Shown here piece after piece: positions 1 to 64,000 of a stretch of 64,000 bases of DNA. The stretch comes from Flavivirga eckloniae (GTDB taxonomy: Bacteria; Bacteroidota; Bacteroidia; Flavobacteriales; Flavobacteriaceae). The DNA is taken from positions 1,324,001 through 1,388,000 of the forward strand of contig NZ_CP025791.1 in assembly GCF_002886045.1 (NCBI RefSeq), in the 5' to 3' direction. A program made the position numbers and the translations under genes. Within the stretch, counting starts at the first letter, position 1, and each line of letters starts with the position of its first letter. The notes beneath the pieces were generated by a model, which searched no databases, was not told where the DNA came from, and saw only the letters and a program-made list of their open reading frames with translations.

Positions 1-2
1 CT

Positions 3-1763
3 TTTGTTGCAAAAAACGGAACTGGCAAAACCTCCATCTTAAATATTATTTCGGGTGATGATGAATCCGATTCTGGCTCTGTAGTCTATAGAAAAGGTAT
101 TGCCGTATCGTTTCTATCTCAAGACCCTAAATTTGATGATAAGCTAACTATTGAAGAAACCATTTTTGCGAGCGACAACCCTATTTTAAAGGTTATTGCC
201 AATTACGAAAAAGCACTCTTAAACCCAGATGACACTGATGCATACCAAACTGCTTTCGAACAGATGGAACAACATCAGGCATGGGATTTTGAAACACTAT
301 ACAAACAAATCCTTTTTAAACTAAAACTGGATAATTTAAGCCAAAAAGTAAGCACACTTTCTGGTGGACAAAAAAAACGACTATCGCTTGCCAATGCCTT
401 AATAAATAAACCCGATTTGTTAATACTAGACGAGCCTACAAACCATTTGGATCTGGAAATGATTGAGTGGCTGGAAGCTTTTTTTGCCAAGGAAAACATT
501 ACACTGTTTATGGTAACACACGATCGCTATTTTTTAGAACGTGTTTGCAACGAAATTATAGAATTAGACGAAGGCAAGCTATACAGTTATAAAGGTAATT
601 ATTCCTATTACCTAGAAAAACGAGAAGCAAGAATAGAACGTGAATCTGTTGAATTAGGCAAAGCAAAACAACTGTTTAAAAAAGAATTGTCCTGGATGCG
701 CCGACAGCCAAAAGCCAGAACAACCAAATCGAAATCTCGAATCGACGATTTTAAAGATATAAAGCATCGTGCCCACCAACGTAGAAACGATCATGAAGTT
801 CAACTTGAATTAAACATGGAACGTCTCGGCAGTAAAATTTTAGAATTTCATAAAGTATCAAAAGCATTTAAAGACAAGACCATACTTGACAAGTTCGAAT
901 ACACGTTCCAAAAAGGAGAACGTGCCGGTATAATAGGTAAAAATGGTACAGGAAAAACGACCTTTCTAAATATATTAACCCAAACAGCACAGCCAGATTC
1001 CGGTAAAGTAGTAAAGGGAGATACGGTAAAGTTCGGATACTACACCCAAAATGGAATTACTATAAAACCCGAACAAAAAGTTATAGACGTTATTAGAGAG
1101 TTCGGAGACTATATTCCACTAAAAAAGGGCAGACAAATTAGCGCACAGCAACTTTTAGAACGTTTTTTATTCAGTAGAAAAAAGCAATACGATTTTGTTG
1201 AAAAATTAAGCGGAGGTGAACGCAAACGCCTGTATTTATGTACTGTTTTAATTCAGAATCCAAACTTCTTGATTCTTGATGAGCCTACTAACGATTTAGA
1301 TATCGTAACACTTAATGTACTCGAAAGTTTTCTTCTGGATTTTCCCGGTTGTGTTATTGTCGTATCTCACGACCGTTATTTTATGGATAAGGTTGTAGAC
1401 CACCTTTTTGTATTTAAAGGCGAAGGCGTTATAGAGGATTTCCCAGGAAATTATACAGACTATAGAGTTTACGAAGATAGTCAGCCTGTCGTTTCAAATG
1501 TACAGGAAGATAAAAAGGATAAAAATGCCTGGAAGAAAAACGAGTCCAAACTATCATATAACGAAGAAAAAGAGCTTAAAAACATTGAAAGTAAATTAAA
1601 ATCGTTGGCATTCGATAAGAAAGAACTAGAACATAAATTCAATAATCCAGATCTTACACAAGATGACATAAATAAGTTATCTGATGAATTACAAAAAATT
1701 ATAGATACTATTGAAGCTAAAGAAGAACGTTGGTTTGAGTTGTCTGCTAAACTTGAAGATTGA
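3..1763 (+). CDS. ABC-F family ATP-binding protein, 5'-truncated by window edge
   Basis: The frame is open from the first bases of the window, so the gene starts outside it. The first visible residues, VAKNGTGKTS, are the Walker A of nucleotide-binding domain 1. It is followed by the signature LSGGQKKR and Walker B LLILDEPTNHLD. A charged linker (RESVELGKAKQLFKKE) separates it from domain 2, which has Walker A GKNGTGKTT, signature LSGGERKR and Walker B LILDEPTNDLD. There are two NBDs and no membrane segments, the ABC-F (Uup/EttA-like) architecture. These are cytosolic ribosome-associated or DNA-associated ATPases. The C-terminal tail is a predicted coiled coil (about the last 80 residues, KELKNIESKLKSLAFDKKEL), which favours the Uup subgroup. 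Subgroup assignment is inference. Confidence 0.95.
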   Translation, partial: FVAKNGTGKTSILNIISGDDESDSGSVVYRKGIAVSFLSQDPKFDDKLTIEETIFASDNPILKVIANYEKALLNPDDTDAYQTAFEQMEQHQAWDFETLYKQILFKLKLDNLSQKVSTLSGGQKKRLSLANALINKPDLLILDEPTNHLDLEMIEWLEAFFAKENITLFMVTHDRYFLERVCNEIIELDEGKLYSYKGNYSYYLEKREARIERESVELGKAKQLFKKELSWMRRQPKARTTKSKSRIDDFKDIKHRAHQRRNDHEVQLELNMERLGSKILEFHKVSKAFKDKTILDKFEYTFQKGERAGIIGKNGTGKTTFLNILTQTAQPDSGKVVKGDTVKFGYYTQNGITIKPEQKVIDVIREFGDYIPLKKGRQISAQQLLERFLFSRKKQYDFVEKLSGGERKRLYLCTVLIQNPNFLILDEPTNDLDIVTLNVLESFLLDFPGCVIVVSHDRYFMDKVVDHLFVFKGEGVIEDFPGNYTDYRVYEDSQPVVSNVQEDKKDKNAWKKNESKLSYNEEKELKNIESKLKSLAFDKKELEHKFNNPDLTQDDINKLSDELQKIIDTIEAKEERWFELSAKLED

Positions 1764-1795
1764 TTTAGTTATTTCACAGATAATCAAAGAGTTAA

Positions 1796-1815
1796 CACTG
1801 AGACACACTAAGGTT
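1796..1815. repeat. Dispersed 20-bp intergenic repeat, copy 1
   Basis: CACTGAGACACACTAAGGTT matches CACAGAGACTCACTAAGATT at 27832-27851 in 17 of 20 positions. Both copies are followed by ACTGAATAC-type sequence. It lies in non-coding DNA just after the ABC-F gene. Confidence 0.6.
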
Positions 1816-1852
1816 TAGTTTATCCTCGCTAAAACGCCAAGACATGAAACGT

Positions 1853-1927
1853 CACTGAATACCGAACACTGAACACTGAATACTGAATACTGAATACTGC
1901 AAACCAAACACTGAACACTGAACACTA
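1853..1927. repeat. 7-bp tandem repeat (ACTGAAY) abutting a start codon
   Basis: Degenerate units ACTGAAT and ACTGAAC repeat in tandem with a 7-bp period. One interruption occurs near 1899-1908. The array ends 3 bases before the ATG of the methyltransferase gene, so it occupies its 5' leader. Similar non-coding microsatellites are common in Flavobacteriia (general knowledge). Confidence 0.8.
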
Positions 1928-1929
1928 AA

Positions 1930-2700
1930 ATGTATCAAATCATTCAATACATAAAATTTTTAGTAAGGTCTACCAATCAACACGGTGTGCACTCTCCCTT
2001 TGTGTATAATTTGGTTACCAAATGCTTTTATGATAAAACGAATTACGATGCATACAAACAGGTTTCAAACTATAAGAAAGCGCTTTTAAATAATAAGACC
2101 TGTATTAAAGTAACCGATTTAGGAGCAGGTTCGCAAGTGATGAAGCAAAAAGAACGCCGTATTTCATCAATGGCTAAAAATGCAGGATCAACTATAAAAA
2201 GAGCAAAATTCATTTATCGATTGGTAAACTATTTTAAACCTGATACTGTTTTAGAATTAGGCACATCGCTAGGAATTGCAACACACGCCATGAGTTTAGC
2301 AAACCAAGCAACTAAAATTACTACCATTGAGGGTTGCCCTAATATTTCGGAATTTTCAAAAGCAAATTTCAAAAAACATCACCTGAATAATATCGATCTA
2401 AAAACTGGTAATTTTAAAAACGTTTTAAATCAATCAACTACCAATAATTACGATCTTATATTTTTTGATGGCAACCATCAAAAAGAAGCTACGTTAGCAT
2501 ATTTCGAAACACTTTTACAAACAACTCATAACGATTCGGTGTTTATTTTTGATGACATCTATTGGTCTAAAGACATGACCGAAGCCTGGGAAACGATAAA
2601 ACAACACCCTAAGGTTACCGTAACCATCGATACTTTTTTCTGGGGATTTGCATTTTTCAGGAAAGAACAAGCTAAAGAGCACTTTACAATTAGAATATGA
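1930..2700 (+). CDS. Class I SAM-dependent methyltransferase
   Basis: A 256-residue soluble protein. Motif I of the Rossmann methyltransferase fold is VLELGTSLG (residues about 107-115). An acidic strand TTIEGCP then binds the SAM ribose, and a DxH-type motif IFFDGNH lies near residue 178. FIFDDIYWS later in the chain resembles the O-methyltransferase (Methyltransf_24) subgroup. The N-terminal HGVHSPFVYNL and the GSQVMKQKERRISS region are typical of a flavobacterial clade of these enzymes. The substrate is unknown. The gene stands alone between two repeat-filled gaps. The start is the first ATG after a 7-bp repeat array. Confidence 0.85.
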   Translation: MYQIIQYIKFLVRSTNQHGVHSPFVYNLVTKCFYDKTNYDAYKQVSNYKKALLNNKTCIKVTDLGAGSQVMKQKERRISSMAKNAGSTIKRAKFIYRLVNYFKPDTVLELGTSLGIATHAMSLANQATKITTIEGCPNISEFSKANFKKHHLNNIDLKTGNFKNVLNQSTTNNYDLIFFDGNHQKEATLAYFETLLQTTHNDSVFIFDDIYWSKDMTEAWETIKQHPKVTVTIDTFFWGFAFFRKEQAKEHFTIRI

Positions 2701-2964
2701 TTAGGAGTGCTCAGTTTGCAGTGCGCAGTTGACAACATAAGAACTATTGAAATACTAACTCCTTTTTATCTTTATGCCTTTCCTAGAAAAACGATAACAG
2801 TTACAATCTCAATATTCAATTTCAACATCTATGATGCGCGTAGGTGCATACTAATAAAAAAACACCTCATACACACTCCATTCGCTTACAACTCAAAAAA
2901 CATTTTTAAAATTCATTATAAAAAAACTTTTAACTTTTGACTTTTAACTTTTAACTTGCGTAGC
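2701..2964. other. Non-coding gap with repeats
   Basis: An open frame of 77 codons exists on the + strand here. Its composition is implausible for a protein and it runs into the 7-bp repeat array, so I do not call a gene. The left end has GTGCTCAGTTTGCAGTGCGCAG, a degenerate direct repeat seen as CAGTT/CAGTG units. Confidence 0.5.
2927..2957. repeat. 7-bp tandem repeat (CTTTTAA)
   Basis: There are four units of CTTTTAA (one is CTTTTGA) plus a partial fifth. The array stops 7 bases before the ATG of the cobalamin adenosyltransferase gene. It has the same period as the ACTGAAY array in front of the preceding gene. Confidence 0.85.
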
Positions 2965-3540
2965 ATGAAAATCTATACCAAAACAGGAGATAAAGGTACC
3001 ACAGCGTTGTTTGGGGGCACACGCGTACCAAAACATCATATTCGTATTGAAAGTTACGGAACTGTTGACGAATTGAACTCGCATTTAGGTTTAATTCGCG
3101 ATCAGGACATCCACCAACAATACAAAGACTTATTAATCCATATACAAGACCGGCTTTTTACAGTAGGAGCTATTTTAGCAACCGATCCGGAAAAAGCTAT
3201 TTTAAAAAGCGGTAAAGAACGTTTAAATATTCCCAAAATTTCTACCGAGAATATTGAACGCCTAGAAAAAGAAATGGATGCTATGAATACCGAACTTCCG
3301 CCAATGACACATTTCGTTCTTCCTGGCGGACATCAAACTGTGTCATTCTGTCACATAGCACGCTGCGTATGTCGCAGAGCAGAGCGTTTAGCCACCTCAC
3401 TTAATGATATTGAGCCTGTTGAGCCTAACACGTTAATGTATTTAAACCGTCTTTCTGACTATCTTTTTGTATTGGCACGAAAGTTGTCATTCGATTTACA
3501 AGCAAATGAAATTAAGTGGATTCCAGAAAAAGAATCTTGA
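2965..3540 (+). CDS. Cob(I)alamin adenosyltransferase, PduO type
   Basis: This enzyme transfers the adenosyl group of ATP to cob(I)alamin, making adenosylcobalamin in the cytosol. It starts with the family hallmark MKIYTKTGDKGTT (ATP-binding N-terminal loop). Further conserved pieces are ESYGTVDELNSHLG, the FVLPGG strand and RCVCRRAER near residue 135, the ATP/cobalamin-contacting helix. The length of 191 residues is normal. I chose the ATG in MKIYTKT rather than the upstream TTG because the family begins there and the TTG lies inside a tandem repeat. No cobalamin riboswitch is visible upstream. Confidence 0.93.
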   Translation: MKIYTKTGDKGTTALFGGTRVPKHHIRIESYGTVDELNSHLGLIRDQDIHQQYKDLLIHIQDRLFTVGAILATDPEKAILKSGKERLNIPKISTENIERLEKEMDAMNTELPPMTHFVLPGGHQTVSFCHIARCVCRRAERLATSLNDIEPVEPNTLMYLNRLSDYLFVLARKLSFDLQANEIKWIPEKES

Positions 3541-3631
3541 AATAGTAACAAAGCAACGATAATTTCAAATGTTTAAAATTGCAATAAAAGATACGTTCTT
3601 AAAATTAACGATTAAATAATTCATTTTTTTC

Positions 3632-3661
3632 TTGCCTGTTTAAACTAAAAAATTATTTTTG
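3632..3661 (+). promoter_or_regulatory. Bacteroidota-type promoter for the DUF2795 gene
   Basis: A TTG element is followed after 19 nt by TATTTTTG, matching the TAnnTTTG -7 box. The expected start of transcription is about 18 nt before the ATG. Confidence 0.6.
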
Positions 3662-3685
3662 CAAAAAAATAAACACAAATAGAAA

Positions 3686-3907
3686 ATGTATTGGACATTA
3701 GAATTAGCATCTTATTTAAGTGATGCACCTTGGCCAGCAACAAAAGACGAGTTAATAGATTACGCTATTAGAACGGGAGCGCCGTTAGAAGTTGTTGAAA
3801 ATTTACAGTCAATCGAAGATGAAGGAGATTCATATGATTCAATTGAAGAAATTTGGTCAGATTATCCTACCGATGAGGATTATCTCTGGAACGAAGATGA
3901 ATATTAG
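3686..3907 (+). CDS. DUF2795 domain-containing small acidic protein
   Basis: A 73-residue acidic protein beginning MYWTLELASYLSDAPWPATK. The W-x-A-T-K-x-E-L-I-D-YA pattern is the DUF2795 core and the tail is almost all acidic (DYPTDEDYLWNEDEY). Proteins of this type are regularly found just before secA in flavobacteria, as here. The function is unknown, and a role connected with protein export is only suggested by position. A terminator lies between this gene and secA, and secA has its own TATCTTTG box, so the two are not obligatorily co-transcribed. Confidence 0.85.
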   Translation: MYWTLELASYLSDAPWPATKDELIDYAIRTGAPLEVVENLQSIEDEGDSYDSIEEIWSDYPTDEDYLWNEDEY

Positions 3908-3930
3908 TAAAAAGCATAAAGAATAGTTAA

Positions 3931-3958
3931 AAAGTCTCGATCTGAGACTTTTTTTTTG
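3931..3958 (+). terminator. Rho-independent terminator after the DUF2795 gene
   Basis: Stem AAGTCTC/GAGACTT with loop GATCT is followed by a run of T. Confidence 0.85.
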
Positions 3959-4086
3959 TCTTAATCTTTACATAACATCGTAACAAAATGTATCTTTGAG
4001 ACGCTTTATAAAAGCCATATAAGTTAAACATAACAAAAGTTACTACTCATAGAATTATTTCTGAGTAAAAATTAAAATATATAAAC

Positions 4087-7000
4087 ATGAGTTTTTTAAA
4101 TTCTGTACTTAAAGTATTTGTTGGAGACAAATCCAAACAAGACGTAAAGGCCATCTACCCTATTGTAGATAAAGTTAAAACCTTTGAAGCTGCCCTTGAA
4201 TCTCTATCGCATGACGAATTACGTGGTAAAACCGTTGAATTTAAAGATAAAATTGCAGAAGCCAATAAAAGCATAGACGATAAAATAGCAGCTCTTGTAG
4301 AAGAAGCAGAGAATACCGAGGATATAGACAGACGAGAGGATATTTATCAAGATATTGATAAACTAAAAGATGATGCTTACGATGCTACCGAGGTTGTTTT
4401 AAATGATATACTACCTGAGGCTTTCGCTGTAATTAAAGAAACAGCAAAACGTTTTGTAAACAATACAAATATTACAGTAACAGCAAATACTTTCGATAGA
4501 GAATTATCTGGAACAAAAGAATATGTCGTTTTAGATAACGACAAAGCGCTTTGGGCAAATTCATGGGATGCCGCCGGAAAAGCAGTTGTCTGGGATATGG
4601 TTCATTACGATGTACAGCTTATTGGTGGTATAGCCATGCACCAAGGTAAAATTGCAGAAATGCAAACAGGTGAAGGAAAAACTCTGGTAGCGACCCTTCC
4701 CGTATACCTAAATGCACTCGCTGGAAAAGGAGTTCACTTAGTTACAGTAAACGATTACTTAGCAAAACGTGATAGCGCATGGATGGCTCCTATTTTCGAA
4801 TTCCATGGTTTAAGCGTTGATTGTATCGACTACCACCAACCAAATTCCGATGCTCGTAAAAAAGCTTATAATGCAGATATCACTTACGGAACAAATAACG
4901 AATTTGGATTCGATTATCTACGTGATAATATGGCAAATTCGCCCGACGATTTAGTACAACGTCCACATAATTACGCTATTGTAGATGAGGTCGATTCGGT
5001 TTTAGTAGACGATGCCCGTACACCATTAATCATTTCCGGACCAATTCCACAAGGAGAACGTCATGAATTTACAGAATTAAAACCTAAAGTAGATGATATC
5101 GTAAGCATCCAGCGTAAATATTTAACAGGGGTGTTAGCAGAAGCCAAGAAGTTAATTAAAGCTGGCGACACAAAAGAAGGTGGTTTTCAATTACTTCGCG
5201 TATACCGTGGTATTCCTAAAAACAAAGCACTTATTAAGTTTTTAAGTGAAGAAGGTGTAAAAATGCTGCTTCAAAAAACGGAAAACTTCTACATGCAAGA
5301 CAACAACCGTGAAATGCCAAAGGTTGATGCCGAATTGTACTATGTTATTGAAGAAAAGAACAATCAAATAGAATTAACCGATAAGGGAATTGAATATCTC
5401 TCAGGAAAAGACAACCCAGACTTTTTCATCTTACCAGAAATAGGATTGGAAATTGCGAAAATTGAAAACCAAAAACTTTCCCCAGAAGAAGAAGCAAATT
5501 TAAAAGAAGAGTTATTTAAAGACTTTGGAGTAAAATCGGAACGTATACATACACTTAATCAGCTTTTAAAAGCTTATGCTTTATTCGAAAAAGACACGCA
5601 GTATGTGGTTATGGACAATAAAGTAATGATTGTTGATGAGCAAACAGGTCGTATTATGGATGGTCGTCGTTATAGCGACGGATTACACCAAGCGATTGAA
5701 GCTAAGGAAAATGTAAAAATTGAAGATGCCACCCAAACTTTCGCTACAGTAACACTTCAAAATTACTTTAGAATGTACCGTAAACTATCTGGTATGACGG
5801 GTACAGCAGTAACAGAAGCCGGTGAGTTCTGGGAAATCTACAAATTGGATGTTGTAGAAATTCCAACTAACAGGCCAATTGCAAGAGACGATAGAGAAGA
5901 TTTAGTTTATAAAACAAAACGTGAAAAATATAATGCTGTAATTGATGAAGTGACGCAAATGGCGCAAGCTGGTCGCCCGGTTTTAATCGGTACCACATCG
6001 GTTGAAATTAGTGAGCTACTAGGAAAAATGCTTAGCATTAGAAAAATATCGCACAACGTATTAAACGCAAAACAACATAAAAAAGAGGCCGACATTGTAG
6101 CAGAAGCAGGTAATGCAGGTCAGGTAACCATTGCAACCAATATGGCAGGTCGTGGTACCGACATTAAATTAAGCGACGAAGTAAAAGCTGCAGGTGGTTT
6201 GGCCATTGTAGGTACCGAACGTCATGATTCTCGTCGTGTAGACAGACAGTTACGTGGTCGTGCTGGTCGTCAGGGAGATCCAGGTAGCTCGCAATTCTAC
6301 GTATCTCTAGAAGATAATTTAATGCGTTTATTTGGTAGTGAGCGTATTGCGAAAATGATGGACCGTATGGGGTTAAAAGAAGGTGAAGTAATTCAACACT
6401 CCATGATTTCAAAATCTATTGAGCGTGCTCAGAAAAAAGTTGAAGAAAACAACTTTGGAGTTCGTAAGCGTTTATTAGAATATGACGATGTAATGAATGC
6501 GCAACGTGAGGTTGTTTATAAACGTCGTCATCATGCTTTATTTGGAGAACGTCTTCGTGTAGATTTAGCCAATATGATTTACGATACCTCCGAAGGTGTT
6601 GCAGAAAGCAATAAAGGCGCTAACGATTATAAAAATTTCGAATTTGAATTGATTCGTTATTTTTCACTAGGCTCACCAATTACCGAAGAAGAATTCGGAA
6701 AACTATCTGTACAAGAAATAGCATCTAAAGTGTATAAGGCTGCTTTCGATCATTACAGAGAAAAAATGACTCGTAATGCCGAAATCGCATTCCCTGTAAT
6801 TAAGAATGTATATGAAACACAAGGCGATAAATTTAAACGTATCGTTGTACCATTTACAGATGGAGTTAAAAGTTTAAATGTTGTTACCGATCTTGAAAAA
6901 GCATACGAAACAAACGGAAAACAATTAATTACCGATTTTGAAAAGAACATCACACTCGCTATTATTGACGATGCATGGAAAACGCATTTACGTAAAATGG

Positions 7001-7440
7001 ACGAGTTAAAACAATCGGTACAATTAGCTGTGCATGAGCAAAAAGATCCATTACTTATATACAAATTCGAGGCTTTCGAACTGTTTAAAGGTATGATCGA
7101 TCAGGTTAACAAAGATGTTATTTCGTTCCTATTCAAAGGAGAATTACCACAAGAAACACAAAATACCATTCAAGAAGCACGTGCTCGTAAGCGAGAAAAA
7201 TTGAAAACTCAAAAAGACGAAATTCCTAATCTGGATGAACGTTCTGCTCAAAACAGGGCTGCTGGTAACACACAACGTCAGCAAGAAGTTATAGAAACCG
7301 TTGTTCGAGACAAACCAAAAATTGGTCGTAACGATCGTGTTACCATTAAACATGTTATGAATGGTGAAAACAAAACACTTAAATACAAACAAGCCGAGCC
7401 ATTAATCGCCAAAGGTGAATGGGTATTGGTTGACGAATAA
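4087..7440 (+). CDS. secA: Preprotein translocase ATPase SecA
   Basis: SecA is the ATPase that drives proteins through SecYEG. Walker A MQTGEGKTL lies near residue 195, followed by the DEAD-like IVDEVDSVLVDDARTP. The second helicase lobe carries GTTSVEISELL, NMAGRGTDIKL and QLRGRAGRQGDPG. The wing/scaffold region has RKRLLEYDDVMNAQREV. At 1117 residues it is longer than E. coli SecA (901), with extra residues near 55-110 and after the pre-protein cross-linking domain, as usual in Bacteroidota. The C-terminus keeps IGRND but not the CxC-x8-CH/C zinc motif and ends KGEWVLVDE. A TATCTTTG -7 box lies at 3991-3998, giving a leader of about 80 nt. Confidence 0.98.
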   Translation: MSFLNSVLKVFVGDKSKQDVKAIYPIVDKVKTFEAALESLSHDELRGKTVEFKDKIAEANKSIDDKIAALVEEAENTEDIDRREDIYQDIDKLKDDAYDATEVVLNDILPEAFAVIKETAKRFVNNTNITVTANTFDRELSGTKEYVVLDNDKALWANSWDAAGKAVVWDMVHYDVQLIGGIAMHQGKIAEMQTGEGKTLVATLPVYLNALAGKGVHLVTVNDYLAKRDSAWMAPIFEFHGLSVDCIDYHQPNSDARKKAYNADITYGTNNEFGFDYLRDNMANSPDDLVQRPHNYAIVDEVDSVLVDDARTPLIISGPIPQGERHEFTELKPKVDDIVSIQRKYLTGVLAEAKKLIKAGDTKEGGFQLLRVYRGIPKNKALIKFLSEEGVKMLLQKTENFYMQDNNREMPKVDAELYYVIEEKNNQIELTDKGIEYLSGKDNPDFFILPEIGLEIAKIENQKLSPEEEANLKEELFKDFGVKSERIHTLNQLLKAYALFEKDTQYVVMDNKVMIVDEQTGRIMDGRRYSDGLHQAIEAKENVKIEDATQTFATVTLQNYFRMYRKLSGMTGTAVTEAGEFWEIYKLDVVEIPTNRPIARDDREDLVYKTKREKYNAVIDEVTQMAQAGRPVLIGTTSVEISELLGKMLSIRKISHNVLNAKQHKKEADIVAEAGNAGQVTIATNMAGRGTDIKLSDEVKAAGGLAIVGTERHDSRRVDRQLRGRAGRQGDPGSSQFYVSLEDNLMRLFGSERIAKMMDRMGLKEGEVIQHSMISKSIERAQKKVEENNFGVRKRLLEYDDVMNAQREVVYKRRHHALFGERLRVDLANMIYDTSEGVAESNKGANDYKNFEFELIRYFSLGSPITEEEFGKLSVQEIASKVYKAAFDHYREKMTRNAEIAFPVIKNVYETQGDKFKRIVVPFTDGVKSLNVVTDLEKAYETNGKQLITDFEKNITLAIIDDAWKTHLRKMDELKQSVQLAVHEQKDPLLIYKFEAFELFKGMIDQVNKDVISFLFKGELPQETQNTIQEARARKREKLKTQKDEIPNLDERSAQNRAAGNTQRQQEVIETVVRDKPKIGRNDRVTIKHVMNGENKTLKYKQAEPLIAKGEWVLVDE

Positions 7441-7470
7441 CCTTTACCTAATTTTAAAATTAGCATCATA

Positions 7471-7500
7471 AATCCGTCGTTTTTAATGACGGATTTTTTT
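7471..7500 (+). terminator. Terminator after secA
   Basis: Stem AATCCGTC/GACGGATT with a 9-nt loop, then T7. Confidence 0.85.
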
Positions 7501-7699
7501 ATGCAATAATTTCAATAAAAACCAATTTATACAATAAAAAATATGACGTTTTAATCAAATGATTGAATGCCTTTCAAAAAGCAATTTGTTTTATCATATT
7601 CCAAATTAATTAACACCTTAATTTACTATCTTCCATTTTTTTGTTGAAAAAAAAGCGAAATAAATATTAAATATTTTAAAGTTAAATAACAAGTAACCA

Positions 7700-8953
7700 A
7701 TGGAAGAAGTAACAACAATTGCTCTTGAGCAAACAGAAATTATTAATGCAATTGATACAGTTTGGGTGGCTATCTGCGCTGCTATAATCTTTTTGATGGA
7801 AGGAGGCTTTGCACTGTTAGAAGCAGGTTTTGTAAGAGCGAAAAACACCATGAGTATTATTGCCAAAGTAATTATAGACATCACCTTTGGAGGTATCGCC
7901 TTTTATTTAGTTGGTTTTGGTATTGCTTATGGTAACTCAAACGGATGGTTTGCTTTCGATACAGGTATAACAAATAATGATTTAGGGTTAAGCCTTACAG
8001 TATCAAATAAATTGTTTTGGTTTATACAATTAGGGTTTGCTATTGCTGCCATATCTATTGTTTCTGGAGCAGTTGCAGAACGTATGAAAGTTTGGAGTTA
8101 CGCTTTATTTGTATTTATCTTTTGTGCTATTATGTATCCTTTAGTAGCCAATTGGGTATGGAACCCAGATGGCTGGTTAGCAGTAAGAGGATTTAATGAT
8201 TTTGCCGGATCATCTGCTGTGCACGCTATGGGTGGTTTTGCAGCTTTAGCCGCAGCTATAGTATTGGGGCCTCGTATTGGTAAATATCAAAAAAACGGTG
8301 AGCTTAATCCTATTCCAGGACACAATTTACCATTAGCAGCCGTAGGAGGTTTTATTTTATGGTTCGGATGGTTTGGGTTTAATCCAGGATCTACATTATC
8401 TGCTGTCGGAAATTGGGAATTAATAGGCACTGTAGTAACGAATACATTCTTAGCATCAGCTGCTGGTGGTATTTCTACCATGGTTTACACCTATTTTAAA
8501 TACGGACAAATAGATATAACTATGACAATTAATGGTGTATTGGCAGGACTTGTTGCCATTACTGCCGGATGTAATGTTGTAGATTCCAGCTCTGCTGTTA
8601 TTATCGGTTTAATTGCTGGTGTTTTGGTTGACGTTGCTGTTATATTCTTTGATAAAATTAAAATTGACGATCCTGTGGGGGCTATTGCTGTACATGGTAT
8701 TAATGGATTATTCGGTACCATAGCCGTAGGATTATTTGCCTCTGAAAAAGGACTTTTCTTTGGTGGTGGAAGCGATTTACTTATTACACAAGCATTAGGC
8801 GTATTAGTTATTGGTTCGTTTTCTTTTTTAATTACTTTTATAATAATGACAATTATGAAGAAAACCATCGGTGTTCGAGTATCTCGTAGAGAAGAAACTG
8901 CTGGTATAGATGCCGTATCATTTGGTGTAGAAGCTTACACTACATTCGAATAA
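7700..8953 (+). CDS. amt: Ammonium transporter (Amt/Rh family)
   Basis: An inner-membrane ammonium channel of 417 residues with about 11 hydrophobic segments. ALLEAGFVRAKN and the pore twin histidines are visible: FAGSSAVHAMGGFAAL supplies the first and AVHGINGLFG the second. The protein lacks a cleavable signal and starts with an extracytoplasmic segment containing MEGGFALLEAG. Downstream by 33 bp lies a P-II gene, the usual amt-glnK pair in which the P-II protein plugs the channel. The shared terminator after the P-II gene supports an operon. Confidence 0.96.
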   Translation: MEEVTTIALEQTEIINAIDTVWVAICAAIIFLMEGGFALLEAGFVRAKNTMSIIAKVIIDITFGGIAFYLVGFGIAYGNSNGWFAFDTGITNNDLGLSLTVSNKLFWFIQLGFAIAAISIVSGAVAERMKVWSYALFVFIFCAIMYPLVANWVWNPDGWLAVRGFNDFAGSSAVHAMGGFAALAAAIVLGPRIGKYQKNGELNPIPGHNLPLAAVGGFILWFGWFGFNPGSTLSAVGNWELIGTVVTNTFLASAAGGISTMVYTYFKYGQIDITMTINGVLAGLVAITAGCNVVDSSSAVIIGLIAGVLVDVAVIFFDKIKIDDPVGAIAVHGINGLFGTIAVGLFASEKGLFFGGGSDLLITQALGVLVIGSFSFLITFIIMTIMKKTIGVRVSRREETAGIDAVSFGVEAYTTFE

Positions 8954-8986
8954 TCAAACATAAATAAAAACATTAAACATATTCTT

Positions 8987-9328
8987 ATGAAAAAAATAGA
9001 AGCCATAATAAGACCCTCAAAATTAAAAGCTGTACAAAAAGGGTTAAAAGAAGCAGATATTCCTTGTCTTACAGTAATTCCTGTAAAAGGATCTGGGCTA
9101 CAAAAAAGTTACTCAGAACGCTATAGAGGTACAGAACAGTCTATGATTTTGCAAACCCGTATTATGATTATGTGTATAGTAAGTAACTCTAATTTAGAAA
9201 AATGTATTGATACTATATTAGACAACGCTTCAGAAGGTCAAGTTGGTGATGGTAAAATCTTTATTTACGATGTAGAAGATGCTATAAGAATAAGAACCAG
9301 AACCAGAGGCAAAGAAGCGATTATATAA
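8987..9328 (+). CDS. glnK: P-II family nitrogen regulatory protein
   Basis: A 113-residue trimeric signal protein. It starts MKKIEAIIRPSKL and carries a T-loop with the conserved tyrosine in SERYRGTEQSM. The ATP-binding C-terminal part is GDGKIFIYDVEDAIRIRT. Linkage to amt indicates GlnK, which senses 2-oxoglutarate and ATP/ADP and blocks ammonium uptake when nitrogen is plentiful. The T-loop segment differs from proteobacterial GlnK (GLQKSYSERYRG), so whether uridylylation occurs is unknown. Confidence 0.93.
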   Translation: MKKIEAIIRPSKLKAVQKGLKEADIPCLTVIPVKGSGLQKSYSERYRGTEQSMILQTRIMIMCIVSNSNLEKCIDTILDNASEGQVGDGKIFIYDVEDAIRIRTRTRGKEAII

Positions 9329-9357
9329 ATACAATTTTAGATCAATCTCATAAAAAC

Positions 9358-9384
9358 CTGACATAAAAATGTCAGTTTTTTTTT
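9358..9384 (+). terminator. Terminator of the amt-glnK operon
   Basis: Stem CTGACAT/ATGTCAG with AAAA loop, followed by T9. Confidence 0.9.
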
Positions 9385-9539
9385 ATAAATTAATTTGATT
9401 TAGCAAAAAAACTAATTAACTTAGTTAAATAACAAGTCATTACAATCAATTACTAACCCCGACTTATTTCTTCCGATAATTTATAGAAGAAAAACTGCAT
9501 TTGCAGGGTATTGTTACTAATTGAAAATGTTACATTAAA

Positions 9540-10076
9540 ATGGAACAGACAAAATGGCTTGATCGAAAATTTAGATTCCCATTCGAACAAAATATATTTC
9601 CATCCATATTAGAAAGGCTCGAAGGTACCTCCATCAGGCTCAATTATAAAGTAAGCCAAATAGCAAAAGAACATTTAACCCTAAAGTTTGAGGGAAAATG
9701 GTCTATTCAAGAAAACATTGGTCACCTAATCGATCTTGAACCACTCTGGCTTGGTAGGCTTGAAGATATTTTGAATGATGCAGAGATTATGAGAAGGACT
9801 GCAGATTTGGAAAATCATAAAACTGATTTAGCAAGTTATAACGAAAAGAAAATTAAAAAACTTTTAACAGACTTTTTAAGCCTTAGGCAAAAGACCCTAT
9901 ATAGTCTCATTAAACTTAATGAAACTGAAATATACAAACATGCACTGCATCCGAGATTAAGAATTCCTATGCGGGTAATGGATTTATTTCTTTTTGTAGC
10001 AGAACACGACGATCATCACATGGCAAGAATTAGTCAATTAAACAAACTGATAATAGCTAAGCCTAAACTATACTAA
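9540..10076 (+). CDS. DinB-like four-helix metal-binding protein
   Basis: A 178-residue protein of the DinB/YfiT-like fold. Metal-ligand histidines are visible in the two usual places: SIQENIGHLIDLE near residue 61 and the AEHDDHHMARI motif near residue 160. Many members are thiol-dependent transferases or of unknown activity. No reaction can be assigned from sequence. It is followed by a lipoprotein gene after 28 bp, possibly co-transcribed. Confidence 0.85.
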   Translation: MEQTKWLDRKFRFPFEQNIFPSILERLEGTSIRLNYKVSQIAKEHLTLKFEGKWSIQENIGHLIDLEPLWLGRLEDILNDAEIMRRTADLENHKTDLASYNEKKIKKLLTDFLSLRQKTLYSLIKLNETEIYKHALHPRLRIPMRVMDLFLFVAEHDDHHMARISQLNKLIIAKPKLY

Positions 10077-10104
10077 AGTATATTCTAAAAAAACACATTA
10101 AATC

Positions 10105-10548
10105 ATGAAAAAATATTCAAACTATATTATAATTATATACCTACTATTTTTTGCATGCAAAGACTTTAATGATAAAAAAATGGACGCATGGAAATCGGAA
10201 GTTTTTCAAGCAGAAAAGGCCTTTAACGACATGGCTCAAAAAGAGGGACTCGCCAAGGCTTTCGAATTCTATGCTGCCAATGATGGTGTTATAAAACGAA
10301 ATAGAAAAGTTATTGAAGGGAAAAGAGCTATTAAAAAATGGTACGAAAACGACTTTAGACCAAATGAATCCCTAATCTGGTCTCCAACTTTTGTTGATGT
10401 AAGTAAATCTGGGGACATGGCTTACACTTACGGAGATTTCATATTAACCTATCCAGATTCGTTAGGAAACAGAAAAGAAAGCACTGGGGTTTTCCATACG
10501 GTTTGGAAAAGACAAGAAGACGGTAGCTGGAAATTTGTATGGGATTAG
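10105..10548 (+). CDS. SnoaL/NTF2-like (DUF4440-type) lipoprotein
   Basis: A 147-residue protein with a lipoprotein signal (hydrophobic IIIIYLLFF followed by AC). The mature part matches the SnoaL-like/DUF4440 cone fold: a helix AEKAFNDMAQKEG, then AFEFYAANDGVI, strands around GDMAYTYGDFILTY, and a C-terminal VFHTVWKRQEDGSWKFVWD. The fold binds small molecules or acts as an isomerase. The specific role is unknown. It is likely attached to a membrane facing the periplasm. Its 3' end faces the leftward GH88 gene with a gap of 12 bp. Confidence 0.8.
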   Translation: MKKYSNYIIIIYLLFFACKDFNDKKMDAWKSEVFQAEKAFNDMAQKEGLAKAFEFYAANDGVIKRNRKVIEGKRAIKKWYENDFRPNESLIWSPTFVDVSKSGDMAYTYGDFILTYPDSLGNRKESTGVFHTVWKRQEDGSWKFVWD

Positions 10549-10560
10549 TATGTATCTTAT

Positions 10561-11736
10561 TTACTCTAAACTCTTCAATCGAAGTAAAGCTTCAACATAG
10601 TAATAATCTGCATAATTTAAAGGCACATCCACTTCTGCATTATGCGGAATACTCCCTACACTATGCATCAATGCAAAATTGTTATTTTCTCCAAATTTAG
10701 CACTGTAGGCCTCAGACCCTAAAGCCTTAATAGATTTATTAATAAAAGACATATAAGATTCTCCTGTATAACAACCTAATTCAATTAAAGCAGATGTAGC
10801 AATGGCAGCTGCCGAAACATCCCTTTTTTCATTAGGAATGTCTGGCGCGTTATAATCCCAATAAGGAATACCATCTTCTGGCATAGAATTTATTATGTAA
10901 TTTGCTATTTTTTGTGCCTGCTCTAAATATTTTTCATCCTTAGTATACCTGTAACAGACTGTATAACCATATAAACCCCATGCCTGTCCACGTGCCCAAG
11001 AGCTATCATCTGAAAAACCTTGAGCCGTATTTCTATTTCTTACCTCGCCTGTTTCTGGGTCGTAATCGATAACATGGTAAGAACTGTAATTATCTCTAAA
11101 ATGATACTTCATGGTTGTATCGGCATGAATAATGGCTATGTCTTTATATTTCGTATCGCCCGTTAACTCTGTTAATTCAAACAAGAGTTCTAAATTCATC
11201 ATATTATCAATAATTACAGGAAACCTCCAACGGTGATTCGGTCCTACATCCCAACTTTGAATACAACCTACCTTTTCATTAAACCGTGTAATTAAAGAAT
11301 TACCAGAAGCAATCAAAACCTCTTTAAATGTTTTATTTTTCGTTAATCGATAACCATTTCCAAAAGAACAGTTAAAAATAAATCCAAGATCATGGTTGCT
11401 GGTAATCGTTTTATGGCTTTCTATTAATTTTTGAAATTGCTCTGCTCCATTTTTCCACTTTTCATCTTTTGTAACTTCATACAAATACCAACAAGTCCCA
11501 GGAAAAAAGCCTTCAGTCCAATCAAACTTTAAAGGTGCCCAATAAATACTTCCGTCTTTGTTGGTTGTTCTAGGAATTCTATTTTCTTCTACTGCTTTGT
11601 CTAATAATAAAGATAACTGTTTTTCTACAGCTTCTAATTGTATATCAATAGCCGATTTTTTTTCTGTGTTAGCTTCTTTGTTCTTACAAGAGAGCAATAG
11701 AAATGGTATGATTAAAACTAATTTTATAATTTTCAT
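10561..11736 (-). CDS. Unsaturated glucuronyl hydrolase, glycoside hydrolase family 88
   Basis: GH88 enzymes remove the 4,5-unsaturated uronic acid left at the non-reducing end of oligosaccharides by polysaccharide lyases. The N-terminus MKIIKLVLIIPFLLLSCKNKE is a lipoprotein signal, so the enzyme is probably anchored and periplasmic. The two catalytic aspartates appear as NHDLGFIF (D116) and IIDNMMN (D177). Their spacing of 61 residues equals that of the Bacillus enzyme (D88/D149). The (alpha/alpha)6-barrel motifs SSWARGQAWGLYG and AAAIATSALIEL are present. The gene lies 67 bp downstream of a GH29 fucosidase gene on the same strand, suggesting an operon for a fucose- and uronate-containing, probably algal, glycan. 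No SusC/SusD or lyase genes are visible in the window. Confidence 0.92.
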   Translation of the reverse strand: MKIIKLVLIIPFLLLSCKNKEANTEKKSAIDIQLEAVEKQLSLLLDKAVEENRIPRTTNKDGSIYWAPLKFDWTEGFFPGTCWYLYEVTKDEKWKNGAEQFQKLIESHKTITSNHDLGFIFNCSFGNGYRLTKNKTFKEVLIASGNSLITRFNEKVGCIQSWDVGPNHRWRFPVIIDNMMNLELLFELTELTGDTKYKDIAIIHADTTMKYHFRDNYSSYHVIDYDPETGEVRNRNTAQGFSDDSSWARGQAWGLYGYTVCYRYTKDEKYLEQAQKIANYIINSMPEDGIPYWDYNAPDIPNEKRDVSAAAIATSALIELGCYTGESYMSFINKSIKALGSEAYSAKFGENNNFALMHSVGSIPHNAEVDVPLNYADYYYVEALLRLKSLE

Positions 11737-11803
11737 GAAGGTTTTATTTAACTAGAAGCGATTACAAACTAAAGTCCTTATTAAACAAGCTAACATAATT
11801 CAT

Positions 11804-13348
11804 TTACTCCAATTCCATTTTAAATATAGTTGCAATTTCATTCATATCCGTATCAGGAATGGTCAATAATAACTCATTCTCTGTTTGTTCGAATTTAACA
11901 GGCGTATTAGTTCCTAAAACGGTAATATTTTTAATAGGGCTTGGTGTTGGATAACGGTGTAAACCAAAACTTTTCAGATCTAACACTCTTCCTTTTTCAG
12001 GAGCTCCCAAGAAAAACATATAAAGCGCTTTTTTGTCTTTAGACATTGTAAAACGTACATCATCAGCTGAATACTGTACTGTTGCCGATTGTCCTCCAAA
12101 ATGACCAGCTCCTGCTTTAGAAGTTCCAAAACCGTACTTAATAAATGGACGTGTATTGTAAACAGCCTCGCCATATTTAGACATCCAACCTCCTATTTCT
12201 AAAAGAACATCTCGTTGTTCTTTAGGAATTATTCCTTCTTTTGTAGGGGAAACATTTAGTAAAACAGTACCATTTTTACTCCAAACATCAATCATATTAC
12301 GCAATACCAGTGCTGCATCTTTATACTTTAAATTATCTGTATAAGACCATGATCCTCGACTTATAGTAACGTCGGTCATCCAAGGAGATTCAGATAAATC
12401 TCTTTTCCCTCCTTGCTCAATATCTAGCATAGCCATATTATGAGGTAAATCATATTGCTTTATAACGATCGCTACATCCTGATTTTTCTTTTTTGCTTCA
12501 TTTAAATAATACGCTGCGAATTCTTTTCTATACTGCTCCGGAATAGCATTTAACCAAGAGTCAAACCATATTATATCTGGTGAGTATTGATCTATAACTT
12601 CTTTTAATTGTGCATACCAATATGTATTAAACGCTTTTGCAGACATATTACCATACAATTTTGAAATCACGGTATCTGTAGATGATGTTGCAAAATCGGG
12701 GTGATAAGCAAAATGACTATCGTATGCCCTCCACTTTTCTGGATTATCTGCATTTCTTTGCAAATTACGTGCGTGATGAAAAGTTGTTATTAATTTCATC
12801 CCATTGGCTTTTATCTCTTTAGCAAGTAAACCGGTAATGTCCTTTTTAGGTCCTTTAGCCACTGTATTCCATGGATTCACTTTACTATCCCACATAGCAA
12901 AACCATCGTGATGTTGTGCAACAGGCCCAGAAAACTTAGCTCCAGATGCTTTAAATAATTTCGCCCAATCTTTCGCATCAAATTTCTCGGCTTTAAACAT
13001 AGGAACGAAATCATGATAATTGAAATCTTTACCATATTTTTCTCTATGCCATTTTGCTACATCTGGTCCATGATGATGTCCTTCTCTATACATATAAAAA
13101 GGATACCATTCGCTATGGTGCGCAGGTACCGTATATACTCCCCAATGAAAATAAATTCCCAATTTGGCATCTTGTAACCATTCCGGAACAGCTTGATGTT
13201 TTGCTAATGATTCCCAAGTAGGATCATATTTTGAAGTGTTTTCTAAATTTTCAGAGATTACCGCAGTATCCTTTTTTTGGGTACATGCGATCAATAAAAC
13301 TAAAGAGGCAATGGTTGTAATAAAACGACCCGATTTGATAATAAACAT
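11804..13348 (-). CDS. Alpha-L-fucosidase, glycoside hydrolase family 29
   Basis: This enzyme hydrolyses terminal alpha-L-fucose with retention. The 514-residue protein has a lipoprotein-type signal (SLVLLIACTQKK). The N-terminal barrel has KLGIYFHWGVYTVPAH and HHDGFAMWDSKVNPWN. The nucleophile is the aspartate of IIWFDSW (about D263). A C-terminal beta-domain begins near residue 400 (VYNTRPFIKYG). The general acid cannot be placed with certainty. It is the first gene of a two-gene leftward unit with the GH88 gene. Its upstream neighbour, an M23 peptidase, is 108 bp away. Confidence 0.94.
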   Translation of the reverse strand: MFIIKSGRFITTIASLVLLIACTQKKDTAVISENLENTSKYDPTWESLAKHQAVPEWLQDAKLGIYFHWGVYTVPAHHSEWYPFYMYREGHHHGPDVAKWHREKYGKDFNYHDFVPMFKAEKFDAKDWAKLFKASGAKFSGPVAQHHDGFAMWDSKVNPWNTVAKGPKKDITGLLAKEIKANGMKLITTFHHARNLQRNADNPEKWRAYDSHFAYHPDFATSSTDTVISKLYGNMSAKAFNTYWYAQLKEVIDQYSPDIIWFDSWLNAIPEQYRKEFAAYYLNEAKKKNQDVAIVIKQYDLPHNMAMLDIEQGGKRDLSESPWMTDVTISRGSWSYTDNLKYKDAALVLRNMIDVWSKNGTVLLNVSPTKEGIIPKEQRDVLLEIGGWMSKYGEAVYNTRPFIKYGFGTSKAGAGHFGGQSATVQYSADDVRFTMSKDKKALYMFFLGAPEKGRVLDLKSFGLHRYPTPSPIKNITVLGTNTPVKFEQTENELLLTIPDTDMNEIATIFKMELE

Positions 13349-13456
13349 TACGTTATACTGTTTTATATGAATAAATGAAATTGCAATTTAAACATATAGA
13401 ATTTGCTGCTAAGGCACTCTTAGTTCTTTTAGAGGTGATAAATTATTCTTTTTTCA

Positions 13457-14152
13457 TCAAAATCCTTCATACTTCAGCAAAGTATTAGGACCTGGACAAT
13501 TTCCAGTATAGAAATTTAAATCCTTTTTACTACAAACACCGGGATAATCGCCCTCATAATTTTGCAAATCTCTTATAATTTGAAAATGTAAATGTGGCGG
13601 ATAATCACCATTTACATTACTATCTCCTAAAGTAGCTATTGGTTCTCCTTGTTTAAAAACCTGATTAACTTTTAAATCTTTAATTGATGCCAAACTTAAA
13701 TGGCCATAAAGCGTATAAAACGTAATCTTGTTTATTGTATGTTTTAAAATAATGGTCGGGCCATAATCGCCATAGTTGGTATTATTTTTAAAACTGTGTA
13801 CCTCAGCATTAAGAGGTGTATAAATTGGTGTGTTGGCTGGACACCACAAATCGATTCCTATATGAATATTACGTCCATCATTAGCCTGTTTGTTAAAATG
13901 CAAACTGCGCTTGTATATATTTCTAACCTCTAAATACCCGCCATATGCCACAGAGGCATTATGTTTTTTAATGTGATTATTAATATATGTATCCAATTTT
14001 GATGATGACGATACATCGATACTATGTAGTGCTTTATTAGATTCTGATAAGTCTAAAAGCACGTATTTGGATTTTGGAATAGATGCATCCAATACTTGAA
14101 GCGGTTCTTTACTAATAGAAGAAAGAAAATCTGAAAAATTATTTGAAGCCAT
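13457..14152 (-). CDS. M23-family (LytM-type) metallopeptidase
   Basis: A 231-residue protein whose C-terminal half is a peptidase M23 domain. The zinc ligands are seen in HIGIDLW (HxxxD) and PPHLHFQ (HxH), with the active-site histidine in LYGHLS. The usual activity is cleavage of peptidoglycan cross-bridges. There is no recognisable signal peptide at the N-terminus (MASNNFSDFLSSISKEP), which is odd for a wall-acting enzyme. In Bacteroidota, cytosolic M23 domains also occur as parts of larger aminotransferase or kinase fusions, so this may act on another substrate. The N-terminal 90 residues are unassigned. Confidence 0.85.
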   Translation of the reverse strand: MASNNFSDFLSSISKEPLQVLDASIPKSKYVLLDLSESNKALHSIDVSSSSKLDTYINNHIKKHNASVAYGGYLEVRNIYKRSLHFNKQANDGRNIHIGIDLWCPANTPIYTPLNAEVHSFKNNTNYGDYGPTIILKHTINKITFYTLYGHLSLASIKDLKVNQVFKQGEPIATLGDSNVNGDYPPHLHFQIIRDLQNYEGDYPGVCSKKDLNFYTGNCPGPNTLLKYEGF

Positions 14153-14342
14153 AAACTAAAGATGTCTTTTCAAAAGTAGAAAACATTTATTTTATAAATA
14201 TTCTGCTTCTATAATTATTTACTCATACGGTTATCATTTTTCTTCAAATAATGTTTTAAATCCTGAAAAGGTATAAAATAAAAAGGTTTAAAATTGAGAG
14301 GGTTTTTAATTACTTATTCGTTTTGTCTAAAACCCCAACCCT

Positions 14343-14474
14343 ATGACTATTAAATATTTCCCTAATTATTTAGCTACAAAAATAAGCCTCAGCCAACTGG
14401 CGAACGGGTATTACATCATAAAACTCTTAACCGAAAACGGAAAACATTTCACCCAAAAAGTGATTAAAAAGTAA
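14343..14474 (+). pseudogene. Orphan T9SS type A C-terminal sorting-domain fragment
   Basis: Reading from an in-frame ATG gives 43 codons. From residue 15 they read SLSQLANGYYIIKLLTENG, and the end is HFTQKVIKK followed by a stop. This lines up residue by residue with the C-terminus of the next gene (NLSRLANGPYIMKFLTDKG, then YFTKKVIKK). Only the last third of a T9SS type A domain remains. There is no signal peptide or passenger, and the frame is closed upstream by a TAA at 14328. It is most likely what is left after deletion of a tandem paralogue. Confidence 0.8.
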
Positions 14475-14528
14475 ACAGATTACAACAATGTATTATAGAT
14501 AACGGAAAAGCACACTAAATATCATAAA

Positions 14529-15458
14529 ATGAAAAAAGAAATAATTACAATCACTTTTCTACTACTTGGAATAGTAATTTTAGAAGCGCAATGCAAAATA
14601 CCGAACGGTAATTTTGACAATTGGAAAGTCATTGATAACGGTACCGATATTGAAGGTAATCCTAGAATTTATGATTTTCCTGAAGATTGGGTGGAAAGTG
14701 TTGTAAATGTTTTTTTTCGAACGGGCAACAATCATGGTTTTTTTTATAAATACAGTGGATCTGATGCCAATAACAGTGCCGTTATTCTAAGAAAAGCTAA
14801 CACCAATAAAAATAATGGGTTTATTAGGTTTAAGTGTAATTCTGTACCTTATAAGTTAAAAGGCAGATACAAGTTTTCTGGATCAAGCAGTTCTGCTATA
14901 ACAGATACGCTTCGTATTATAGCTCATTTTTCTAAAACTAAGGACACTTTACCAATTAAAAAGTTTCATTTCTTCAAAAAAGACAGTTACCCAACTCATG
15001 CTAAAATATTTAAAACAATAGTGCCAAAAGCCAATTTCACAGATTTTGAAATAGATCTAGAAGCATATGCTACCTCCGGAATCGATTATGATTATGCGGT
15101 CATACAATTTGTAATCGACTCCGATTATTATCTTAAACAAGCACAATCTATAACTGTAATTGATGATTTGCACTTTGAATACGACACTGGTCTTAACATT
15201 GAAGAAAACAATTCTATTAACGATATTAATATTTACCCAAGTATAACTAAGGATAATGTCTACATAAACAAACGGTCCGGCATAAAAATCTCATCAATTC
15301 AGGTTTTCGATTTCTCAAATAGATTTATTTTAGAGTCAAAAACTAATAATAAGGATGTGAAAAAAATTAACCTAAGCCGTTTAGCAAATGGCCCTTACAT
15401 TATGAAATTTTTAACCGATAAAGGAACATATTTCACTAAAAAAGTGATTAAAAAATAA
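14529..15458 (+). CDS. Secreted T9SS cargo protein with type A sorting domain
   Basis: A 309-residue protein with a Sec signal peptide (ITITFLLLGIVILEAQC). The middle is a predicted beta-sandwich resembling carbohydrate-binding-like modules (CKIPNGNFDNWKV; then YDYAVIQFVIDSDYY and SITVIDDLHFEY). From about residue 225 comes the T9SS type A domain with INDINIYPSITKDNVYI, IQVFDFSNRF and a terminal FTKKVIKK. The domain directs export across the outer membrane and is removed at the surface. The function of the passenger is unknown. The fragment immediately upstream shares its C-terminal end. Confidence 0.85.
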   Translation: MKKEIITITFLLLGIVILEAQCKIPNGNFDNWKVIDNGTDIEGNPRIYDFPEDWVESVVNVFFRTGNNHGFFYKYSGSDANNSAVILRKANTNKNNGFIRFKCNSVPYKLKGRYKFSGSSSSAITDTLRIIAHFSKTKDTLPIKKFHFFKKDSYPTHAKIFKTIVPKANFTDFEIDLEAYATSGIDYDYAVIQFVIDSDYYLKQAQSITVIDDLHFEYDTGLNIEENNSINDINIYPSITKDNVYINKRSGIKISSIQVFDFSNRFILESKTNNKDVKKINLSRLANGPYIMKFLTDKGTYFTKKVIKK

Positions 15459-15564
15459 AACTATCTGTAGAGGTTTTTATTTTAAGTTTGACAACATAAA
15501 GACATTCCAGAGTTTGTTTTTTATATAACTCTGGTGCATTTTTTACTTAAAGCGCTTATCAACC

Positions 15565-16869
15565 TTAAGCAACCACCTCGCCGTAAAGATCAAAATCTTC
15601 GGCCTCAGTAATTTTTACGGTAGTAAATTCGCCCGTTTTTAAATAAGTTTTTGTAGCATCAATAAGTACTTCGTTATCAACATCTGGAGAATCGTATTCT
15701 GTACGTCCAACAAAATAGTTTCCTTCCTTTCTATCGATAACGACTTTAAAAGTCTTCCCTATTTTTTCTTGATTGAGTTCCCACGAAATCTGCGATTGTA
15801 TTTCCATAATCTGGTTGGCTCTATCAATCTTAACATCTTCCGGCACATCATCTTCTAAATTGTAGGCATGTGTATTTTCTTCATGAGAATATGTAAAGCA
15901 TCCTAAACGCTCAAAACGCATATCGGTTACCCATTGTTTCAATGTTTGAAAATCTTCTTCTGTTTCTCCGGGGTATCCAACAATTAGCGTTGTTCTTATA
16001 GTCATTTCCGGAACAGCGGCTCTAAACTCTTTAAGCAATTTGGTTGTTTTCTCTTTAGTAGTGCCACGACGCATGCTTTTTAAAATAGCGTCTGAGATAT
16101 GTTGCAACGGAATATCTAAATAATTACAAATTTTCGGCTCACGATTCATCACCTCCAATACATCCATTGGAAAACCTGTTGGAAATGCATAATGCAAACG
16201 AATCCATTCTACACCATCAACTTTTACTAAAGCCTCCAGTAACTCTGCCAAGTTTCGCTTTTTGTAAATATCGAGTCCGTAATATGTTAAATCCTGTGCA
16301 ATTAAAATAAGCTCTTTAACACCTTTAGCCGCTAGTTTTTCTGCTTCGATAACAATTTCTTCAATAGGCGTACTCCTATGTTTCCCTCTCATAATAGGGA
16401 TGGCGCAGAAACTACAAGGTCTGTCGCATCCTTCAGCAATCTTTAAATAGGCATAGTTTTTTGGCGTGGTTGTTAATCGCTCTCCTATTAATTCATGCTT
16501 ATAATCAGCTCCTAGAGCTTTAAGCAATTGAGGTAATTCGGTAGTTCCAAAATACTCATCTACATTAGGGATTTCCTTTTGCAAATCCGGTTTGTAACGT
16601 TCACTTAAACAGCCGGTAACAAATACCTTATCAACTTCCCCTGCCTCCTTCTTTTGCATGAATTCTAAAATCGTATTCACGCTTTCTTCCTTGGCATTAT
16701 TAATAAAACCACAGGTATTAACAACAACAATGTTCCCTTCCTCTTCATGCACCACGTCTTTACCACTGGCTTTAAGCTGTCCCATTAACACTTCACTATC
16801 GTAAACATTTTTACTGCAACCTAGGGTTACAACATTAATTTTGTTTTTCTTAAGAGTTTTTGTGCGCAT
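15565..16869 (-). CDS. rimO: Ribosomal protein S12 methylthiotransferase RimO
   Basis: RimO is a radical-SAM enzyme with two iron-sulfur clusters that adds a methylthio group to an aspartate of ribosomal protein S12. The N-terminal UPF0004 domain holds three cysteines (TLGCSKN, NTCGF, TGCLSE). The radical-SAM CxxxCxxC motif is EGCDRPCSFCAIP near residue 150. A C-terminal TRAM domain ends at FDLYGEVVA. The 434-residue length is typical. In many flavobacteria rimO sits just after ftsY. Here about 7 kb with four other genes separate them. A TATCTTTG -7 box is present on the minus strand at 16927-16934. Confidence 0.96.
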   Translation of the reverse strand: MRTKTLKKNKINVVTLGCSKNVYDSEVLMGQLKASGKDVVHEEEGNIVVVNTCGFINNAKEESVNTILEFMQKKEAGEVDKVFVTGCLSERYKPDLQKEIPNVDEYFGTTELPQLLKALGADYKHELIGERLTTTPKNYAYLKIAEGCDRPCSFCAIPIMRGKHRSTPIEEIVIEAEKLAAKGVKELILIAQDLTYYGLDIYKKRNLAELLEALVKVDGVEWIRLHYAFPTGFPMDVLEVMNREPKICNYLDIPLQHISDAILKSMRRGTTKEKTTKLLKEFRAAVPEMTIRTTLIVGYPGETEEDFQTLKQWVTDMRFERLGCFTYSHEENTHAYNLEDDVPEDVKIDRANQIMEIQSQISWELNQEKIGKTFKVVIDRKEGNYFVGRTEYDSPDVDNEVLIDATKTYLKTGEFTTVKITEAEDFDLYGEVVA

Positions 16870-17057
16870 ACTATTTCCCCATGAAAACAGGGCTTATTTA
16901 TTAATACCAATAACTAATTTAGGGCGCAAAGATAAGGAATCATTTATGATAAATGCGTGTTGGTTTATGAATTGTAAAACGTTGCTTTTTGCTTGAATTT
17001 TAGATATTTATTAAACCTTTCATATATTTGAAAGTCTAAAATTACTAAACCTACATT

Positions 17058-18131
17058 ATGAAAACCATAACTTATCTTTCGTTTTTTGTTCTGGCGATTT
17101 TCTTTAGTTGCTCTAGTGATGAATCACCGGCACCTGATGATTTTTCAAACGATACCCTTTATTTTCCACCAATAAATTCTAATGAATGGGAAACCAAATC
17201 TATTGGCGATTTAGGATGGAACAATACTGCTCTGCGACCCTTAGTAGATTATTTAGAAGCTAAAAACACTAAAAGTTTTATGATTCTCCACGAGGGAAAA
17301 ATTGTTGTTGAACTTTATTTCGATAATCATACCTCAACTACGGCATGGTACTGGGCCAGTGCTGGTAAAACATTAACTACTGCCATTTCGGGCATTGCAC
17401 AAGAAGAAGGCTTAATTAATATTGATAATAAAGTCTCGGATTACTTAGGAACAGGTTGGACAAGTGCAACCTTAGAGAAGGAAAACCTGATTACTTGCAA
17501 ACATCTGTTATCCATGAGTTCCGGCTTAGATGACAGCATTGGTGACAATGTTTCTCCAGAAAATCTGCAATACACCGCAGATGCTGGTACCCGATGGGCT
17601 TACCATAACGTTTATAAAAAAATGCAAGATGTCGTTGCTGAAGCTAGTAACCAAACATGGCCTGTTTATTTTAATTCAAAGTTAAGAGACAGGATTGGCA
17701 TGGGTGGCATTTGGGTAAATACAAACGATTTTAATGTTTATTGGAGTAATGCCAGAAGTATGGCACGTTTCGGATTATTAATTTATGCTAATGGCGCATG
17801 GAAGAATGACCAAATAATTCCTGAGAACTTTTTAAATGAAGCCACTAATTCCTCTCAAAATATAAATCCTTCTTATGGTTATTTGTGGTGGTTAAACGGC
17901 AAATCGACTTACCGTTTGCCCGGTAGCCAAATAGAATTAAACGGTGAGCTAGTCCCAAATGCTCCGGCAGATATGTATGCAGCCCTTGGTAAAAACGACC
18001 AAAAAATTTATGTTGTTCCCAGTAAAAAACTGGTTGTAGTAAGAATGGGTAATGCAGCGGAAAGTGAAAATTTTGCCTTATCGTCTTTCGATAATGATTT
18101 ATGGGAGAAAATAAATGCTTTAATTGAATAG
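17058..18131 (+). CDS. Serine hydrolase of the class C beta-lactamase / esterase family, lipoprotein
   Basis: A 357-residue protein with a lipoprotein signal (FFVLAIFFSCSSDES). The SxxK catalytic motif is WASAGKTL (S101, K104). The second motif YxN is YHN at residues 182-184. The family covers class C beta-lactamases, esterases and D-aminopeptidases. The protein is likely membrane-anchored in the periplasm. A GxG/HxG third motif is not obvious near the C-terminus, so the substrate cannot be inferred. A TATATTTG -7 box lies 27 bp before the ATG. The terminator downstream is shared with the convergent nuclease gene. Confidence 0.85.
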   Translation: MKTITYLSFFVLAIFFSCSSDESPAPDDFSNDTLYFPPINSNEWETKSIGDLGWNNTALRPLVDYLEAKNTKSFMILHEGKIVVELYFDNHTSTTAWYWASAGKTLTTAISGIAQEEGLINIDNKVSDYLGTGWTSATLEKENLITCKHLLSMSSGLDDSIGDNVSPENLQYTADAGTRWAYHNVYKKMQDVVAEASNQTWPVYFNSKLRDRIGMGGIWVNTNDFNVYWSNARSMARFGLLIYANGAWKNDQIIPENFLNEATNSSQNINPSYGYLWWLNGKSTYRLPGSQIELNGELVPNAPADMYAALGKNDQKIYVVPSKKLVVVRMGNAAESENFALSSFDNDLWEKINALIE

Positions 18132-18179
18132 TCCCCAAGAACTCAAACAAGAACGATTCAGCCATATTTTATTGCTAGT

Positions 18180-18246
18180 GTCATTCTTACGACATGTGCT
18201 GAACTGATTTATTCGAAAAAAGGATTCCTGCATTCACAGGAATGAA
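18180..18246. repeat. Palindromic dispersed repeat (REP-like)
   Basis: The sequence starts GTCATTC and contains CATGTGCTGAACTG. It ends with the inverted pair ATTCCTG/CAGGAAT. Its CATGTGCTGAACT core recurs inverted at 23679-23723. It lies in the gap between two convergent genes. Confidence 0.6.
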
Positions 18247-18257
18247 CCATTTAAACA

Positions 18258-18286
18258 AAAACCGAGGAAATGCTTTCCTCGGTTTT
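18258..18286. terminator. Bidirectional terminator between convergent genes
   Basis: Stem AAAACCGAGGAAA/TTTCCTCGGTTTT with a 3-nt loop. A/T runs on both sides make it work for both the hydrolase gene (+) and the nuclease gene (-). Confidence 0.9.
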
Positions 18287-18320
18287 AAATCATATCAGGG
18301 TATTATGTTATTTACTAACA

Positions 18321-21300
18321 CTAATAGCGTTTTACCAAGATCTTGGTTTTAAACTGCTTTCCATTAACCTTAGCCTTTAAATAATAAAATCCGCACCTTA
18401 AATCGTTTAATTCTAATCGAATATTAGATTTCCCTGCATTAATTTGATGTGATGAAGCTTTTAAAAGCTGACCATAGAAATCGTAAATATTTAATTCTAC
18501 ATTGGCTTCAATATTACTATCCAATGTCACATTGGTATGATCTATAAAAGGATTTGGTGAAACCCTAAGTCTAACTTTCGGCAGAGTATCTTGGTCATTA
18601 CATGCCCCTAAATAAGCACCTGTAGCCAAAAGAGTCTTTACAGCATATTGACTTATACATAATGATCTCCCTTTAAAACAAACTTGCACTTTATTGGCAT
18701 GCCTCTGTCCCCACCAATTATTGTTAGGGTTTGTTTTTGGTTTACAAACCACATCGGTTACCGCAACTTCTATTGTTGATGTTTGTGTACAACCATTAGC
18801 ATCCATAACGGTAACGCTGTATCTGGTAGTTTCTTCAGGACAAACCTCAATACTTTCTTGTGTTTCACCCGCACTCCACTCGTAAGTATAGGGTGCCACA
18901 CCTCCCGTTACACCTGTAACTTCCAATAATGTACAAGCCTTTAACGAATATCCTAAATATACCGTTTTGTTACCTGTACTGGTAAGCTCTAAGGCTGGTG
19001 ATTCTAAAATGGTAAACGCTTTGGTTATAGCATTCCCTAAAACATCTGTTATTTTTACAGTATGGTTTCCGCTGTTTAAACCACTCATGGTACTTGAAGA
19101 ACCAATACTTCCATCCCATTCATAACTATAAGGTGCTATACCTCCTGAAACAGATATGGTTGCCGTACCATCTGTTGCTCCAAAACAACTAACATCGGTT
19201 TGTGTCATGGCATTTACACTTAATGGTATTAATTGTAGTCTGGCAGATACCGGAAAATGATCTGATGCTGTTCTGGTATAATCATTATCGTAAAATTCGT
19301 AATGCACACGTTCCGATTGATTTATATAATTATCGTTCAACTCATTGGAAATAGCAATATGGTCTATCATATTTTCTCTAGATACAAATGATCTGAATCC
19401 AGCAGCACTTAAAGCACTTGTAACTATGTTATAATTGGTTGTATCTGTTACGTAGTCATCATAACTTGATAAAGTAGTTGAAACATCTGCCACAGTAACA
19501 TCTACATCGTCATTATAATCTCCCAACAATACAATATTTGCTGCTGCATAATGAGTATCTAAACTATCTTTAAGCACTTCTACATCGTACTTTCTCATGT
19601 CATACCTACCTTGAGCATCAGAACCACTGTTGGCTCTAGCATGCAGGGCAACAAAATTATATGGTTCTGTATTTCCATCAATAGTAACATCAGCCGTCAT
19701 TAAAAAAGGTAAACGTCCGCTGGCGTAAAAACGATCTGTGGTACTTGGGTAATTAACGAGTGCCGAATCGTCCCCGCCGTTATACAAAGGATGAATAGAT
19801 TCAAGTAATACCTTAGTATTTGTTACGTTTACCGTCGCTGTATTATATATAAATCCAACTTTTTGTTTAACACCAGGATCATTGGGTCTTGATACGGCTG
19901 GCGAAAGGATATAATCATACCCAGGAATTTCACTTACCATTTGTGCAAACAGAGCATCGTCTGCAATCTCCTGAACGGCTAATACATCTGCTTTTAAAGC
20001 ATTTATAACGGTTTTAACGCTATCCTTTTGAATAGCATCAGACATTGGATTTCCTGCTGCTGGAGAATTGCTCTCATCTCCAAACCATTCGATATTCCAT
20101 GTAACAACATCTAAAGTTTGCTCCTTTGGGATGTTTATTGGAGCCACGGGAGGCATATATGGTCCCGCACAACTCATATCGGTAGCCATTCTAGGCAGTA
20201 ATTGAAATAATGCAAAATACTTTCCTACAACACCTATTACCTCACCACAGGTTTCAGGTTGCCCCAAGCCAACTATGGCTTCAACATTATTATCTATTCT
20301 TAATTCTCCGGTACCGCTTAAATCGGTTAAAATATAATTAGAACCTCCAAAAAGAATATCGCCGGGCTTTGGGAAAGCAGGGTTTAAAATCTTAACCAAT
20401 TCTGCCGGATGATTAGGCAATTCATTCAAGGTTATAACTAATGGCTGGATAGGCTGATTAGGAATCCCGTTATTTACAACTTCTGTCACCGGACTTATTT
20501 GAACTTGATCTCTAAAAACATTCCTTGTTCCCGTTACAGTTATTGAATCTCCTATATTAAATACCCCATCGCCATGAACCAGTTCATCAAAAATAGCAAT
20601 AGCACCTGTAGCATCTTGTAAATATGCAGATCCTGAAAATTCATCTGAAACCGTAAGCACTCCAGTTACTTTCACTTGCTTTCCTAATTGGTCTGCTCCT
20701 CGAGCTGCTAATATTGATATTAACTCTGACGGCTGACTTCCACCACCAGTACCAGTACCATAAGTACCTATCGGAAATGTTGTATTTACTGTTGTACCAT
20801 CTAAGGCGTTAGGGCCACTAAAAGTCCAGTTACCTATTATAAATGTACTACCATCTCCTCCAGTGTTATCATTCCTGTAAGCCCATCCATCTAAATACTC
20901 CCACGGTTGCCCAGAACCATCGGTGTTTATATCTCCAAAAACATCTATAACGTCCCCATTAAAAAACAATTCTACAGCATCGTCACCATTTACGTTGGCT
21001 GCACCAGATGTAAAATTAGGTGCTAACCCAAAGAAGCTATTAAACCCGACAGCTTCTGATGCTACATAAATATAATCTCCTTTATTCGCCGATCCTGAAA
21101 ATGCGAACTCTTGTCCATCGGTACCACCGCCATTGTTAGCCGATCCAAAACCATACGCACTTAAATCTGCAATATCTTGTTTTGCATAAAACTCAATAGC
21201 TTTTGGTACACCGCCAGAAAGAGGACCGTCAATAACACCAGTAATAACCAAATCTGGCCCATAAGCTTTTAATGGAAAAGGTGTTGTGGCCGTATTGTTT

Positions 21301-22670
21301 GTCATGGCACCATCTAAAGCATTAGGACCACTAAACGTCCAATTACCAATAACAAATGTACTACCATCTGCTCCAGTATCGTCATTCCTATAAGCCCAGC
21401 CATCTAAATACTCCCATGGTTGACCTGAACCGTCTGTATTTATATCTCCAAAAACATCTACTACAGTACCGTTTAAAAACAACTCAATAGCATCATCACC
21501 GTTTATACCAGCGGTACTATTTGTAAAATTAGGGGCAAAACCAAAAAAGTTTGTAAACCCAGTTTCTTCGGAAGCTACATATATAAAATCTCCGGCACTA
21601 GCCGAACCTGAAAATGTAAACTCTTGTCCATCTGTACCACCTCCATTATTTGCAGATCCGAAACCGTATATGCTTAAATCGGCTATATCGTTAACTGCAA
21701 AAAACTCTATAGCCTTTGGTACGCCTCCAGAAAGTGGTCCGTCAATAACTCCCGATATTATTAAATCTGATGTTGCCGGTGGTGTTACATCTACTAAAGT
21801 GGTAACATTAGCGCTGTTACTTGCTAATGATACATTTCCTGCCGCATCTACTGCTCTTACTGAAAAGGTATAGCCTGTATTTGGTGTTAAATTTATAACT
21901 GTAAAGGTTGTTCCTGTTGAAGACGCTACCAAAGTTGCTCCACTAAAAATTTGGTACCCTGATACTCCAACATTATCTGTTGATGCAGACCATGATAAAT
22001 CTGTAGAAGTTGTTGTAGTATTTGAAACTGTTAAGTTTGTAGGAGTTGAAGGGGCTTCTGTATCACCTGTTCCCCCACCTCCATAGCTTCCTATGGGGAA
22101 AGGGATTGTTGCGCCTGTATTGGATGTTTCCCCATCTAACGCATTAGTGCCGCTAAAAGACCAATTGGCTAATACAAAAGTAATACCGTCTGGCCCTGTT
22201 GTATTATTTCTATACGCCCAGCCATCTAAATACTCCCATGGCTGTCCAGATCCATCTACATTTATATCTCCGAAAACGTCTATAACTGCTCCAGATTTAA
22301 ATAGCTCAACGGCATCATCGCCATTAATATTAGCTGCACTATTGGTATAATCTGGTGAGAATCCAAAAAAGTTTAAAAACGCTGTTGCTTCCGATGCTAC
22401 ATAAATAAAATCTCCTGAATTAGCTGCTACAGTCGGGAAGGTAAACTCTTCACCATCTGTTCCGCCTCCATTATTAGCAGATCCGATACTATAAATACTT
22501 AAATCTGGAACATTTTCCGTAACATAAAGTTCTACGCCTTTCGGTAAACCTCCAGGCAAGGGGCCATCAAAAACGCCGGTAATAATAATCTGTGAATTTG
22601 CGACTAAAGTGCACAAAAAAGAAATTGCAATGACAAAGAAATACTTCTTTGTCGAATAAATGTGTCTCAT
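18321..22670 (-). CDS. Secreted multidomain nuclease: triple lamin-tail-like modules, FN3, endonuclease/exonuclease/phosphatase domain, T9SS CTD
   Basis: A 1449-residue extracellular protein. Order: signal peptide (1-26, ending ANSQ); lamin-tail-like module at about 28-195; fibronectin III at about 205-293; two more copies of the module at about 299-466 and 470-637; an OB-fold-like segment (ILAARGADQLGKQVKVTG) at about 645-755; an endonuclease/exonuclease/phosphatase domain at about 848-1142; SprB-like repeats (GGIAPYSYEW, GGVAPYTYEW) at about 1150-1310; a Cys-bearing motif (VCFKGRSLCISQYAV); and a T9SS type A domain from about 1363 (RVSPNPF) to the C-terminus KTKILVKRY. The nuclease has its expected catalytic motifs VVTWNIEW, LAVQEI, ALHARANS, LGDYND and SDHFPV. 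This architecture resembles ExeM/NucH-type secreted DNases, which recycle extracellular DNA or remodel biofilm. DNA as the substrate is inference. Confidence 0.9.
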   Translation of the reverse strand: MRHIYSTKKYFFVIAISFLCTLVANSQIIITGVFDGPLPGGLPKGVELYVTENVPDLSIYSIGSANNGGGTDGEEFTFPTVAANSGDFIYVASEATAFLNFFGFSPDYTNSAANINGDDAVELFKSGAVIDVFGDINVDGSGQPWEYLDGWAYRNNTTGPDGITFVLANWSFSGTNALDGETSNTGATIPFPIGSYGGGGTGDTEAPSTPTNLTVSNTTTTSTDLSWSASTDNVGVSGYQIFSGATLVASSTGTTFTVINLTPNTGYTFSVRAVDAAGNVSLASNSANVTTLVDVTPPATSDLIISGVIDGPLSGGVPKAIEFFAVNDIADLSIYGFGSANNGGGTDGQEFTFSGSASAGDFIYVASEETGFTNFFGFAPNFTNSTAGINGDDAIELFLNGTVVDVFGDINTDGSGQPWEYLDGWAYRNDDTGADGSTFVIGNWTFSGPNALDGAMTNNTATTPFPLKAYGPDLVITGVIDGPLSGGVPKAIEFYAKQDIADLSAYGFGSANNGGGTDGQEFAFSGSANKGDYIYVASEAVGFNSFFGLAPNFTSGAANVNGDDAVELFFNGDVIDVFGDINTDGSGQPWEYLDGWAYRNDNTGGDGSTFIIGNWTFSGPNALDGTTVNTTFPIGTYGTGTGGGSQPSELISILAARGADQLGKQVKVTGVLTVSDEFSGSAYLQDATGAIAIFDELVHGDGVFNIGDSITVTGTRNVFRDQVQISPVTEVVNNGIPNQPIQPLVITLNELPNHPAELVKILNPAFPKPGDILFGGSNYILTDLSGTGELRIDNNVEAIVGLGQPETCGEVIGVVGKYFALFQLLPRMATDMSCAGPYMPPVAPINIPKEQTLDVVTWNIEWFGDESNSPAAGNPMSDAIQKDSVKTVINALKADVLAVQEIADDALFAQMVSEIPGYDYILSPAVSRPNDPGVKQKVGFIYNTATVNVTNTKVLLESIHPLYNGGDDSALVNYPSTTDRFYASGRLPFLMTADVTIDGNTEPYNFVALHARANSGSDAQGRYDMRKYDVEVLKDSLDTHYAAANIVLLGDYNDDVDVTVADVSTTLSSYDDYVTDTTNYNIVTSALSAAGFRSFVSRENMIDHIAISNELNDNYINQSERVHYEFYDNDYTRTASDHFPVSARLQLIPLSVNAMTQTDVSCFGATDGTATISVSGGIAPYSYEWDGSIGSSSTMSGLNSGNHTVKITDVLGNAITKAFTILESPALELTSTGNKTVYLGYSLKACTLLEVTGVTGGVAPYTYEWSAGETQESIEVCPEETTRYSVTVMDANGCTQTSTIEVAVTDVVCKPKTNPNNNWWGQRHANKVQVCFKGRSLCISQYAVKTLLATGAYLGACNDQDTLPKVRLRVSPNPFIDHTNVTLDSNIEANVELNIYDFYGQLLKASSHQINAGKSNIRLELNDLRCGFYYLKAKVNGKQFKTKILVKRY
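20763..22590 (-). repeat. Three copies of a ~500-bp coding repeat inside the nuclease gene
   Basis: Copies lie at about 20763-21260, 21275-21775 and 22090-22590. Each encodes a lamin-tail-like module with the landmarks GSANNGGGTDG, NGDDAVEL or NGDDAIEL, and GSGQPWEYLDGWAYRN. The two downstream modules are adjacent and closer to each other than to the first, so the last duplication is the more recent. Confidence 0.9.
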
Positions 22671-22879
22671 ATTTTTTAGGTTTAAAGTGGTATTAAACTT
22701 AAAGTTAATGATTAAACACGGTTTATTCTTACAATTAACAAAACATTAGATTACTGTAAAGAAAACTTAGATTAATAAAGATTTCTTAACAAAAAGGTGT
22801 CATATTTAAGCCTAGCTTAACAGGTAATTATATACCATAACTTGTTATGGTTTAATTAAAAAGGATTGTTTTTGATTGC

Positions 22880-23308
22880 TTAGTTTCGCTCATCGAAAGG
22901 AACTATAGTTCCTTTTTCCAGATAGTTTTTTAAGTCATTAAGTAACATGGCCCAGCAAAATGAAGAATTCCTAAATTCGTGATTGTCTTCTTTCCAATTA
23001 ACATGACTAAACTTAACTAAGGTACTCGATTCTTTTGCCTCCAGATCAAACCCAAAGGTAGTAGGGTTCCAATCTTTGTCTGAATTTGTCATCTTTAAAT
23101 AAAAGGATTTATTCTTTTTTACTTCAGATACTTTGCAAAACCAATTATAGGCATCGGTGAAGTTTAAGTTGTATTCTGAATGTAACTCAGGGATTCCAGA
23201 ACTTTTTAGTGTCCACCAATTATTTAGATGCTCTGGTAATGAAACGGCATCGAAAACTGCTTTTGAAGACACTTTGATTATTAGGTTATGGTAGATATTG
23301 TAGCTCAT
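22880..23308 (-). CDS. SRPBCC (START/AHSA1-like) family protein
   Basis: A 142-residue protein beginning with the AHSA1/SRPBCC pattern VSSKAVFDAVSLPEHLNNWW. Later strands FGFDLEAKESSTLVKFSHVNW and a C-terminal helix with LLNDLKNYLEKG complete the helix-grip fold, which encloses a hydrophobic ligand. No catalytic activity is implied. A small membrane protein gene precedes it by 17 bp on the same strand, so the two may be co-transcribed. The ligand is unknown. Confidence 0.8.
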   Translation of the reverse strand: MSYNIYHNLIIKVSSKAVFDAVSLPEHLNNWWTLKSSGIPELHSEYNLNFTDAYNWFCKVSEVKKNKSFYLKMTNSDKDWNPTTFGFDLEAKESSTLVKFSHVNWKEDNHEFRNSSFCWAMLLNDLKNYLEKGTIVPFDERN

Positions 23309-23325
23309 ATGACTAAATATACTAA

Positions 23326-23664
23326 TTATTTACCATAGGGATTAAAACTTTGAACGAAACTAAAAATATAAGGCTCAAAGAAATAACAGATTATCACAAA
23401 TGAAAAAATGATGTAAACTAAGTTTTTATCATATTTCTTACTTATCAGGCTTTGAATACAATACCATAAAATCAAGCCAAATATTGGAATAAAGAAATAC
23501 AAAGGGAACCTCACATAATCATTTAGATAATTTGGTATTAGTGGGTTATTTGGCTTAAAATATGATTGAACAAGAGTACTTGAATAACTTAGAATTCTCA
23601 TCACTGCATATACTGCAGATATTATAACAAAAATTCGAAGCGTCTTCTTATTGGTTAAATCCAA
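23326..23664 (-). CDS. Small membrane protein, function unknown
   Basis: 112 residues with three hydrophobic spans: IFVIISAVYAVMRIL, FPLYFFIPIFGLILWYCI and VYIIFSFVIICYFF. No motif is recognised. The N-terminus is positively charged (MDLTNKKTLR), suggesting it faces the cytoplasm. The gene sits 17 bp ahead of the SRPBCC gene. Coding bias and clear membrane topology support a real gene. Confidence 0.6.
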   Translation of the reverse strand: MDLTNKKTLRIFVIISAVYAVMRILSYSSTLVQSYFKPNNPLIPNYLNDYVRFPLYFFIPIFGLILWYCIQSLISKKYDKNLVYIIFSFVIICYFFEPYIFSFVQSFNPYGK

Positions 23665-23678
23665 AGTAATTACGTAAA

Positions 23679-23723
23679 GATTCCTGTCTTACTGAAACCA
23701 GTTCAGCACATGCCGCGGGAATA
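23679..23723. repeat. Palindromic dispersed repeat, inverted copy
   Basis: Read on the minus strand it gives CATGTGCTGAACTGGTTTC followed by AGTAAGACAGGAATC. It shares CATGTGCTGAACTG with the element at 18180-18246 and the TGAAC...GTTTCAGTA pattern with the palindrome at 42580-42598. Confidence 0.6.
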
Positions 23724-23731
23724 ACTAATAT

Positions 23732-24685
23732 TTATTTAAAAAAAGAATCCACAAACTCGTATTTATTAAACACTTGTAAATCCTCAATACCTTCTCCTAC
23801 GCCTATATATTTTACCGGAATCTGAAATTGGTCTGAAATGCCTATTACAACACCTCCTTTTGCAGTTCCGTCTAATTTTGTAACTGCTAATGATGTTACT
23901 TCTGTGGCTGCAGTAAATTGTTTGGCTTGTTCGAATGCGTTTTGACCTGTGGATCCATCCAATACCAACAACACATCGTTAGGCGTATCGTCCACTACTT
24001 TTTGCATAACACGCTTTACCTTAGTAAGCTCGTTCATTAAGTTTACTTTATTGTGCAAACGACCTGCTGTATCTATAATAACTACATCTGCATCTTGTGA
24101 CACGGCACTTTTTAAAGTATCGAATGCCACCGATGCTGGGTCACTCCCCATAGATTGCTTCACAATAGGCACATCTACTCTATCTGCCCAAACTTGTAAC
24201 TGATCTATAGCTGCGGCTCTAAACGTATCTGCTGCACCTAAAACGACTTTTAAACCTTGTTTTTTTAACTGGTAGGCTAATTTACCAATGGTCGTTGTTT
24301 TACCTACGCCATTAACACCTACAACCATAATAACATGAGGTTTTTTATCTTGCGGAACAACAAAGTCTGTTTCTTCTCCTAAGTTGGTTTCACTTAATAG
24401 CCCTGCAATTTCTTCACGAAGAATAACATTAAGTTCTTCTGTTCCCAGATATTTATCTTTTGATACGCGTTCTTCTATACGCTCTATAATTTTAAGTGTT
24501 GTGTTAACACCCACGTCGCTAGATACCAATATTTCTTCAAGGTCGTCTAAAACATCATCATCCACCTTGGATTTTCCTGCTACGGCTTTGCTTAGTTTTC
24601 CAAAAAAACTGGATTTTGATTTTTCTAAACCTTTATCTAAGGTCTCTTTTTTTTCTGAAGAAAATATTTTTTTAAAAAAACTCAT
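23732..24685 (-). CDS. ftsY: Signal recognition particle receptor FtsY
   Basis: FtsY is the SRP-receptor GTPase that docks ribosome-SRP complexes at SecYEG. The 317 residues comprise a short basic N-terminus (MSFFKKIFSSEKK), the N domain, and the G domain with G1 GVNGVGKTTT (about 120), DTFRAAA, DTAGRLHNK and TKLDGTAKGG. The C-terminal GVGEGIEDLQVFN is diagnostic of FtsY rather than Ffh. The acidic A domain is nearly absent, as usual in Bacteroidota. The gene follows rpmB-rpmG-DUF4295, but a terminator separates it from them. Confidence 0.97.
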   Translation of the reverse strand: MSFFKKIFSSEKKETLDKGLEKSKSSFFGKLSKAVAGKSKVDDDVLDDLEEILVSSDVGVNTTLKIIERIEERVSKDKYLGTEELNVILREEIAGLLSETNLGEETDFVVPQDKKPHVIMVVGVNGVGKTTTIGKLAYQLKKQGLKVVLGAADTFRAAAIDQLQVWADRVDVPIVKQSMGSDPASVAFDTLKSAVSQDADVVIIDTAGRLHNKVNLMNELTKVKRVMQKVVDDTPNDVLLVLDGSTGQNAFEQAKQFTAATEVTSLAVTKLDGTAKGGVVIGISDQFQIPVKYIGVGEGIEDLQVFNKYEFVDSFFK

Positions 24686-24832
24686 ATTTTAAGTTAATTC
24701 TATGATTGCTTAATTTTAATGTCCTGTCTTATTCTTGTATAAAGACAGTAACATGACTCGAATTTATTCATGACAATTTTCGCACCACAAATTTTTACTG
24801 CAATTATGGCAGAAATCCTTTCAAATATAAAC

Positions 24833-24866
24833 ATAAAAAAGCTGCTTTCTAAAAAGAAAGCAGCTT
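24833..24866 (-). terminator. Terminator of the rpmB-rpmG-DUF4295 operon
   Basis: Stem AAGCTGCTTTCT/AGAAAGCAGCTT with AAAA/TTTT loop and a T6 run on the minus strand. It lies between the DUF4295 gene and ftsY. Confidence 0.9.
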
Positions 24867-24890
24867 ATAATATTGTGAAACGTTACTGTT

Positions 24891-25043
24891 TTATTTTTTA
24901 TTAAAAAAGTCGTTAACTTGATCTGGACTCATAATGGATTCAACAAACATATAAGCTCCTGTTTTTGGTGATTTCACCATTTTAATAGCTTTTGTTAATC
25001 TCTTAGATCCAGTTTGTAATGATGCTACTGCTTTCTTTGCCAT
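24891..25043 (-). CDS. DUF4295 domain-containing small basic protein
   Basis: A 50-residue protein that begins MAKKAVASLQTGSKRLTKAI and ends DQVNDFFNKK. It is basic, lysine-rich and similar in size to ribosomal proteins. DUF4295 genes are found directly after rpmG in Bacteroidota. The arrangement here (7 bp after rpmG, terminator after) fits co-expression with ribosomal proteins. A role on the ribosome is plausible from context but unproven. Confidence 0.9.
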   Translation of the reverse strand: MAKKAVASLQTGSKRLTKAIKMVKSPKTGAYMFVESIMSPDQVNDFFNKK

Positions 25044-25049
25044 GACTTA

Positions 25050-25232
25050 TTATTTTATCTCTTTATGAACTGTCATACGTTTAAGAATAGGATTAAATTT
25101 TTTAATCTCCATTCTATCTGGCGTATTCTTTTTATTCTTAGTAGTAATGTATCTAGAAGTTCCTGGTTGTCCAGACTCTTTATGCTCTGTACACTCTAAA
25201 ATTACTTGTATTCTGTTACCTTTCTTTGCCAT
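25050..25232 (-). CDS. rpmG: 50S ribosomal protein L33
   Basis: A 60-residue L33: [18 protein letters not shown], then [20 protein letters not shown] and [14 protein letters not shown]. Only one cysteine remains of the CxxC pairs found in zinc-binding L33, so this is the zinc-free (C-minus) type. It is the middle gene of the rpmB operon, 24 bp after rpmB. Confidence 0.97.
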
Positions 25233-25256
25233 TTCTTTACTTTTTAAGTACAGCTA

Positions 25257-25493
25257 TTATTTTAAAAATCCTTTAGATTTTGCTTCTTTAATTGCTGCAG
25301 ATATACCTATTTTATTAATAGTCTTTAAAGCAGATGCAGAAACTTTTAAAGTTACCCACTTGTCTTCTTCTGGAATGTAAAAACGTTTCTTTAACAAATT
25401 CGCATTAAATTTACGTTTTGTTCTGTTTAATGCGTGAGAAACATTGTTTCCAACCATTGCCTTCTTCCCGGTAAGTTCACAAACTCTTGACAT
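25257..25493 (-). CDS. rpmB: 50S ribosomal protein L28
   Basis: A 78-residue L28 with the family start [20 protein letters not shown]. It continues with [13 protein letters not shown] and a C-terminal [11 protein letters not shown]. It is the first gene of the leftward operon rpmB-rpmG-DUF4295. A good promoter lies about 40 bp upstream. Confidence 0.97.
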
Positions 25494-25534
25494 GATATAT
25501 AACTTTAATTTTTTTGTTGCTTAAAATCGAGGTG

Positions 25535-25564
25535 CAAATATACAAATTCTTTAGTTTACAGCAA
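25535..25564 (-). promoter_or_regulatory. Promoter of the rpmB operon
   Basis: On the minus strand TTG, 19 nt, TATATTTG, a full match to the Bacteroidota consensus. It gives a short leader of about 35 nt before rpmB and lies just downstream of the cinA stop codon. Confidence 0.75.
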
Positions 25565-25575
25565 CCTAATTCGAA

Positions 25576-26826
25576 TCAATTTTTAAAAATTTCTTTTAGC
25601 AACATCTCCAATGCTTTATTTACGGCTTTATTTATCACTTTTATGCGATGGTTTCCGAAATTAAATTTTTCGGAATAAACTCCCGTTTTTGTAGCTATAG
25701 CAATGAAAACTGTTCCTATTTCTTCGTCCGAATCTCCTTTTGTAGGCCCTGCGTTTCCTGTTGTTGCTACAGCAAAATCTGAATGAAACAATTGCAAAGC
25801 ATTTTTCGCCATAGACTCTGCCACCTGAGAACTAACTACAGAGTTTGTTTCTATTTCATTTCTTGGAACTCCTAATACGTTTATCTTAGATTCTGTAGAA
25901 TAGGTTACTACACCTCCATTAAAATAGGCTGAGGCTCCAGAATTTACAGTGAATCGTTCTGCTACCGTACCGCCTGTACAGCTTTCGGCAATAGCTAATG
26001 TTTTACCTATTTTGGTTAAGTGCTTGGAAATAATTATTTCAACTGATCCTTCTTCATCTTCTAAACCAAAAAATTCATCTTTTATTAAAGGGATTACTTT
26101 ATCGATCTCGTTTTGAACATCGTCTTTAACTTGTTGCTCATTACTTCCTTTTGCCGATAAGCGTAATCTCATTTTACCTAAATTTGGTAAATATGCGAGT
26201 TTAATATGTTCTGGTAAAGCTTCTTCCCAAGATTCAATCCTATCTGCCAATGCGCTTTCCCCCAGACCATACACCAATAATGTTTTATGTAAGATATAGG
26301 GACAGTTATATTTTTCCTTTAACTTAGGAATAACCTGTTCTTCTATCAAGGCATTCATCTCATAAGGTACTCCCGGAAGCGATATAAACGTTTTATCATC
26401 TTTTTCTAACCACATACCCGGCGCCGTGCCAAGCTCATTCATTAAGATTTGCGCCATTGATGGTACCAGAGCCTGATCTTTATTTACTTGTAAAAGTGTT
26501 CCTCCTACATAATTCCTCCAGATGTATTCAATATTTTTTAACACGGCATCATCTTTAACTAAAGTATCATTAAAGTATTCTGCTATGGTTTTTTTAGTAA
26601 TATCGTCTTTTGTTGGTCCTAGACCACCGGTAAGAATAACAACATCTACATTGCTTTCGGCTTCTTTTAATGCTTTTAGGATATGTCTTTTATCATCTTG
26701 AACTGATGTTATTTGATAAACGGATATCCCTATTTTATTAAGCTGTTTTGCAATGAATGCTGAATTCGTATCTATAACCTGACCAATAAGAAGCTCATCA
26801 CCAATAGTGATTATTTCTGCCTGCAT
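25576..26826 (-). CDS. cinA: CinA family nicotinamide-nucleotide amidohydrolase
   Basis: A 416-residue two-domain protein. The N-terminal MoCF-like (COG1058) domain starts AEIITIGDELLIGQVIDTN and carries ILTGGLGPTKDD. The C-terminal PncC (COG1546) domain has IAESCTGGTVAERF and TGNAGPTKGD. CinA enzymes clean up damaged pyridine nucleotides (NMN deamidation and ADP-ribose hydrolysis). The name 'competence-induced' is historical. The start codon overlaps the stop of the upstream Hpt gene by one base, so the two are translationally coupled. Confidence 0.94.
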   Translation of the reverse strand: MQAEIITIGDELLIGQVIDTNSAFIAKQLNKIGISVYQITSVQDDKRHILKALKEAESNVDVVILTGGLGPTKDDITKKTIAEYFNDTLVKDDAVLKNIEYIWRNYVGGTLLQVNKDQALVPSMAQILMNELGTAPGMWLEKDDKTFISLPGVPYEMNALIEEQVIPKLKEKYNCPYILHKTLLVYGLGESALADRIESWEEALPEHIKLAYLPNLGKMRLRLSAKGSNEQQVKDDVQNEIDKVIPLIKDEFFGLEDEEGSVEIIISKHLTKIGKTLAIAESCTGGTVAERFTVNSGASAYFNGGVVTYSTESKINVLGVPRNEIETNSVVSSQVAESMAKNALQLFHSDFAVATTGNAGPTKGDSDEEIGTVFIAIATKTGVYSEKFNFGNHRIKVINKAVNKALEMLLKEIFKN

Positions 26827-27167
26827 TATAAGTTAAAATCTGCCTTTAATTCTGCAATAGCATGATCTACTGCAGTAATTACGGTATTTAATTGAGCCGT
26901 TATATCTAAATCTCTTTTTTCAAATTTACCCCAATCTTGTACTTCTATTAAAATATCAAGAATCCCTAATTCGAATAAGTCAATTGTTGGTTTCATTTTA
27001 TGAGCAGCTTGATAAGCGTTATAATAATCTTCTTCAGCTACTGCTTTTTTTAATCGTTCGGCATCTTCTGGAACTTCCTCTAAAAAAGTCTCTGCTAAAG
27101 TTTTTATAAAATCTTCGTCATTATCTGCTAACTCTCTTACTCTAAATAGTTTGTAATGTTGCTCCAT
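26826..27167 (-). CDS. Hpt domain phosphotransfer protein
   Basis: 113 residues folding as a histidine phosphotransfer four-helix bundle. The phosphoacceptor is His56 in AAHKMKPTIDLF, the Hpt consensus HxxKP. No kinase or receiver domain is attached, so it would shuttle phosphate between a hybrid histidine kinase and a response regulator encoded elsewhere. It is packed between the FAH and cinA genes without gaps. The partner cannot be told from the window. Confidence 0.88.
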   Translation of the reverse strand: MEQHYKLFRVRELADNDEDFIKTLAETFLEEVPEDAERLKKAVAEEDYYNAYQAAHKMKPTIDLFELGILDILIEVQDWGKFEKRDLDITAQLNTVITAVDHAIAELKADFNL

Positions 27168-27779
27168 TTATTTTATTGTTATTGAAAACATTTCTTTGTT
27201 TTCTATAAATCCTTTTAGTTTATCATTAGTTATTACTTTGCCAACTCCTGCCGGAGTGCCCGTAAAGATAATATCTCCAATCTTTAAAGTAAAATATTTT
27301 GACACATATTCTATCAACTCATCGATTTTCCATAACATGAAACTGGTATTACCACTTTGAACAATGTCTTCATTTTTTTGCAATGAAAAGTTAATATTAT
27401 TGACATCTTTAAAGTCGCTAACTGGTAGCCAATGCCCTACTACCGCAGATCCATCAAAAGCTTTGGCTTTTTCCCATGGCAATCCTTTTGCTTTTAATTG
27501 GCTTTGTAAATCGCGCGCCGTAAAATCAATTCCAAGACTTATTTCTTGGTAATATTTATGTGCAAATTTTCTATCAATATATTTTCCTACTCTATTGATT
27601 TTAACCAAAATCTCAACTTCATGATGCACATTATCTGAAAAATCAGGAATAAAAAAGGGCTGTTTTTTCAATAAAATTGCAGTATCTGGTTTTAAAAAAA
27701 CCACAGGATCTGTGGGTCTTTCATTTTCTAATTCTTCAATGTGTTCGGTATAATTTCTACCGATGCAAATGAGTTTCAT
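27168..27779 (-). CDS. Fumarylacetoacetate hydrolase family protein
   Basis: A 203-residue single-domain FAH protein: MKLICIGRNYTEHIEELENE, DPVVFLKPDTAI, HHEVEILVKI and GDIIFTGTPAGVGKV. The metal-binding acids are the glutamates of HHEVE and the aspartate of LGIDFTARD. Related small FAH proteins act as acylpyruvase or oxaloacetate decarboxylase. The exact substrate is not determinable. It ends directly against the Hpt gene. Confidence 0.9.
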   Translation of the reverse strand: MKLICIGRNYTEHIEELENERPTDPVVFLKPDTAILLKKQPFFIPDFSDNVHHEVEILVKINRVGKYIDRKFAHKYYQEISLGIDFTARDLQSQLKAKGLPWEKAKAFDGSAVVGHWLPVSDFKDVNNINFSLQKNEDIVQSGNTSFMLWKIDELIEYVSKYFTLKIGDIIFTGTPAGVGKVITNDKLKGFIENKEMFSITIK

Positions 27780-27831
27780 TTTTTGACTTTAAATTTTAGA
27801 TTGCTTGGTTTATAGGTATTCAATTTTGTTA

Positions 27832-27851
27832 CACAGAGACTCACTAAGATT
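27832..27851. repeat. Dispersed 20-bp intergenic repeat, copy 2
   Basis: CACAGAGACTCACTAAGATT matches the copy at 1796-1815 at 17 of 20 positions. ACTGAATAC follows at 27884, as it follows the first copy. Confidence 0.6.
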
Positions 27852-27903
27852 CGCAAAGAAAAGCTACGATAAATACACTGCCTACTGAATACTACCCAAC
27901 TAG

Positions 27904-28680
27904 TTACTCCAATTTATTATTAAAACTTCTAAGTTTAATGCTTGTTAGTACTTTTTTAGTATACAAAGGAAAATCAGCATTTAACAACCATCCAAAATAT
28001 CCTGGTTCTTTTTCTAACACCTCTGTTACCAGTTTTCCTTTATGTTTTCCGAAAGAAAAACATTCCACTCCATCTTTATTGTACGCAATAAAACCGGCAA
28101 AATCTGCAAACTTTTTTCTCGAACTAAACTCTGCCAAGAACTTAGTATTGTTTTCTATCTCTTCATATTTAGCAATTTGCGCTTTTAAGACCTCGTAAGT
28201 TGCGTTAGTATCTGCTTCTGCACTATGTGCTCCATCAAGATTTTTATCACAATAAAATTTATATGCGGCACTTAATGTACGTTGCTCCATTTTATGAAAA
28301 ATAGTTTGTACATCTACTGCTAAACGGTTCTTCATATCAAAATCCATATCTGCACGCAACATTTCTTCTGCTAATAGAGGAATATCAAATCTGTTAGAGT
28401 TAAATCCACCTAAATCCGAATCTTTAACCATATTATGAATCTCTTTGGCTAATTCCTTAAACGTTGGCTCGTTTGCAACTTTCTCATTGGTAATACCATG
28501 AATTTCGGTAACTTCTTTTGGTATGTCCATTTCTGGATTTACCAACCATGTTTTATTAACTTCTTTTCCATCAGGAAAAACTTTAAGGATAGAAATTTCT
28601 ACAATACGATCTTTGGATATGTTCACCCCTGTTGTTTCTAGATCGAAAAAACAAATAGGTCTTGTGAGATTTAGTTGCAT
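27904..28680 (-). CDS. 3'-5' exonuclease of the DnaQ/DEDDh superfamily
   Basis: A 258-residue protein with the DEDDh motifs in order: ExoI FFDLETTGV, the HGIT segment, ExoII FNSNRFDIPLL, and ExoIII HSAEADTNAT. The core matches the proofreading-type (DNA polymerase III epsilon-like) fold. A C-terminal block (FSFGKHKGKLVTEVLEKE, then PGYFGWLLNADFP) is the putative quorum-sensing-regulated/DUF3820-type domain often fused to these nucleases. It stands alone, so it is more likely a repair or RNA-processing nuclease than the replicative epsilon subunit, but this is inference. Confidence 0.9.
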   Translation of the reverse strand: MQLNLTRPICFFDLETTGVNISKDRIVEISILKVFPDGKEVNKTWLVNPEMDIPKEVTEIHGITNEKVANEPTFKELAKEIHNMVKDSDLGGFNSNRFDIPLLAEEMLRADMDFDMKNRLAVDVQTIFHKMEQRTLSAAYKFYCDKNLDGAHSAEADTNATYEVLKAQIAKYEEIENNTKFLAEFSSRKKFADFAGFIAYNKDGVECFSFGKHKGKLVTEVLEKEPGYFGWLLNADFPLYTKKVLTSIKLRSFNNKLE

Positions 28681-28737
28681 TTAATTTTGTTTTTCTAAAG
28701 TTGTAAAGATACTAAATTGCAAAAGTGTAGGAATAAA

Positions 28738-28764
28738 AAACCCAACTGTTTTATAGTTGGGTTT
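28738..28764 (-). terminator. Terminator after the E2 gene
   Basis: Stem AAACCCAACT/AGTTGGGTTT with a 7-nt loop and T run on the minus strand. It lies 24 bp beyond the E2 stop. Confidence 0.85.
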
Positions 28765-28787
28765 AAAATATATATGTTTAAAAAGAA

Positions 28788-30113
28788 TTATATCTCTCTA
28801 TCGCTATCCCAAGCTTCCAGATAATCTTTTACAGCTTTTACAAACTGTCCGCCAAGTGCGCCATTAACCACACGGTGGTCGTAAGAATGAGATAAGAACA
28901 TTTTATAACGAATTCCTATAAAGTCGCCTTCTGGAGTCTCGATAACCGCTGGTACTTTTCTAATAGCTCCAAGCGCCAATATACCAACTTGTGGTTGGTT
29001 TATTATTGGGGTGCCCATAATACTACCAAATGTTCCCACATTGGTTACGGTATATGTACCGCCTTGTATATCGTCTGGTTTTAATTTATTTATTCGTGCT
29101 CTATTAGCCAAATCATTAACTTGCTTTGTCATACCAACTAAGTTAAGTTGATCGGCATTTTTAATAACTGGCACTATTAGATTACCATCTGGCAAAGCTG
29201 CCGCCATACCTAAATTAATGTTTCTCTTTTTTATTATGGTATCTCCTTGAAGCGAAATATTCATCATAGGAAATTCACGAAGCGCTTTGGCTACGGCTTC
29301 CATAAAAATTGGTGTAAAAGTTAAATTCTCTCCTTCACGTTTCATGAAACCGTCTTTTACTTTCTTTCTCCAATTCCATATTTTAGTAACATCGGCTTCG
29401 ATAAAACTTTGTACATGAGCAGATGTTTGAACAGATTCAACCATATGATGTGCAATAAGCTTGCCCATCCTACTCATTTCTATTATCTCATCTTCTCCAC
29501 TAGAAACTACTGGTGCAACCTCAACTTTTTGTATTTGTACAGGCTTAGATTGAGCCACAGGTGCTTCAACTTTTTGAACTACAGGTTCTTGATTATTCCC
29601 GCCTACTCTATTTTCTATGTAGCCAAGAATATCATTTTTGGTAACGCGTCCATCTTTTCCACTACCGGAAATGGTATCCAACTCTTGTTGGCTAATCCCT
29701 TCTTCTTTTGCTATATTTTTAACTAACGGAGAATAAAAACGTTCTCCATTCGAAACTATAGATTCAACCGTTTTTTTAGCTATTGCTATAGTTTCCGTTA
29801 CATGCTCAACAGCTTTTTCTTCCTCTTGTGTTTCTTCTTCGTCTGGAGCAGCAGATTCTACATCTTCATCACCTTCTATCTCTATAACGGCAATCACTTG
29901 CCCTACTTGAACAACATCGTCTACTTCAAAAAACTTTTCTACTAAAACGCCATCGACCTCGCTAGGCACTTCACTATCAACCTTATCTGTTGCTATTTCT
30001 AAAACAGGCTCATCCAGTTCAATAGTATCTCCTACCTCCTTTAACCAAGATGTTATTGTTGCTTCTGCAACACTCTCTCCCATTTTCGGTAATTTAAGCT
30101 CAAACTTTGCCAT
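28788..30113 (-). CDS. 2-oxo acid dehydrogenase complex E2 (dihydrolipoamide acyltransferase)
   Basis: Three domains in 441 residues. The lipoyl domain (1-78) has the lipoylated lysine in EIATDKVDSEVP. A peripheral subunit-binding domain (about 130-170) has FYSPLVKNIAKEEG. The catalytic domain (about 210-438) ends SHSYDHRVVNGALGGQF. In the usual active-site motif HxxxDG the aspartate is asparagine here (HRVVNG). A long acidic linker (DEDVESAAPDEEETQEEEK) follows the lipoyl domain. It is probably the E2 of a branched-chain or pyruvate-type complex. E1 and E3 are not nearby, so the substrate is open. Confidence 0.92.
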   Translation of the reverse strand: MAKFELKLPKMGESVAEATITSWLKEVGDTIELDEPVLEIATDKVDSEVPSEVDGVLVEKFFEVDDVVQVGQVIAVIEIEGDEDVESAAPDEEETQEEEKAVEHVTETIAIAKKTVESIVSNGERFYSPLVKNIAKEEGISQQELDTISGSGKDGRVTKNDILGYIENRVGGNNQEPVVQKVEAPVAQSKPVQIQKVEVAPVVSSGEDEIIEMSRMGKLIAHHMVESVQTSAHVQSFIEADVTKIWNWRKKVKDGFMKREGENLTFTPIFMEAVAKALREFPMMNISLQGDTIIKKRNINLGMAAALPDGNLIVPVIKNADQLNLVGMTKQVNDLANRARINKLKPDDIQGGTYTVTNVGTFGSIMGTPIINQPQVGILALGAIRKVPAVIETPEGDFIGIRYKMFLSHSYDHRVVNGALGGQFVKAVKDYLEAWDSDREI

Positions 30114-30250
30114 ATTAATAACGTAATGCTTGTTTTTTTAATTTCGTTTGCAAAATTAATAAAAAAAGCGCTTTTATTTTTAATTATCTTTATTAAATAG
30201 TGTTTTTTTAACCACTACTTAAAATTTTGTTTTCGGTAAAGTTAAAACCT

Positions 30251-30859
30251 TTAGCTTATTACTTCAAAAGAAATTGAATTTTGTTTTAGTTCTTCTTGTA
30301 ATTCTACATTAGGGTTTACAAGAATATTATTTGCCGCTATTTTTATAAGTGGTAAATCATCTATGTGATCGGTAATAAAGGTATCAACTTTATGAACGCC
30401 TTGATTTTCTAAGTATTTTAAAACGTTTTCTTTTTTATTGGTTTTACTGTTTTCAAAAGCTTGGTTAAACTTTGTGTTTTTAATATCTGTCCCCAAACAA
30501 ACTAAACCTTCATTTTTTGCTATAATATTCGCGTAACACGATGGTGCCGCTGTTGCCAATATTTTAATATCAAAAATAGGATCTTGAAGTTGTGGAATAA
30601 ATCGTTTTTTAGGCGAAATGGAGTTTACAAAAGCGTTGTAATCGATATCGTTTCTATTTTTGAGTAGCCTTAATATCTTATATTTCATTTTTGCATGCGA
30701 TGCATATAATCTGGTAATTATTGCAAAACTCAATTTAACGAGTAAGACTATTTTAAAATGCTGTATACAGAACCCAATGAGGTATTTTATAAAGAAATGA
30801 AACGTATTTATTGTAAATAACGTTCCATCTAAATCAATAACCAGAGCTCTTTTTTTCAA
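30251..30859 (-). CDS. HAD superfamily hydrolase
   Basis: A 202-residue protein with HAD motif I DLDGTLF, motif II LATAAPS and motif IV ITDHIDDLPL. A hydrophobic helix follows motif I (FFIKYLIGFCIQHF), as in subclass I phosphoserine-phosphatase-like members. It overlaps the 3' end of the phosphoribosyltransferase gene by 26 bp, which suggests coupled translation and a shared pathway, perhaps nucleotide or sugar-phosphate metabolism. The substrate is unknown. Confidence 0.85.
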   Translation of the reverse strand: MKKRALVIDLDGTLFTINTFHFFIKYLIGFCIQHFKIVLLVKLSFAIITRLYASHAKMKYKILRLLKNRNDIDYNAFVNSISPKKRFIPQLQDPIFDIKILATAAPSCYANIIAKNEGLVCLGTDIKNTKFNQAFENSKTNKKENVLKYLENQGVHKVDTFITDHIDDLPLIKIAANNILVNPNVELQEELKQNSISFEVIS

Positions 30860-31439
30860 AATCTTTTTCTTTATAGTCTTTGGACCAAGGATATCTTACC
30901 AACCTTTTTGTAAACAAATAATAGTCTGGAGTTACAATAGAATTCTCTAAGGTCCATGAAATGACAGCTGTTTTTATTTTTGCTTTCGGAAATTCTTTAG
31001 CTAAATGACTCTTAACAATAAACATCGTTTTTCCTGTATCGATAGCATCATCGATTACAAGAATATTATTAATGGTTTTTCCTGAACTTGAATTAAATTT
31101 AAAATCGATACCACAGTTGGACAGATACTCTAAATTTAAGGTATTAACTAGTTTTCTTGCTTTATTGGATTCATAGTTTCTTAGCCAATTCGTAATACTA
31201 TATGGTAAAGATTTCAGTATAGACCTAATGAGATAATTATTTTTAAACTTATTATCTCTTTGAAGTTTTATTGATTCAAACTGCACATTTTCAAATCTTT
31301 TCTCGCCTTTAATTTTGTTAACAACATGACCTCCACCATTCAGTATACCTACAATGATATCTGGGTTAAAATCTATTTTAGAGACCAATTCGGTACTCTT
31401 TTTAGAAAAAGCATCTTTATTTAATGTTGTTACTTCCAA
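30834..31439 (-). CDS. Phosphoribosyltransferase domain protein
   Basis: A 201-residue type I PRTase-like protein. The PRPP-binding loop is ILVIDDAIDTGKTM. The N-terminal DIIVGILNGGGHV is the usual PRTase strand and loop. A lysine/arginine-rich insertion (SLPYSITNWLRNYESNKARK) separates them. Enzymes of this kind salvage purines or pyrimidines, and some are regulators. It begins immediately after recR and overlaps the HAD gene, forming a tight recR-PRTase-HAD unit. Confidence 0.85.
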   Translation of the reverse strand: MEVTTLNKDAFSKKSTELVSKIDFNPDIIVGILNGGGHVVNKIKGEKRFENVQFESIKLQRDNKFKNNYLIRSILKSLPYSITNWLRNYESNKARKLVNTLNLEYLSNCGIDFKFNSSSGKTINNILVIDDAIDTGKTMFIVKSHLAKEFPKAKIKTAVISWTLENSIVTPDYYLFTKRLVRYPWSKDYKEKDFEKKSSGY

Positions 31440-32057
31440 TTAGTGTTTTAAGGAGTTTTCAAACGGAATTCTATTTACTATGCTTCTACCCAAAGTAATT
31501 TCATCGGCATACTCCAGCTCATCACCAACAGATATCCCCCTTGCAATTGTAGATGTTAAAATTTCGTATTCTTTTATTTGTTTATATATATAAAAATTGG
31601 TGGTGTCCCCTTCCATCGTCGAGCTCAACGCAAAGATCAGTTCTTTTATTGTACCCTCTTTAACTTTTTTTACCAATGACTCTATATTTAGGTCATGCGG
31701 TCCTATGCCATCCATAGGAGAGATTTTGCCTCCCAGTACATGGTATAGCCCTTTAAATGAGCTCGTATTTTCTATTGCCATGACATCTTTAATATCCTCT
31801 ACAACACATATAACCCCTAAATCTCTATTTGGGGTGGTACAAATCTCACAAAGATCTTGATCACTTATATTATGGCACGATTTACAAAATTTAACTTCGT
31901 TGCGCACAGCTTGTAAAGCTTCAGAAAGCATTAAGGTTTGCTCTTTTGGCTGCCTTAACATGTGTAATACCAAGCGTAGGGCCGTTCGCTTACCAATGCC
32001 TGGCAATTGCGACATCTCGTTAACTGCCCGTTCCAAAAGTTTAGAAGAATATTCCAT
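31440..32057 (-). CDS. recR: Recombination mediator RecR
   Basis: A 205-residue RecR, part of the RecFOR path that loads RecA on gapped DNA. The N-terminal helix-hairpin-helix is [15 protein letters not shown]. The four-cysteine zinc finger is [16 protein letters not shown]. The Toprim domain begins [15 protein letters not shown], and the Walker B-like [14 protein letters not shown] follows. The gene heads the recR-PRTase-HAD operon. Confidence 0.96.
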
Positions 32058-32179
32058 TTTCGCGAAAATAACATTTACACCTGAATTTCACTAATTTAAA
32101 TTAACTCTTTTAAATTACAAACTTCATTTGGAATTTGAGACTTAATATTTGTACTTTCAACACTTAAAATATCTTTTCG

Positions 32180-33643
32180 ATGTCTGCAACACAAATCATG
32201 CTACTTATAGCAGCCTACTTTGGGGTGCTCATTTTTATATCTTATTTAACTAGCAAAGAAGACTCAAATGAAACTTTCTTCAAGGCAAAAAAGCAATCGC
32301 CCTGGTTTGTTGTTGCATTTGGAATGATTGGCGCCTCGCTTTCTGGAGTTACCTTTATTTCTGTTCCAGGTTGGGTTGAAGTTTCCCAGTTTAGCTACAT
32401 GCAGGTAGTTTTTGGATACTTAGCGGGTTACTTTGTTATAGCCTATATATTGCTTCCTATTTATTATAAACTTAATGTAACTTCAATATATCAATATTTA
32501 GAAGGTCGATTTGGAGTAGTGAGTTATAAAACAGGAGCTTTTTTCTTTTTTATATCGAGAGTTTTAGGAGCTTCTTTTCGTTTATACCTAGTTGCCATTG
32601 TGTTGCAAAAATTTGTTTTTGATGCTTATGGCTTCCCTTTTTGGGGTACAGTAACGATTTCAATCTTATTAATATGGCTATATACTTTTAAAGGTGGTAT
32701 TAAAACAATTGTTTGGACGGATACTTTACAGACCTTATTCATGCTTGTTGCTGTGGTTATAGCTATTATTCTTATTACCGATAAATTAGATTGGACGCTT
32801 TCTGAATTTTTAGCTTCCAACGAACTAGCCCAATACAATAAAATCTTTTTCACAGAATCCTTTTTAACAAAAAATCATCTTATAAAATCCTTTCTTGGGG
32901 GGATGTTTATTGCTATTTGTATGACTGGACTAGATCAAGATATGATGCAGAAAAATCTAACTTGTAAAACGCTGAAAGATGCTCAAAAAAATATGGTTTC
33001 TTTTAGTTTGGTTTTAATTGTTGTTAATTTTATTTTCTTGCTACTTGGGGCTCTCCTGTTTATTTATGCCAATAAATTTAACATCGCTACACCCATGTTA
33101 GACGGAAAAGTAAAAACCGATTTACTATTTCCCGAAATAGCCTTAAACGGCGGCTTGAGTATATCGCTCGCCATTGTATTTTTACTGGGCTTAATTGCCG
33201 CTGCTTATAGTAGTGCTGATAGTGCCTTAACATCTTTAACCACATCTTTTTGTGTGGATTTTTTAGGCATAGAAAAAATGGAAGCGTCTAAACAAAAAGG
33301 CTTACGAAAACGCATTCATGTTTTAATGAGTATTATTCTTGTTTTCGTAATTGTGGCTTTTAAGTATATTTTAGACAGCAACGTAATCGATAATCTTTTA
33401 AAAGTGGCTGGTTATACCTACGGCCCGCTACTCGGGCTATTTGCTTTCGGTATTTTCACCAAATTTAAAGTTAAAGATAAATACGTTTGGCTTATCACCA
33501 TTATATCTGTGGTGCTTTCTTATTTAATAGGAAAAATTCCACCAGAACAAATTGGAGGTTACGTAATTGGCTATGAACTTTTAATAATTAACGGGCTTAT
33601 TACGTTTTTAGGTTTAATATTGATTCGTAGCAAGCAAAACTAA
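32180..33643 (+). CDS. Sodium:solute symporter (SSS family)
   Basis: A 487-residue inner-membrane protein with about 13 hydrophobic spans. The SSS signature is seen in [19 protein letters not shown] and in [16 protein letters not shown], whose serines bind sodium. There is no fused kinase domain. Substrates in this family include sugars, amino acids, nucleosides and sialic acid. Nothing in the window fixes it. Its 3' end overlaps the convergent CoA-binding gene by 30 bp. Confidence 0.92.
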
Positions 33644-33976
33644 AGTACAAGCTACCTCATAAGCAATATCGTTTTCTTTTAAAATTTTATAAAACTCGGA
33701 ATTTTCGGTACCTGGATTAAAAATAACACGTTCAGGTTTTAACGATACTATATAATCGTAATAATCTCTCTGTCTCTTTGGGTTTAGGTATAACGTTACT
33801 GTATGTATGTTTCTATATAATATCAGCTCATTTTCAATCTGTATTCCAGAAACCTCACCTTTTTTCAAACCAAAGGCTACCACCTCAAATTCATTGGCTA
33901 CCAATCGTTGAATGGCATAGTTAGAATATCTATTTCGTTTTAAAGAAGCTCCCAATACTAATGTTTTCTTTTTCAT
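33614..33976 (-). CDS. CoA-binding domain protein
   Basis: A 120-residue Rossmann-type CoA-binding protein (YccU-like). [20 protein letters not shown] is the nucleotide-binding loop. [20 protein letters not shown] is the second conserved block. Stand-alone members bind CoA but have no known enzymatic role. The last 30 bp of coding sequence overlap the end of the symporter gene on the other strand. Confidence 0.88.
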
Positions 33977-34074
33977 ATGTTAAAAAAATGTTAAGACAAA
34001 GAATAATGGTAACGGATTCCTAGCAAAAGCGTCTACTTATTAATTGCATCATCAATCAAAAAATCAGACTAAAA

Positions 34075-36555
34075 ATGTACAAATTTATTTTTGTGTGTCT
34101 TATATTGTTTACAATATCTGCAAAGGCACATGCAACAGATCCAGAAAAAAATGCTGACAAAACCGGTACCATATCCGGAAAAGTATTAGACGCTAAACTA
34201 AAACAACCCTTACCATACGTTAATATCATTATTAAAAATACTGCTGGTAAAATAATAACCGGAGGCATCTCTACAGATGATGGAACTTTTAAAATTGAAA
34301 AAGTAGCAGAAGGTAAAGTCGTTGTAAGTATTCAATATATAGGATACAAAACGCATAAAAAAGAGGTTACCATAGGCAAAGGTAATTACAGAGTTAATTT
34401 GGGCAACATCCTATTGAAAGAGGAAGCCGAAGGTTTAGATGAAGTTACAGTTATCGCAGAAACCTCATCTATTCAACAAAAAGTAGATCGAAAAATAATA
34501 ACTATAGGTAAAGATCTAGCTGCTACCGGAACAGCTTCGGAACTAATGGTAGGTATTCCATCTGTTAGTGTAGATGCACAATCTGGAGATGTTAGCCTTA
34601 GAGGAAACCAGAATGTAAGGGTTATGGTAGATGGTAAATTATCTAACATTCCAACGGCTCAATTACTAAAACAAATTCCATCTACAGCAATAAAATCTAT
34701 TGAATTAATTACCAACCCTTCTGCAAAATACAACCCAGAAGGTATGAGTGGCATCATTAATATTGTTTTACATAAAAACACCATGGTTGGTTTTAATGGT
34801 GATATTAGCACAACATTGTCTCATGAAGTAGAAGCAAAATTCAACAGTGCTATTAATTTAAATTATCGTACGGGTAAGTTTAACGTATATACTAATTATA
34901 GTAATAATATCGCAAAAAACGTTAACAATGGTCATGTGTTTAGATCTGAAAACAACTCCGATCAGTTTTTTGAGTTTTTAACAAACAGAAAATCGCATTT
35001 ATTTAAAGTAGGTGTAGATATTTACATTAATGACAAAAACACGGTTTCCTTATTCACAAATCAAAATGTTGCAGATAATGGTATAACAAGCAGCACGCAA
35101 GCTTTTTTTAATGACAGTGCGTTTAATCAAAGCCAAAGACTTATTGCAGATGGCGAGAACAACTCGTCGCAATATAATTTTGATTATAAGCTAGATTTTA
35201 AAAAAGAAGGTCATAATATTGAGTTAGAAGTAGATCACAACATCTTTGATGAAGACAACCCTGTTGACTATTTTATCTTTTTAGGGGATCAAAGTAATTA
35301 TAAGGATTTTAACAAAACAGATAGAGTGAGAACTACCGTTAATCTAGACTACGTAAACCCTTTATCGGACTCGTCTAAATTAGAACTTGGACTTCAAGCC
35401 AGATTGTTCAACACCGATATTAATTTTGCTTCAACTGGAGAAACATATAATAACTCCGGTGCTCTGGCACCAACACCTAATACTGTATTCGATTATACCA
35501 GAGATATTTACTCGGCATATGCTACTTTTAGCCAAAAACTTGAGAAGTTGACGTACCAAGTAGGACTAAGAGCCGAAAGTGTTAATGTTGATGCATTAGC
35601 ATTACAAACAGACGTGGTTTCGAACATAACAACTCCTATTGTATTTAATAACGATTATTTTGAAATATACCCTTCTGCTTTCCTAACGTATTCGCCTTCA
35701 GATAAAAATTCGTATCAATTAAGCTATAGTCGTCGTGTAGATCGGCCAGGTATAGGGCAAGTAAACCCTATTAAAGAGTGGAGTACACCGCTGGTTTCTT
35801 CATTTGGTAATCAGGCCTTGGAACCTCAGTTTACAAACTCTATAGAATTAAATTACACAAGAAATTTAAAAGATCGTAAAGGCAGCGTTACTGCTGGAGT
35901 GTTCTATCGTGCAATTTCCGATGAAATTAATAGAGCCTTATTTATTGACAAAAGTGATGTTAGTTCTGGTAGAATTATTTTAACTCACGATAATTTTGAC
36001 GATACTTCTGCCTACGGACTTGAAATATCATCTAACTACCGCCCTACTAAATGGTGGAGCATCAATGGTAGTTTCGACTTTTATTCGCAAACTCAAAAAG
36101 GTATTGCAGAAAGCCTGAATGCTCCAATTGAAACAGCAACCGTAAACAATATTGTGACAGAAATCGAAGAGGTAGATAATGTAGCTTGGAACCTTAAAAT
36201 GTTTAACAATTTTAAGATGAGTAAAAAAATAAGCTTAACAGCTTTCGTATTTTATAGAGGGCAAAATAAAACCATACAGTTTGATATAGATCCGATGTTT
36301 TTTATAAACCTTGGTGCCCGGGTAAGTTTTGCCAAAGGAAAAGGCTCGTTTAATTTAAATTTCAACGATATATTCAATACCATGCATTTTTCTGGAGAAG
36401 GCTCTAAACCTTATAATCAAGACATTTTCTTTAACTGGGAAAGCCATACCGTATCTACAGGTTTAACCTATAGATTTGGTGGTGGAAAATTCCGTGCTAA
36501 ATCACGTAAAAATAGAGATAAGGACGAAAAGTCTGGAAGCGGTGGCTTCCTTTAA
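34075..36555 (+). CDS. Outer-membrane beta-barrel protein with carboxypeptidase-like and plug domains (TonB-dependent receptor-like)
   Basis: 826 residues. The signal peptide (FIFVCLILFTISAKAHA) is followed by a CarboxypepD_reg-like domain at about 30-120 (GTISGKVLDAKLKQPLPYVN). A plug domain follows at about 130-220 (SLRGNQNVRVMVDGKLSN, IKSIELITNPSAKYNPEG). The remainder is the OMP_b-brl_3 barrel (ELNYTRNLKDRKG, GLEISSNYRPTKWW). Proteins of this OMP_b-brl_3 type lack a close relation to SusC. They may be involved in uptake or in outer-membrane assembly. The C-terminal tail is unusually basic (KFRAKSRKNRDKDEKS), extending beyond the last strand. No SusD gene is adjacent. Confidence 0.9.
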   Translation: MYKFIFVCLILFTISAKAHATDPEKNADKTGTISGKVLDAKLKQPLPYVNIIIKNTAGKIITGGISTDDGTFKIEKVAEGKVVVSIQYIGYKTHKKEVTIGKGNYRVNLGNILLKEEAEGLDEVTVIAETSSIQQKVDRKIITIGKDLAATGTASELMVGIPSVSVDAQSGDVSLRGNQNVRVMVDGKLSNIPTAQLLKQIPSTAIKSIELITNPSAKYNPEGMSGIINIVLHKNTMVGFNGDISTTLSHEVEAKFNSAINLNYRTGKFNVYTNYSNNIAKNVNNGHVFRSENNSDQFFEFLTNRKSHLFKVGVDIYINDKNTVSLFTNQNVADNGITSSTQAFFNDSAFNQSQRLIADGENNSSQYNFDYKLDFKKEGHNIELEVDHNIFDEDNPVDYFIFLGDQSNYKDFNKTDRVRTTVNLDYVNPLSDSSKLELGLQARLFNTDINFASTGETYNNSGALAPTPNTVFDYTRDIYSAYATFSQKLEKLTYQVGLRAESVNVDALALQTDVVSNITTPIVFNNDYFEIYPSAFLTYSPSDKNSYQLSYSRRVDRPGIGQVNPIKEWSTPLVSSFGNQALEPQFTNSIELNYTRNLKDRKGSVTAGVFYRAISDEINRALFIDKSDVSSGRIILTHDNFDDTSAYGLEISSNYRPTKWWSINGSFDFYSQTQKGIAESLNAPIETATVNNIVTEIEEVDNVAWNLKMFNNFKMSKKISLTAFVFYRGQNKTIQFDIDPMFFINLGARVSFAKGKGSFNLNFNDIFNTMHFSGEGSKPYNQDIFFNWESHTVSTGLTYRFGGGKFRAKSRKNRDKDEKSGSGGFL

Positions 36556-36616
36556 AAAACATTTAATACCTTGTATATAGTTGATGGTTAGTAAAAAATA
36601 CCTGGTGTTAAATAAG

Positions 36617-36650
36617 ACCCTCAAAGTATCCTACTTTGGGGGTTTGATTT
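36617..36650 (+). terminator. Terminator after the outer-membrane protein gene
   Basis: A 12-bp stem ACCCTCAAAGTA/TACTTTGGGGGT (one T-G pair) and a weak T run. Confidence 0.65.
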
Positions 36651-36811
36651 TATGTAAAACCCTAATTTTCAACATTTTTATTTTTTTATACAATAAAAAG
36701 GGTAGCATTACGTTAAGCGTAATATACAATCTAACCAAACGAAAGAAAATAATTATTTAGAGTTAGTCGTCTACATTATAAAAATTTCGCGTTAAAGATG
36801 TATATTATTAA

Positions 36812-36844
36812 AAAACCCGAAAATGTATATTTTCGGGTTTTTTC
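36812..36844. terminator. Orphan terminator-like hairpin
   Basis: Stem AAAACCCGAAAAT/TATTTTCGGGTTTT-like arms around GTA, with A and T runs on both sides. No gene ends here on either strand. Confidence 0.7.
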
Positions 36845-36970
36845 TTCATTCCTCTTATTATTACTGTTAAAATCAAGTTAAAGTCAAAAATTTGTGCAAT
36901 AATACAGGACTTCTTCCGTCATATATAATAATAGATTTTCACGTTAGTGTTAGTTGAGTTGATTAATAGC

Positions 36971-37005
36971 AAAAAACCCAAAACTTTTTAGTTTTGGGTT
37001 TTTTT
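36971..37005 (-). terminator. Terminator of the fabH-like gene (bidirectional form)
   Basis: Stem AAAACCCAAAACT/AGTTTTGGGTTTT with TTTT loop. It is 52 bp beyond the stop codon of the leftward synthase gene. Confidence 0.85.
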
Positions 37006-37056
37006 ATGTTTTTTAAACTATTATTTAAATATAAAGACCTTTTAAAAGTAAAATTA

Positions 37057-38061
37057 TCACCATTTAATAATGGCACTTGCCCAGGTAAAACCGCTACCAA
37101 AAGCTGCTAAAACAACATGGTCTCCTTCCTTTATTTTTTCTTCTTCCCAAGCTTCGGTTAAAGCAATAATAACAGATGCTGCTGTGGTATTACCATATTT
37201 CATAATGTTATTAAATACCTTATCGTCGCTTAATCCAAACTTTTTCTGGATAAACTGGGCTATTCGCAAATTAGCTTGATGCGGAATTAGCATATCAATA
37301 TCTTCCTTTTGCAAACCGTTCTTCATTAACCCCTCCATAATTACTTCACTAAAACGCACCACAGCATTTTTGAATACAAAAGTACCATCCATATACGGGA
37401 AATAAGAGATATCCTCTCCGTTTGATGCCAAAATTTCGGGCACCCAATGTGCTATACTTGGTGAAGTAACTGTTAATTTATCGGCATACTTCCCCTCGCT
37501 ATGCAAGTGGGTAGACAAAATCCCTTTGGTGTTATCCTCTTCCCGAGATAATACACAAGCCCCTGCTCCATCTCCAAAAATAACCGATACACCACGCCCA
37601 CGAGTAGTTTTATCCAACCCATTACTATGATATTCAGAACCTATAACAAGAATGTTTTTGTACATCCCCGTTTTAATAAACTGATCGGCAACAGATATGG
37701 CATATACAAATCCCGAACACTGGTTTCTAACATCTAAAGCACCAACTGTAGGCATCTCTAACATATCTTGAATTTGTACACCGCACCCCGGAAAATAGTA
37801 ATCCGGGCTTAACGTAGCGAATACAATAAAATCAATATCGTCTTTAGTTAAACCAGAGCGTTCTATGGCAATTCTTGCGGCCTTAGCCCCCATTGTTGCA
37901 GAAGTATCGTTAGTTCCCTCTTTTATCCACCTACGCTCTTTTATACCTGTACGTTCTTGAATCCATTCATCATTGGTATCCATTAATTTAGACAGGTCGT
38001 CGTTCGTTACTACATTATCCGGAAGATACTTCCCTAAACCAATTATTTTCGAGTTATACAT
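37057..38061 (-). CDS. 3-oxoacyl-ACP synthase III (FabH) family protein
   Basis: A 334-residue KAS III thiolase-fold enzyme. The Cys-His-Asn triad is visible: RNQCSGFVYA (C115), IPHQANLRI (H261) and YGNTTAAS (N291). FabH condenses acetyl- or branched-chain acyl-CoA with malonyl-ACP to start fatty-acid synthesis. The gene is not linked to other fab genes, and the catalytic helix reads NQCSGF rather than the DAACAGF of housekeeping FabH. It may therefore be a second, specialised KAS III. This is inference. Confidence 0.88.
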   Translation of the reverse strand: MYNSKIIGLGKYLPDNVVTNDDLSKLMDTNDEWIQERTGIKERRWIKEGTNDTSATMGAKAARIAIERSGLTKDDIDFIVFATLSPDYYFPGCGVQIQDMLEMPTVGALDVRNQCSGFVYAISVADQFIKTGMYKNILVIGSEYHSNGLDKTTRGRGVSVIFGDGAGACVLSREEDNTKGILSTHLHSEGKYADKLTVTSPSIAHWVPEILASNGEDISYFPYMDGTFVFKNAVVRFSEVIMEGLMKNGLQKEDIDMLIPHQANLRIAQFIQKKFGLSDDKVFNNIMKYGNTTAASVIIALTEAWEEEKIKEGDHVVLAAFGSGFTWASAIIKW

Positions 38062-38407
38062 AAGCTTTTTTGTCTTTTAAGTAACCCAAAGTACAACAAG
38101 TGATATTAAATTCCAATTATAAAAATTCCAAAAAGCCAAAATTCAATGCTTAAATTCTAAAAACCAAACTTCAAATATCAATAAATTAGTTTAAGAAAAA
38201 ATTTGAGTTGTGGGTTTTGTAATTTAGGGTTTCATACTTAAAATACTGCCTTTTTAAAAAAAGCTGTGTCAGTTTGTCACATTTTTGTTCTTGGTACTTT
38301 TTTTGACTTACCCAAAACGTATAATAAATCTATAACATAAACAATTTTCTGCCGTAGTTTATCTTGAGCGTAGACAAAAGGCGGAAAAGAAAAAATAACT
38401 ATTCATT
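38062..38407. other. Divergent intergenic region upstream of htpG and the synthase gene
   Basis: Positions 38110-38190 are low-complexity AAATTCCAA-type sequence. To the right lies the candidate htpG control region, listed separately. No gene is seen. Confidence 0.5.
38267..38308 (+). promoter_or_regulatory. Candidate htpG control region: tandem TGTCA and a sigma-54-like -24/-12 element
   Basis: TGTCA occurs at 38267-38271 and again at 38275-38279. Then TTGGTAC is followed by TTTTTTTGAC: GG and GA are separated by exactly 10 nt, the spacing of sigma-54 promoters (GG-N10-GC), with A in place of the final C. The ATG of htpG is about 100 bp downstream. Sigma-54 use is inference. Confidence 0.35.
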
Positions 38408-40318
38408 ATGACAAAAGGAAATATTAATGTTTCGGTTGAGAATATCTTTCCCCTCATTAAAAAATTCTTATACAGCGACCACGAAATCTTTTTACGTGAG
38501 CTAATTAGTAATGCCACAGATGCCACTTTAAAGCTAAAACATTTAACAAATGTTGGTGATGCTAAAGTAGAATATGGCAACCCGCAAATTGAGGTTAAAA
38601 TTGATAAAGACGGCAAAAAACTTCATATTATAGATCAAGGTTTAGGTATGACGGCAGATGAAGTTGAAAAATACATTAACGAAGTAGCCTTTTCTGGTGC
38701 CGAAGAGTTTTTAGACAAGTACAAAGATTCTGCTAAAGATTCCGGTATTATTGGTCATTTTGGTCTTGGTTTCTACTCTGCCTTTATGGTAGCTGAAAAA
38801 GTTGAGATTATTACTAAATCATTTAAAGATGAGCCTGCTGCACATTGGACTTGCGATGGTTCTCCTGAGTTCACATTAGAAGCATCAGATAAAACAGAAA
38901 GAGGCACAGAAATCATTCTTCACATTGCAGAAGATTCTACAGAATTTTTAGAAGAAGCCCGCATTACCAGTTTATTAAGTAAGTACAACAAGTTTATGCC
39001 TATTCCAATTAAATTTGGAACCAAGGAAATAAACGATCCGGACTTTACGCCTAAAACAACAAAAGATGAGGAAGGTAAAGAAACTACAGAACCTCATAAA
39101 CAAATTACTGTAGATAACATTATTAATAACCCTAATCCGGCATGGACTAAACAACCGGCAGATTTAGAAGATCAAGATTATAAAGACTTTTACCGCGAAT
39201 TGTACCCAATGCAATTTGAAGAGCCTTTATTCAACATTCACTTAAATGTAGATTATCCGTTTAATTTAACTGGGATATTATATTTCCCAAAAATGTCTAA
39301 CGACATGCAAATTCAAAAGGATAAAATACAATTATACCAAAATCAGGTTTTTGTAACCGATAATGTAGAAGGTATTGTTCCGGAGTTTTTAACGATGCTT
39401 CGTGGAGTTATCGATTCTCCAGACATTCCATTAAATGTATCTCGTAGTTATTTACAAGCCGATGGTGCTGTAAAGAAGATCTCATCTTACATTACCAGAA
39501 AAGTAGCCGATAAATTAAAATCGCTGTTTAACAATAACCGTGAAGATTTTGAAGCCAAGTGGAACGATATTAAAATCGTGATTGAGTACGGTATGCTTTC
39601 CGAAGAAAAATTCTTTGAAAAAGCTGATACCTTTGCCTTATACCCAACAGTAGATGGTACGCATTATACATACGAAGAGTTATTCAACAAAATTAAAGCG
39701 AAGCAAACCGATAAAGACGATAAGTTAGTTATTCTTTATGCGTCCGATAAAGATGCGCAACACAGTTACATTGAAGCTGCTAAAGCTAAAGATTACGAAG
39801 TACTGTTATTAGATTCGCCTATTGTATCTCACTTAATACAAAAACTGGAATCTACTAAAGAAAATATAACATTTGCTCGTGTGGATGGCGATCATATCGA
39901 TAATTTAATTAAGAAAGACGATACGACCATTTCTAAATTAGATGAAGACCAGAAGAAAACATTAGACGAACTTTTAAAAGAAGTGATTCCTTCTGAAAAA
40001 TTCATGGTACAACTAGAAGCTATGGATAGCGATGCTTCGCCTTTCATTATCACGCAACCAGAGTTTATGCGTAGAATGAAAGAAATGCAAGCTACCGGAG
40101 GTGGTGGTATGTTTGGTATGAGCAATATGCCAGAAATGTACAACCTAATAGTTAATACAAATTCTGAATTGGTTGGTGAAATTTTAAACACTAAAACCAA
40201 AAAGAAACAAGAGCGCTTAATTAACCAAAGTTTAGATTTGGCACGTTTATCTCAAGGCCTATTAAAAGGTGAAGAGTTAACAAACTTTATTAAGCGTAGT
40301 TATGAGATGATAAAGTAA
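38408..40318 (+). CDS. htpG: Molecular chaperone HtpG (Hsp90)
   Basis: A 636-residue bacterial Hsp90. The N-terminal GHKL ATPase has LRELISNATDATLKL, DQGLGMTADEVE and GHFGLGFYSAFMVA. The middle domain has LNVSRSYLQADGAVKKIS. The C-terminal dimerisation domain ends NFIKRSYEMIK. There is no MEEVD tail, as expected in bacteria. The length is typical. The upstream region has features suggesting regulated transcription. Confidence 0.98.
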   Translation: MTKGNINVSVENIFPLIKKFLYSDHEIFLRELISNATDATLKLKHLTNVGDAKVEYGNPQIEVKIDKDGKKLHIIDQGLGMTADEVEKYINEVAFSGAEEFLDKYKDSAKDSGIIGHFGLGFYSAFMVAEKVEIITKSFKDEPAAHWTCDGSPEFTLEASDKTERGTEIILHIAEDSTEFLEEARITSLLSKYNKFMPIPIKFGTKEINDPDFTPKTTKDEEGKETTEPHKQITVDNIINNPNPAWTKQPADLEDQDYKDFYRELYPMQFEEPLFNIHLNVDYPFNLTGILYFPKMSNDMQIQKDKIQLYQNQVFVTDNVEGIVPEFLTMLRGVIDSPDIPLNVSRSYLQADGAVKKISSYITRKVADKLKSLFNNNREDFEAKWNDIKIVIEYGMLSEEKFFEKADTFALYPTVDGTHYTYEELFNKIKAKQTDKDDKLVILYASDKDAQHSYIEAAKAKDYEVLLLDSPIVSHLIQKLESTKENITFARVDGDHIDNLIKKDDTTISKLDEDQKKTLDELLKEVIPSEKFMVQLEAMDSDASPFIITQPEFMRRMKEMQATGGGGMFGMSNMPEMYNLIVNTNSELVGEILNTKTKKKQERLINQSLDLARLSQGLLKGEELTNFIKRSYEMIK

Positions 40319-40662
40319 TACTGTCATTCTCTCCTTTGAGGGAATCTCATAATAACATCTCAAATAGAGAGATAGAAAAGCCACTTTGCGAAAGCAAGGT
40401 GGTTTTTCTTTAAGTAATTCTTTCCTAGACAAATAAACAAATTAACTCCCAAACTAAATAAAAACCATTACCTATTACCAACTTCTCTAGATAAGTATCA
40501 TCACTTTACAGACTTATATTCGTGAGCAACTACTTACTTTAAGTAGCATGTATCTGATTATGAACAAAAAGACGAATCATAAGAACAATTTAACACCCTT
40601 AAGACGTATTAATTCAATTTAAATTTACGATGAAAGAATTATTAATCTTAAAATATATTACA
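40319..40662. other. 344-bp gap: repeat, terminator and leader
   Basis: It contains a REP-like piece at 40321-40348 (GTCATTCTCTCC, then GGAATCTCAT), the htpG terminator, and about 250 bp of AT-rich leader for the next gene. No further gene was found. Confidence 0.5.
40375..40410 (+). terminator. Terminator of htpG, CCAC-TTG family
   Basis: Arms AGAAAAGCCACTTTGC and GCAAGGTGGTTTTTCT pair around GAAA. It belongs to the family of hairpins with core CCACnTTG/CAAnGTGG seen also at 41615, 43181 and 48988. Confidence 0.85.
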
Positions 40663-41502
40663 ATGAAAAAAAAATTACTTACAATTGTTGTGTTGACTAC
40701 AGTATTATTATTTGCTGAAACATCTTTTGCTCAATTAGTTAATGTACCTATCAGTAGTGCTGGTGGTGGTGCTGCTCATTACACTGATAAAAGAAATCAA
40801 CCTAGTTATATGATAGATGACACTGATGCAGCGTCTTTCGTTTACAATCCTGACAATCCTACAAGTGATTACCCAAGCGCTGTTGTATCTTCAAATACAG
40901 ACTATTATTTTCCTCAACAATCCAACGCCGAAAACTATTACACCATTACTTTTGCAATTCCAACAGGAAAGTCATTAAAGTATTTTGATCCTTATGCAAG
41001 AGCAAACGCAACTCCTATTGATAGAGCGCAAGGTAACTTTGATATTACTTTATCATATGATGATGGTACTTTGCAAACCGAAACTCAAGTTTGGGGAGGC
41101 GTAGAAGATGCCGCTTGGTCTATTGATGGTACTCTTACTAGAGTTGATCTTGTAGCTTTAGGTTTTTCCAATACTATGTTACAAAATGCAACAGATCTTA
41201 AATTTGACAAAAATGGGTTTGGCTTTACAGAATTTTATGAATTACGTTTGGCTGCAGAAGATGCAACTTTATCAAATGTAGAAGTAAAGGCTGAAAAATT
41301 AGCAATCAGTCCTAACCCAATACAACAAGGTGAGTCATTAGCTATAAAGAACTTAGAAAACAATACTATTCAAGTTTATTCATTACTAGGACAGCTTGTA
41401 CATAAAACAAATTCAAACTCTATTGATTATAATACTTTCCCATCATCTGGAATGTACATCATTAAAATAGGTACGGCTACATCTAAATTAATTGTAAAAT
41501 AA
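40663..41502 (+). CDS. Secreted T9SS cargo protein with type A sorting domain
   Basis: A 279-residue protein. Signal peptide MKKKLLTIVVLTTVLLFAETSFAQ; I chose this ATG rather than the one 33 bp upstream because the signal begins here. The passenger (YTDKRNQPSYMIDDTDAAS, YYFPQQSNAENYYTITFAIP) resembles a discoidin-like/beta-jelly-roll carbohydrate-binding fold. Type A sorting domain from about residue 210: LAISPNPIQQGESLAIKN, IQVYSLLGQLV, GMYIIKIGTATSKLIVK. The protein is exported to the surface by the T9SS. Ligand unknown. Confidence 0.88.
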   Translation: MKKKLLTIVVLTTVLLFAETSFAQLVNVPISSAGGGAAHYTDKRNQPSYMIDDTDAASFVYNPDNPTSDYPSAVVSSNTDYYFPQQSNAENYYTITFAIPTGKSLKYFDPYARANATPIDRAQGNFDITLSYDDGTLQTETQVWGGVEDAAWSIDGTLTRVDLVALGFSNTMLQNATDLKFDKNGFGFTEFYELRLAAEDATLSNVEVKAEKLAISPNPIQQGESLAIKNLENNTIQVYSLLGQLVHKTNSNSIDYNTFPSSGMYIIKIGTATSKLIVK

Positions 41503-41614
41503 ATCAATTATTGTTTTATTTTTCTTTTCTCTTAAGAAAAGTATATACCTTATATCTTTCAAATAATCAAGGTTACTGACAATAATAAATAATTACATTA
41601 AATAAAACTTTTAA

Positions 41615-41652
41615 ACAAGAACCACTTTGCTAAAGCAAAGTGGTTCTTGTTC
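41615..41652 (+). terminator. Terminator, CCAC-TTG family, perfect 16-bp stem
   Basis: ACAAGAACCACTTTGC and its exact complement flank TAAA. A T-rich tail follows. Confidence 0.88.
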
Positions 41653-41773
41653 TTTAGGAGCTCTAATTCATTATTAATATCCCTAAGGTTTCACCTTATA
41701 AAGTGTAAGGTTAAGCCTTACTTTTTATCAAAAAACATTTCTTAATTTTATTAGTAACAAAATAAGTTAAAAA

Positions 41774-42517
41774 ATGAAAAAAATAATTTTTATACTAGCT
41801 CTAAGCAGCATTATTTCTTTTAGTAATGCTCAAGTCACAGAATTACCTAATGGAAATGTTGGTATTGGAATAACGAATCCTACTCAAAAATTGGATGTTT
41901 TAGGGAATATCTACCTAAATTCTGTAAGTGCAAGTTCTTCTAATAACTTAATCAACTCGTCAAGCCTTTTCTTCAAATCTTCCGGATATGCAACAGACAA
42001 CAGAACTCGCTATCAATTATGGCAGGTGCAATCAATTAGCAAAAGCATCTGGGGATCAGGCGACCTGATTTTTAACAGTAATACTGATGGTGCAGGTTAT
42101 AATGAAAGGGTGAGATTCTCTGCTAATGGAAACATTGGCATCGGAACTTCTACCCCAGATATGAAACTAACCGTTAAAGGAAAAATTCATGCCGAAGAAG
42201 TAAAAATAGATCTTACCGTTCCAGCTCCAGATTATGTTTTTAGTAACGATTATAAGTTGAGAAGCCTAACAGAAGTAGAAACCTTTATAAAGCAAAACAG
42301 TCACCTCCCGGAAATCCCATCCGCTAAAGAGTTTGAACTAAATGGAGTAATGCAAGCAGAAATGGACATGAACCTACTTAAAAAAATTGAAGAATTAACA
42401 CTTTATACTATAGCCCAGGAGAAAAAAATAAAAAAACAAAAAGAACAATTGAGTACTGTAAACAAAATGCTTCTAGAATTGCAATCGAGGCTTGAAAAAC
42501 TGGAATCTAAAAAGTGA
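41774..42517 (+). CDS. Secreted tail-fibre-like protein with C-terminal coiled coil
   Basis: A 247-residue protein with a signal peptide (FILALSSIISFSNAQ). It contains two beta-helix/collar-like repeats, GNVGIGITNPTQKLDVLGNI and GNIGIGTSTPDMKLTVKGKI. YVFSNDYKLRSLTEVETFIK and HLPEIPSAKEFELNGV follow, the region found before the peptidase-S74-like end of phage-tail-type proteins. The last 60 residues are a lysine-rich coiled coil (KKIKKQKEQLSTVNKMLLEL). Such proteins are common in flavobacteria as surface or secreted structural proteins. No autocatalytic Ser-Lys pair of a full S74 domain is seen. Confidence 0.75.
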   Translation: MKKIIFILALSSIISFSNAQVTELPNGNVGIGITNPTQKLDVLGNIYLNSVSASSSNNLINSSSLFFKSSGYATDNRTRYQLWQVQSISKSIWGSGDLIFNSNTDGAGYNERVRFSANGNIGIGTSTPDMKLTVKGKIHAEEVKIDLTVPAPDYVFSNDYKLRSLTEVETFIKQNSHLPEIPSAKEFELNGVMQAEMDMNLLKKIEELTLYTIAQEKKIKKQKEQLSTVNKMLLELQSRLEKLESKK

Positions 42518-42570
42518 ATTACTTAACAACTTAAGTGTAGTTACTAGATGATCAAGTAGCATGTCTTTCA

Positions 42571-42605
42571 CTCTACATGTACTGAACTTGTTTCAGTAAG
42601 GAGAG
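42571..42605. repeat. Palindromic dispersed repeat
   Basis: TACTGAACTTGTTTCAGTA (42580-42598) is a perfect 7-bp inverted repeat around CTTGT, with CTCT/AGAG flanks extending the hairpin. TACTGAACTTG recurs twice within 48430-48457. Confidence 0.7.
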
Positions 42606-42695
42606 CATCTCATCAAGCTAGCCTCTTGACTTTGTAAAAAATATTGATTAAATTTAGAATAGCAATCTAAATCTATAACAATAAACAATTTACAA

Positions 42696-43085
42696 ATGAA
42701 AATAGCTTACAAAAAAAGACATGTTATTGTAAATTTAATTATAGCACTTGTGTGGCTTGTTTGGTTTCTAGTTATATCTTTTATTGGCGAAGAGCTAAAC
42801 TGGAAGGATTATGGCTGGCTTGGGTTTTCACTCATGTATTTATTGGTTTACCTGTATCAAAAACAATATAAATACTTGAGTATAGAAAAAGGAGTTTTAA
42901 AAGTTATGTATCCGCTTGGTAGCAAAGTAAAGCTAAATGAGATTAAGCAGATTAAAAAGTTCGCAAATGATTATATTTTGAAAACCGACAAAGAGGAACT
43001 GGTAATCGACACACGAATTATTGACCCAGATTCGCTATCTGACTTAAATACTGAACTAGAAAAACTAAACGTAAAATGGGTTTAA
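42696..43085 (+). CDS. Membrane protein with PH-like cytosolic domain, unknown function
   Basis: 129 residues. Two N-terminal membrane spans (LIIALVWLVWFLVISFIG and WLGFSLMYLLVYLYQ) are followed by a beta-rich domain (YLSIEKGVLKVMYPLGSKVK, LNEIKQIKKFANDYILKT). That domain resembles the small bacterial PH-like domains attached to membrane anchors. Function unknown. It has its own downstream hairpin of the CCAC-TTG family. Confidence 0.7.
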   Translation: MKIAYKKRHVIVNLIIALVWLVWFLVISFIGEELNWKDYGWLGFSLMYLLVYLYQKQYKYLSIEKGVLKVMYPLGSKVKLNEIKQIKKFANDYILKTDKEELVIDTRIIDPDSLSDLNTELEKLNVKWV

Positions 43086-43180
43086 AAACCATACTCTAGC
43101 AAACTATTAAGTTTAATAGATTTATTTTTATTGCTTTCTCAAACATCTTATAAAATCATTTCAAACATTATAAATTACCT

Positions 43181-43211
43181 AAAGCCACCTTGTAAAACAA
43201 GGTCGTTTTTT
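43181..43211 (+). terminator. Terminator, degenerate CCAC-TTG family
   Basis: Core ACCTTGT/ACAAGGT with AAA loop. The outer part of the stem has one mismatch, with T5 following. Confidence 0.7.
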
Positions 43212-43330
43212 ATTGATCCTGACAGAAAAAATTGATAATTTCGTTCTCTTCACAAAAAAGCAACATAGGGTATAAAAAAGGTTTTATATCAGGTTGTTAC
43301 TAATCATAAGTAAAAAACTAATTCTCCAAC

Positions 43331-43780
43331 ATGAAAATAGAACTTATAAACCCTAATCAAGCTGAAACCTTAATTAATGAGCTAGATGTTTATCAAAGTA
43401 AGTTATACCCTCCAGATAGTTGCCATTTAGATAGTATTGAAACGCTGCAAAGTGAAAATGTTTATTTCTATGGTGCCATAGAAAATAATGAAGTCGTAGC
43501 TATAGGTTCTGTTAAATTGTTTTCAGATTACGGAGAACTAAAACGTATTTATGTACCACCTGCACAGCGAGGAAAGGGTCTGGCGCAAAGTATAATTAAA
43601 AAATTGGAAGCGCTCTTAATCTCAAAAAAAATAGTTCTGGTAAAATTGGAAACCGGGCCTTACTCAAAGGATGCCATAGGTTTGTACAAAAAACTAGGCT
43701 ATACCATCTATAGTAAGTTTGGAGCGTATAAAGAAGACCCGCTAAGTACTTTTATGGAGAAAAAGCTAGCTGCAAATTAA
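43331..43780 (+). CDS. GNAT family N-acetyltransferase
   Basis: A 149-residue acetyltransferase. The acetyl-CoA-binding motif A is RIYVPPAQRGKGLAQSII, with the Q/RxxGxG/A core. The C-terminal part has LYKKLGYTIYSKFGAYKED. The substrate is unknown. Possible targets are amines or antibiotics. The gene is monocistronic. Confidence 0.88.
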   Translation: MKIELINPNQAETLINELDVYQSKLYPPDSCHLDSIETLQSENVYFYGAIENNEVVAIGSVKLFSDYGELKRIYVPPAQRGKGLAQSIIKKLEALLISKKIVLVKLETGPYSKDAIGLYKKLGYTIYSKFGAYKEDPLSTFMEKKLAAN

Positions 43781-44090
43781 AAAACTACTATACAACGCTA
43801 TTACATACTACCAACTTTAGCGCAGTATGCCAGAGCTTTTGCTGTTGGAATTTCTATTCCTTTAAAAGTTAGTAAAAGTAGCGTGTTATGATAACAGGTT
43901 TAATTCACTACTTTTTTTAAAAAAAACGCTCACAACAAGACAATTAACTTTCAAATATTTAGGATAATAATAAGATATTGTTATATTTATGAATATTCCT
44001 ACACAATACTTTCCTAAGTTTTAAATGATAGCATGATGAGTTCACCGTAACTCAAAGTCAAAAAATTATTAATTTAATAACTATTCTATT
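43781..44090. other. 310-bp AT-rich gap without a recognised feature
   Basis: No open frame, hairpin or promoter pair of note was seen. Confidence 0.4.
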
Positions 44091-44489
44091 ATGGCAACTA
44101 ATCCCGTTTCGGTTACATTTGGCAGTGATTCCACAGGCTTAATCGTCTGCAATGCACATGCAGCTTATTACCAAAGAGTAACACTCACATGGAAAGTGCT
44201 TCAAAGCGAAACAACAGTAATTTTCTCAGGTTCTGGAGAAGGTGTACCCATGAAAACGCAAGACGGTTCTACCAGTTATGAAATCGGAGCAACCAGGCAA
44301 GCGCTACACATAAGTGCATTATTTGAGTATTCAACATCTGGCCCCAACGGTCCTTTTGTTAAAGCTGTAGTTAACGATCCTATAATCTCATCTGCAGGTG
44401 GCACTACAATCGTTACTGTTACATCCGAAGATTCTAATGACAAAGACAATAACGATAGTTATTTAATTATTAGCTATAAAAGTCTTTAA
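44091..44489 (+). CDS. Unknown beta-rich protein without signal peptide
   Basis: 132 residues, no signal peptide, no long helix. It starts MATNPVSVTFGSDSTGLIVC and is rich in Ser, Thr and Gly in alternating patterns typical of a beta-sandwich (TLTWKVLQSETTVIF, SYEIGATRQALHISALFEYS, DSYLIISYKSL). I do not recognise a family. A cytosolic lectin-like or cytolysin-like fold is a guess. A 9-bp hairpin follows the gene. It is the left border of the most atypical part of the window. Confidence 0.65.
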   Translation: MATNPVSVTFGSDSTGLIVCNAHAAYYQRVTLTWKVLQSETTVIFSGSGEGVPMKTQDGSTSYEIGATRQALHISALFEYSTSGPNGPFVKAVVNDPIISSAGGTTIVTVTSEDSNDKDNNDSYLIISYKSL

Positions 44490-44515
44490 TTCTAAAATTA
44501 TTTAATCTATACATT

Positions 44516-44546
44516 ATCTCTACGGACTTTGCGATTTCGTAGAGAT
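44516..44546 (+). terminator. Hairpin after the unknown beta-rich gene
   Basis: A 9-bp stem ATCTCTACG/CGTAGAGAT with a 13-nt loop. It has no long T run, so termination is uncertain. Confidence 0.5.
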
Positions 44547-44770
44547 ATGTTGTTATTATACTATATTGCTAGCGATCGACTTCGCTTTAAATCCGTGGGA
44601 CTTGCCATTATGTCTATTTTTGAGTTTTTGTATCTATATACTTGTATAATGGACACTAAATAACCACCCGCTTTTATTATTAACTGTAATAATTACGAAT
44701 GAGCATTAGTTTAAAAACACCAAAACCATTGATTAGTCATCAAAAACAACAGAGCTAAAAATTAAACCTT

Positions 44771-46618
44771 ATGAAATTAGAAAAGATATTAGATAAACTT
44801 GGTTCAATAGAAAAAAACTCGTTTATCAAAATAATAGACAATATCATATCTAAAAACCCAAAAAATAATAAAGAAATCGAAAAGATTTTAAGTTCTTCTG
44901 ATAAAGGTTTAAAATCGGTTGACAATCAAAACATCTCAAAAATCTTTTCCTTAACAGCAAATGAGTTTCAAGAACACATAAAATGTGAGTTTCAAGAAAT
45001 CACGTCACAATTAGATATTCTAATTGACATTATTATTCGTGACGGAAACTGCATTATGAAGCAAGATTGGTTTTCAAGGTTATATGAAAATGAAATAAAA
45101 CACATAAAAGGTAAAATTAAATCACTTAATGTAGATTTTGTAAACGATAAATCTGAATTAAGTACAACACGTAAAAGAGATTATAAAATTTACAAAGCTT
45201 GTTTGCATACAGCCTATCACAATGATATTGCAAACAATCGAGAAGCAAAAATATCATCAGATGAGCTCTCAATTATTCTAACACTTTCTAAACAACTTGG
45301 GCTTTCACAAGAAGAAGTTAAATTAATAAACTATTCAATCTTGCCAATCAAAAAAATTGATATTCAAGATGTAATAAAAGGACTTAAAAACATTGGTGTT
45401 ATTTTCTATTCCAACAAGGAAAATACAATTTACGTAGCAGACGAAATGGTTAGAATGCTTCGTAAAATCAGAGAAAAAGAAGTGGCAGAGAAGTTTTATA
45501 GAAGAACACTTAAACTCTTAAGAGAGCCTATAATAAATCAAATTGCAAGAGAGCATAACATAGACAGAAAACTACCATATTCTCAAAAAATTGAAAAAAT
45601 CATAAAAGAAGGTGTTTCTTTCACAAATTTACTTTTAGACGACATTTATAAATCAGGAAGTACATTAACCGAAAAAAAGAAGACTTTAAATGAACTTTGC
45701 GAAAAAAGTTTAAACATAAAAAACTTAAAAGGAAGTACATTAGAAGAAAAAATAAGTAGTTTAATTAGATATTTTGAAAATATTGAGCGAGACGAAAAAG
45801 TAGGAATTTCTTTAGACGGTTTTGACAAATTACTAACTGAATTAAACTTATCCTTGCCTAAATTCAACGTACAGATGAAAAATCAATTTGAATTGCAAGA
45901 CGAATTTGTTCTCAAAGCAGATTTTTTACTCGATTATAATATTAAACCAAGAGATATTTTGGATCTGCTTACAAAACAAGATATCTCTAAATTCATCAAA
46001 AACAATGGAATTAAACAACGGGGAAATGATATTTTAAATATTCTCGAACACTATAAAGATGTTGAGAATTTATATTTAGAGAATTTTGAAAATGTCGCTT
46101 ACAGAAATCTAAACTTGTTAAAAGAGAACGGAATTATAGTAAAAGAAAGTGAACTCGGAATCAAATTTGAAGATTTAACCAAAGTCATTTTTAAGGGTTT
46201 AGGGTTTAATGTTGATGACCTCTTCAAAAAGAATCTAAATACCAAAAAGGATATGATGGATATTCTGTTAAATTTAGGAAATAACGAAATTATTATCATA
46301 GAGTGTAAAACCAGCAAAGAAAGAGGTTATAATAAATTCAGTTCAGTATCGAGGCAATTAAAATCTTATCAAAATTTAGCACTAAAAAACGATTTACGAA
46401 TTGTTAAAATTCTGCTTGTTGCACCAGAATTTAGCGATGATTTTATAACGGATTGCGAAATGGATACGGAAATGAATTTATCACTTATTACAGCTTCTAC
46501 TCTATCGAATATTTCAGAGGCATTTAAAACATCAAAATATACAGAATTTCCACACGTTTTATTCCGAGATATCGTAATTAATGAGGAGCGAATTTTAAAA
46601 GCATTAAGAAAAAAATAA
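44771..46618 (+). CDS. Large orphan protein with C-terminal PD-(D/E)XK nuclease domain
   Basis: 615 residues, soluble, lysine-rich. The C-terminal 150 residues fit a PD-(D/E)XK nuclease. The aspartate of DMMDILLNLG (about 497) and the pair in IIIIECKTS (E about 511, K about 513) form the motif. SRQLKSYQ supplies a QxxxY motif as in RecB/Cas4-like members. Upstream, PRDILDLLTKQDISKFIKNN and GIKQRGNDILNIL resemble a SAP-type helix-turn-helix. The N-terminal 400 residues are mostly helical and unassigned. No methyltransferase or helicase is adjacent, so it is not a standard restriction enzyme. A defence or DNA-processing role is inference. The composition looks more AT-rich than neighbouring housekeeping genes. 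Confidence 0.8.
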   Translation: MKLEKILDKLGSIEKNSFIKIIDNIISKNPKNNKEIEKILSSSDKGLKSVDNQNISKIFSLTANEFQEHIKCEFQEITSQLDILIDIIIRDGNCIMKQDWFSRLYENEIKHIKGKIKSLNVDFVNDKSELSTTRKRDYKIYKACLHTAYHNDIANNREAKISSDELSIILTLSKQLGLSQEEVKLINYSILPIKKIDIQDVIKGLKNIGVIFYSNKENTIYVADEMVRMLRKIREKEVAEKFYRRTLKLLREPIINQIAREHNIDRKLPYSQKIEKIIKEGVSFTNLLLDDIYKSGSTLTEKKKTLNELCEKSLNIKNLKGSTLEEKISSLIRYFENIERDEKVGISLDGFDKLLTELNLSLPKFNVQMKNQFELQDEFVLKADFLLDYNIKPRDILDLLTKQDISKFIKNNGIKQRGNDILNILEHYKDVENLYLENFENVAYRNLNLLKENGIIVKESELGIKFEDLTKVIFKGLGFNVDDLFKKNLNTKKDMMDILLNLGNNEIIIIECKTSKERGYNKFSSVSRQLKSYQNLALKNDLRIVKILLVAPEFSDDFITDCEMDTEMNLSLITASTLSNISEAFKTSKYTEFPHVLFRDIVINEERILKALRKK

Positions 46619-46806
46619 AAAAGACTGCGGATTATACTGCTAGGCTAGCGCTCGTTTGCAACGAGTGTCTACTAAAGAGTTTTCAATATCTTAACTACCC
46701 ACCCTTTTTATCTTATTGTTGTAATATAATTATATCAAAAAAGCCATTTCAGCATTGAAACTGATTTCATGCCAAGTTATCTGCCAGAAGGAGAAACACA
46801 AAAAAT

Positions 46807-47148
46807 ATGGAACTAGTAATTTTAATAATCGTCATGTTCTTAGCTATAAAATATGTTCCTAACTTCGTTGAAAGTAAAAGGAAAATAAAAAAACATAACG
46901 AAATCGAAATAGCAATGACTTCAAATGCTCAAAGGTTTGGGTATAACATAAAATCAACAATAACAAGAAGTCGAATAAATAATAGCTACAACTCATTTAA
47001 AGCAAAAATATTAAATGGTGAGAAAACAAATTTTCAAGATTTAAAAGATTTGGAAATCACAAAAAAAGAGCTGGTTGAACAAGCTAAATTAAGAGATAAA
47101 TTAATGGCTGACATTTCAGGAAGAAAAGAAGAATTCGAAGATGAATGA
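46807..47148 (+). CDS. Small membrane-anchored protein with cytosolic helical tail, unknown
   Basis: 113 residues. One N-terminal span (MELVILIIVMFLAIKYVPNF), then a charged, largely helical cytosolic part (KRKIKKHNEIEIAM ... DLKDLEITKKELVEQAKLRD). No known domain. It lies 188 bp after the PD-(D/E)XK gene on the same strand and may belong with it, but no promoter or coupling proves this. Confidence 0.6.
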   Translation: MELVILIIVMFLAIKYVPNFVESKRKIKKHNEIEIAMTSNAQRFGYNIKSTITRSRINNSYNSFKAKILNGEKTNFQDLKDLEITKKELVEQAKLRDKLMADISGRKEEFEDE

Positions 47149-47314
47149 AGTCTATGTGAAAATAAATTTCACACAAAGCGCTATGAATAATCCTAAAAAA
47201 ATGAAAAATAAAAATAATATTCTCTGATTGTAAAACAGTTCCTTTGCTAGCACTCTCTTATAACGAATGCTTAGAGCATTGTATGCACTCGACTATTCTT
47301 TCTTATCATTTAAT

Positions 47315-47530
47315 TTACAAGCTCCATAAAGTATCAATTAATAGGTATAGCCCTCCTAAAATGCTTGCAATAGCGACACCGAAACCCCTAATATCATTAA
47401 ATGTTTTTAATTTATATTTATATAGGAATACTTTACCTAGCCATAATCCAAAAACCATAAGTATAATAGATAAAGCTAAACTAATTAAAATGCTTTCATT
47501 TTCTATTATTATAATTGTTTTGTTAATCAT
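47315..47530 (-). CDS. Very small two-span membrane protein (tentative)
   Basis: 71 residues with two hydrophobic spans (ILISLALSIILMVFGLWLGK and GFGVAIASILGGLYLLIDTL) and a basic loop between them. A 96-codon frame on the opposite strand overlaps it but has a poor protein composition. The minus-strand reading is the more protein-like. Function unknown. Confidence 0.45.
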   Translation of the reverse strand: MINKTIIIIENESILISLALSIILMVFGLWLGKVFLYKYKLKTFNDIRGFGVAIASILGGLYLLIDTLWSL

Positions 47531-47606
47531 CTGAATCAGTACTCGATTCTATCTGTTTTGTGTAATAAATCTAGCCCATACAACGATCTTTCTTCTTACT
47601 AAAGTT

Positions 47607-47846
47607 TCATTCATATTCAAACTCAAAATTTAATAATTCAGAAGGCTCAATATTTAATCCTTTAGCCAATTCGAATAGCGTCACTACTTGAAGACTTATC
47701 TTTCCTTTTTCAATCTTACTAATTTGGCTATGGTCAACATCACACAACTGAGCTAATTCCCTATAACTAATGTCTTTTTCTTTTCGAATTCTAGACAAAG
47801 TTTCACCAAATGACATTAACAACCTTTTTTTAGGTATACTTTCCAT
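47607..47846 (-). CDS. XRE-family helix-turn-helix regulator (second of a tandem pair)
   Basis: 79 residues, essentially one Cro/C1-type HTH: SFGETLSRIRKEKDISYREL, then AQLCDVDHSQISKIEKGKIS and LFELAKGLNIEPSELLNF. It could start at the internal ATG of MSFGETL, 10 codons in. It is 32 bp after a paralogous XRE gene. Both proteins end in PxELxxFExY-type tails (PSELLNFEFEYE, PKELFDFEY). Likely DNA-binding dimers acting on the palindrome upstream of the pair. Confidence 0.85.
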   Translation of the reverse strand: MESIPKKRLLMSFGETLSRIRKEKDISYRELAQLCDVDHSQISKIEKGKISLQVVTLFELAKGLNIEPSELLNFEFEYE

Positions 47847-47878
47847 CTCAAATTTGTCTTAAGAGATTTTATTTATTG

Positions 47879-48106
47879 TTAATACTCAAAATCAAACAAC
47901 TCTTTGGGATGGATTTCTAAGCCTTCAGCCAAAGACAAGATTGTTTTCATAGAAGCTCCGTGCTCCCCTTTTAACACACGATATACTTGTTTCGGCTCAA
48001 TTTTGCCTATTGAGGCAACGGTCATAACATCTTTATTATACTTTTCAAGTAATGATTTTAGATGCTCTCCAAATGCTTTATAATAAGCTTTGTTTGTTTT
48101 CTTCAC
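47879..48106 (-). CDS. XRE-family helix-turn-helix regulator (first of a tandem pair)
   Basis: 75 residues: AYYKAFGEHLKSLLEKYNKD, then VMTVASIGKIEPKQVYRVLK and TILSLAEGLEIHPKELFDFEY. The recognition helix region IEPKQVYRVLKG is typical of XRE/Cro proteins. The start is a GTG; no upstream ATG is available. Transcription leftward would start near the 20-bp palindrome at 48138-48157, suggesting autoregulation. Confidence 0.8.
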   Translation of the reverse strand: MKKTNKAYYKAFGEHLKSLLEKYNKDVMTVASIGKIEPKQVYRVLKGEHGASMKTILSLAEGLEIHPKELFDFEY

Positions 48107-48137
48107 TCTGTGAAATTGTGGCTTTTTTCAAAATAAT

Positions 48138-48157
48138 AATTGTCAAATTTGACAATT
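48138..48157. promoter_or_regulatory. 20-bp perfect palindrome, probable operator of the XRE pair
   Basis: AATTGTCAAATTTGACAATT is its own reverse complement. Its right half contains the TTTG -33 box of the rightward promoter P1. On the minus strand it lies within a weaker TTG-N17-TATTTTG promoter toward the XRE genes. A bound repressor would therefore affect both directions. Confidence 0.7.
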
Positions 48158-48178
48158 CAGTAATTATTTATATATTTG
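48148..48178 (+). promoter_or_regulatory. Rightward promoter P1
   Basis: TTTG, 19 nt, TATATTTG: an exact match to the Bacteroidota consensus. The -33 box is inside the 20-bp palindrome. Confidence 0.75.
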
Positions 48179-48193
48179 TTTTAATCAGTTCTG

Positions 48194-48222
48194 TTTGTAT
48201 TGAACTGTAAGTTTTATATTTG
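48194..48222 (+). promoter_or_regulatory. Rightward promoter P2 with its own inverted repeat
   Basis: TTTG, 17 nt, TATATTTG. An inverted repeat CAGTTC-N10-GAACTG (48186-48207) encloses the -33 box. Transcription should start near 48229 and enter the hairpin element. Confidence 0.75.
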
Positions 48223-48266
48223 CGATTCTTCATATAAAAAAATTAGAAGTCATCGCTTTGAATCTC

Positions 48267-48373
48267 GTATCAGAAAACTGGTAATTTTTAAGCAACGAGA
48301 AGATAAGTAAGATGCTCACGTCTATGGACGTGGGCTCACTTATTGTTGCTCGGTATACCAGTACCTCTGATAC
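48267..48373 (+). ncRNA. 107-nt long imperfect hairpin (structured RNA candidate)
   Basis: Nested complementary segments from outside in: GTATCAGA/TCTGATAC, ACTGGTA/TACCAGT, GCAAC/GTTGC, ATAAGT/ACTTAT, GCTCACGTC/GACGTGGGC (one G-T pair), closed by the tetraloop TATG. That is 35 pairs in a single stem with small internal loops. It lies about 40 nt downstream of promoter P2. No open frame of note covers it. No known RNA family was recognised. Confidence 0.6.
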
Positions 48374-48559
48374 TATAAGTTGAATTCCACGTCTTTTTTG
48401 TGTCACTACGTTAAAGGCTATAACTCCTAGTACTGAACTTGTTCTGTACTGAACTTGCCTGTGTTAATCTCTCCTACAAATGTAGTTGAAGCATGTTTCA
48501 GTAATTCAGTATCTAGCGAGGTAATCTCGCCTGTACTAGTCAGGCGGGTTCAACTTATA
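48374..48559 (+). repeat. 186-bp inverted-repeat unit directly abutting the long hairpin
   Basis: An 11-bp perfect inverted repeat TATAAGTTGAA ... TTCAACTTATA bounds the unit. The left arm starts on the base after the preceding hairpin ends. Inside are smaller hairpins: CTACA/TGTAG, GCGAG/CTCGC and CCTG/CAGG. Two copies of TACTGAACTTG and a TTTCAGTA counterpart are also inside, as in the dispersed palindrome at 42580. Confidence 0.65.
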
Positions 48560-48598
48560 TTATACATATTACTAATAGAGAAAAACAATATTTAGTCT

Positions 48599-48952
48599 AT
48601 GAAAGTTTATACACATCCAGACAATCTCATAACACCACCCTTCTCCACTATAGCTACATTAATTATGTTATTGGATAAATCCGGGTTAACAGATGCAGTT
48701 AAAAAACATTGCAAAACTGGGTTAAAGGTTGTGCCCATTATTTATAACAATCCCGAGCATGATACCAGAAAAGATATCTTATCAAGAAAAAAATACGATG
48801 CGTTCTTTGCTTTATTTCCTGATTCTTATTTTAACGATAGAACGTTAATTACAACCAAAATAATTATAGAAAACGTAGAACTGTTTATTAAAACAAATAG
48901 CGTAGCAACAGTTGTTTGTAAAGAACAGAAAGCATCCGCTCAACTATTTTAG
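48599..48952 (+). CDS. Unknown 117-residue protein behind the hairpin element
   Basis: A soluble protein starting MKVYTHPDNLITPPFSTIAT. Mixed alpha/beta pattern (LIMLLDKSGLTDAVKKHCKT, VVPIIYNNPEH, ATVVCKEQKASAQLF). No signal peptide, no recognised domain. If transcription begins at P1/P2 the mRNA would carry a 370-nt, heavily structured leader. A terminator follows 35 bp after the stop, so the unit P1/P2-hairpins-gene-terminator looks complete. Confidence 0.65.
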   Translation: MKVYTHPDNLITPPFSTIATLIMLLDKSGLTDAVKKHCKTGLKVVPIIYNNPEHDTRKDILSRKKYDAFFALFPDSYFNDRTLITTKIIIENVELFIKTNSVATVVCKEQKASAQLF

Positions 48953-48987
48953 TTGATACGTTGAATTAATTTTTAGCTAAAAATATA

Positions 48988-49019
48988 AAAACCACATTGT
49001 TTTCACAATGTGGTTTTTT
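48988..49019 (+). terminator. Terminator, CCAC-TTG family
   Basis: Stem AAAACCACATTGT/ACAATGTGGTTTT with TTTC loop, then T run. Confidence 0.88.
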
Positions 49020-49043
49020 AAGAGTTGTTAAACAAGAATACGT

Positions 49044-49373
49044 TTACTCTGTAATACTAATAATCTTTGCGCCTTCCCAGCAAACATTAATATCGCTATC
49101 AACTAAACCATGCTTTACATTTAAAGCATAACATGTTTTAGTACCCTGCACTGTAGACGAGGTTACTTTGGCTTCACCAAGTTCGTAATACCCTAAAGGA
49201 ATTTCATCATTCGAATATCCGTATTTTTCTGCTGCTTTATCAATCGATTTGGTACTACTAATGGCAGTAATAAATCCTTGCATTTCCGGAGAAACTTCTG
49301 TGGAACTTCCACAAGAAACAAATAAACAAATAGTTAAAATTAGGCTAGAAAGTAGTAGGCTACTCTTTTTCAT
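49044..49373 (-). CDS. Small lipoprotein, unknown
   Basis: 109 residues with a lipoprotein signal (LLLSSLILTICLFVSCGSS). The mature part has two cysteines (KTCYALNVKHG, INVCWEG) that could form a disulfide in the periplasm, and a NTF2-like or DUF-type beta pattern. No family recognised. Monocistronic. Confidence 0.65.
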   Translation of the reverse strand: MKKSSLLLSSLILTICLFVSCGSSTEVSPEMQGFITAISSTKSIDKAAEKYGYSNDEIPLGYYELGEAKVTSSTVQGTKTCYALNVKHGLVDSDINVCWEGAKIISITE

Positions 49374-49732
49374 AATATAAGATTTAGGTTAAGATTATAA
49401 ATGTACTAAATAAATTGTACTTAAAAATGTTGTAAAACAAAAAAGTACGAATGTACAAACATATAGTCATTATATTAGTATGTATTCTATTTAAAAACAG
49501 TCTAAATAAATACACTAAATATGTTACGTATCACCTTGAGTACATCAACAATGCTCAGCATAAACTAAAGTCGAAAGGTTATTAAAACATTGAATTTAAG
49601 AATGTACACAATAAGCAACACTGAATTATACCCAAAATTAACTACGGCCCACCTCGAAACAATCCATTAATATTTAACGAAATAGCAAATCGGTTTTTAA
49701 CAGAGCCATTTAATTACTCATCAAGAAAGTAA
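49374..49732. other. 359-bp AT-rich gap with a possible transposase tail
   Basis: On the + strand 49505-49585 reads NKYTKYVTYHLEYINNAQHK followed by LKSKGY and a stop. This loosely resembles the C-terminus of IS3-type transposases (YINNxRxKxKLKG). No start or other domain is present. Otherwise nothing was seen. Confidence 0.25.
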
Positions 49733-50143
49733 TTAATCGTAAACCTGTTTCGATTGCTTTATTTTTACTCCAAACGTGTTTTTATCAATCCAGATTATGT
49801 TCCAGCTTTCTCTAAAATCACCTAAAAAACTATAAAACTTTATTTCTTGTTGCTTTACATCTAAAGAATAAACTCCTTTCAGATTTTTGGGGGCTACGCC
49901 ACTCGGACTTTTCTTTGGTTTATATTTAACATTTGTATTATACTTTCCATTTTGTTTAAAATGTATAGTAGTTCTTTTTTCATTAAAATTACAGCGTTTG
50001 TAAACCTTGATATCGAAACCAACTTCTCTAATTAAATGGTCTTGAACCCAATGTCCTTTTAAGTCCGATTCGGTAATTTTATTTTCCTGGCTAAATACGA
50101 TAGATACAAAAAAGAAGAGGGCAATTGTAATTGTTTTTTCCAT
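49733..50143 (-). CDS. Small secreted lipocalin-like protein, unknown
   Basis: 136 residues with a Sec signal peptide (ITIALFFFVSIVFSQ). The mature part begins with a DLKGHWVQDH block, like the start of bacterial lipocalin-like domains (LxGxW), followed by beta strands (TTIHFKQNGKYN, GVYSLDVKQQEIKFYS, NIIWIDKNTFGVKI). No catalytic motif. Likely periplasmic. Confidence 0.65.
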   Translation of the reverse strand: MEKTITIALFFFVSIVFSQENKITESDLKGHWVQDHLIREVGFDIKVYKRCNFNEKRTTIHFKQNGKYNTNVKYKPKKSPSGVAPKNLKGVYSLDVKQQEIKFYSFLGDFRESWNIIWIDKNTFGVKIKQSKQVYD

Positions 50144-50265
50144 GCAATAAAAGCAACAAGAATTGTTCCAAATAATTTTTTTTCAACAAAAAACAACCCC
50201 TGACATACTTCGACACTAAGCCAAATATCTTTGCATTAAGTTTAATAATAAAAATCAATTTTAAA

Positions 50266-50643
50266 ATGAAACACGCAGTTGTCTGGTTTGAAATTCCAGT
50301 AAAAGATTACGAAAGAGCCAAAAAATTCTATTCCGCAGTTATGGACAGCGAAATTACAGATCATCCCATGCCAGGAGATCAATACAAATATGGTCTTTTC
50401 ACGCATGATAAAGAAAATGGAGGCGTTGGTGGTGCTATTATTCAAGGTGAAGGGATGAATCCATCTACCGATGGTTCCATTCTTTATTTAAATGGCGGAG
50501 ACGATTTAGCCGTACCGCTTTCCAGAGTAGAAGCTAACGGTGGTAAAGTTGTAATGCCAAAAACGGATATTGACGAAAATGGATTCATAGCTCATTTTAC
50601 AGATACAGAAGGCAATAAAATAGCATTACATTCTATGTCGTAA
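50266..50643 (+). CDS. VOC family (glyoxalase/bleomycin resistance-like) protein
   Basis: 125 residues with two beta-alpha-beta-beta-beta units: VVWFEIPVKDYERAKKFYSA and SILYLNGGDD ... IAHFTDTEGNKIALHSM. The metal-binding Glu/His positions are only partly present. Members include glyoxalases, dioxygenases and resistance proteins. A TATCTTTG -7 box is at 50226-50233. It is followed by a YafY-type regulator gene, a combination often seen in Bacteroidota. Confidence 0.88.
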   Translation: MKHAVVWFEIPVKDYERAKKFYSAVMDSEITDHPMPGDQYKYGLFTHDKENGGVGGAIIQGEGMNPSTDGSILYLNGGDDLAVPLSRVEANGGKVVMPKTDIDENGFIAHFTDTEGNKIALHSMS

Positions 50644-50711
50644 AAACGCAATAAAATTCGGAAGTCTTTTAAAGCTTATTCAATCAAAAAACGAATGCCG
50701 TACATGGCACA

Positions 50712-50747
50712 AAAGATAGTGGATTGCGAAGCGGTTCACTATCTTTG
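50712..50747 (+). promoter_or_regulatory. Inverted repeat overlapping the promoter of the YafY-type regulator
   Basis: AAAGATAGTG and CACTATCTTT are exact complements separated by 15 nt. The right arm contains the -7 box TATCTTTG (50740-50747). The ATG follows 5 bases later, so the transcript would be leaderless or nearly so. Autoregulation by the encoded HTH protein is inferred. Confidence 0.65.
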
Positions 50748-50752
50748 TTATT

Positions 50753-51445
50753 ATGTCTCAATTATCAAGACTCATAGCCATATTAACCCTGTTAAAATCG
50801 AAACGACTTTTAACAGCTACCGAACTTGCCAAAAAGTTCGAGGTAAGCATACGTACCATTTACAGAGATATTCGAAAGCTCGAAGAAGCAGGCGTACCCG
50901 TTACTACCATAGAAGGCAGAGGTTATTCCTTAATGGAGGGCTATTCCGTTGCCCCTGTACAATTCACAGAAAAACAAGCCAATGCATTAATTACTGCAGA
51001 GCATTTAATAAATCAATCTAAAGACACCTCCTTTGTTAATGATTTTAATGAAGCGTTAACCAAAATAAAATCGGTTTTTAGAACGTCTATTCAGGAAAAG
51101 AGTGAATTATTGCAAAGCAAGATTCATATTTTCAACCCAACTTACGAAAACATTTCCAGCAATGCGCTTTCCGAAATACAACTGGCCATTACCAATTTTA
51201 ATTTTATTGAAATTAATTACAAAAAAGAAAGCGACACCAAAATTACCTTTAGAAAAGTAGAACCTTACGCTATGTACTCCATTTATCATAAATGGATTCT
51301 AATTGCCTGGTGTTATTTAAGACAAGATTATAGAGCCTTTAGAGTAGACAGGATTCTACATTTTAAAATTTTACATGAAAAATTTGAAGACAGAAATTTT
51401 AGTCTTCAAACGTATTTTCAAACCTGTCCTTACAAAGAAAAATAA
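50753..51445 (+). CDS. YafY-type transcriptional regulator with HTH and WYL domains
   Basis: 230 residues. The N-terminal DeoR-like HTH is LLTATELAKKFEVSIRTIYR followed by DIRKLEEAGVPV. The C-terminal WYL domain has FIEINYKKESDTKITFRKVE, PYAMYSIYHKWILIAWC and YRAFRVDRILHFKIL. WYL proteins sense ligands such as nucleotides or single-stranded DNA, and some control defence islands. This one most likely controls itself and perhaps the VOC gene. The palindrome overlapping its promoter supports this. Confidence 0.9.
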   Translation: MSQLSRLIAILTLLKSKRLLTATELAKKFEVSIRTIYRDIRKLEEAGVPVTTIEGRGYSLMEGYSVAPVQFTEKQANALITAEHLINQSKDTSFVNDFNEALTKIKSVFRTSIQEKSELLQSKIHIFNPTYENISSNALSEIQLAITNFNFIEINYKKESDTKITFRKVEPYAMYSIYHKWILIAWCYLRQDYRAFRVDRILHFKILHEKFEDRNFSLQTYFQTCPYKEK

Positions 51446-51502
51446 GATAAAAACTCACTAGAATTTACTTTATACTATTTTTGTTATAAAACAATATTGT
51501 AT

Positions 51503-52138
51503 ATGAAAGTCCTTTCTACCAACATCGCCAAACCAACTACAATCATCTGGAACGAAAAAGAATTAACAACTGGTATTTATAAAAACCCAACCAACACGCC
51601 TATCCTCTTAGGAAAGGAAGGGGTTAAAGACGATGAAGTATCAGATAGAAAAGTACATGGAGGAACGTTTAAAGCCTGTTATATATTTTCAGAAAACCAT
51701 TATGATTACTGGAAAAACAAATATCCAAACTTAGATTGGAACCATGGTATGTTTGGTGAAAACCTTACTATTTCCGATTTAAACGAAAAAGACATCTATG
51801 TTGGCGATATTTATGAAGTAGGTGAAGCACTGGTTCAAGTTACTCAGCCACGTGAACCTTGTTTTAAATTTGGTGTTAAATTTGGAAACCAAAATGCCTT
51901 AAAAGAGTTTATAGAATATGGCTTTCCGGGAACTTATGTACGTATTTTAAAAGAAGGACTTGTAAAAAACGGAGATACTTTTAAACTTGTTGAACAGGCA
52001 AAAAACAGCATAAGCACATGGCAACTTTTTGATTTATTATTCTCGAAAAATAAAAGTAAGTCGCTAATTGAATTGGCCATAGATAATGAAGCACTACCCT
52101 TAAGAAAACGAGATAAAATAAGAAGGTTCTTAAAATAA
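51503..52138 (+). CDS. MOSC domain-containing protein (YiiM-like)
   Basis: 211 residues. MOSC domains bind molybdenum cofactor. The conserved DRKVHGGTFKACYIFSENHY and NHGMFGENLTISDL blocks and the cysteine in QPREPCFKFGVKFGN are present. The C-terminal 3-alpha domain (STWQLFDLLF ... RDKIRRFLK) matches YiiM, which helps reduce N-hydroxylated bases. The start is the ATG two codons after a TTG. A TATTTTTG -7 box lies 20 bp upstream. Confidence 0.9.
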   Translation: MKVLSTNIAKPTTIIWNEKELTTGIYKNPTNTPILLGKEGVKDDEVSDRKVHGGTFKACYIFSENHYDYWKNKYPNLDWNHGMFGENLTISDLNEKDIYVGDIYEVGEALVQVTQPREPCFKFGVKFGNQNALKEFIEYGFPGTYVRILKEGLVKNGDTFKLVEQAKNSISTWQLFDLLFSKNKSKSLIELAIDNEALPLRKRDKIRRFLK

Positions 52139-52180
52139 CAGAGTTTATTTTGATGTATCTTTGCGGCATAAAATTTAAAT

Positions 52181-53422
52181 ATGTCATTTAAAGACTTACA
52201 ATTAAACAAGCCTATTTTAAGGGCTATTGCAGAAACCGGTTATGACTCCCCAACACTTGTACAAGAAAAAACAATTCCGTTAGTTCTAAACAAAAGAGAT
52301 GTTATTGTTTCGGCTCAAACAGGCACAGGAAAAACAGCCTCTTTTGCCTTGCCTATTTTACAGTTGTTATTTGATAAACAGGATGCCTCAAAACGAGGAA
52401 AAAAAATCCGTGCTTTAATTGTAAGCCCCACTCGCGAATTAGCCATTCAAATTGGAGAAAACTTTAAAAACTATAGCACCTATACCAACTTAAGAAGTAC
52501 TGTGATTTACGGCGGTACTGCAATAGAACCTCAAATAGACGTTCTAAAAAAAGGTGTGGATATTTTAATTGCCACACCGGGTCGTTTGCTGGACTTGCAC
52601 AAACAAGATGTTGCTAATCTGGATTATGTAGAAACCCTGGTATTAGATGAAGCCGATTTAATGTTGGATATGGGGTTTATTGATGATGTTAAAAAAATTG
52701 AACGCCTTTGTACCAGAGAAAAGCAAATTTTGTTGTTCTCTGCCACCATACCCTATAAAGTAGAGCAATTAGCAAACAGTATTTTAAAATCGCCAGAACG
52801 TGTTGAAGTGACTCCTAACTCATCAACATCAAAAAACATTAACCAAGCACTTTATTATGTGCCTAAACGTAATAAAATTGAGCTGTGTCTGCATTTGCTT
52901 AGAAATACCATAAAAGGTAGTATCCTTATTTTTAGACGTACCAAATTTGGTGTTGAAAAATTAGAGCAAACCTTATTAAAAAATGGTTATAAGGCAGATA
53001 GTATTCATGGTAATAAAAGTCAGAATGCAAGACAAGAAGCCCTAAAAAACTTTAAATCGAATCAGGTTAACATTTTAATAGCCACAGATGTTGCTGCCCG
53101 TGGTATCGATATTAATAATTTAGATGCTGTTATAAATTTCGACCTTCCCAATGTACCCGAAACCTATGTGCATAGAATAGGAAGAACTGCCAGAGCCGGA
53201 AATACAGGAGCGTCTTACTCATTCTGTTCGGCAGATGAAAAGAATTATGTAAAAACAATACAGCAGCTTATTCAGATTCAAATAGATGTGGTTGAAGATC
53301 ACCCCTACCCTTTAGATCCTAAAGCAAAACCTATTGTTCATAAATCTAAAAAAACAGGTAGCAAACATAAAAAAGGTCGTAAAAGTGTAGCTTCTAAAAA
53401 GAAAAAGAAACGCTGGTACTAA
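52181..53422 (+). CDS. DEAD-box ATP-dependent RNA helicase, RhlE-like
   Basis: 413 residues with the full DEAD-box set: Q motif (SFKDLQLNKPILRAIAETGY), AQTGTGKTASF, PTRELAIQI, GGTAIEPQ, LVLDEADLMLDMGF, LFSATIP, ATDVAARGIDI and HRIGRTARAG. The C-terminal tail is lysine-rich (KKTGSKHKKGRKSVASKKKK), useful for non-specific RNA binding. A TATCTTTG box sits about 18 bp before the ATG. The likely role is ribosome assembly or cold-dependent RNA remodelling. Confidence 0.95.
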   Translation: MSFKDLQLNKPILRAIAETGYDSPTLVQEKTIPLVLNKRDVIVSAQTGTGKTASFALPILQLLFDKQDASKRGKKIRALIVSPTRELAIQIGENFKNYSTYTNLRSTVIYGGTAIEPQIDVLKKGVDILIATPGRLLDLHKQDVANLDYVETLVLDEADLMLDMGFIDDVKKIERLCTREKQILLFSATIPYKVEQLANSILKSPERVEVTPNSSTSKNINQALYYVPKRNKIELCLHLLRNTIKGSILIFRRTKFGVEKLEQTLLKNGYKADSIHGNKSQNARQEALKNFKSNQVNILIATDVAARGIDINNLDAVINFDLPNVPETYVHRIGRTARAGNTGASYSFCSADEKNYVKTIQQLIQIQIDVVEDHPYPLDPKAKPIVHKSKKTGSKHKKGRKSVASKKKKKRWY

Positions 53423-53434
53423 ACTTATAAGTAT

Positions 53435-53938
53435 ATGAATGATATAGAAAAAATCGTTAGCAAACTTCAATTACAACCTCATCCAGAAGGTGGCTATTTT
53501 AAAGAAGTTTACAGAAGTAACGGAGTTATTAATAAAGAAAATCTTGGTGTAGGTTTTTCCGGGCAAAGAAATTATGCAACGTCTATTTACTTTCTCTTAA
53601 CTTCAGATTCTTTTTCTGCATTCCATAGAATTAAACAAGATGAAATTTGGCATTTTTATAAAGGATCACCTATTAAACTCCATATGATTTCTGATGATGG
53701 CAAATACTCTAATACCATTATAGGAAATGATATAGAAGAAGGGCAAAACCCCCAATTTGTTGTAAAAGCACAAGATTGGTTTGCAGCCGAGGTTATTGAT
53801 AAAAATGCTTATGCCTTAGTGGGTTGTACCGTTTCTCCTGGATTTGATTTTAATGATTTCGAACTTCCCGAAAGAGACGTACTAATTTCGAAATACCCCG
53901 AACACAAAGACATCGTTACCGCTTTTACAAGGTTTTAA
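53435..53938 (+). CDS. Cupin_5 (DUF985) family protein
   Basis: 167 residues of the DUF985 cupin family: LQPHPEGGYFKEVYRSNGV, SIYFLLTSDSFSAFHRIKQD, EIWHFYKGSPI and YALVGCTVSPGFDFNDFEL. The histidines and glutamates of the cupin metal site are in FHRIKQDEIWH. Enzymatic role unknown. It begins 12 bp after the helicase gene and may be co-transcribed. Its stop overlaps the convergent gene by 4 bp. Confidence 0.9.
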   Translation: MNDIEKIVSKLQLQPHPEGGYFKEVYRSNGVINKENLGVGFSGQRNYATSIYFLLTSDSFSAFHRIKQDEIWHFYKGSPIKLHMISDDGKYSNTIIGNDIEEGQNPQFVVKAQDWFAAEVIDKNAYALVGCTVSPGFDFNDFELPERDVLISKYPEHKDIVTAFTRF

Positions 53939-54357
53939 TTCTGTAACCTTCGATTAAAGTAGTTTTTTAATAGCGGTATTTGTATGCCAAACATAAGTCC
54001 AAAAAGAACAATGGCATAAACAAGTGTTTTTGGTATAGAAACTGCCGATAATAAATCTGTAACCTTATTATTAAACAAGGCACTAAAATCCAAAGAACTC
54101 AACCAGCTTGAGGACTCTTGTTCGATACCGAAAAGTAAATAACCAATTAAAGCTAAAAACACTGTTGAAATAGCAAGCCACCCTGTTTTAGATATTAAAG
54201 GTTTATAAACCGTAACATCATCTCTACTTAACGCCGTAACCTGAGACATTACAGATGCTGTAAAATTAAAAGACGGACGCTCTAAAGGTTCCTCCTTAAT
54301 TACTTTTTTAGTTAGGTCATCTAAATACTTATCTGCGTTCTCGTTCATAATATTCAA
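53935..54357 (-). CDS. Membrane protein paired with the ECF sigma factor (putative anti-sigma)
   Basis: 140 residues (or 137 from the second ATG). A cytosolic N-terminus (MNENADKYLDDLTKKVIKEE) is followed by two membrane spans (GWLAISTVFLALIGYLLFGI and PKTLVYAIVLFGLMFGIQI). The gene overlaps the end of the sigma-factor gene, so the two are translationally coupled, the usual arrangement of sigma and anti-sigma. It lacks the HxxxCxxC zinc motif of ZAS proteins. Its role as anti-sigma is inferred from position and topology. Confidence 0.7.
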   Translation of the reverse strand: MNIMNENADKYLDDLTKKVIKEEPLERPSFNFTASVMSQVTALSRDDVTVYKPLISKTGWLAISTVFLALIGYLLFGIEQESSSWLSSLDFSALFNNKVTDLLSAVSIPKTLVYAIVLFGLMFGIQIPLLKNYFNRRLQN

Positions 54358-54916
54358 TTATTTCAGGTTCTAACCGAGCTCTTAAAATTGTGGCTAACTT
54401 TTTTCTACTTCTAAACAATTTAACCTTTACATTATTAGGTGTTATCCCCATGGCTTTCGATATTTCTTCCAAGGATTGATCTTCAAAATAATATAAAGTT
54501 AGCAAAAAACTATCGTCTCCCGGTAACAAAGCAATACAATCTTGAATAGACTTTTTGCGTTCTTCACTTTCTAAGCGGTCTAACGCATCATCTATTGTTT
54601 TTAATTGATGTGCTGTAAATTCATCAATTGCAACATCATTAAAATGTTTTTTATTCTTTTTTAATCTATCTAAACTCGTATTATAAGCTATTTTATAAAT
54701 CCAGGTCGAAAATTTAGAATCCCCCTTAAACCTGTGTAACGATTTATACGTCTTTACAAAAGTATCTTGCGCCACTTCCTCGGCCTCTTCCCTATTCTTA
54801 AGCATTCGCAAAGTTAAGGTAAACACCAAATCCTTATAACGCTCCACCAATACTTCGAAAGCACTAGTATCGCCACTTATAACTAGATTGATATAATGTT
54901 GGTCGTTGATGGTCAT
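54329..54916 (-). CDS. RNA polymerase ECF sigma factor
   Basis: A 195-residue sigma-70 family protein, counting from the ATG of MTINDQHYINLVISGD; an upstream ATG adds 14 residues unlike the family. Region 2: GDTSAFEVLVERYKDLVF, FVKTYKSLHRFKGDSKFSTW and IYKIAYNTSLDRLKK. Region 4: LTLYYFEDQSLEEISKAMGI, then NVKVKLFRSRKKL. It recruits RNA polymerase to a stress or envelope regulon, with the downstream overlapping membrane protein as probable inhibitor. Confidence 0.93.
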   Translation of the reverse strand: MTINDQHYINLVISGDTSAFEVLVERYKDLVFTLTLRMLKNREEAEEVAQDTFVKTYKSLHRFKGDSKFSTWIYKIAYNTSLDRLKKNKKHFNDVAIDEFTAHQLKTIDDALDRLESEERKKSIQDCIALLPGDDSFLLTLYYFEDQSLEEISKAMGITPNNVKVKLFRSRKKLATILRARLEPEIIEYYERERR

Positions 54917-55056
54917 TTTAAAATAAGACGACTTCTTTTTGTTTAAGGTTACACCCAAACAAAAAATTATTTTTAAAAAAAAGTGTAACCTAAATTAAGA
55001 ACGTATCGTCATAAGCTATGAACAGTTTAAAATTAATCAATTAAAAACAAACAATT

Positions 55057-55410
55057 ATGGCATCAGAATTAATCATAGTACCAATTATATTTGGAACCAT
55101 CTTCGGAGTATTTTATTTATACTTTTCAACACGCAACAAAGAACGTTTAGCGCTTATAGAAAAAGGTGCCGATGCTACCATTTTTGTAAAAGGAAAGAGT
55201 AAAAGCTATACAGCTCCTATTTGGAAAGTATTAATACTAAACCTAGCTCTATTACTAATGGGAATAGGTTTAGGTGTATTTATAGCATCTATTTTAAATA
55301 TTTATACAAACATGGAAGAAGGTCCGCTATATGTAAGCTGTATTTTCTTAATGGCTGGTATTGGGTTATTTACAGGTTTTAATATGACTAAAAATCTAGA
55401 TAAAGAATAA
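55057..55410 (+). CDS. DUF6249 membrane protein
   Basis: 117 residues with three spans: LIIVPIIFGTIFGVFYLYFS, VLILNLALLLMGIGLGVFIA and VSCIFLMAGIGLFTGFNM. The segment STRNKERLALIEKGADATIF after the first span is the DUF6249 hallmark. These proteins often neighbour ECF sigma factor genes in Bacteroidota, as here (divergently). Function unknown. A strong terminator follows. Confidence 0.85.
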   Translation: MASELIIVPIIFGTIFGVFYLYFSTRNKERLALIEKGADATIFVKGKSKSYTAPIWKVLILNLALLLMGIGLGVFIASILNIYTNMEEGPLYVSCIFLMAGIGLFTGFNMTKNLDKE

Positions 55411-55440
55411 TATGAAATAAATCGTCAATCAAAAAAATTA

Positions 55441-55492
55441 AAAAGGGTTAAAAAAAGTACATATTATATGACTTTTTTTAACCCTTTTTTGT
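55441..55492 (+). terminator. Very strong terminator after the DUF6249 gene
   Basis: A perfect 18-bp stem AAAAGGGTTAAAAAAAGT with its complement and a 12-nt loop, ending in T6. Confidence 0.92.
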
Positions 55493-55507
55493 TTTATATT
55501 TACAGAA

Positions 55508-56176
55508 ATGAGTGACAATACAAGTAAATTTGATGAATTCGAAAAACTTAAAGAGTTTGAAGCATTAGATTTAAATAATCTGCTATTCGAAATTTGGTTT
55601 AAGCCCAAATTAGTTTTTACTTATTTAAAGAAACGTGCCCCAACACAATATGTTCAATTGTTATTGATCATTTCTGCACTAACAACCACTTTCGAAAGAG
55701 TAATACCTAAAAATATTGGTTGGGATGCTAACGGACTTGGTTATTTTTTCGGCATGTTAATTTTCGGAGCTATATTAACCTTGGGAGTATATCACTTTTC
55801 GGCCTGGTTTTTACATTATTTTGGACGTGCATTTTTAAATGGAAACGCTAGCACTAAAGATTTTAGGATGGTTATTGCTTGGTCTAATATCCCGATAATA
55901 GCATCTACAATTCTATCTATTCTCCTATTAATTATTTATGGACCTAACGCACTATCCGACAATTTTTTTCCAACATCAGAGACCGTACGTATTGTTTATA
56001 TTACGGTAGCTATTATTGAAATTGTTATAGCTATTTGGTCTATGGTCATCACGGTAATTGGTATTATGGTGATACAAAATTTCAATGTAGGTAAAGCTAT
56101 TGGAAATGTATTATTACCCATGTTCCTTGTTATTCTAATATTTATAATAGTATTTAAAATAGGAGGAATCTTGTAA
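55508..56176 (+). CDS. YIP1-family membrane protein
   Basis: 222 residues with about five spans (VQLLLIISALTTTFERVIP, LGYFFGMLIFGAILTLGVYH, AWSNIPIIASTILSILLLII, IVYITVAIIEIVIAIWSMVI, LLPMFLVILIFIIVFKIGGI). The WFKPKLVFTYLKKRAPTQYV start and the VIAWSNIP motif fit bacterial YIP1-domain proteins, which share fold with eukaryotic Yip1 but have no known role. The gene is 85 bp after the DUF6249 terminator. Confidence 0.82.
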   Translation: MSDNTSKFDEFEKLKEFEALDLNNLLFEIWFKPKLVFTYLKKRAPTQYVQLLLIISALTTTFERVIPKNIGWDANGLGYFFGMLIFGAILTLGVYHFSAWFLHYFGRAFLNGNASTKDFRMVIAWSNIPIIASTILSILLLIIYGPNALSDNFFPTSETVRIVYITVAIIEIVIAIWSMVITVIGIMVIQNFNVGKAIGNVLLPMFLVILIFIIVFKIGGIL

Positions 56177-56183
56177 TGATTAT

Positions 56184-56849
56184 CTATTTAACTAGAAAAT
56201 CAAAATAAGTTTTGGGAAATGGCTCCCATCGTAATGTAAAATGCCACCACTCCTTTGAGTAATTTCTAAAACCGTGTTTTAGCATAACCGTTTGTAGCAA
56301 TTGCCGATTGGCCTTTTGTTTATCGGTAATATTTGCGTAATCTACCCAAGATTCATGTCCAAAAAAATCATAAGGACTACCCATATCTAAAGCTTTGCCT
56401 GTGTTTCCGTCTATTATAGTTAAATCTACGGTACTGCCTCGACTATGCCCAGATCTTGAAGCTATATAACCTGCTTTAAATAAGTCCCTCTTATTTACTT
56501 CAGGATAAAATATATGTTTGTTTATAGTATCGTTTAAATCTTTAGCCCAACGAATAAAATGATTCACTGCCTGTTGAGGCCTATATCCATCATAAACTTT
56601 TAAGCATAAATTCTGTTCCTGTAACTCTTCATGAACCAGTTTTAACTTTTTTGCGGTTTCTGCTGTTAATATGAGCTTATTAGATTGGTAACCGTCAATT
56701 GGCTTGCCTACAAAATTATTTGAAGTGTAATACCGTAACTCTACTTCTAAATCTGGAATAACATCATGAACATATACAAATCCTTTTTCCAGTTGTCCAA
56801 AAGAAAGAACAGAATAAAACAAAAGTAGGTATGAAAATATTTTTTTCAT
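56184..56849 (-). CDS. D-alanyl-D-alanine dipeptidase, VanX/DdpX-like (M15D)
   Basis: 221 residues with a signal peptide (FSYLLLFYSVLSFGQ), so periplasmic. Zinc ligands are in SGHSRGSTVDLT (SxHxxGxxxD) and EWWHF (ExxH). The substrate-pocket arginine is in VYDGYRPQQAVNHF. VanX enzymes split D-Ala-D-Ala. With no vanH/vanA or dipeptide transporter nearby, this is more likely for recycling peptidoglycan dipeptide than for glycopeptide resistance. This is inference. Confidence 0.93.
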   Translation of the reverse strand: MKKIFSYLLLFYSVLSFGQLEKGFVYVHDVIPDLEVELRYYTSNNFVGKPIDGYQSNKLILTAETAKKLKLVHEELQEQNLCLKVYDGYRPQQAVNHFIRWAKDLNDTINKHIFYPEVNKRDLFKAGYIASRSGHSRGSTVDLTIIDGNTGKALDMGSPYDFFGHESWVDYANITDKQKANRQLLQTVMLKHGFRNYSKEWWHFTLRWEPFPKTYFDFLVK

Positions 56850-56904
56850 TTTTTAAGCTATAGGCTAATGTAAATAAAAATTCAATGCATTAAAAATTGA
56901 ACAC

Positions 56905-56941
56905 AAAAAAACCGAGTTCCCTCAAACTCGGTCCTTTTTTC
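56905..56941. terminator. Orphan terminator right of the dipeptidase gene
   Basis: Stem ACCGAGTT/AACTCGGT with A and T runs outside. No present gene ends here, as the dipeptidase gene starts to the left and is transcribed away. Confidence 0.75.
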
Positions 56942-57244
56942 AATTTGCTTTTTTTATTATGAAGCTAGATTTAGGTTTACTATATCAACAACATAATGCA
57001 AATATTAATTAATTAATCCATTGAACTAAAAAGTGTGTTATTTAGTACACTCCAAAAGTAAAATTATAAATGATTTAAAAAGATAAAATACACATAAAAT
57101 CGACTAAATGCATTAAATTTTAACATTTACAGATGAAAACATAATAAAATTCGGTGAAATACACACTTTGATAATGGATCATTAGATAGTAATCCCTAGT
57201 TATATGACATGGAAAAAAGTTTTATACTTTTTTGAAAAATACCC
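56942..57244. other. 303-bp AT-rich gap, left part of IS-scarred region
   Basis: No open frame. It may be decayed remnant DNA: it lies between an orphan terminator and a transposase remnant. Confidence 0.4.
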
Positions 57245-57587
57245 TTGAACATTTATTTAGACCTACTTAAGTTTACTCATCCCCCGTCATTAGTAGAACA
57301 TTTTGACTTAGTAAAAAAAAGCAAAAAAACGAAGTTTTACATCTTTATTTTGAAGAACGCAATATCATTCCGAAAGAAAATAATTCATCCAAAACTGATT
57401 CCTCATGGTTTTCATGAAGAAATCATTTTCCACTTCGTGGTAAAATGGTGTATTTACGTATAAAAAGACATACTTGGCTAGATTTAAAAACCAAAAACAT
57501 CATACAAAGAGAATATAATTTTTTAACTAAGGAACTTTTATGACCAAAAAATTTGCTGATTTTTTAAGAAAGGATAGCAGACATTAA
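57245..57587 (+). pseudogene. Frameshifted ISAon1-type transposase N-terminal region
   Basis: Three reading frames, read in order, restore one protein. First: LLKFTHPPSLVEHFDLVKKS. Then, after a +1 shift near 57335, LHLYFEERNIIPKEN. Then HPKLIPHGFHEEIIFHF, and after a shift near 57440, GKMVYLRIKRHTWLDLKTKN and IIQREYNFLTKE. Finally MTKKFADFLRKDSRH with a stop. This matches the short N-terminal ORF of ISAon1-family transposases (LVEHF, HGF.EEI, GK.VYL.I.RR.W.D, T..FADFLK). The second, catalytic ORF is missing. A dead IS fragment. Confidence 0.8.
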
Positions 57588-57665
57588 AACATTTAACTAA
57601 ATACATTATTAAGCCTTAACCGCTACCAAATCATGCTAAGCCTTGTATTTAAGAGGAAACAACAT

Positions 57666-57696
57666 AAAAAAAGCATCCTGAGAAGGATGCTTTTTT
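57666..57696. terminator. Orphan terminator right of the IS remnant
   Basis: Stem AAAGCATCCT/AGGATGCTTT with A7 and T6 runs. The only candidate upstream gene is the transposase remnant. Confidence 0.8.
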
Positions 57697-57869
57697 ACTA
57701 ACTAACTAACCAAAAATATGAATTACATTTTTAAGCTTAAAGTAACCACTCAATAAACTATTTAATTAAAATATAATTACTTTTTATATCACAATATCCG
57801 TGCCAAACTAAAAAAAATCCTTTCTAAATTTTAACATATCTTGCAATTTTTAATCATTAAAATTAATTT

Positions 57870-59138
57870 ATGGCCAATCAACCGCTATTTACAAATGACA
57901 CCGCTACCTTTGGACTACTAATGCTTATGCTTGCATTAGTTTTTTACACATCCTCATTGAAAACAGGGTTTTGGGCTAAATTTTACAGCATAGTTCCTGC
58001 TCTTTTAATGTGTTATTTACTCCCGGCTGTTTTAAATTCATTGGGGTTAATCTCTCCTAGTACATCAAAAGTTTATAGTATTTCTAAAGATTTTTTATTA
58101 CCTGCAGCTTTAGTTTTAATGACACTAAGCCTAGATTTAAAATCTGTATTCAACTTAGGCCCAAAAGCATTGATAATGTTTTTAACAGGAACTATAGGAA
58201 TTGTTATTGGTGGCCCAATTGCCATGCTTTTAGTATCTATAGTAAGTCCGGAAACAGTTGGTGGTGCAGGCCCCGATGCTGTTTGGCGCGGACTTTCTAC
58301 TTTAGCAGGAAGCTGGATTGGTGGAGGAGCAAATCAAACAGCCATGTATGAAATATTTAAATATAATCCGGAAAAATACGGTGCTATGATTTTAGTAGAT
58401 ATTGTTGTAGCGCAAATATGGATGGCGTTTTTATTATTTGGAATAGGGAAAAAAGATAAAATAGACAAATGGCTTAAAGCTGATAATACGGCTATTGAAG
58501 AACTGAAACAAAAAGTTATTAACTATGAAAAAAGTGTTTCAAGAAACGCTAGCTTAACAGATTATATAATGATGCTAGGAATTGCTTTTACCGTAGTTGG
58601 AATAGCTCATCTTGGATCAAACAAAATTTCTACCTTTTTAACTACCAATTTTGAGGTTTTTAATGATAAAACCTCTGCCTTATCATCTTTTACATCTACT
58701 TTCTTTTGGATGATAACGATTGCAACCGTTTTAGGGATTATTTTATCATTTACAAAAGCAAAAAGATACGAAGGAGCTGGGGCCAGCAAAATAGGTAGTG
58801 TTTTTATTTATATTTTAGTTGCGAGTATTGGTATGAAAATGGATTTGGGTTCTATTTTTGAAAACCCTGGATTACTAGTCGTAGGACTTATTTGGATGGC
58901 CATACACGTCCTTCTTCTTATTGTTATTGCTAAAATTATTAAAGCGCCATATTTCTTTTTAGCTGTTGGTAGTAAAGCAAACGTTGGTGGGGCTGCGTCT
59001 GCCCCGGTAGTTGCTGCGGCTTTTCATCCATCATTAGCAACGGTAGGCGTATTGCTTGCTGTTGTTGGTTATGCCATTGGTACATTCTCTGCTTTACTCT
59101 GTGCCACTTTAATGGAATTAGCATCTGTTGCAGGGTAG
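57870..59138 (+). CDS. DUF819 family membrane protein
   Basis: 422 residues, about 11 membrane spans, no signal peptide. Family landmarks: LLPAALVLMTLSLDLKSVF, LAGSWIGGGANQTAMYEIFK and VGSKANVGGAASAPVVAAAF. DUF819 (YjcL-like) proteins have a transporter-like two-fold repeat, but the substrate is unknown. It is followed after 47 bp by a lipoprotein gene on the same strand, possibly in one transcript. Confidence 0.92.
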   Translation: MANQPLFTNDTATFGLLMLMLALVFYTSSLKTGFWAKFYSIVPALLMCYLLPAVLNSLGLISPSTSKVYSISKDFLLPAALVLMTLSLDLKSVFNLGPKALIMFLTGTIGIVIGGPIAMLLVSIVSPETVGGAGPDAVWRGLSTLAGSWIGGGANQTAMYEIFKYNPEKYGAMILVDIVVAQIWMAFLLFGIGKKDKIDKWLKADNTAIEELKQKVINYEKSVSRNASLTDYIMMLGIAFTVVGIAHLGSNKISTFLTTNFEVFNDKTSALSSFTSTFFWMITIATVLGIILSFTKAKRYEGAGASKIGSVFIYILVASIGMKMDLGSIFENPGLLVVGLIWMAIHVLLLIVIAKIIKAPYFFLAVGSKANVGGAASAPVVAAAFHPSLATVGVLLAVVGYAIGTFSALLCATLMELASVAG

Positions 59139-59185
59139 TTTTAAATAATATTTTTAGATATTTGCGCACCTAAATTAATTTTGAA

Positions 59186-59884
59186 ATGAAAAAAATCTCA
59201 CTCTTCCTTTTTGCTCTTTTAATAATTTCCTGTAATGATAAAGCCCCGGATTTAATAGTTAAAGGAACTATTAAGGATTTAAAAAAAGGAACTGTATATC
59301 TTAAAAAAGTTATTGATACTGCTTTAGTAACTGTAGATTCCTTAGTTATAAATGGAACTCCTCAATTCGAGCTTCATAGCGATATAGAATCTCCTGAAGT
59401 ATTCTTTTTGTATTTAGACAAAAACAGTTCTGAGAAAGATAGAATTACATTTTTTGCAGATAAAGGCATTACAGAAATCAATACCACATTAAAGAACTTT
59501 GTGTTCGATGCTAAAATTAATGGCTCACCTCAGCAAAAGCTTTTAGAAAAGCATCAAACTATTATGACTAAAATGAACAATAAGAATTTAGATCTCATAA
59601 AAGAACATTTTGAAGCTCAAAGAGACAATGATACGGTAAAAGTAAAGGCTTTGGAAAAAGAATCTGAAAATACATTAAAAAGAAAATATTTATATACCGT
59701 AAATTTTGCATTAAATAACCGAGACAGTGAAGTGGCTCCTTACCTCGCTCTTACCGAAATTTACAATGCCAGAATCAAATTTCTAGATACTATAAACAAT
59801 AGCTTAACTCCTAAAGTTAAAAATTCTAAGTATGGCAAGAGATTACAATCGTTTATAGATAAAATAAAAGCTTCGGAAGAATAA
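59186..59884 (+). CDS. DUF4369 domain lipoprotein
   Basis: 232 residues. The lipoprotein signal is LFLFALLIISCNDK. The DUF4369 beta domain follows: DLIVKGTIKDLKKGTVYLKK and VTVDSLVINGTPQFELHSDI, with VFFLYLDKN next. In Bacteroidota this domain usually precedes a thioredoxin-like domain. Here the C-terminal half is helical and lacks CxxC, so it is not a thiol-disulfide enzyme. A terminator follows. Confidence 0.88.
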   Translation: MKKISLFLFALLIISCNDKAPDLIVKGTIKDLKKGTVYLKKVIDTALVTVDSLVINGTPQFELHSDIESPEVFFLYLDKNSSEKDRITFFADKGITEINTTLKNFVFDAKINGSPQQKLLEKHQTIMTKMNNKNLDLIKEHFEAQRDNDTVKVKALEKESENTLKRKYLYTVNFALNNRDSEVAPYLALTEIYNARIKFLDTINNSLTPKVKNSKYGKRLQSFIDKIKASEE

Positions 59885-59905
59885 ATTATTCGGAGTTGTT
59901 CAAAC

Positions 59906-59936
59906 AAAAAGACCTTTCAAATGAAAGGTCTTTTTT
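59906..59936 (+). terminator. Terminator of the DUF4369 gene
   Basis: Stem AAAAAGACCTTTCA/TGAAAGGTCTTTTT with AA loop. Confidence 0.9.
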
Positions 59937-59973
59937 ATGGAGTCAACTAAAGACTCCTACATATCTTAATTTT

Positions 59974-59991
59974 GAGCCGATAGAGGGACTC
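59974..59991. repeat. 18-bp duplicate of the tRNA-Thr 3' end
   Basis: GAGCCGATAGAGGGACTC is identical to 60088-60105, which covers the 3' end and part of the T arm of tRNA-Thr, and is in the same orientation. Right after it comes CCCTTCGACTGCACTCAGGG, a known style of flavobacterial dispersed palindrome (CCCT/AGGG arms). Confidence 0.85.
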
Positions 59992-60088
59992 CCTTCGACT
60001 GCACTCAGGGTTAACTTCTCGTCTCAATTAACTTTTGTTTTGCAATAAAATCCAAGTCAATTCCTGATGCGTTTTTCAAAATTTCAAG

Positions 60089-60162
60089 AGCCGATAGAGG
60101 GACTCGAACCCACGACCTGCTGATTACAAATCAGCTGCTCTAGCCAGCTGAGCTATATCGGC
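60089..60162 (-). tRNA. tRNA-Thr (anticodon UGU)
   Basis: The cloverleaf folds from GCCGATA/TATCGGC acceptor, D arm GCTC/GAGC, anticodon stem GCTGA/TCAGC with loop TTTGTAA (anticodon TGT, reading ACA and related Thr codons) and T loop TTCGAGT. The T stem GTGGG/CCCTC has one T-T mismatch. The discriminator is T and no CCA is encoded. A promoter stands 16 bp upstream. Confidence 0.95.
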
Positions 60163-60177
60163 TTAATTTAACGGTTG

Positions 60178-60207
60178 CAAATATACTATCTAATTTAATA
60201 TTGGCAA
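60178..60207 (-). promoter_or_regulatory. Promoter of tRNA-Thr
   Basis: On the minus strand TTG, 19 nt, TATATTTG, giving a start about 8-9 nt before the tRNA 5' end. Confidence 0.75.
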
Positions 60208-60224
60208 GTAGTCCGTTAAAAAAT

Positions 60225-60494
60225 TTATCCTAATTTATTAATTTTTTCAATTAGGGCTTTACCTTTGGTTTCAAGTTCTTCATTAATTGCCTTAAAATGC
60301 GCCTTTGCATTATCAACATCCTTAGCATTTACCTTTGCAATTAATTCATCAAAAGTAGCAATGGCTTCATCGATAATTGCTTCACTCTTCTTTGTGTCTT
60401 TATCTGTGTTTTCGTATTCCCAAACGTAAACCGCTTCTATAATATCTCCTAAAACGTAGTTAATATCTTTTTTTAGATCTCTAACATTTGCCAT
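60225..60494 (-). CDS. Small helical protein, conserved-type, unknown
   Basis: 89 residues, mostly helical and charged: MANVRDLKKDINYVLGDIIE, AVYVWEYENTDKD and KAHFKAINEELETKGKALIE. No membrane span, no motif. It resembles a short family common in flavobacteria with no assigned role. It lies 27 bp after manA and is the last gene of the leftward idi-queD-manA cluster. Confidence 0.8.
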   Translation of the reverse strand: MANVRDLKKDINYVLGDIIEAVYVWEYENTDKDTKKSEAIIDEAIATFDELIAKVNAKDVDNAKAHFKAINEELETKGKALIEKINKLG

Positions 60495-60521
60495 AATTTG
60501 TCTTTTTATTTGATTGTAAAA

Positions 60522-61493
60522 TTAAACATAAACTTCTAATAGTGTTGCATTTTTAGAAGCTATTTCATAGTCTGTAATTGCTGCAGGAAGTAATAGGGTT
60601 TCGCCTTTTTTAATAGACTCTGAAACGCCGTTAACTACAATTTCTGCATCGCCTTCTACACACATATATATTAAGAACGAATCGTATTCGTTTTTCTTTT
60701 TAAGTGTTTCTGTAACCTTAACATAGCTCGTTGTAAAATAAGGACAACTTACCATTTCGTTAGACTTGTTTTCTTCTTTAGAGTATTTTACTCTAAAGTT
60801 ATCCGGCATATTAAAATCGAATGCATCAATTGCTAAATCATTATGCAATTCTCTTTCATTACCTTCATCATCAACGCGATCCCAGTCGTAAACGCGGTAT
60901 GTAATATCGCTTGTTTGCTGTATTTCGGCTACCATCACCCCTGCTCCAATGGCGTGAATACGACCTACTTCTATAAAATAAGTATCTCCAACTTCTACTT
61001 TGTCAAAGTTAACAATTTCGGTCAGTGTTTTATTCTCTAAATGACTTAGGTATTTTTCCTTAGTCATATCTTGATTAAAACCTACAATTAAATTAGATTC
61101 TTCGTCTGCTTGCAGCGTATACCACATTTCTGTTTTTCCAAAAGAATTGTGTCTTTTAGCTGCCAACTCATCATTAGGATGCAATTGTATTGATAAATCT
61201 TCTCTGGCATCGATAAACTTTATAAGCAATGGAAACTTGTCTCCAAATACTTTATAGTTTTTATCACCAATTAAGTTGCCTTTAAAAGTTTCTAAAAGCT
61301 CTTTTAACGAATGCCCTTTTAAACTACCATTGGATACTATGGAAGTATCGCCTTCTACATCACTTATTTCCCAGCTTTCACCAATATTTGGTAAATCACT
61401 TTTTTTGTTAAGAATGGTTTTTAATTTTTGTCCGCCCCATATTTTATCTTTTAAAATAGGGTTAAATTTAAGTGGATACAATGTTTTGTTCAT
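60522..61493 (-). CDS. manA: Mannose-6-phosphate isomerase, class I
   Basis: 323 residues of the cupin-type phosphomannose isomerase. It interconverts fructose-6-phosphate and mannose-6-phosphate for GDP-sugar synthesis. Zinc ligands are in SIQLHPND and VEVGRIHAIGAG. The start YPLKFNPILKDKIWGGQKL is typical of the short form. The start codon overlaps the queD stop by one base. Confidence 0.95.
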   Translation of the reverse strand: MNKTLYPLKFNPILKDKIWGGQKLKTILNKKSDLPNIGESWEISDVEGDTSIVSNGSLKGHSLKELLETFKGNLIGDKNYKVFGDKFPLLIKFIDAREDLSIQLHPNDELAAKRHNSFGKTEMWYTLQADEESNLIVGFNQDMTKEKYLSHLENKTLTEIVNFDKVEVGDTYFIEVGRIHAIGAGVMVAEIQQTSDITYRVYDWDRVDDEGNERELHNDLAIDAFDFNMPDNFRVKYSKEENKSNEMVSCPYFTTSYVKVTETLKKKNEYDSFLIYMCVEGDAEIVVNGVSESIKKGETLLLPAAITDYEIASKNATLLEVYV

Positions 61494-61903
61494 TATTTTC
61501 CTGAATAGGTTACGAAATTACGAGGTGTTTCAAAAAGTGTAACTTCCAACTCTAAATGAGCTGCTAATTTTGGCTTCATCTTATTGTAAATTACAACAGC
61601 AATATTTTCGGCTGTTGGATTTAAATCTTGAAATTCTGGTACTTCAACATTTAAATTTTTATGGTCGAAAACATCTTCAACCTCGGTTTTAATAATATCT
61701 TTTAATATTTTCATGTCTATAACATAACCGGTTTCTTTATCAATTTCACCGGTAATGCTTACAATAAGTTCATAGTTATGTCCGTGAAAGTTTGGGTTAT
61801 TACATTTTCCAAAAACAGCATCATTTTTTTCAAAACTCCAATCTTTTCTGTACAAACGATGGGCTGCATTAAAGTGTGCTTTTCTGCTAACTGTTACTTT
61901 CAT
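61493..61903 (-). CDS. queD: 6-carboxytetrahydropterin synthase
   Basis: 136 residues of the PTPS/QueD fold. The zinc histidines are in AHFNAAH and FHGHNYEL. The catalytic cysteine lies in VFGKCNNPNFHG and the glutamate in NLNVEVPEFQDLNPTAENIA. It converts 7,8-dihydroneopterin triphosphate to 6-carboxytetrahydropterin on the queuosine path. A PTPS function in tetrahydropterin synthesis is the alternative. It overlaps the idi stop codon by 4 bp. Confidence 0.93.
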   Translation of the reverse strand: MKVTVSRKAHFNAAHRLYRKDWSFEKNDAVFGKCNNPNFHGHNYELIVSITGEIDKETGYVIDMKILKDIIKTEVEDVFDHKNLNVEVPEFQDLNPTAENIAVVIYNKMKPKLAAHLELEVTLFETPRNFVTYSGK

Positions 61904-62421
61904 TTGGACATATTTATATGTTCGTAGAATTTATCAAAAATTACTTTAAACCATTCTGTATACAAGTCTGGTTGTTTTGAAATATCTGTCTTAACCTCCT
62001 CTAATGGCATCCATTTCCAACTGGCTACCTCGTCTGGGTTAATAATTGGGGTTTCGTTATACTTACCTAATAAAACATGATCGTATTCATGTTCTGTTAA
62101 TCCATTATCGAAAGGTGCTTTATAGATAAATGAAACCGATTCCTGTAAGTCTACAACAAATCCCATTTCCTCTTGTAAACGTCTTTTTCCTGCCTCAATG
62201 TTAGTTTCTCCATCACGTTGATGGCTACAGCAAGTATTCGTCCAAAGACCTGGGGAATGGTATTTATTTAAAGCACGTTGTTGTAACATTAATTCATTTT
62301 TATCATTAAAGATAAAAACAGAAAATGCACGATGAAGTAACGCCTTCTCATGTGCCTCCATTTTGGGCATCAGTCCAATTTGTTCGTCCTTTTCGTTAAC
62401 AAGAATAACTTTTTCTTCCAT
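61900..62421 (-). CDS. idi: Isopentenyl-diphosphate delta-isomerase, type I
   Basis: 173 residues, Nudix fold. It isomerises IPP and DMAPP for isoprenoid synthesis. The active-site cysteine is in WTNTCCSHQ. The metal and catalytic glutamates are in RRLQEEMGFVV and TEHEYDHVLLG. I use the ATG of MEEKVILVNEKDEQ rather than the longer frame that would add MIYTWYFCLS. It is the first gene of the leftward cluster. Confidence 0.95.
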   Translation of the reverse strand: MEEKVILVNEKDEQIGLMPKMEAHEKALLHRAFSVFIFNDKNELMLQQRALNKYHSPGLWTNTCCSHQRDGETNIEAGKRRLQEEMGFVVDLQESVSFIYKAPFDNGLTEHEYDHVLLGKYNETPIINPDEVASWKWMPLEEVKTDISKQPDLYTEWFKVIFDKFYEHINMSK

Positions 62422-62500
62422 AGAAAGGCAAAAATACCAAGTATATATCAAAAAACATATTCTTATTGGAAATTTAAATCAAAGCAAATATGTAAAATAA

Positions 62501-62528
62501 AAAAGCATCCATGATATATGAATGCTTT
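62501..62528 (-). terminator. Terminator of the OmpA/PD40 gene
   Basis: Stem AAAAGCAT/ATGCTTTT (extended by CAT/ATG) with T run on the minus strand, 25 bp after the stop. Confidence 0.8.
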
Positions 62529-62552
62529 TCTTTATATATGGTAAAGATATCC

Positions 62553-64000
62553 TTATTCTTCAACTAATATAAACTCACTTCTTCTGTTTGCTTGATGCTC
62601 TTCTTCACTACACTTAACGTCTCTTGAGCATTTATTTATTAGTTCAGTTTTTCCATAACCTTTTCCTGTTAATCTGCTCGCTTCTATTCCTCCTTCTTTA
62701 ACAATATATTTTATGGTCGATTTATTTCTCCTTTTAGATAATCTCAAATTATACCCTTCAGAACCTCTCGAATCGGTATGCGATCTTACATCTACCTTTG
62801 TATTAGGAAACTCCTTCATATAACTTATAACCTTAGCCAATTCCTTTTCTGCATCTGGTCTAATGTTTGATTTATCAAAATCAAAATATATTGGTTTTAA
62901 ATTAAGTAGTTTATATAAATCTACTTCGCTCTTCTCCAACTTTAACGTTAACACCAATTCTATTTCGTCAGAATCAATACTAAAGTTCTGCACATCTTCA
63001 TTATAATCTGACTTTGTTGCTTTTGATTTGTATTCGCTGTTGCTACCAGATAAATTTAAACTAAAAGCCCCGTTTTCATCAGATTTTAATGTTCTTTCTA
63101 CTTCATTTCTATGATTATAGATAACAATATCTGCACCAGTTATTACCTCATCTGTGCTTTTATCTACGACTATACCTTTTACATATTTTTGATATGGGTT
63201 TCTGGTAAACTGGTAAATATCGTCATCTCCCTTTCCGCCTTCTCTATTTGATGATAAGTAACCTTTTAACGTTTTTTCGTTAATAATATAACCAAAATCA
63301 TCTCTCTGGCTATTTATAGGTTTGCCTACATTAATAGTATTACTACGCGGATTAGTCATATTCTCTATATTTTTATATGCAAAAACATCTAAACCTCCTA
63401 ATCCGGGATGTCCATCTGACGAGAAATATAAAGTTCCGTTATCACTCAAAAAAGGAAAGTTCTCTCTTCCTTCTGTATTGATTTTTGGACCTAAATTTAC
63501 TGGTTCACCAAAGGTACCATCTTCCTTAACATCTACTACAAAGATATCTGATGCTCCTAATGTACCCTCCATATCTGATGCGAAGTATAACTTTGTTTCA
63601 TCTACACTTAATGTAGGGTGCGCCACATTATATTCGTCGCTATTAAAAGGTAAAGGTTCTATATTAGTCCATTGCCCTTCAATTAATTCTGCTTTATAAA
63701 TTTTTAAACCGTGCTGCCTTTTAGTATTTCTTTTAAATTCTCCTTTATAAAAATTATTTCTTGTAAAATACATGGTTTTTCCATCTTTGGTAAATGCCGT
63801 AGACGATTCATGATATTCTGTGTTTACCTCACCCTTTACTTCAGAAATAGTACCGTCTGGATTAGATTCGAATAAATCCAAAAAAGGCTGCTCGTTCCAG
63901 TTATAAATCTTTTCATTTTCATCTCTTGAAGATGCAAAAATCAAATTATCCTGATAAACCGAAGTACCAAAATCTGAGAATGTTGTATTTATTTCCAGAT
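62553..64000 (-). CDS. OmpA family protein with PD40 propeller and carboxypeptidase-like domain, 5'-truncated by window edge
   Basis: The minus-strand frame stays open to the right edge (it reads LEINTTFSDFGTSVYQDN before the first internal TTG), so the gene begins outside. Visible order: PD40/WD40-like propeller repeats (TMYFTRNNFYKGE, KLYFASDMEGTLGASDIFVV, TLYFSSDGHPGLGGLDVF), a CarboxypepD_reg-like domain (KGIVVDKSTDEVITGADIVI), and a C-terminal OmpA peptidoglycan-binding domain with YFDFDKSNIRPDAEKELAKV and VDVRSHTDSRGSEGYN. Such proteins typically follow PorP/SprF genes and work with the T9SS at the cell envelope. That neighbour is not in the window. Confidence 0.93.
   Translation of the reverse strand, partial: LEINTTFSDFGTSVYQDNLIFASSRDENEKIYNWNEQPFLDLFESNPDGTISEVKGEVNTEYHESSTAFTKDGKTMYFTRNNFYKGEFKRNTKRQHGLKIYKAELIEGQWTNIEPLPFNSDEYNVAHPTLSVDETKLYFASDMEGTLGASDIFVVDVKEDGTFGEPVNLGPKINTEGRENFPFLSDNGTLYFSSDGHPGLGGLDVFAYKNIENMTNPRSNTINVGKPINSQRDDFGYIINEKTLKGYLSSNREGGKGDDDIYQFTRNPYQKYVKGIVVDKSTDEVITGADIVIYNHRNEVERTLKSDENGAFSLNLSGSNSEYKSKATKSDYNEDVQNFSIDSDEIELVLTLKLEKSEVDLYKLLNLKPIYFDFDKSNIRPDAEKELAKVISYMKEFPNTKVDVRSHTDSRGSEGYNLRLSKRRNKSTIKYIVKEGGIEASRLTGKGYGKTELINKCSRDVKCSEEEHQANRRSEFILVEE

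Follow-up and report, generated by a model that had tools for sequence, protein, structure and literature searches.

The 64,000-nt stretch of the Flavivirga eckloniae genome analysed here (the window) carries a cassette that begins on the left with two XRE-type genes on the minus strand, and continues with a palindrome, a promoter, a long structured element and a 117-aa gene followed by a terminator-like repeat (Table 1). The observation made in the preliminary description of this locus is confirmed: the perfect 20-bp palindrome over the -33 box, the boxes of promoter P1 and the 117-aa ORF with its terminator-like repeat all lie where they had been placed, and the long hairpin of about 107 nt starts at about position 48267 in the predicted fold. 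The two XRE-type ORFs had been described as paralogous, but they look to have helix-turn-helix domains of different kinds and not to be close paralogues, one ORF matching HTH_3 (2.5e-13) and the other HTH_26 (3.8e-4, just under the cut-off). An ORF of 615 aa upstream of the cassette (window 44771–46618) has no Pfam match.

Comparison with other copies of the element changed the reading of two features. A TATATTTG-like box is frequent some 35–53 nt upstream of the RNA core across copies, a distance similar to that of P1. The boxes of P2 and the adjoining CAGTTC/GAACTG repeat are present in the window as described, but the promoter role proposed for P2 was not upheld, since the other copies compared do not retain a TATATTTG as such immediately ahead of GCGATTC. 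The arms of the repeat occur at the same place in other copies with changed letters (judged by eye). The repeat probably gives the transcript a small hairpin in its 5' part, and P2 is more likely to be part of the RNA than a promoter. The start of the second unit at about 48374 and its 11-bp repeat are likewise present, but the unit, and the helix that the repeat would form, stay candidates. Most of the unit (48412–48560) has no other match within the window's genome.

Table 1. Features of the cassette, with positions in the window.
Feature	Position	Strand	Basis and remarks
Second XRE-type gene, 79 aa	47607–47846	-	ORF list
Proximal divergent XRE-type gene, 75 aa, GTG start	47879–48106	-	ORF list; putative leader-promoter repressor
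Perfect 20-bp palindrome AATTGTCAAATTTGACAATT, over -33 box	48138–48157	.	Inverted-repeat listing; putative XRE operator
Promoter P1, TTTG (48148–48151)-N19-TATATTTG (48171–48178)	48148–48178	+	Sequence reading
CAGTTC (48186–48191)-N10-GAACTG (48202–48207)	48186–48207	+	Sequence reading
P2 boxes, spaced by N17	48194–48197, 48215–48222	+	Sequence reading
Structured RNA core (row 1 of alignment A2)	48219–48410	+	Covariation, wobble bias
5' hairpin, 48222–48225/48253–48256 and 48228–48231/48246–48249	48222–48256	+	Covariation, wobble bias
Pseudoknot PK1, 48262–48266 with 48297–48301	48262–48301	+	Covariation
Main stem, outer, 48268–48273/48367–48372 and 48277–48283/48356–48362	48268–48372	+	Covariation, wobble bias
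Main stem, inner	48292–48296/48345–48349, 48302–48307/48339–48344; apical 48314–48320/48329–48335	+	Covariation, wobble bias
PK2, alternative to apical helix, 48327–48333 with 48387–48393	48327–48393	+	Pairing tests
Match to dCas12f guide motif GCGTGGGCTCTCTTAT, 2 mismatches	48328–48343	+	Motif search
U-run (TTTTTT) directly after PK2	48394–48399	+	Sequence reading
Second unit	48374–48559	+	Predicted fold; candidate
Inverted repeat; closing 11-bp part 48374–48384/48549–48559	48370–48384 with 48549–48563		Repeat listing
p110-family gene, 117 aa	48599–48952	+	ORF list; predicted all-helical
Terminator-like inverted repeat	48987–49018	.	Repeat listing

The 117-aa gene belongs to a family (p110, for its 110-aa proteins) that is present in all 12 genomes of the window's genus and in one of 295 other Flavobacteriales genomes, there as a broken short match. 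No match to p110 was found in Pfam or NCBIfam, and the structure model is all-helical, without a clear relative. At four loci of the genus (L010, L083, L013 and L018) a whole or truncated ECF sigma gene follows p110; this sigma factor is only distantly similar (25% over 57 aa) to the one that accompanies dCas12f behind other copies of the element.

Structure of the RNA core

The predicted fold of nt 48225–48600 has an energy of -103.8 kcal/mol (z -5.1), a value that none of 100 shuffled sequences reached. An equally good fold is predicted for the minus strand, which also outdoes its shuffles, so that folding energy does not choose the strand. The pairing was examined in an alignment of 24 copies (A2), and the covariance model was likewise built from 24 copies. 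Forty-four pairs, including PK1, are formed in 96.4% of the cells of A2, compared with 88.0% after shuffling and 34–41% when slid. Changes on both sides of a pair are seen in 15 of the 44 pairs, in a total of 83 cells against 26.4 in shuffles and 12–24 when slid, which is more than chance would give. Wobble cells are strongly skewed (68 G-T versus 6 A-C), a bias that fits the plus strand only and is consistent with an RNA made from that strand. PK1 is paired in 93.3% of its cells, with changes on both sides in two of its five pairs. Judged by the compensatory changes, measured against shuffled and slid controls, and by the strand-specific wobble, the element is a structured RNA.

The strand GACGTGG (48327–48333) forms the 3' side of the apical helix but is also complementary to CCACGTC (48387–48393), which runs directly into TTTTTT. 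The apical helix and this second pairing (PK2) share 48329–48333 and are mutually exclusive. PK2 is paired in 97.6% of the cells of A2, compared with 39–68% when slid, and its covariation in A2 alone is weak (changes in 2/7 pairs and three cells, the level of two pairs being attained by 11 of 500 shuffles as well). Distant copies of the element were also compared. These comprise 48 of the 51 low-scoring loci and two others, and the covariance model matched all 50 of the distant loci searched at E 2e-5 or better. The middle strand varies widely among the 50 parsed distant copies, 48 of which have the U-run. In 40 of these 48 the copy's own PK2 strands pair better than swapped strands (mean run 8.1 versus 7.0), while in the remaining eight they are no better. 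The U-run is imperfect in some copies (L021, L073, L074). Two exclusive helices, one of them placed just before a U-run, may be read as an attenuator, in which PK2 would serve for termination.

Spread, gene neighbourhood and putative operators

The genome of the window holds seven copies of the element. A first search of relatives gave DNA matches in 20 of 60 genomes, including 12/12 of the genus, with a few of the weakest touching the promoter part only. The covariance model matched in 149 of 393 Flavobacteriales genomes (32/106 genera) and in 54 of 392 genomes of a Bacteroidota sample (25/179 genera); as these whole-genome searches scored six candidates per genome, the copy numbers are lower bounds. 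The exact core pattern occurs in at least 119 stretches of GTDB genomes, nearly all of them from Bacteroidota among the matches listed. Two metagenome-assembled genomes labelled Lentisphaerae and Pelotomaculum are also among the matches listed, and these may be binning errors. The pattern was found in four viral contigs and one plasmid, and a search of a phage collection gave no match. Consistent with the preliminary description, which recognised no described RNA family, Rfam 15 returned one tRNA for the whole window and nothing at the element, no credible match for the region 47000–49500 at E values up to 5, and none for two homologues of the element. Nowhere at the element was the gathering score of an Rfam 15 family reached.

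Gene neighbourhoods were compared for 98 complete and distinct copies, a set in which the window's genus and high-scoring copies are over-represented. In 93 of the 98 the upstream gene is of XRE type, and it is divergent in all but L072; in two of the five copies without an XRE call a regulator-like ORF could be seen by eye. The first downstream gene is a SusC gene in 31 copies, p110 in 28, p110 with a sigma factor in 14, sigma-E with a nuclease-dead Cas12f in 15, a gene of a 196-aa family (p196) in seven, a response regulator in two and a sigma gene alone in one. The layout of XRE gene, element and one of a few kinds of downstream gene is constant, with p110 downstream in 42/98. The second XRE gene falls outside this common layout and was not seen next to L008–L010. 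Low scores were obtained for 51 of 123 pattern loci among the matches listed, and most of these are without a labelled XRE gene. In 22 of the 43 distant copies with a downstream ORF, the downstream start is 219–249 nt after the element start, and the genes themselves are diverse, from RteC and histidine kinase genes to those of subtilase and RibD_C proteins. At nearly all mapped loci the element precedes a gene and has the same orientation. Its place on the same strand, upstream of a gene at a constrained distance, is what would be expected of a leader; SusC start codons lie at widely varying distances, from 370 to over 1500 nt. No common theme that would name a signal was found among the downstream genes.

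Several other observations were made on the flanking genes. Many genes beyond the XRE gene, on the left (L068–L076, L092, L150–L188), look anti-phage, and include type I methyltransferase, AbiEii, SIR2, GmrSD, Thoeris TIR and Cas1 genes. With PADLOC, 84 left genes matched 323 families and 72 right-hand genes matched 4, the control being weak. The SusC-SusD clusters behind the element in L068, L069, L070, L073 and L074 are accompanied by M16 or TlpA-type proteins and by small DUF6520-like peptides (PF20130 at 4.8e-15 for one), and are perhaps a peptide export or import system.

Palindromes scoring 10 or more were found upstream in 34 of the 98 copies and in none of 98 shuffled controls, in which single letters were shuffled. 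The palindrome sequence goes with the kind of XRE gene (read by eye over 98 rows): the window's kind, XRE1, is found with ATTGTCAAATTTGACAAT, while other kinds have quite different palindromes. Four copies of Flavivirga type whose proximal XRE gene is of the window's kind (L001, L035, L055 and L101) share one operator type with the same core, and L184 and L187 have similar TGTCA-TGACA arms. The palindrome is thus a putative operator of the proximal XRE protein and, as palindromes differ with XRE kind, many repressors would drive one leader. Of the control by both XRE proteins that had been proposed, the part concerning the proximal protein agrees with these data, while the second lies outside the common layout. 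Together, the conserved pairs, the plus-strand wobble bias, the frequent upstream XRE gene with its palindrome and the lack of an Rfam match support the main proposal of the preliminary description, namely that a structured RNA or leader, itself regulated and belonging to no described family, lies next to an XRE regulator.

Guide RNAs of the dCas12f-sigma-E systems

Fifteen of the 98 copies have the order XRE, element, sigma-E, dCas12f, and in all 15 sigma-E starts 272–316 nt after the element start. A profile of the dCas12f proteins matched 9n9c ('Nuclease-deactivated Cas12f') at 3.1e-201 over its full length, and the linked sigma factor matched 9n9q_C ('RpoE') at 5.8e-77. By these matches, the Cas12f behind the element is of the solved nuclease-dead Cas12f family. 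The PDB entries 9n9c, 9n9m, 9n9o and 9n9q represent RNA-guided transcription by dCas12f and sigma-E. The dCas12f profile (A3) was found in seven of 60 genomes, one of them with a 52-aa remnant, and had no match in the window's genome; no dCas12f was found in G000–G010 or in the searched Flavobacterium-like genomes that hold the element.

The element is not itself the guide RNA of dCas12f. That RNA has another sequence and lies on the 3' side of the dCas12f gene, where a conserved stretch ends in ATACAAC and is followed by the guide. In 19 of the 24 distinct guide RNAs found in the loci examined, the guide is the element's apical strand, of the type GCGTGGG(C/T)TC or GCGTGAGTTC. Of the other five guides, two belong to L179, which has three in total, and three to L195 (G302), which has no further guide and no element within its 4.1-kb locus. 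L179:9207–9882 (reverse strand) and L195:2612–2942 are small dCas12f guide RNA arrays with two or three members; their guides differ from one another, and some have an aim other than the element.

Nineteen distinct guide RNAs, not including those of L098/L111 and L166 and the first of L181, were scanned with wobble pairs allowed. For 14 of them the best match in the locus was the element's apical strand, preceded by G, and the element matched lies 2.1–2.8 kb upstream. Among the exceptions, L169 had its best match elsewhere, while the second guide of L181, that of L198 and the two other L179 guides had no match. For three of the 14 (L160, L163 and L175) the score was equalled by one of five shuffled guides, and the argument therefore rests on the constant place of the match. 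At the dCas12f loci the guide match lies beside a 5'-G, the TAM of this system. In G011 and G101 the 16-nt motif is exact at the guide RNA and has one mismatch at the element. In L198 (G188) the guide is of the element type while the 4.1-kb locus contains no element, a hint of action in trans. Since dCas12f is found in only seven of 60 genomes and not in the window's genome, the element is, as far as its distribution can tell, a target used by dCas12f systems and does not exist for them.

Interpretation and comparison with known systems

The reading judged rather probable is that the element is the leader RNA of an XRE-controlled promoter and acts as an attenuator-like switch on the downstream gene. 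Comparison of the copies has shown a plus-strand RNA structure with two alternative pairings, a constant position ahead of a gene in the same orientation, and putative operators that, by eye, go with the kind of XRE protein. The proximal XRE protein would repress the divergent promoter through the palindrome. When transcribed, the plus-strand leader would fold into the long pseudoknotted stem, in which the middle strand 48327–48333 would have two possible partners, the apical 5' strand and, after synthesis of the 3' strand, 48387–48393. PK2 with the U-run would then stop transcription, or make it pause, ahead of the downstream gene. In relatives with dCas12f and sigma-E, the guide RNA addresses the DNA of the element, and sigma-E could therefore start transcription inside the leader, by-passing both XRE and attenuator. 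A terminator with such a long loop would be unusual, and this counts against the leader-attenuator reading, as do the imperfect U-run of some copies, the weak covariation of PK2 within A2, the eight distant copies that do no better than swapped ones, the lack of a shared theme among the downstream genes and the wide spread of distances to SusC.

A stand-alone small RNA of about 190 nt, acting in trans and ending at the U-run, with the downstream genes mere neighbours, would explain the U-run directly after a G+C-rich helix, the presence of its own, putatively XRE-controlled promoter and the several copies per genome. Such an RNA is unlikely, however, given that at nearly every mapped locus the copy precedes a gene on the same strand, and that the distance to the start codon is narrow in about half of the distant copies (22/43) and in all 15 loci with sigma-E. 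A dispersed mobile palindrome without a function of its own, spread by some transposase, is very unlikely. The preliminary description had named scattering across the genome as a reason to abandon its proposal; the seven copies go half way towards this, and the scatter of the copies, their presence on one plasmid and four viral contigs, and the IS110-family element in the apical loop of some point the same way. Yet the layout with XRE is constant, there are few kinds of downstream gene, different genes are held at constant distance, and the pairs show compensatory changes; the IS110 element interrupts copies and does not move them. Least credence is given to a DNA site kept as the guide target of dCas12f-sigma-E, with a pairing that reflects DNA and not RNA. 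The apical strand carried by 19/24 guide RNAs and the best locus match at the upstream element after G (14/19 scored) would agree with such a site, but dCas12f is absent from many of the element-holding genomes searched, the G-T over A-C bias and PK1/PK2 fit RNA, and a shuffled guide was as good in three cases.

The leader-attenuator reading also agrees in part with known systems. As in terminator/antiterminator leaders, which include attenuators and riboswitch expression platforms, a structured RNA lies 5' of and in line with a gene, and two exclusive helices share one strand with a U-run after one of them. Unlike known attenuator leaders, the element has a long pseudoknotted body and a very long terminator loop, no common gene theme and no Rfam match, and its termination is a prediction. 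The small divergent XRE gene and the palindrome over the promoter resemble XRE-repressed divergent promoters of the C/CI-like type, which differ in that here one conserved leader stands under many unrelated XRE kinds. The likeness to dCas12f-sigma-E RNA-guided transcription lies in the 15 loci with the pair behind the element and in guides that match the element after G; that system is absent from the window's genome, however, and the element is far more widespread than dCas12f. Insertions of an IS110-family element in the apical loop (of one or more G006 copies and of three G011 copies) are reminiscent of IS110 targets, but only some copies are interrupted and IS110 is not the cause of the element. 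IS110-family transposons were seen at L063:6432–7927, L065, L066, L067, L112 and L113, with a 331-aa transposase (PF02371 at 4.6e-22). IS110 elements are themselves RNA-guided, by way of a bridge RNA, and so two guided systems meet at the same apical loop.

A wider reading is possible but doubtful: that this phylum-wide leader is a common control tag, on which XRE switches are exchanged at the 5' end and gene sets (SusCD importers, 110-aa and 196-aa proteins, sigma-E/dCas12f) at the 3' end, with a CRISPR-derived, RNA-guided sigma complex addressing the most conserved strand. If this were true, a single guide RNA could activate both the operon that encodes it and further tagged genes in the genome, by-passing repressor and attenuator. 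The regulation of many surface importers of Bacteroidota is poorly known, and a leader that is absent from Rfam 15 and present in about a third of the Flavobacteriales sampled would stand as a separate class of regulatory RNA. Such a leader would also give the solved dCas12f-sigma-E activator natural, genome-encoded targets, making the physiological role of that system directly testable.
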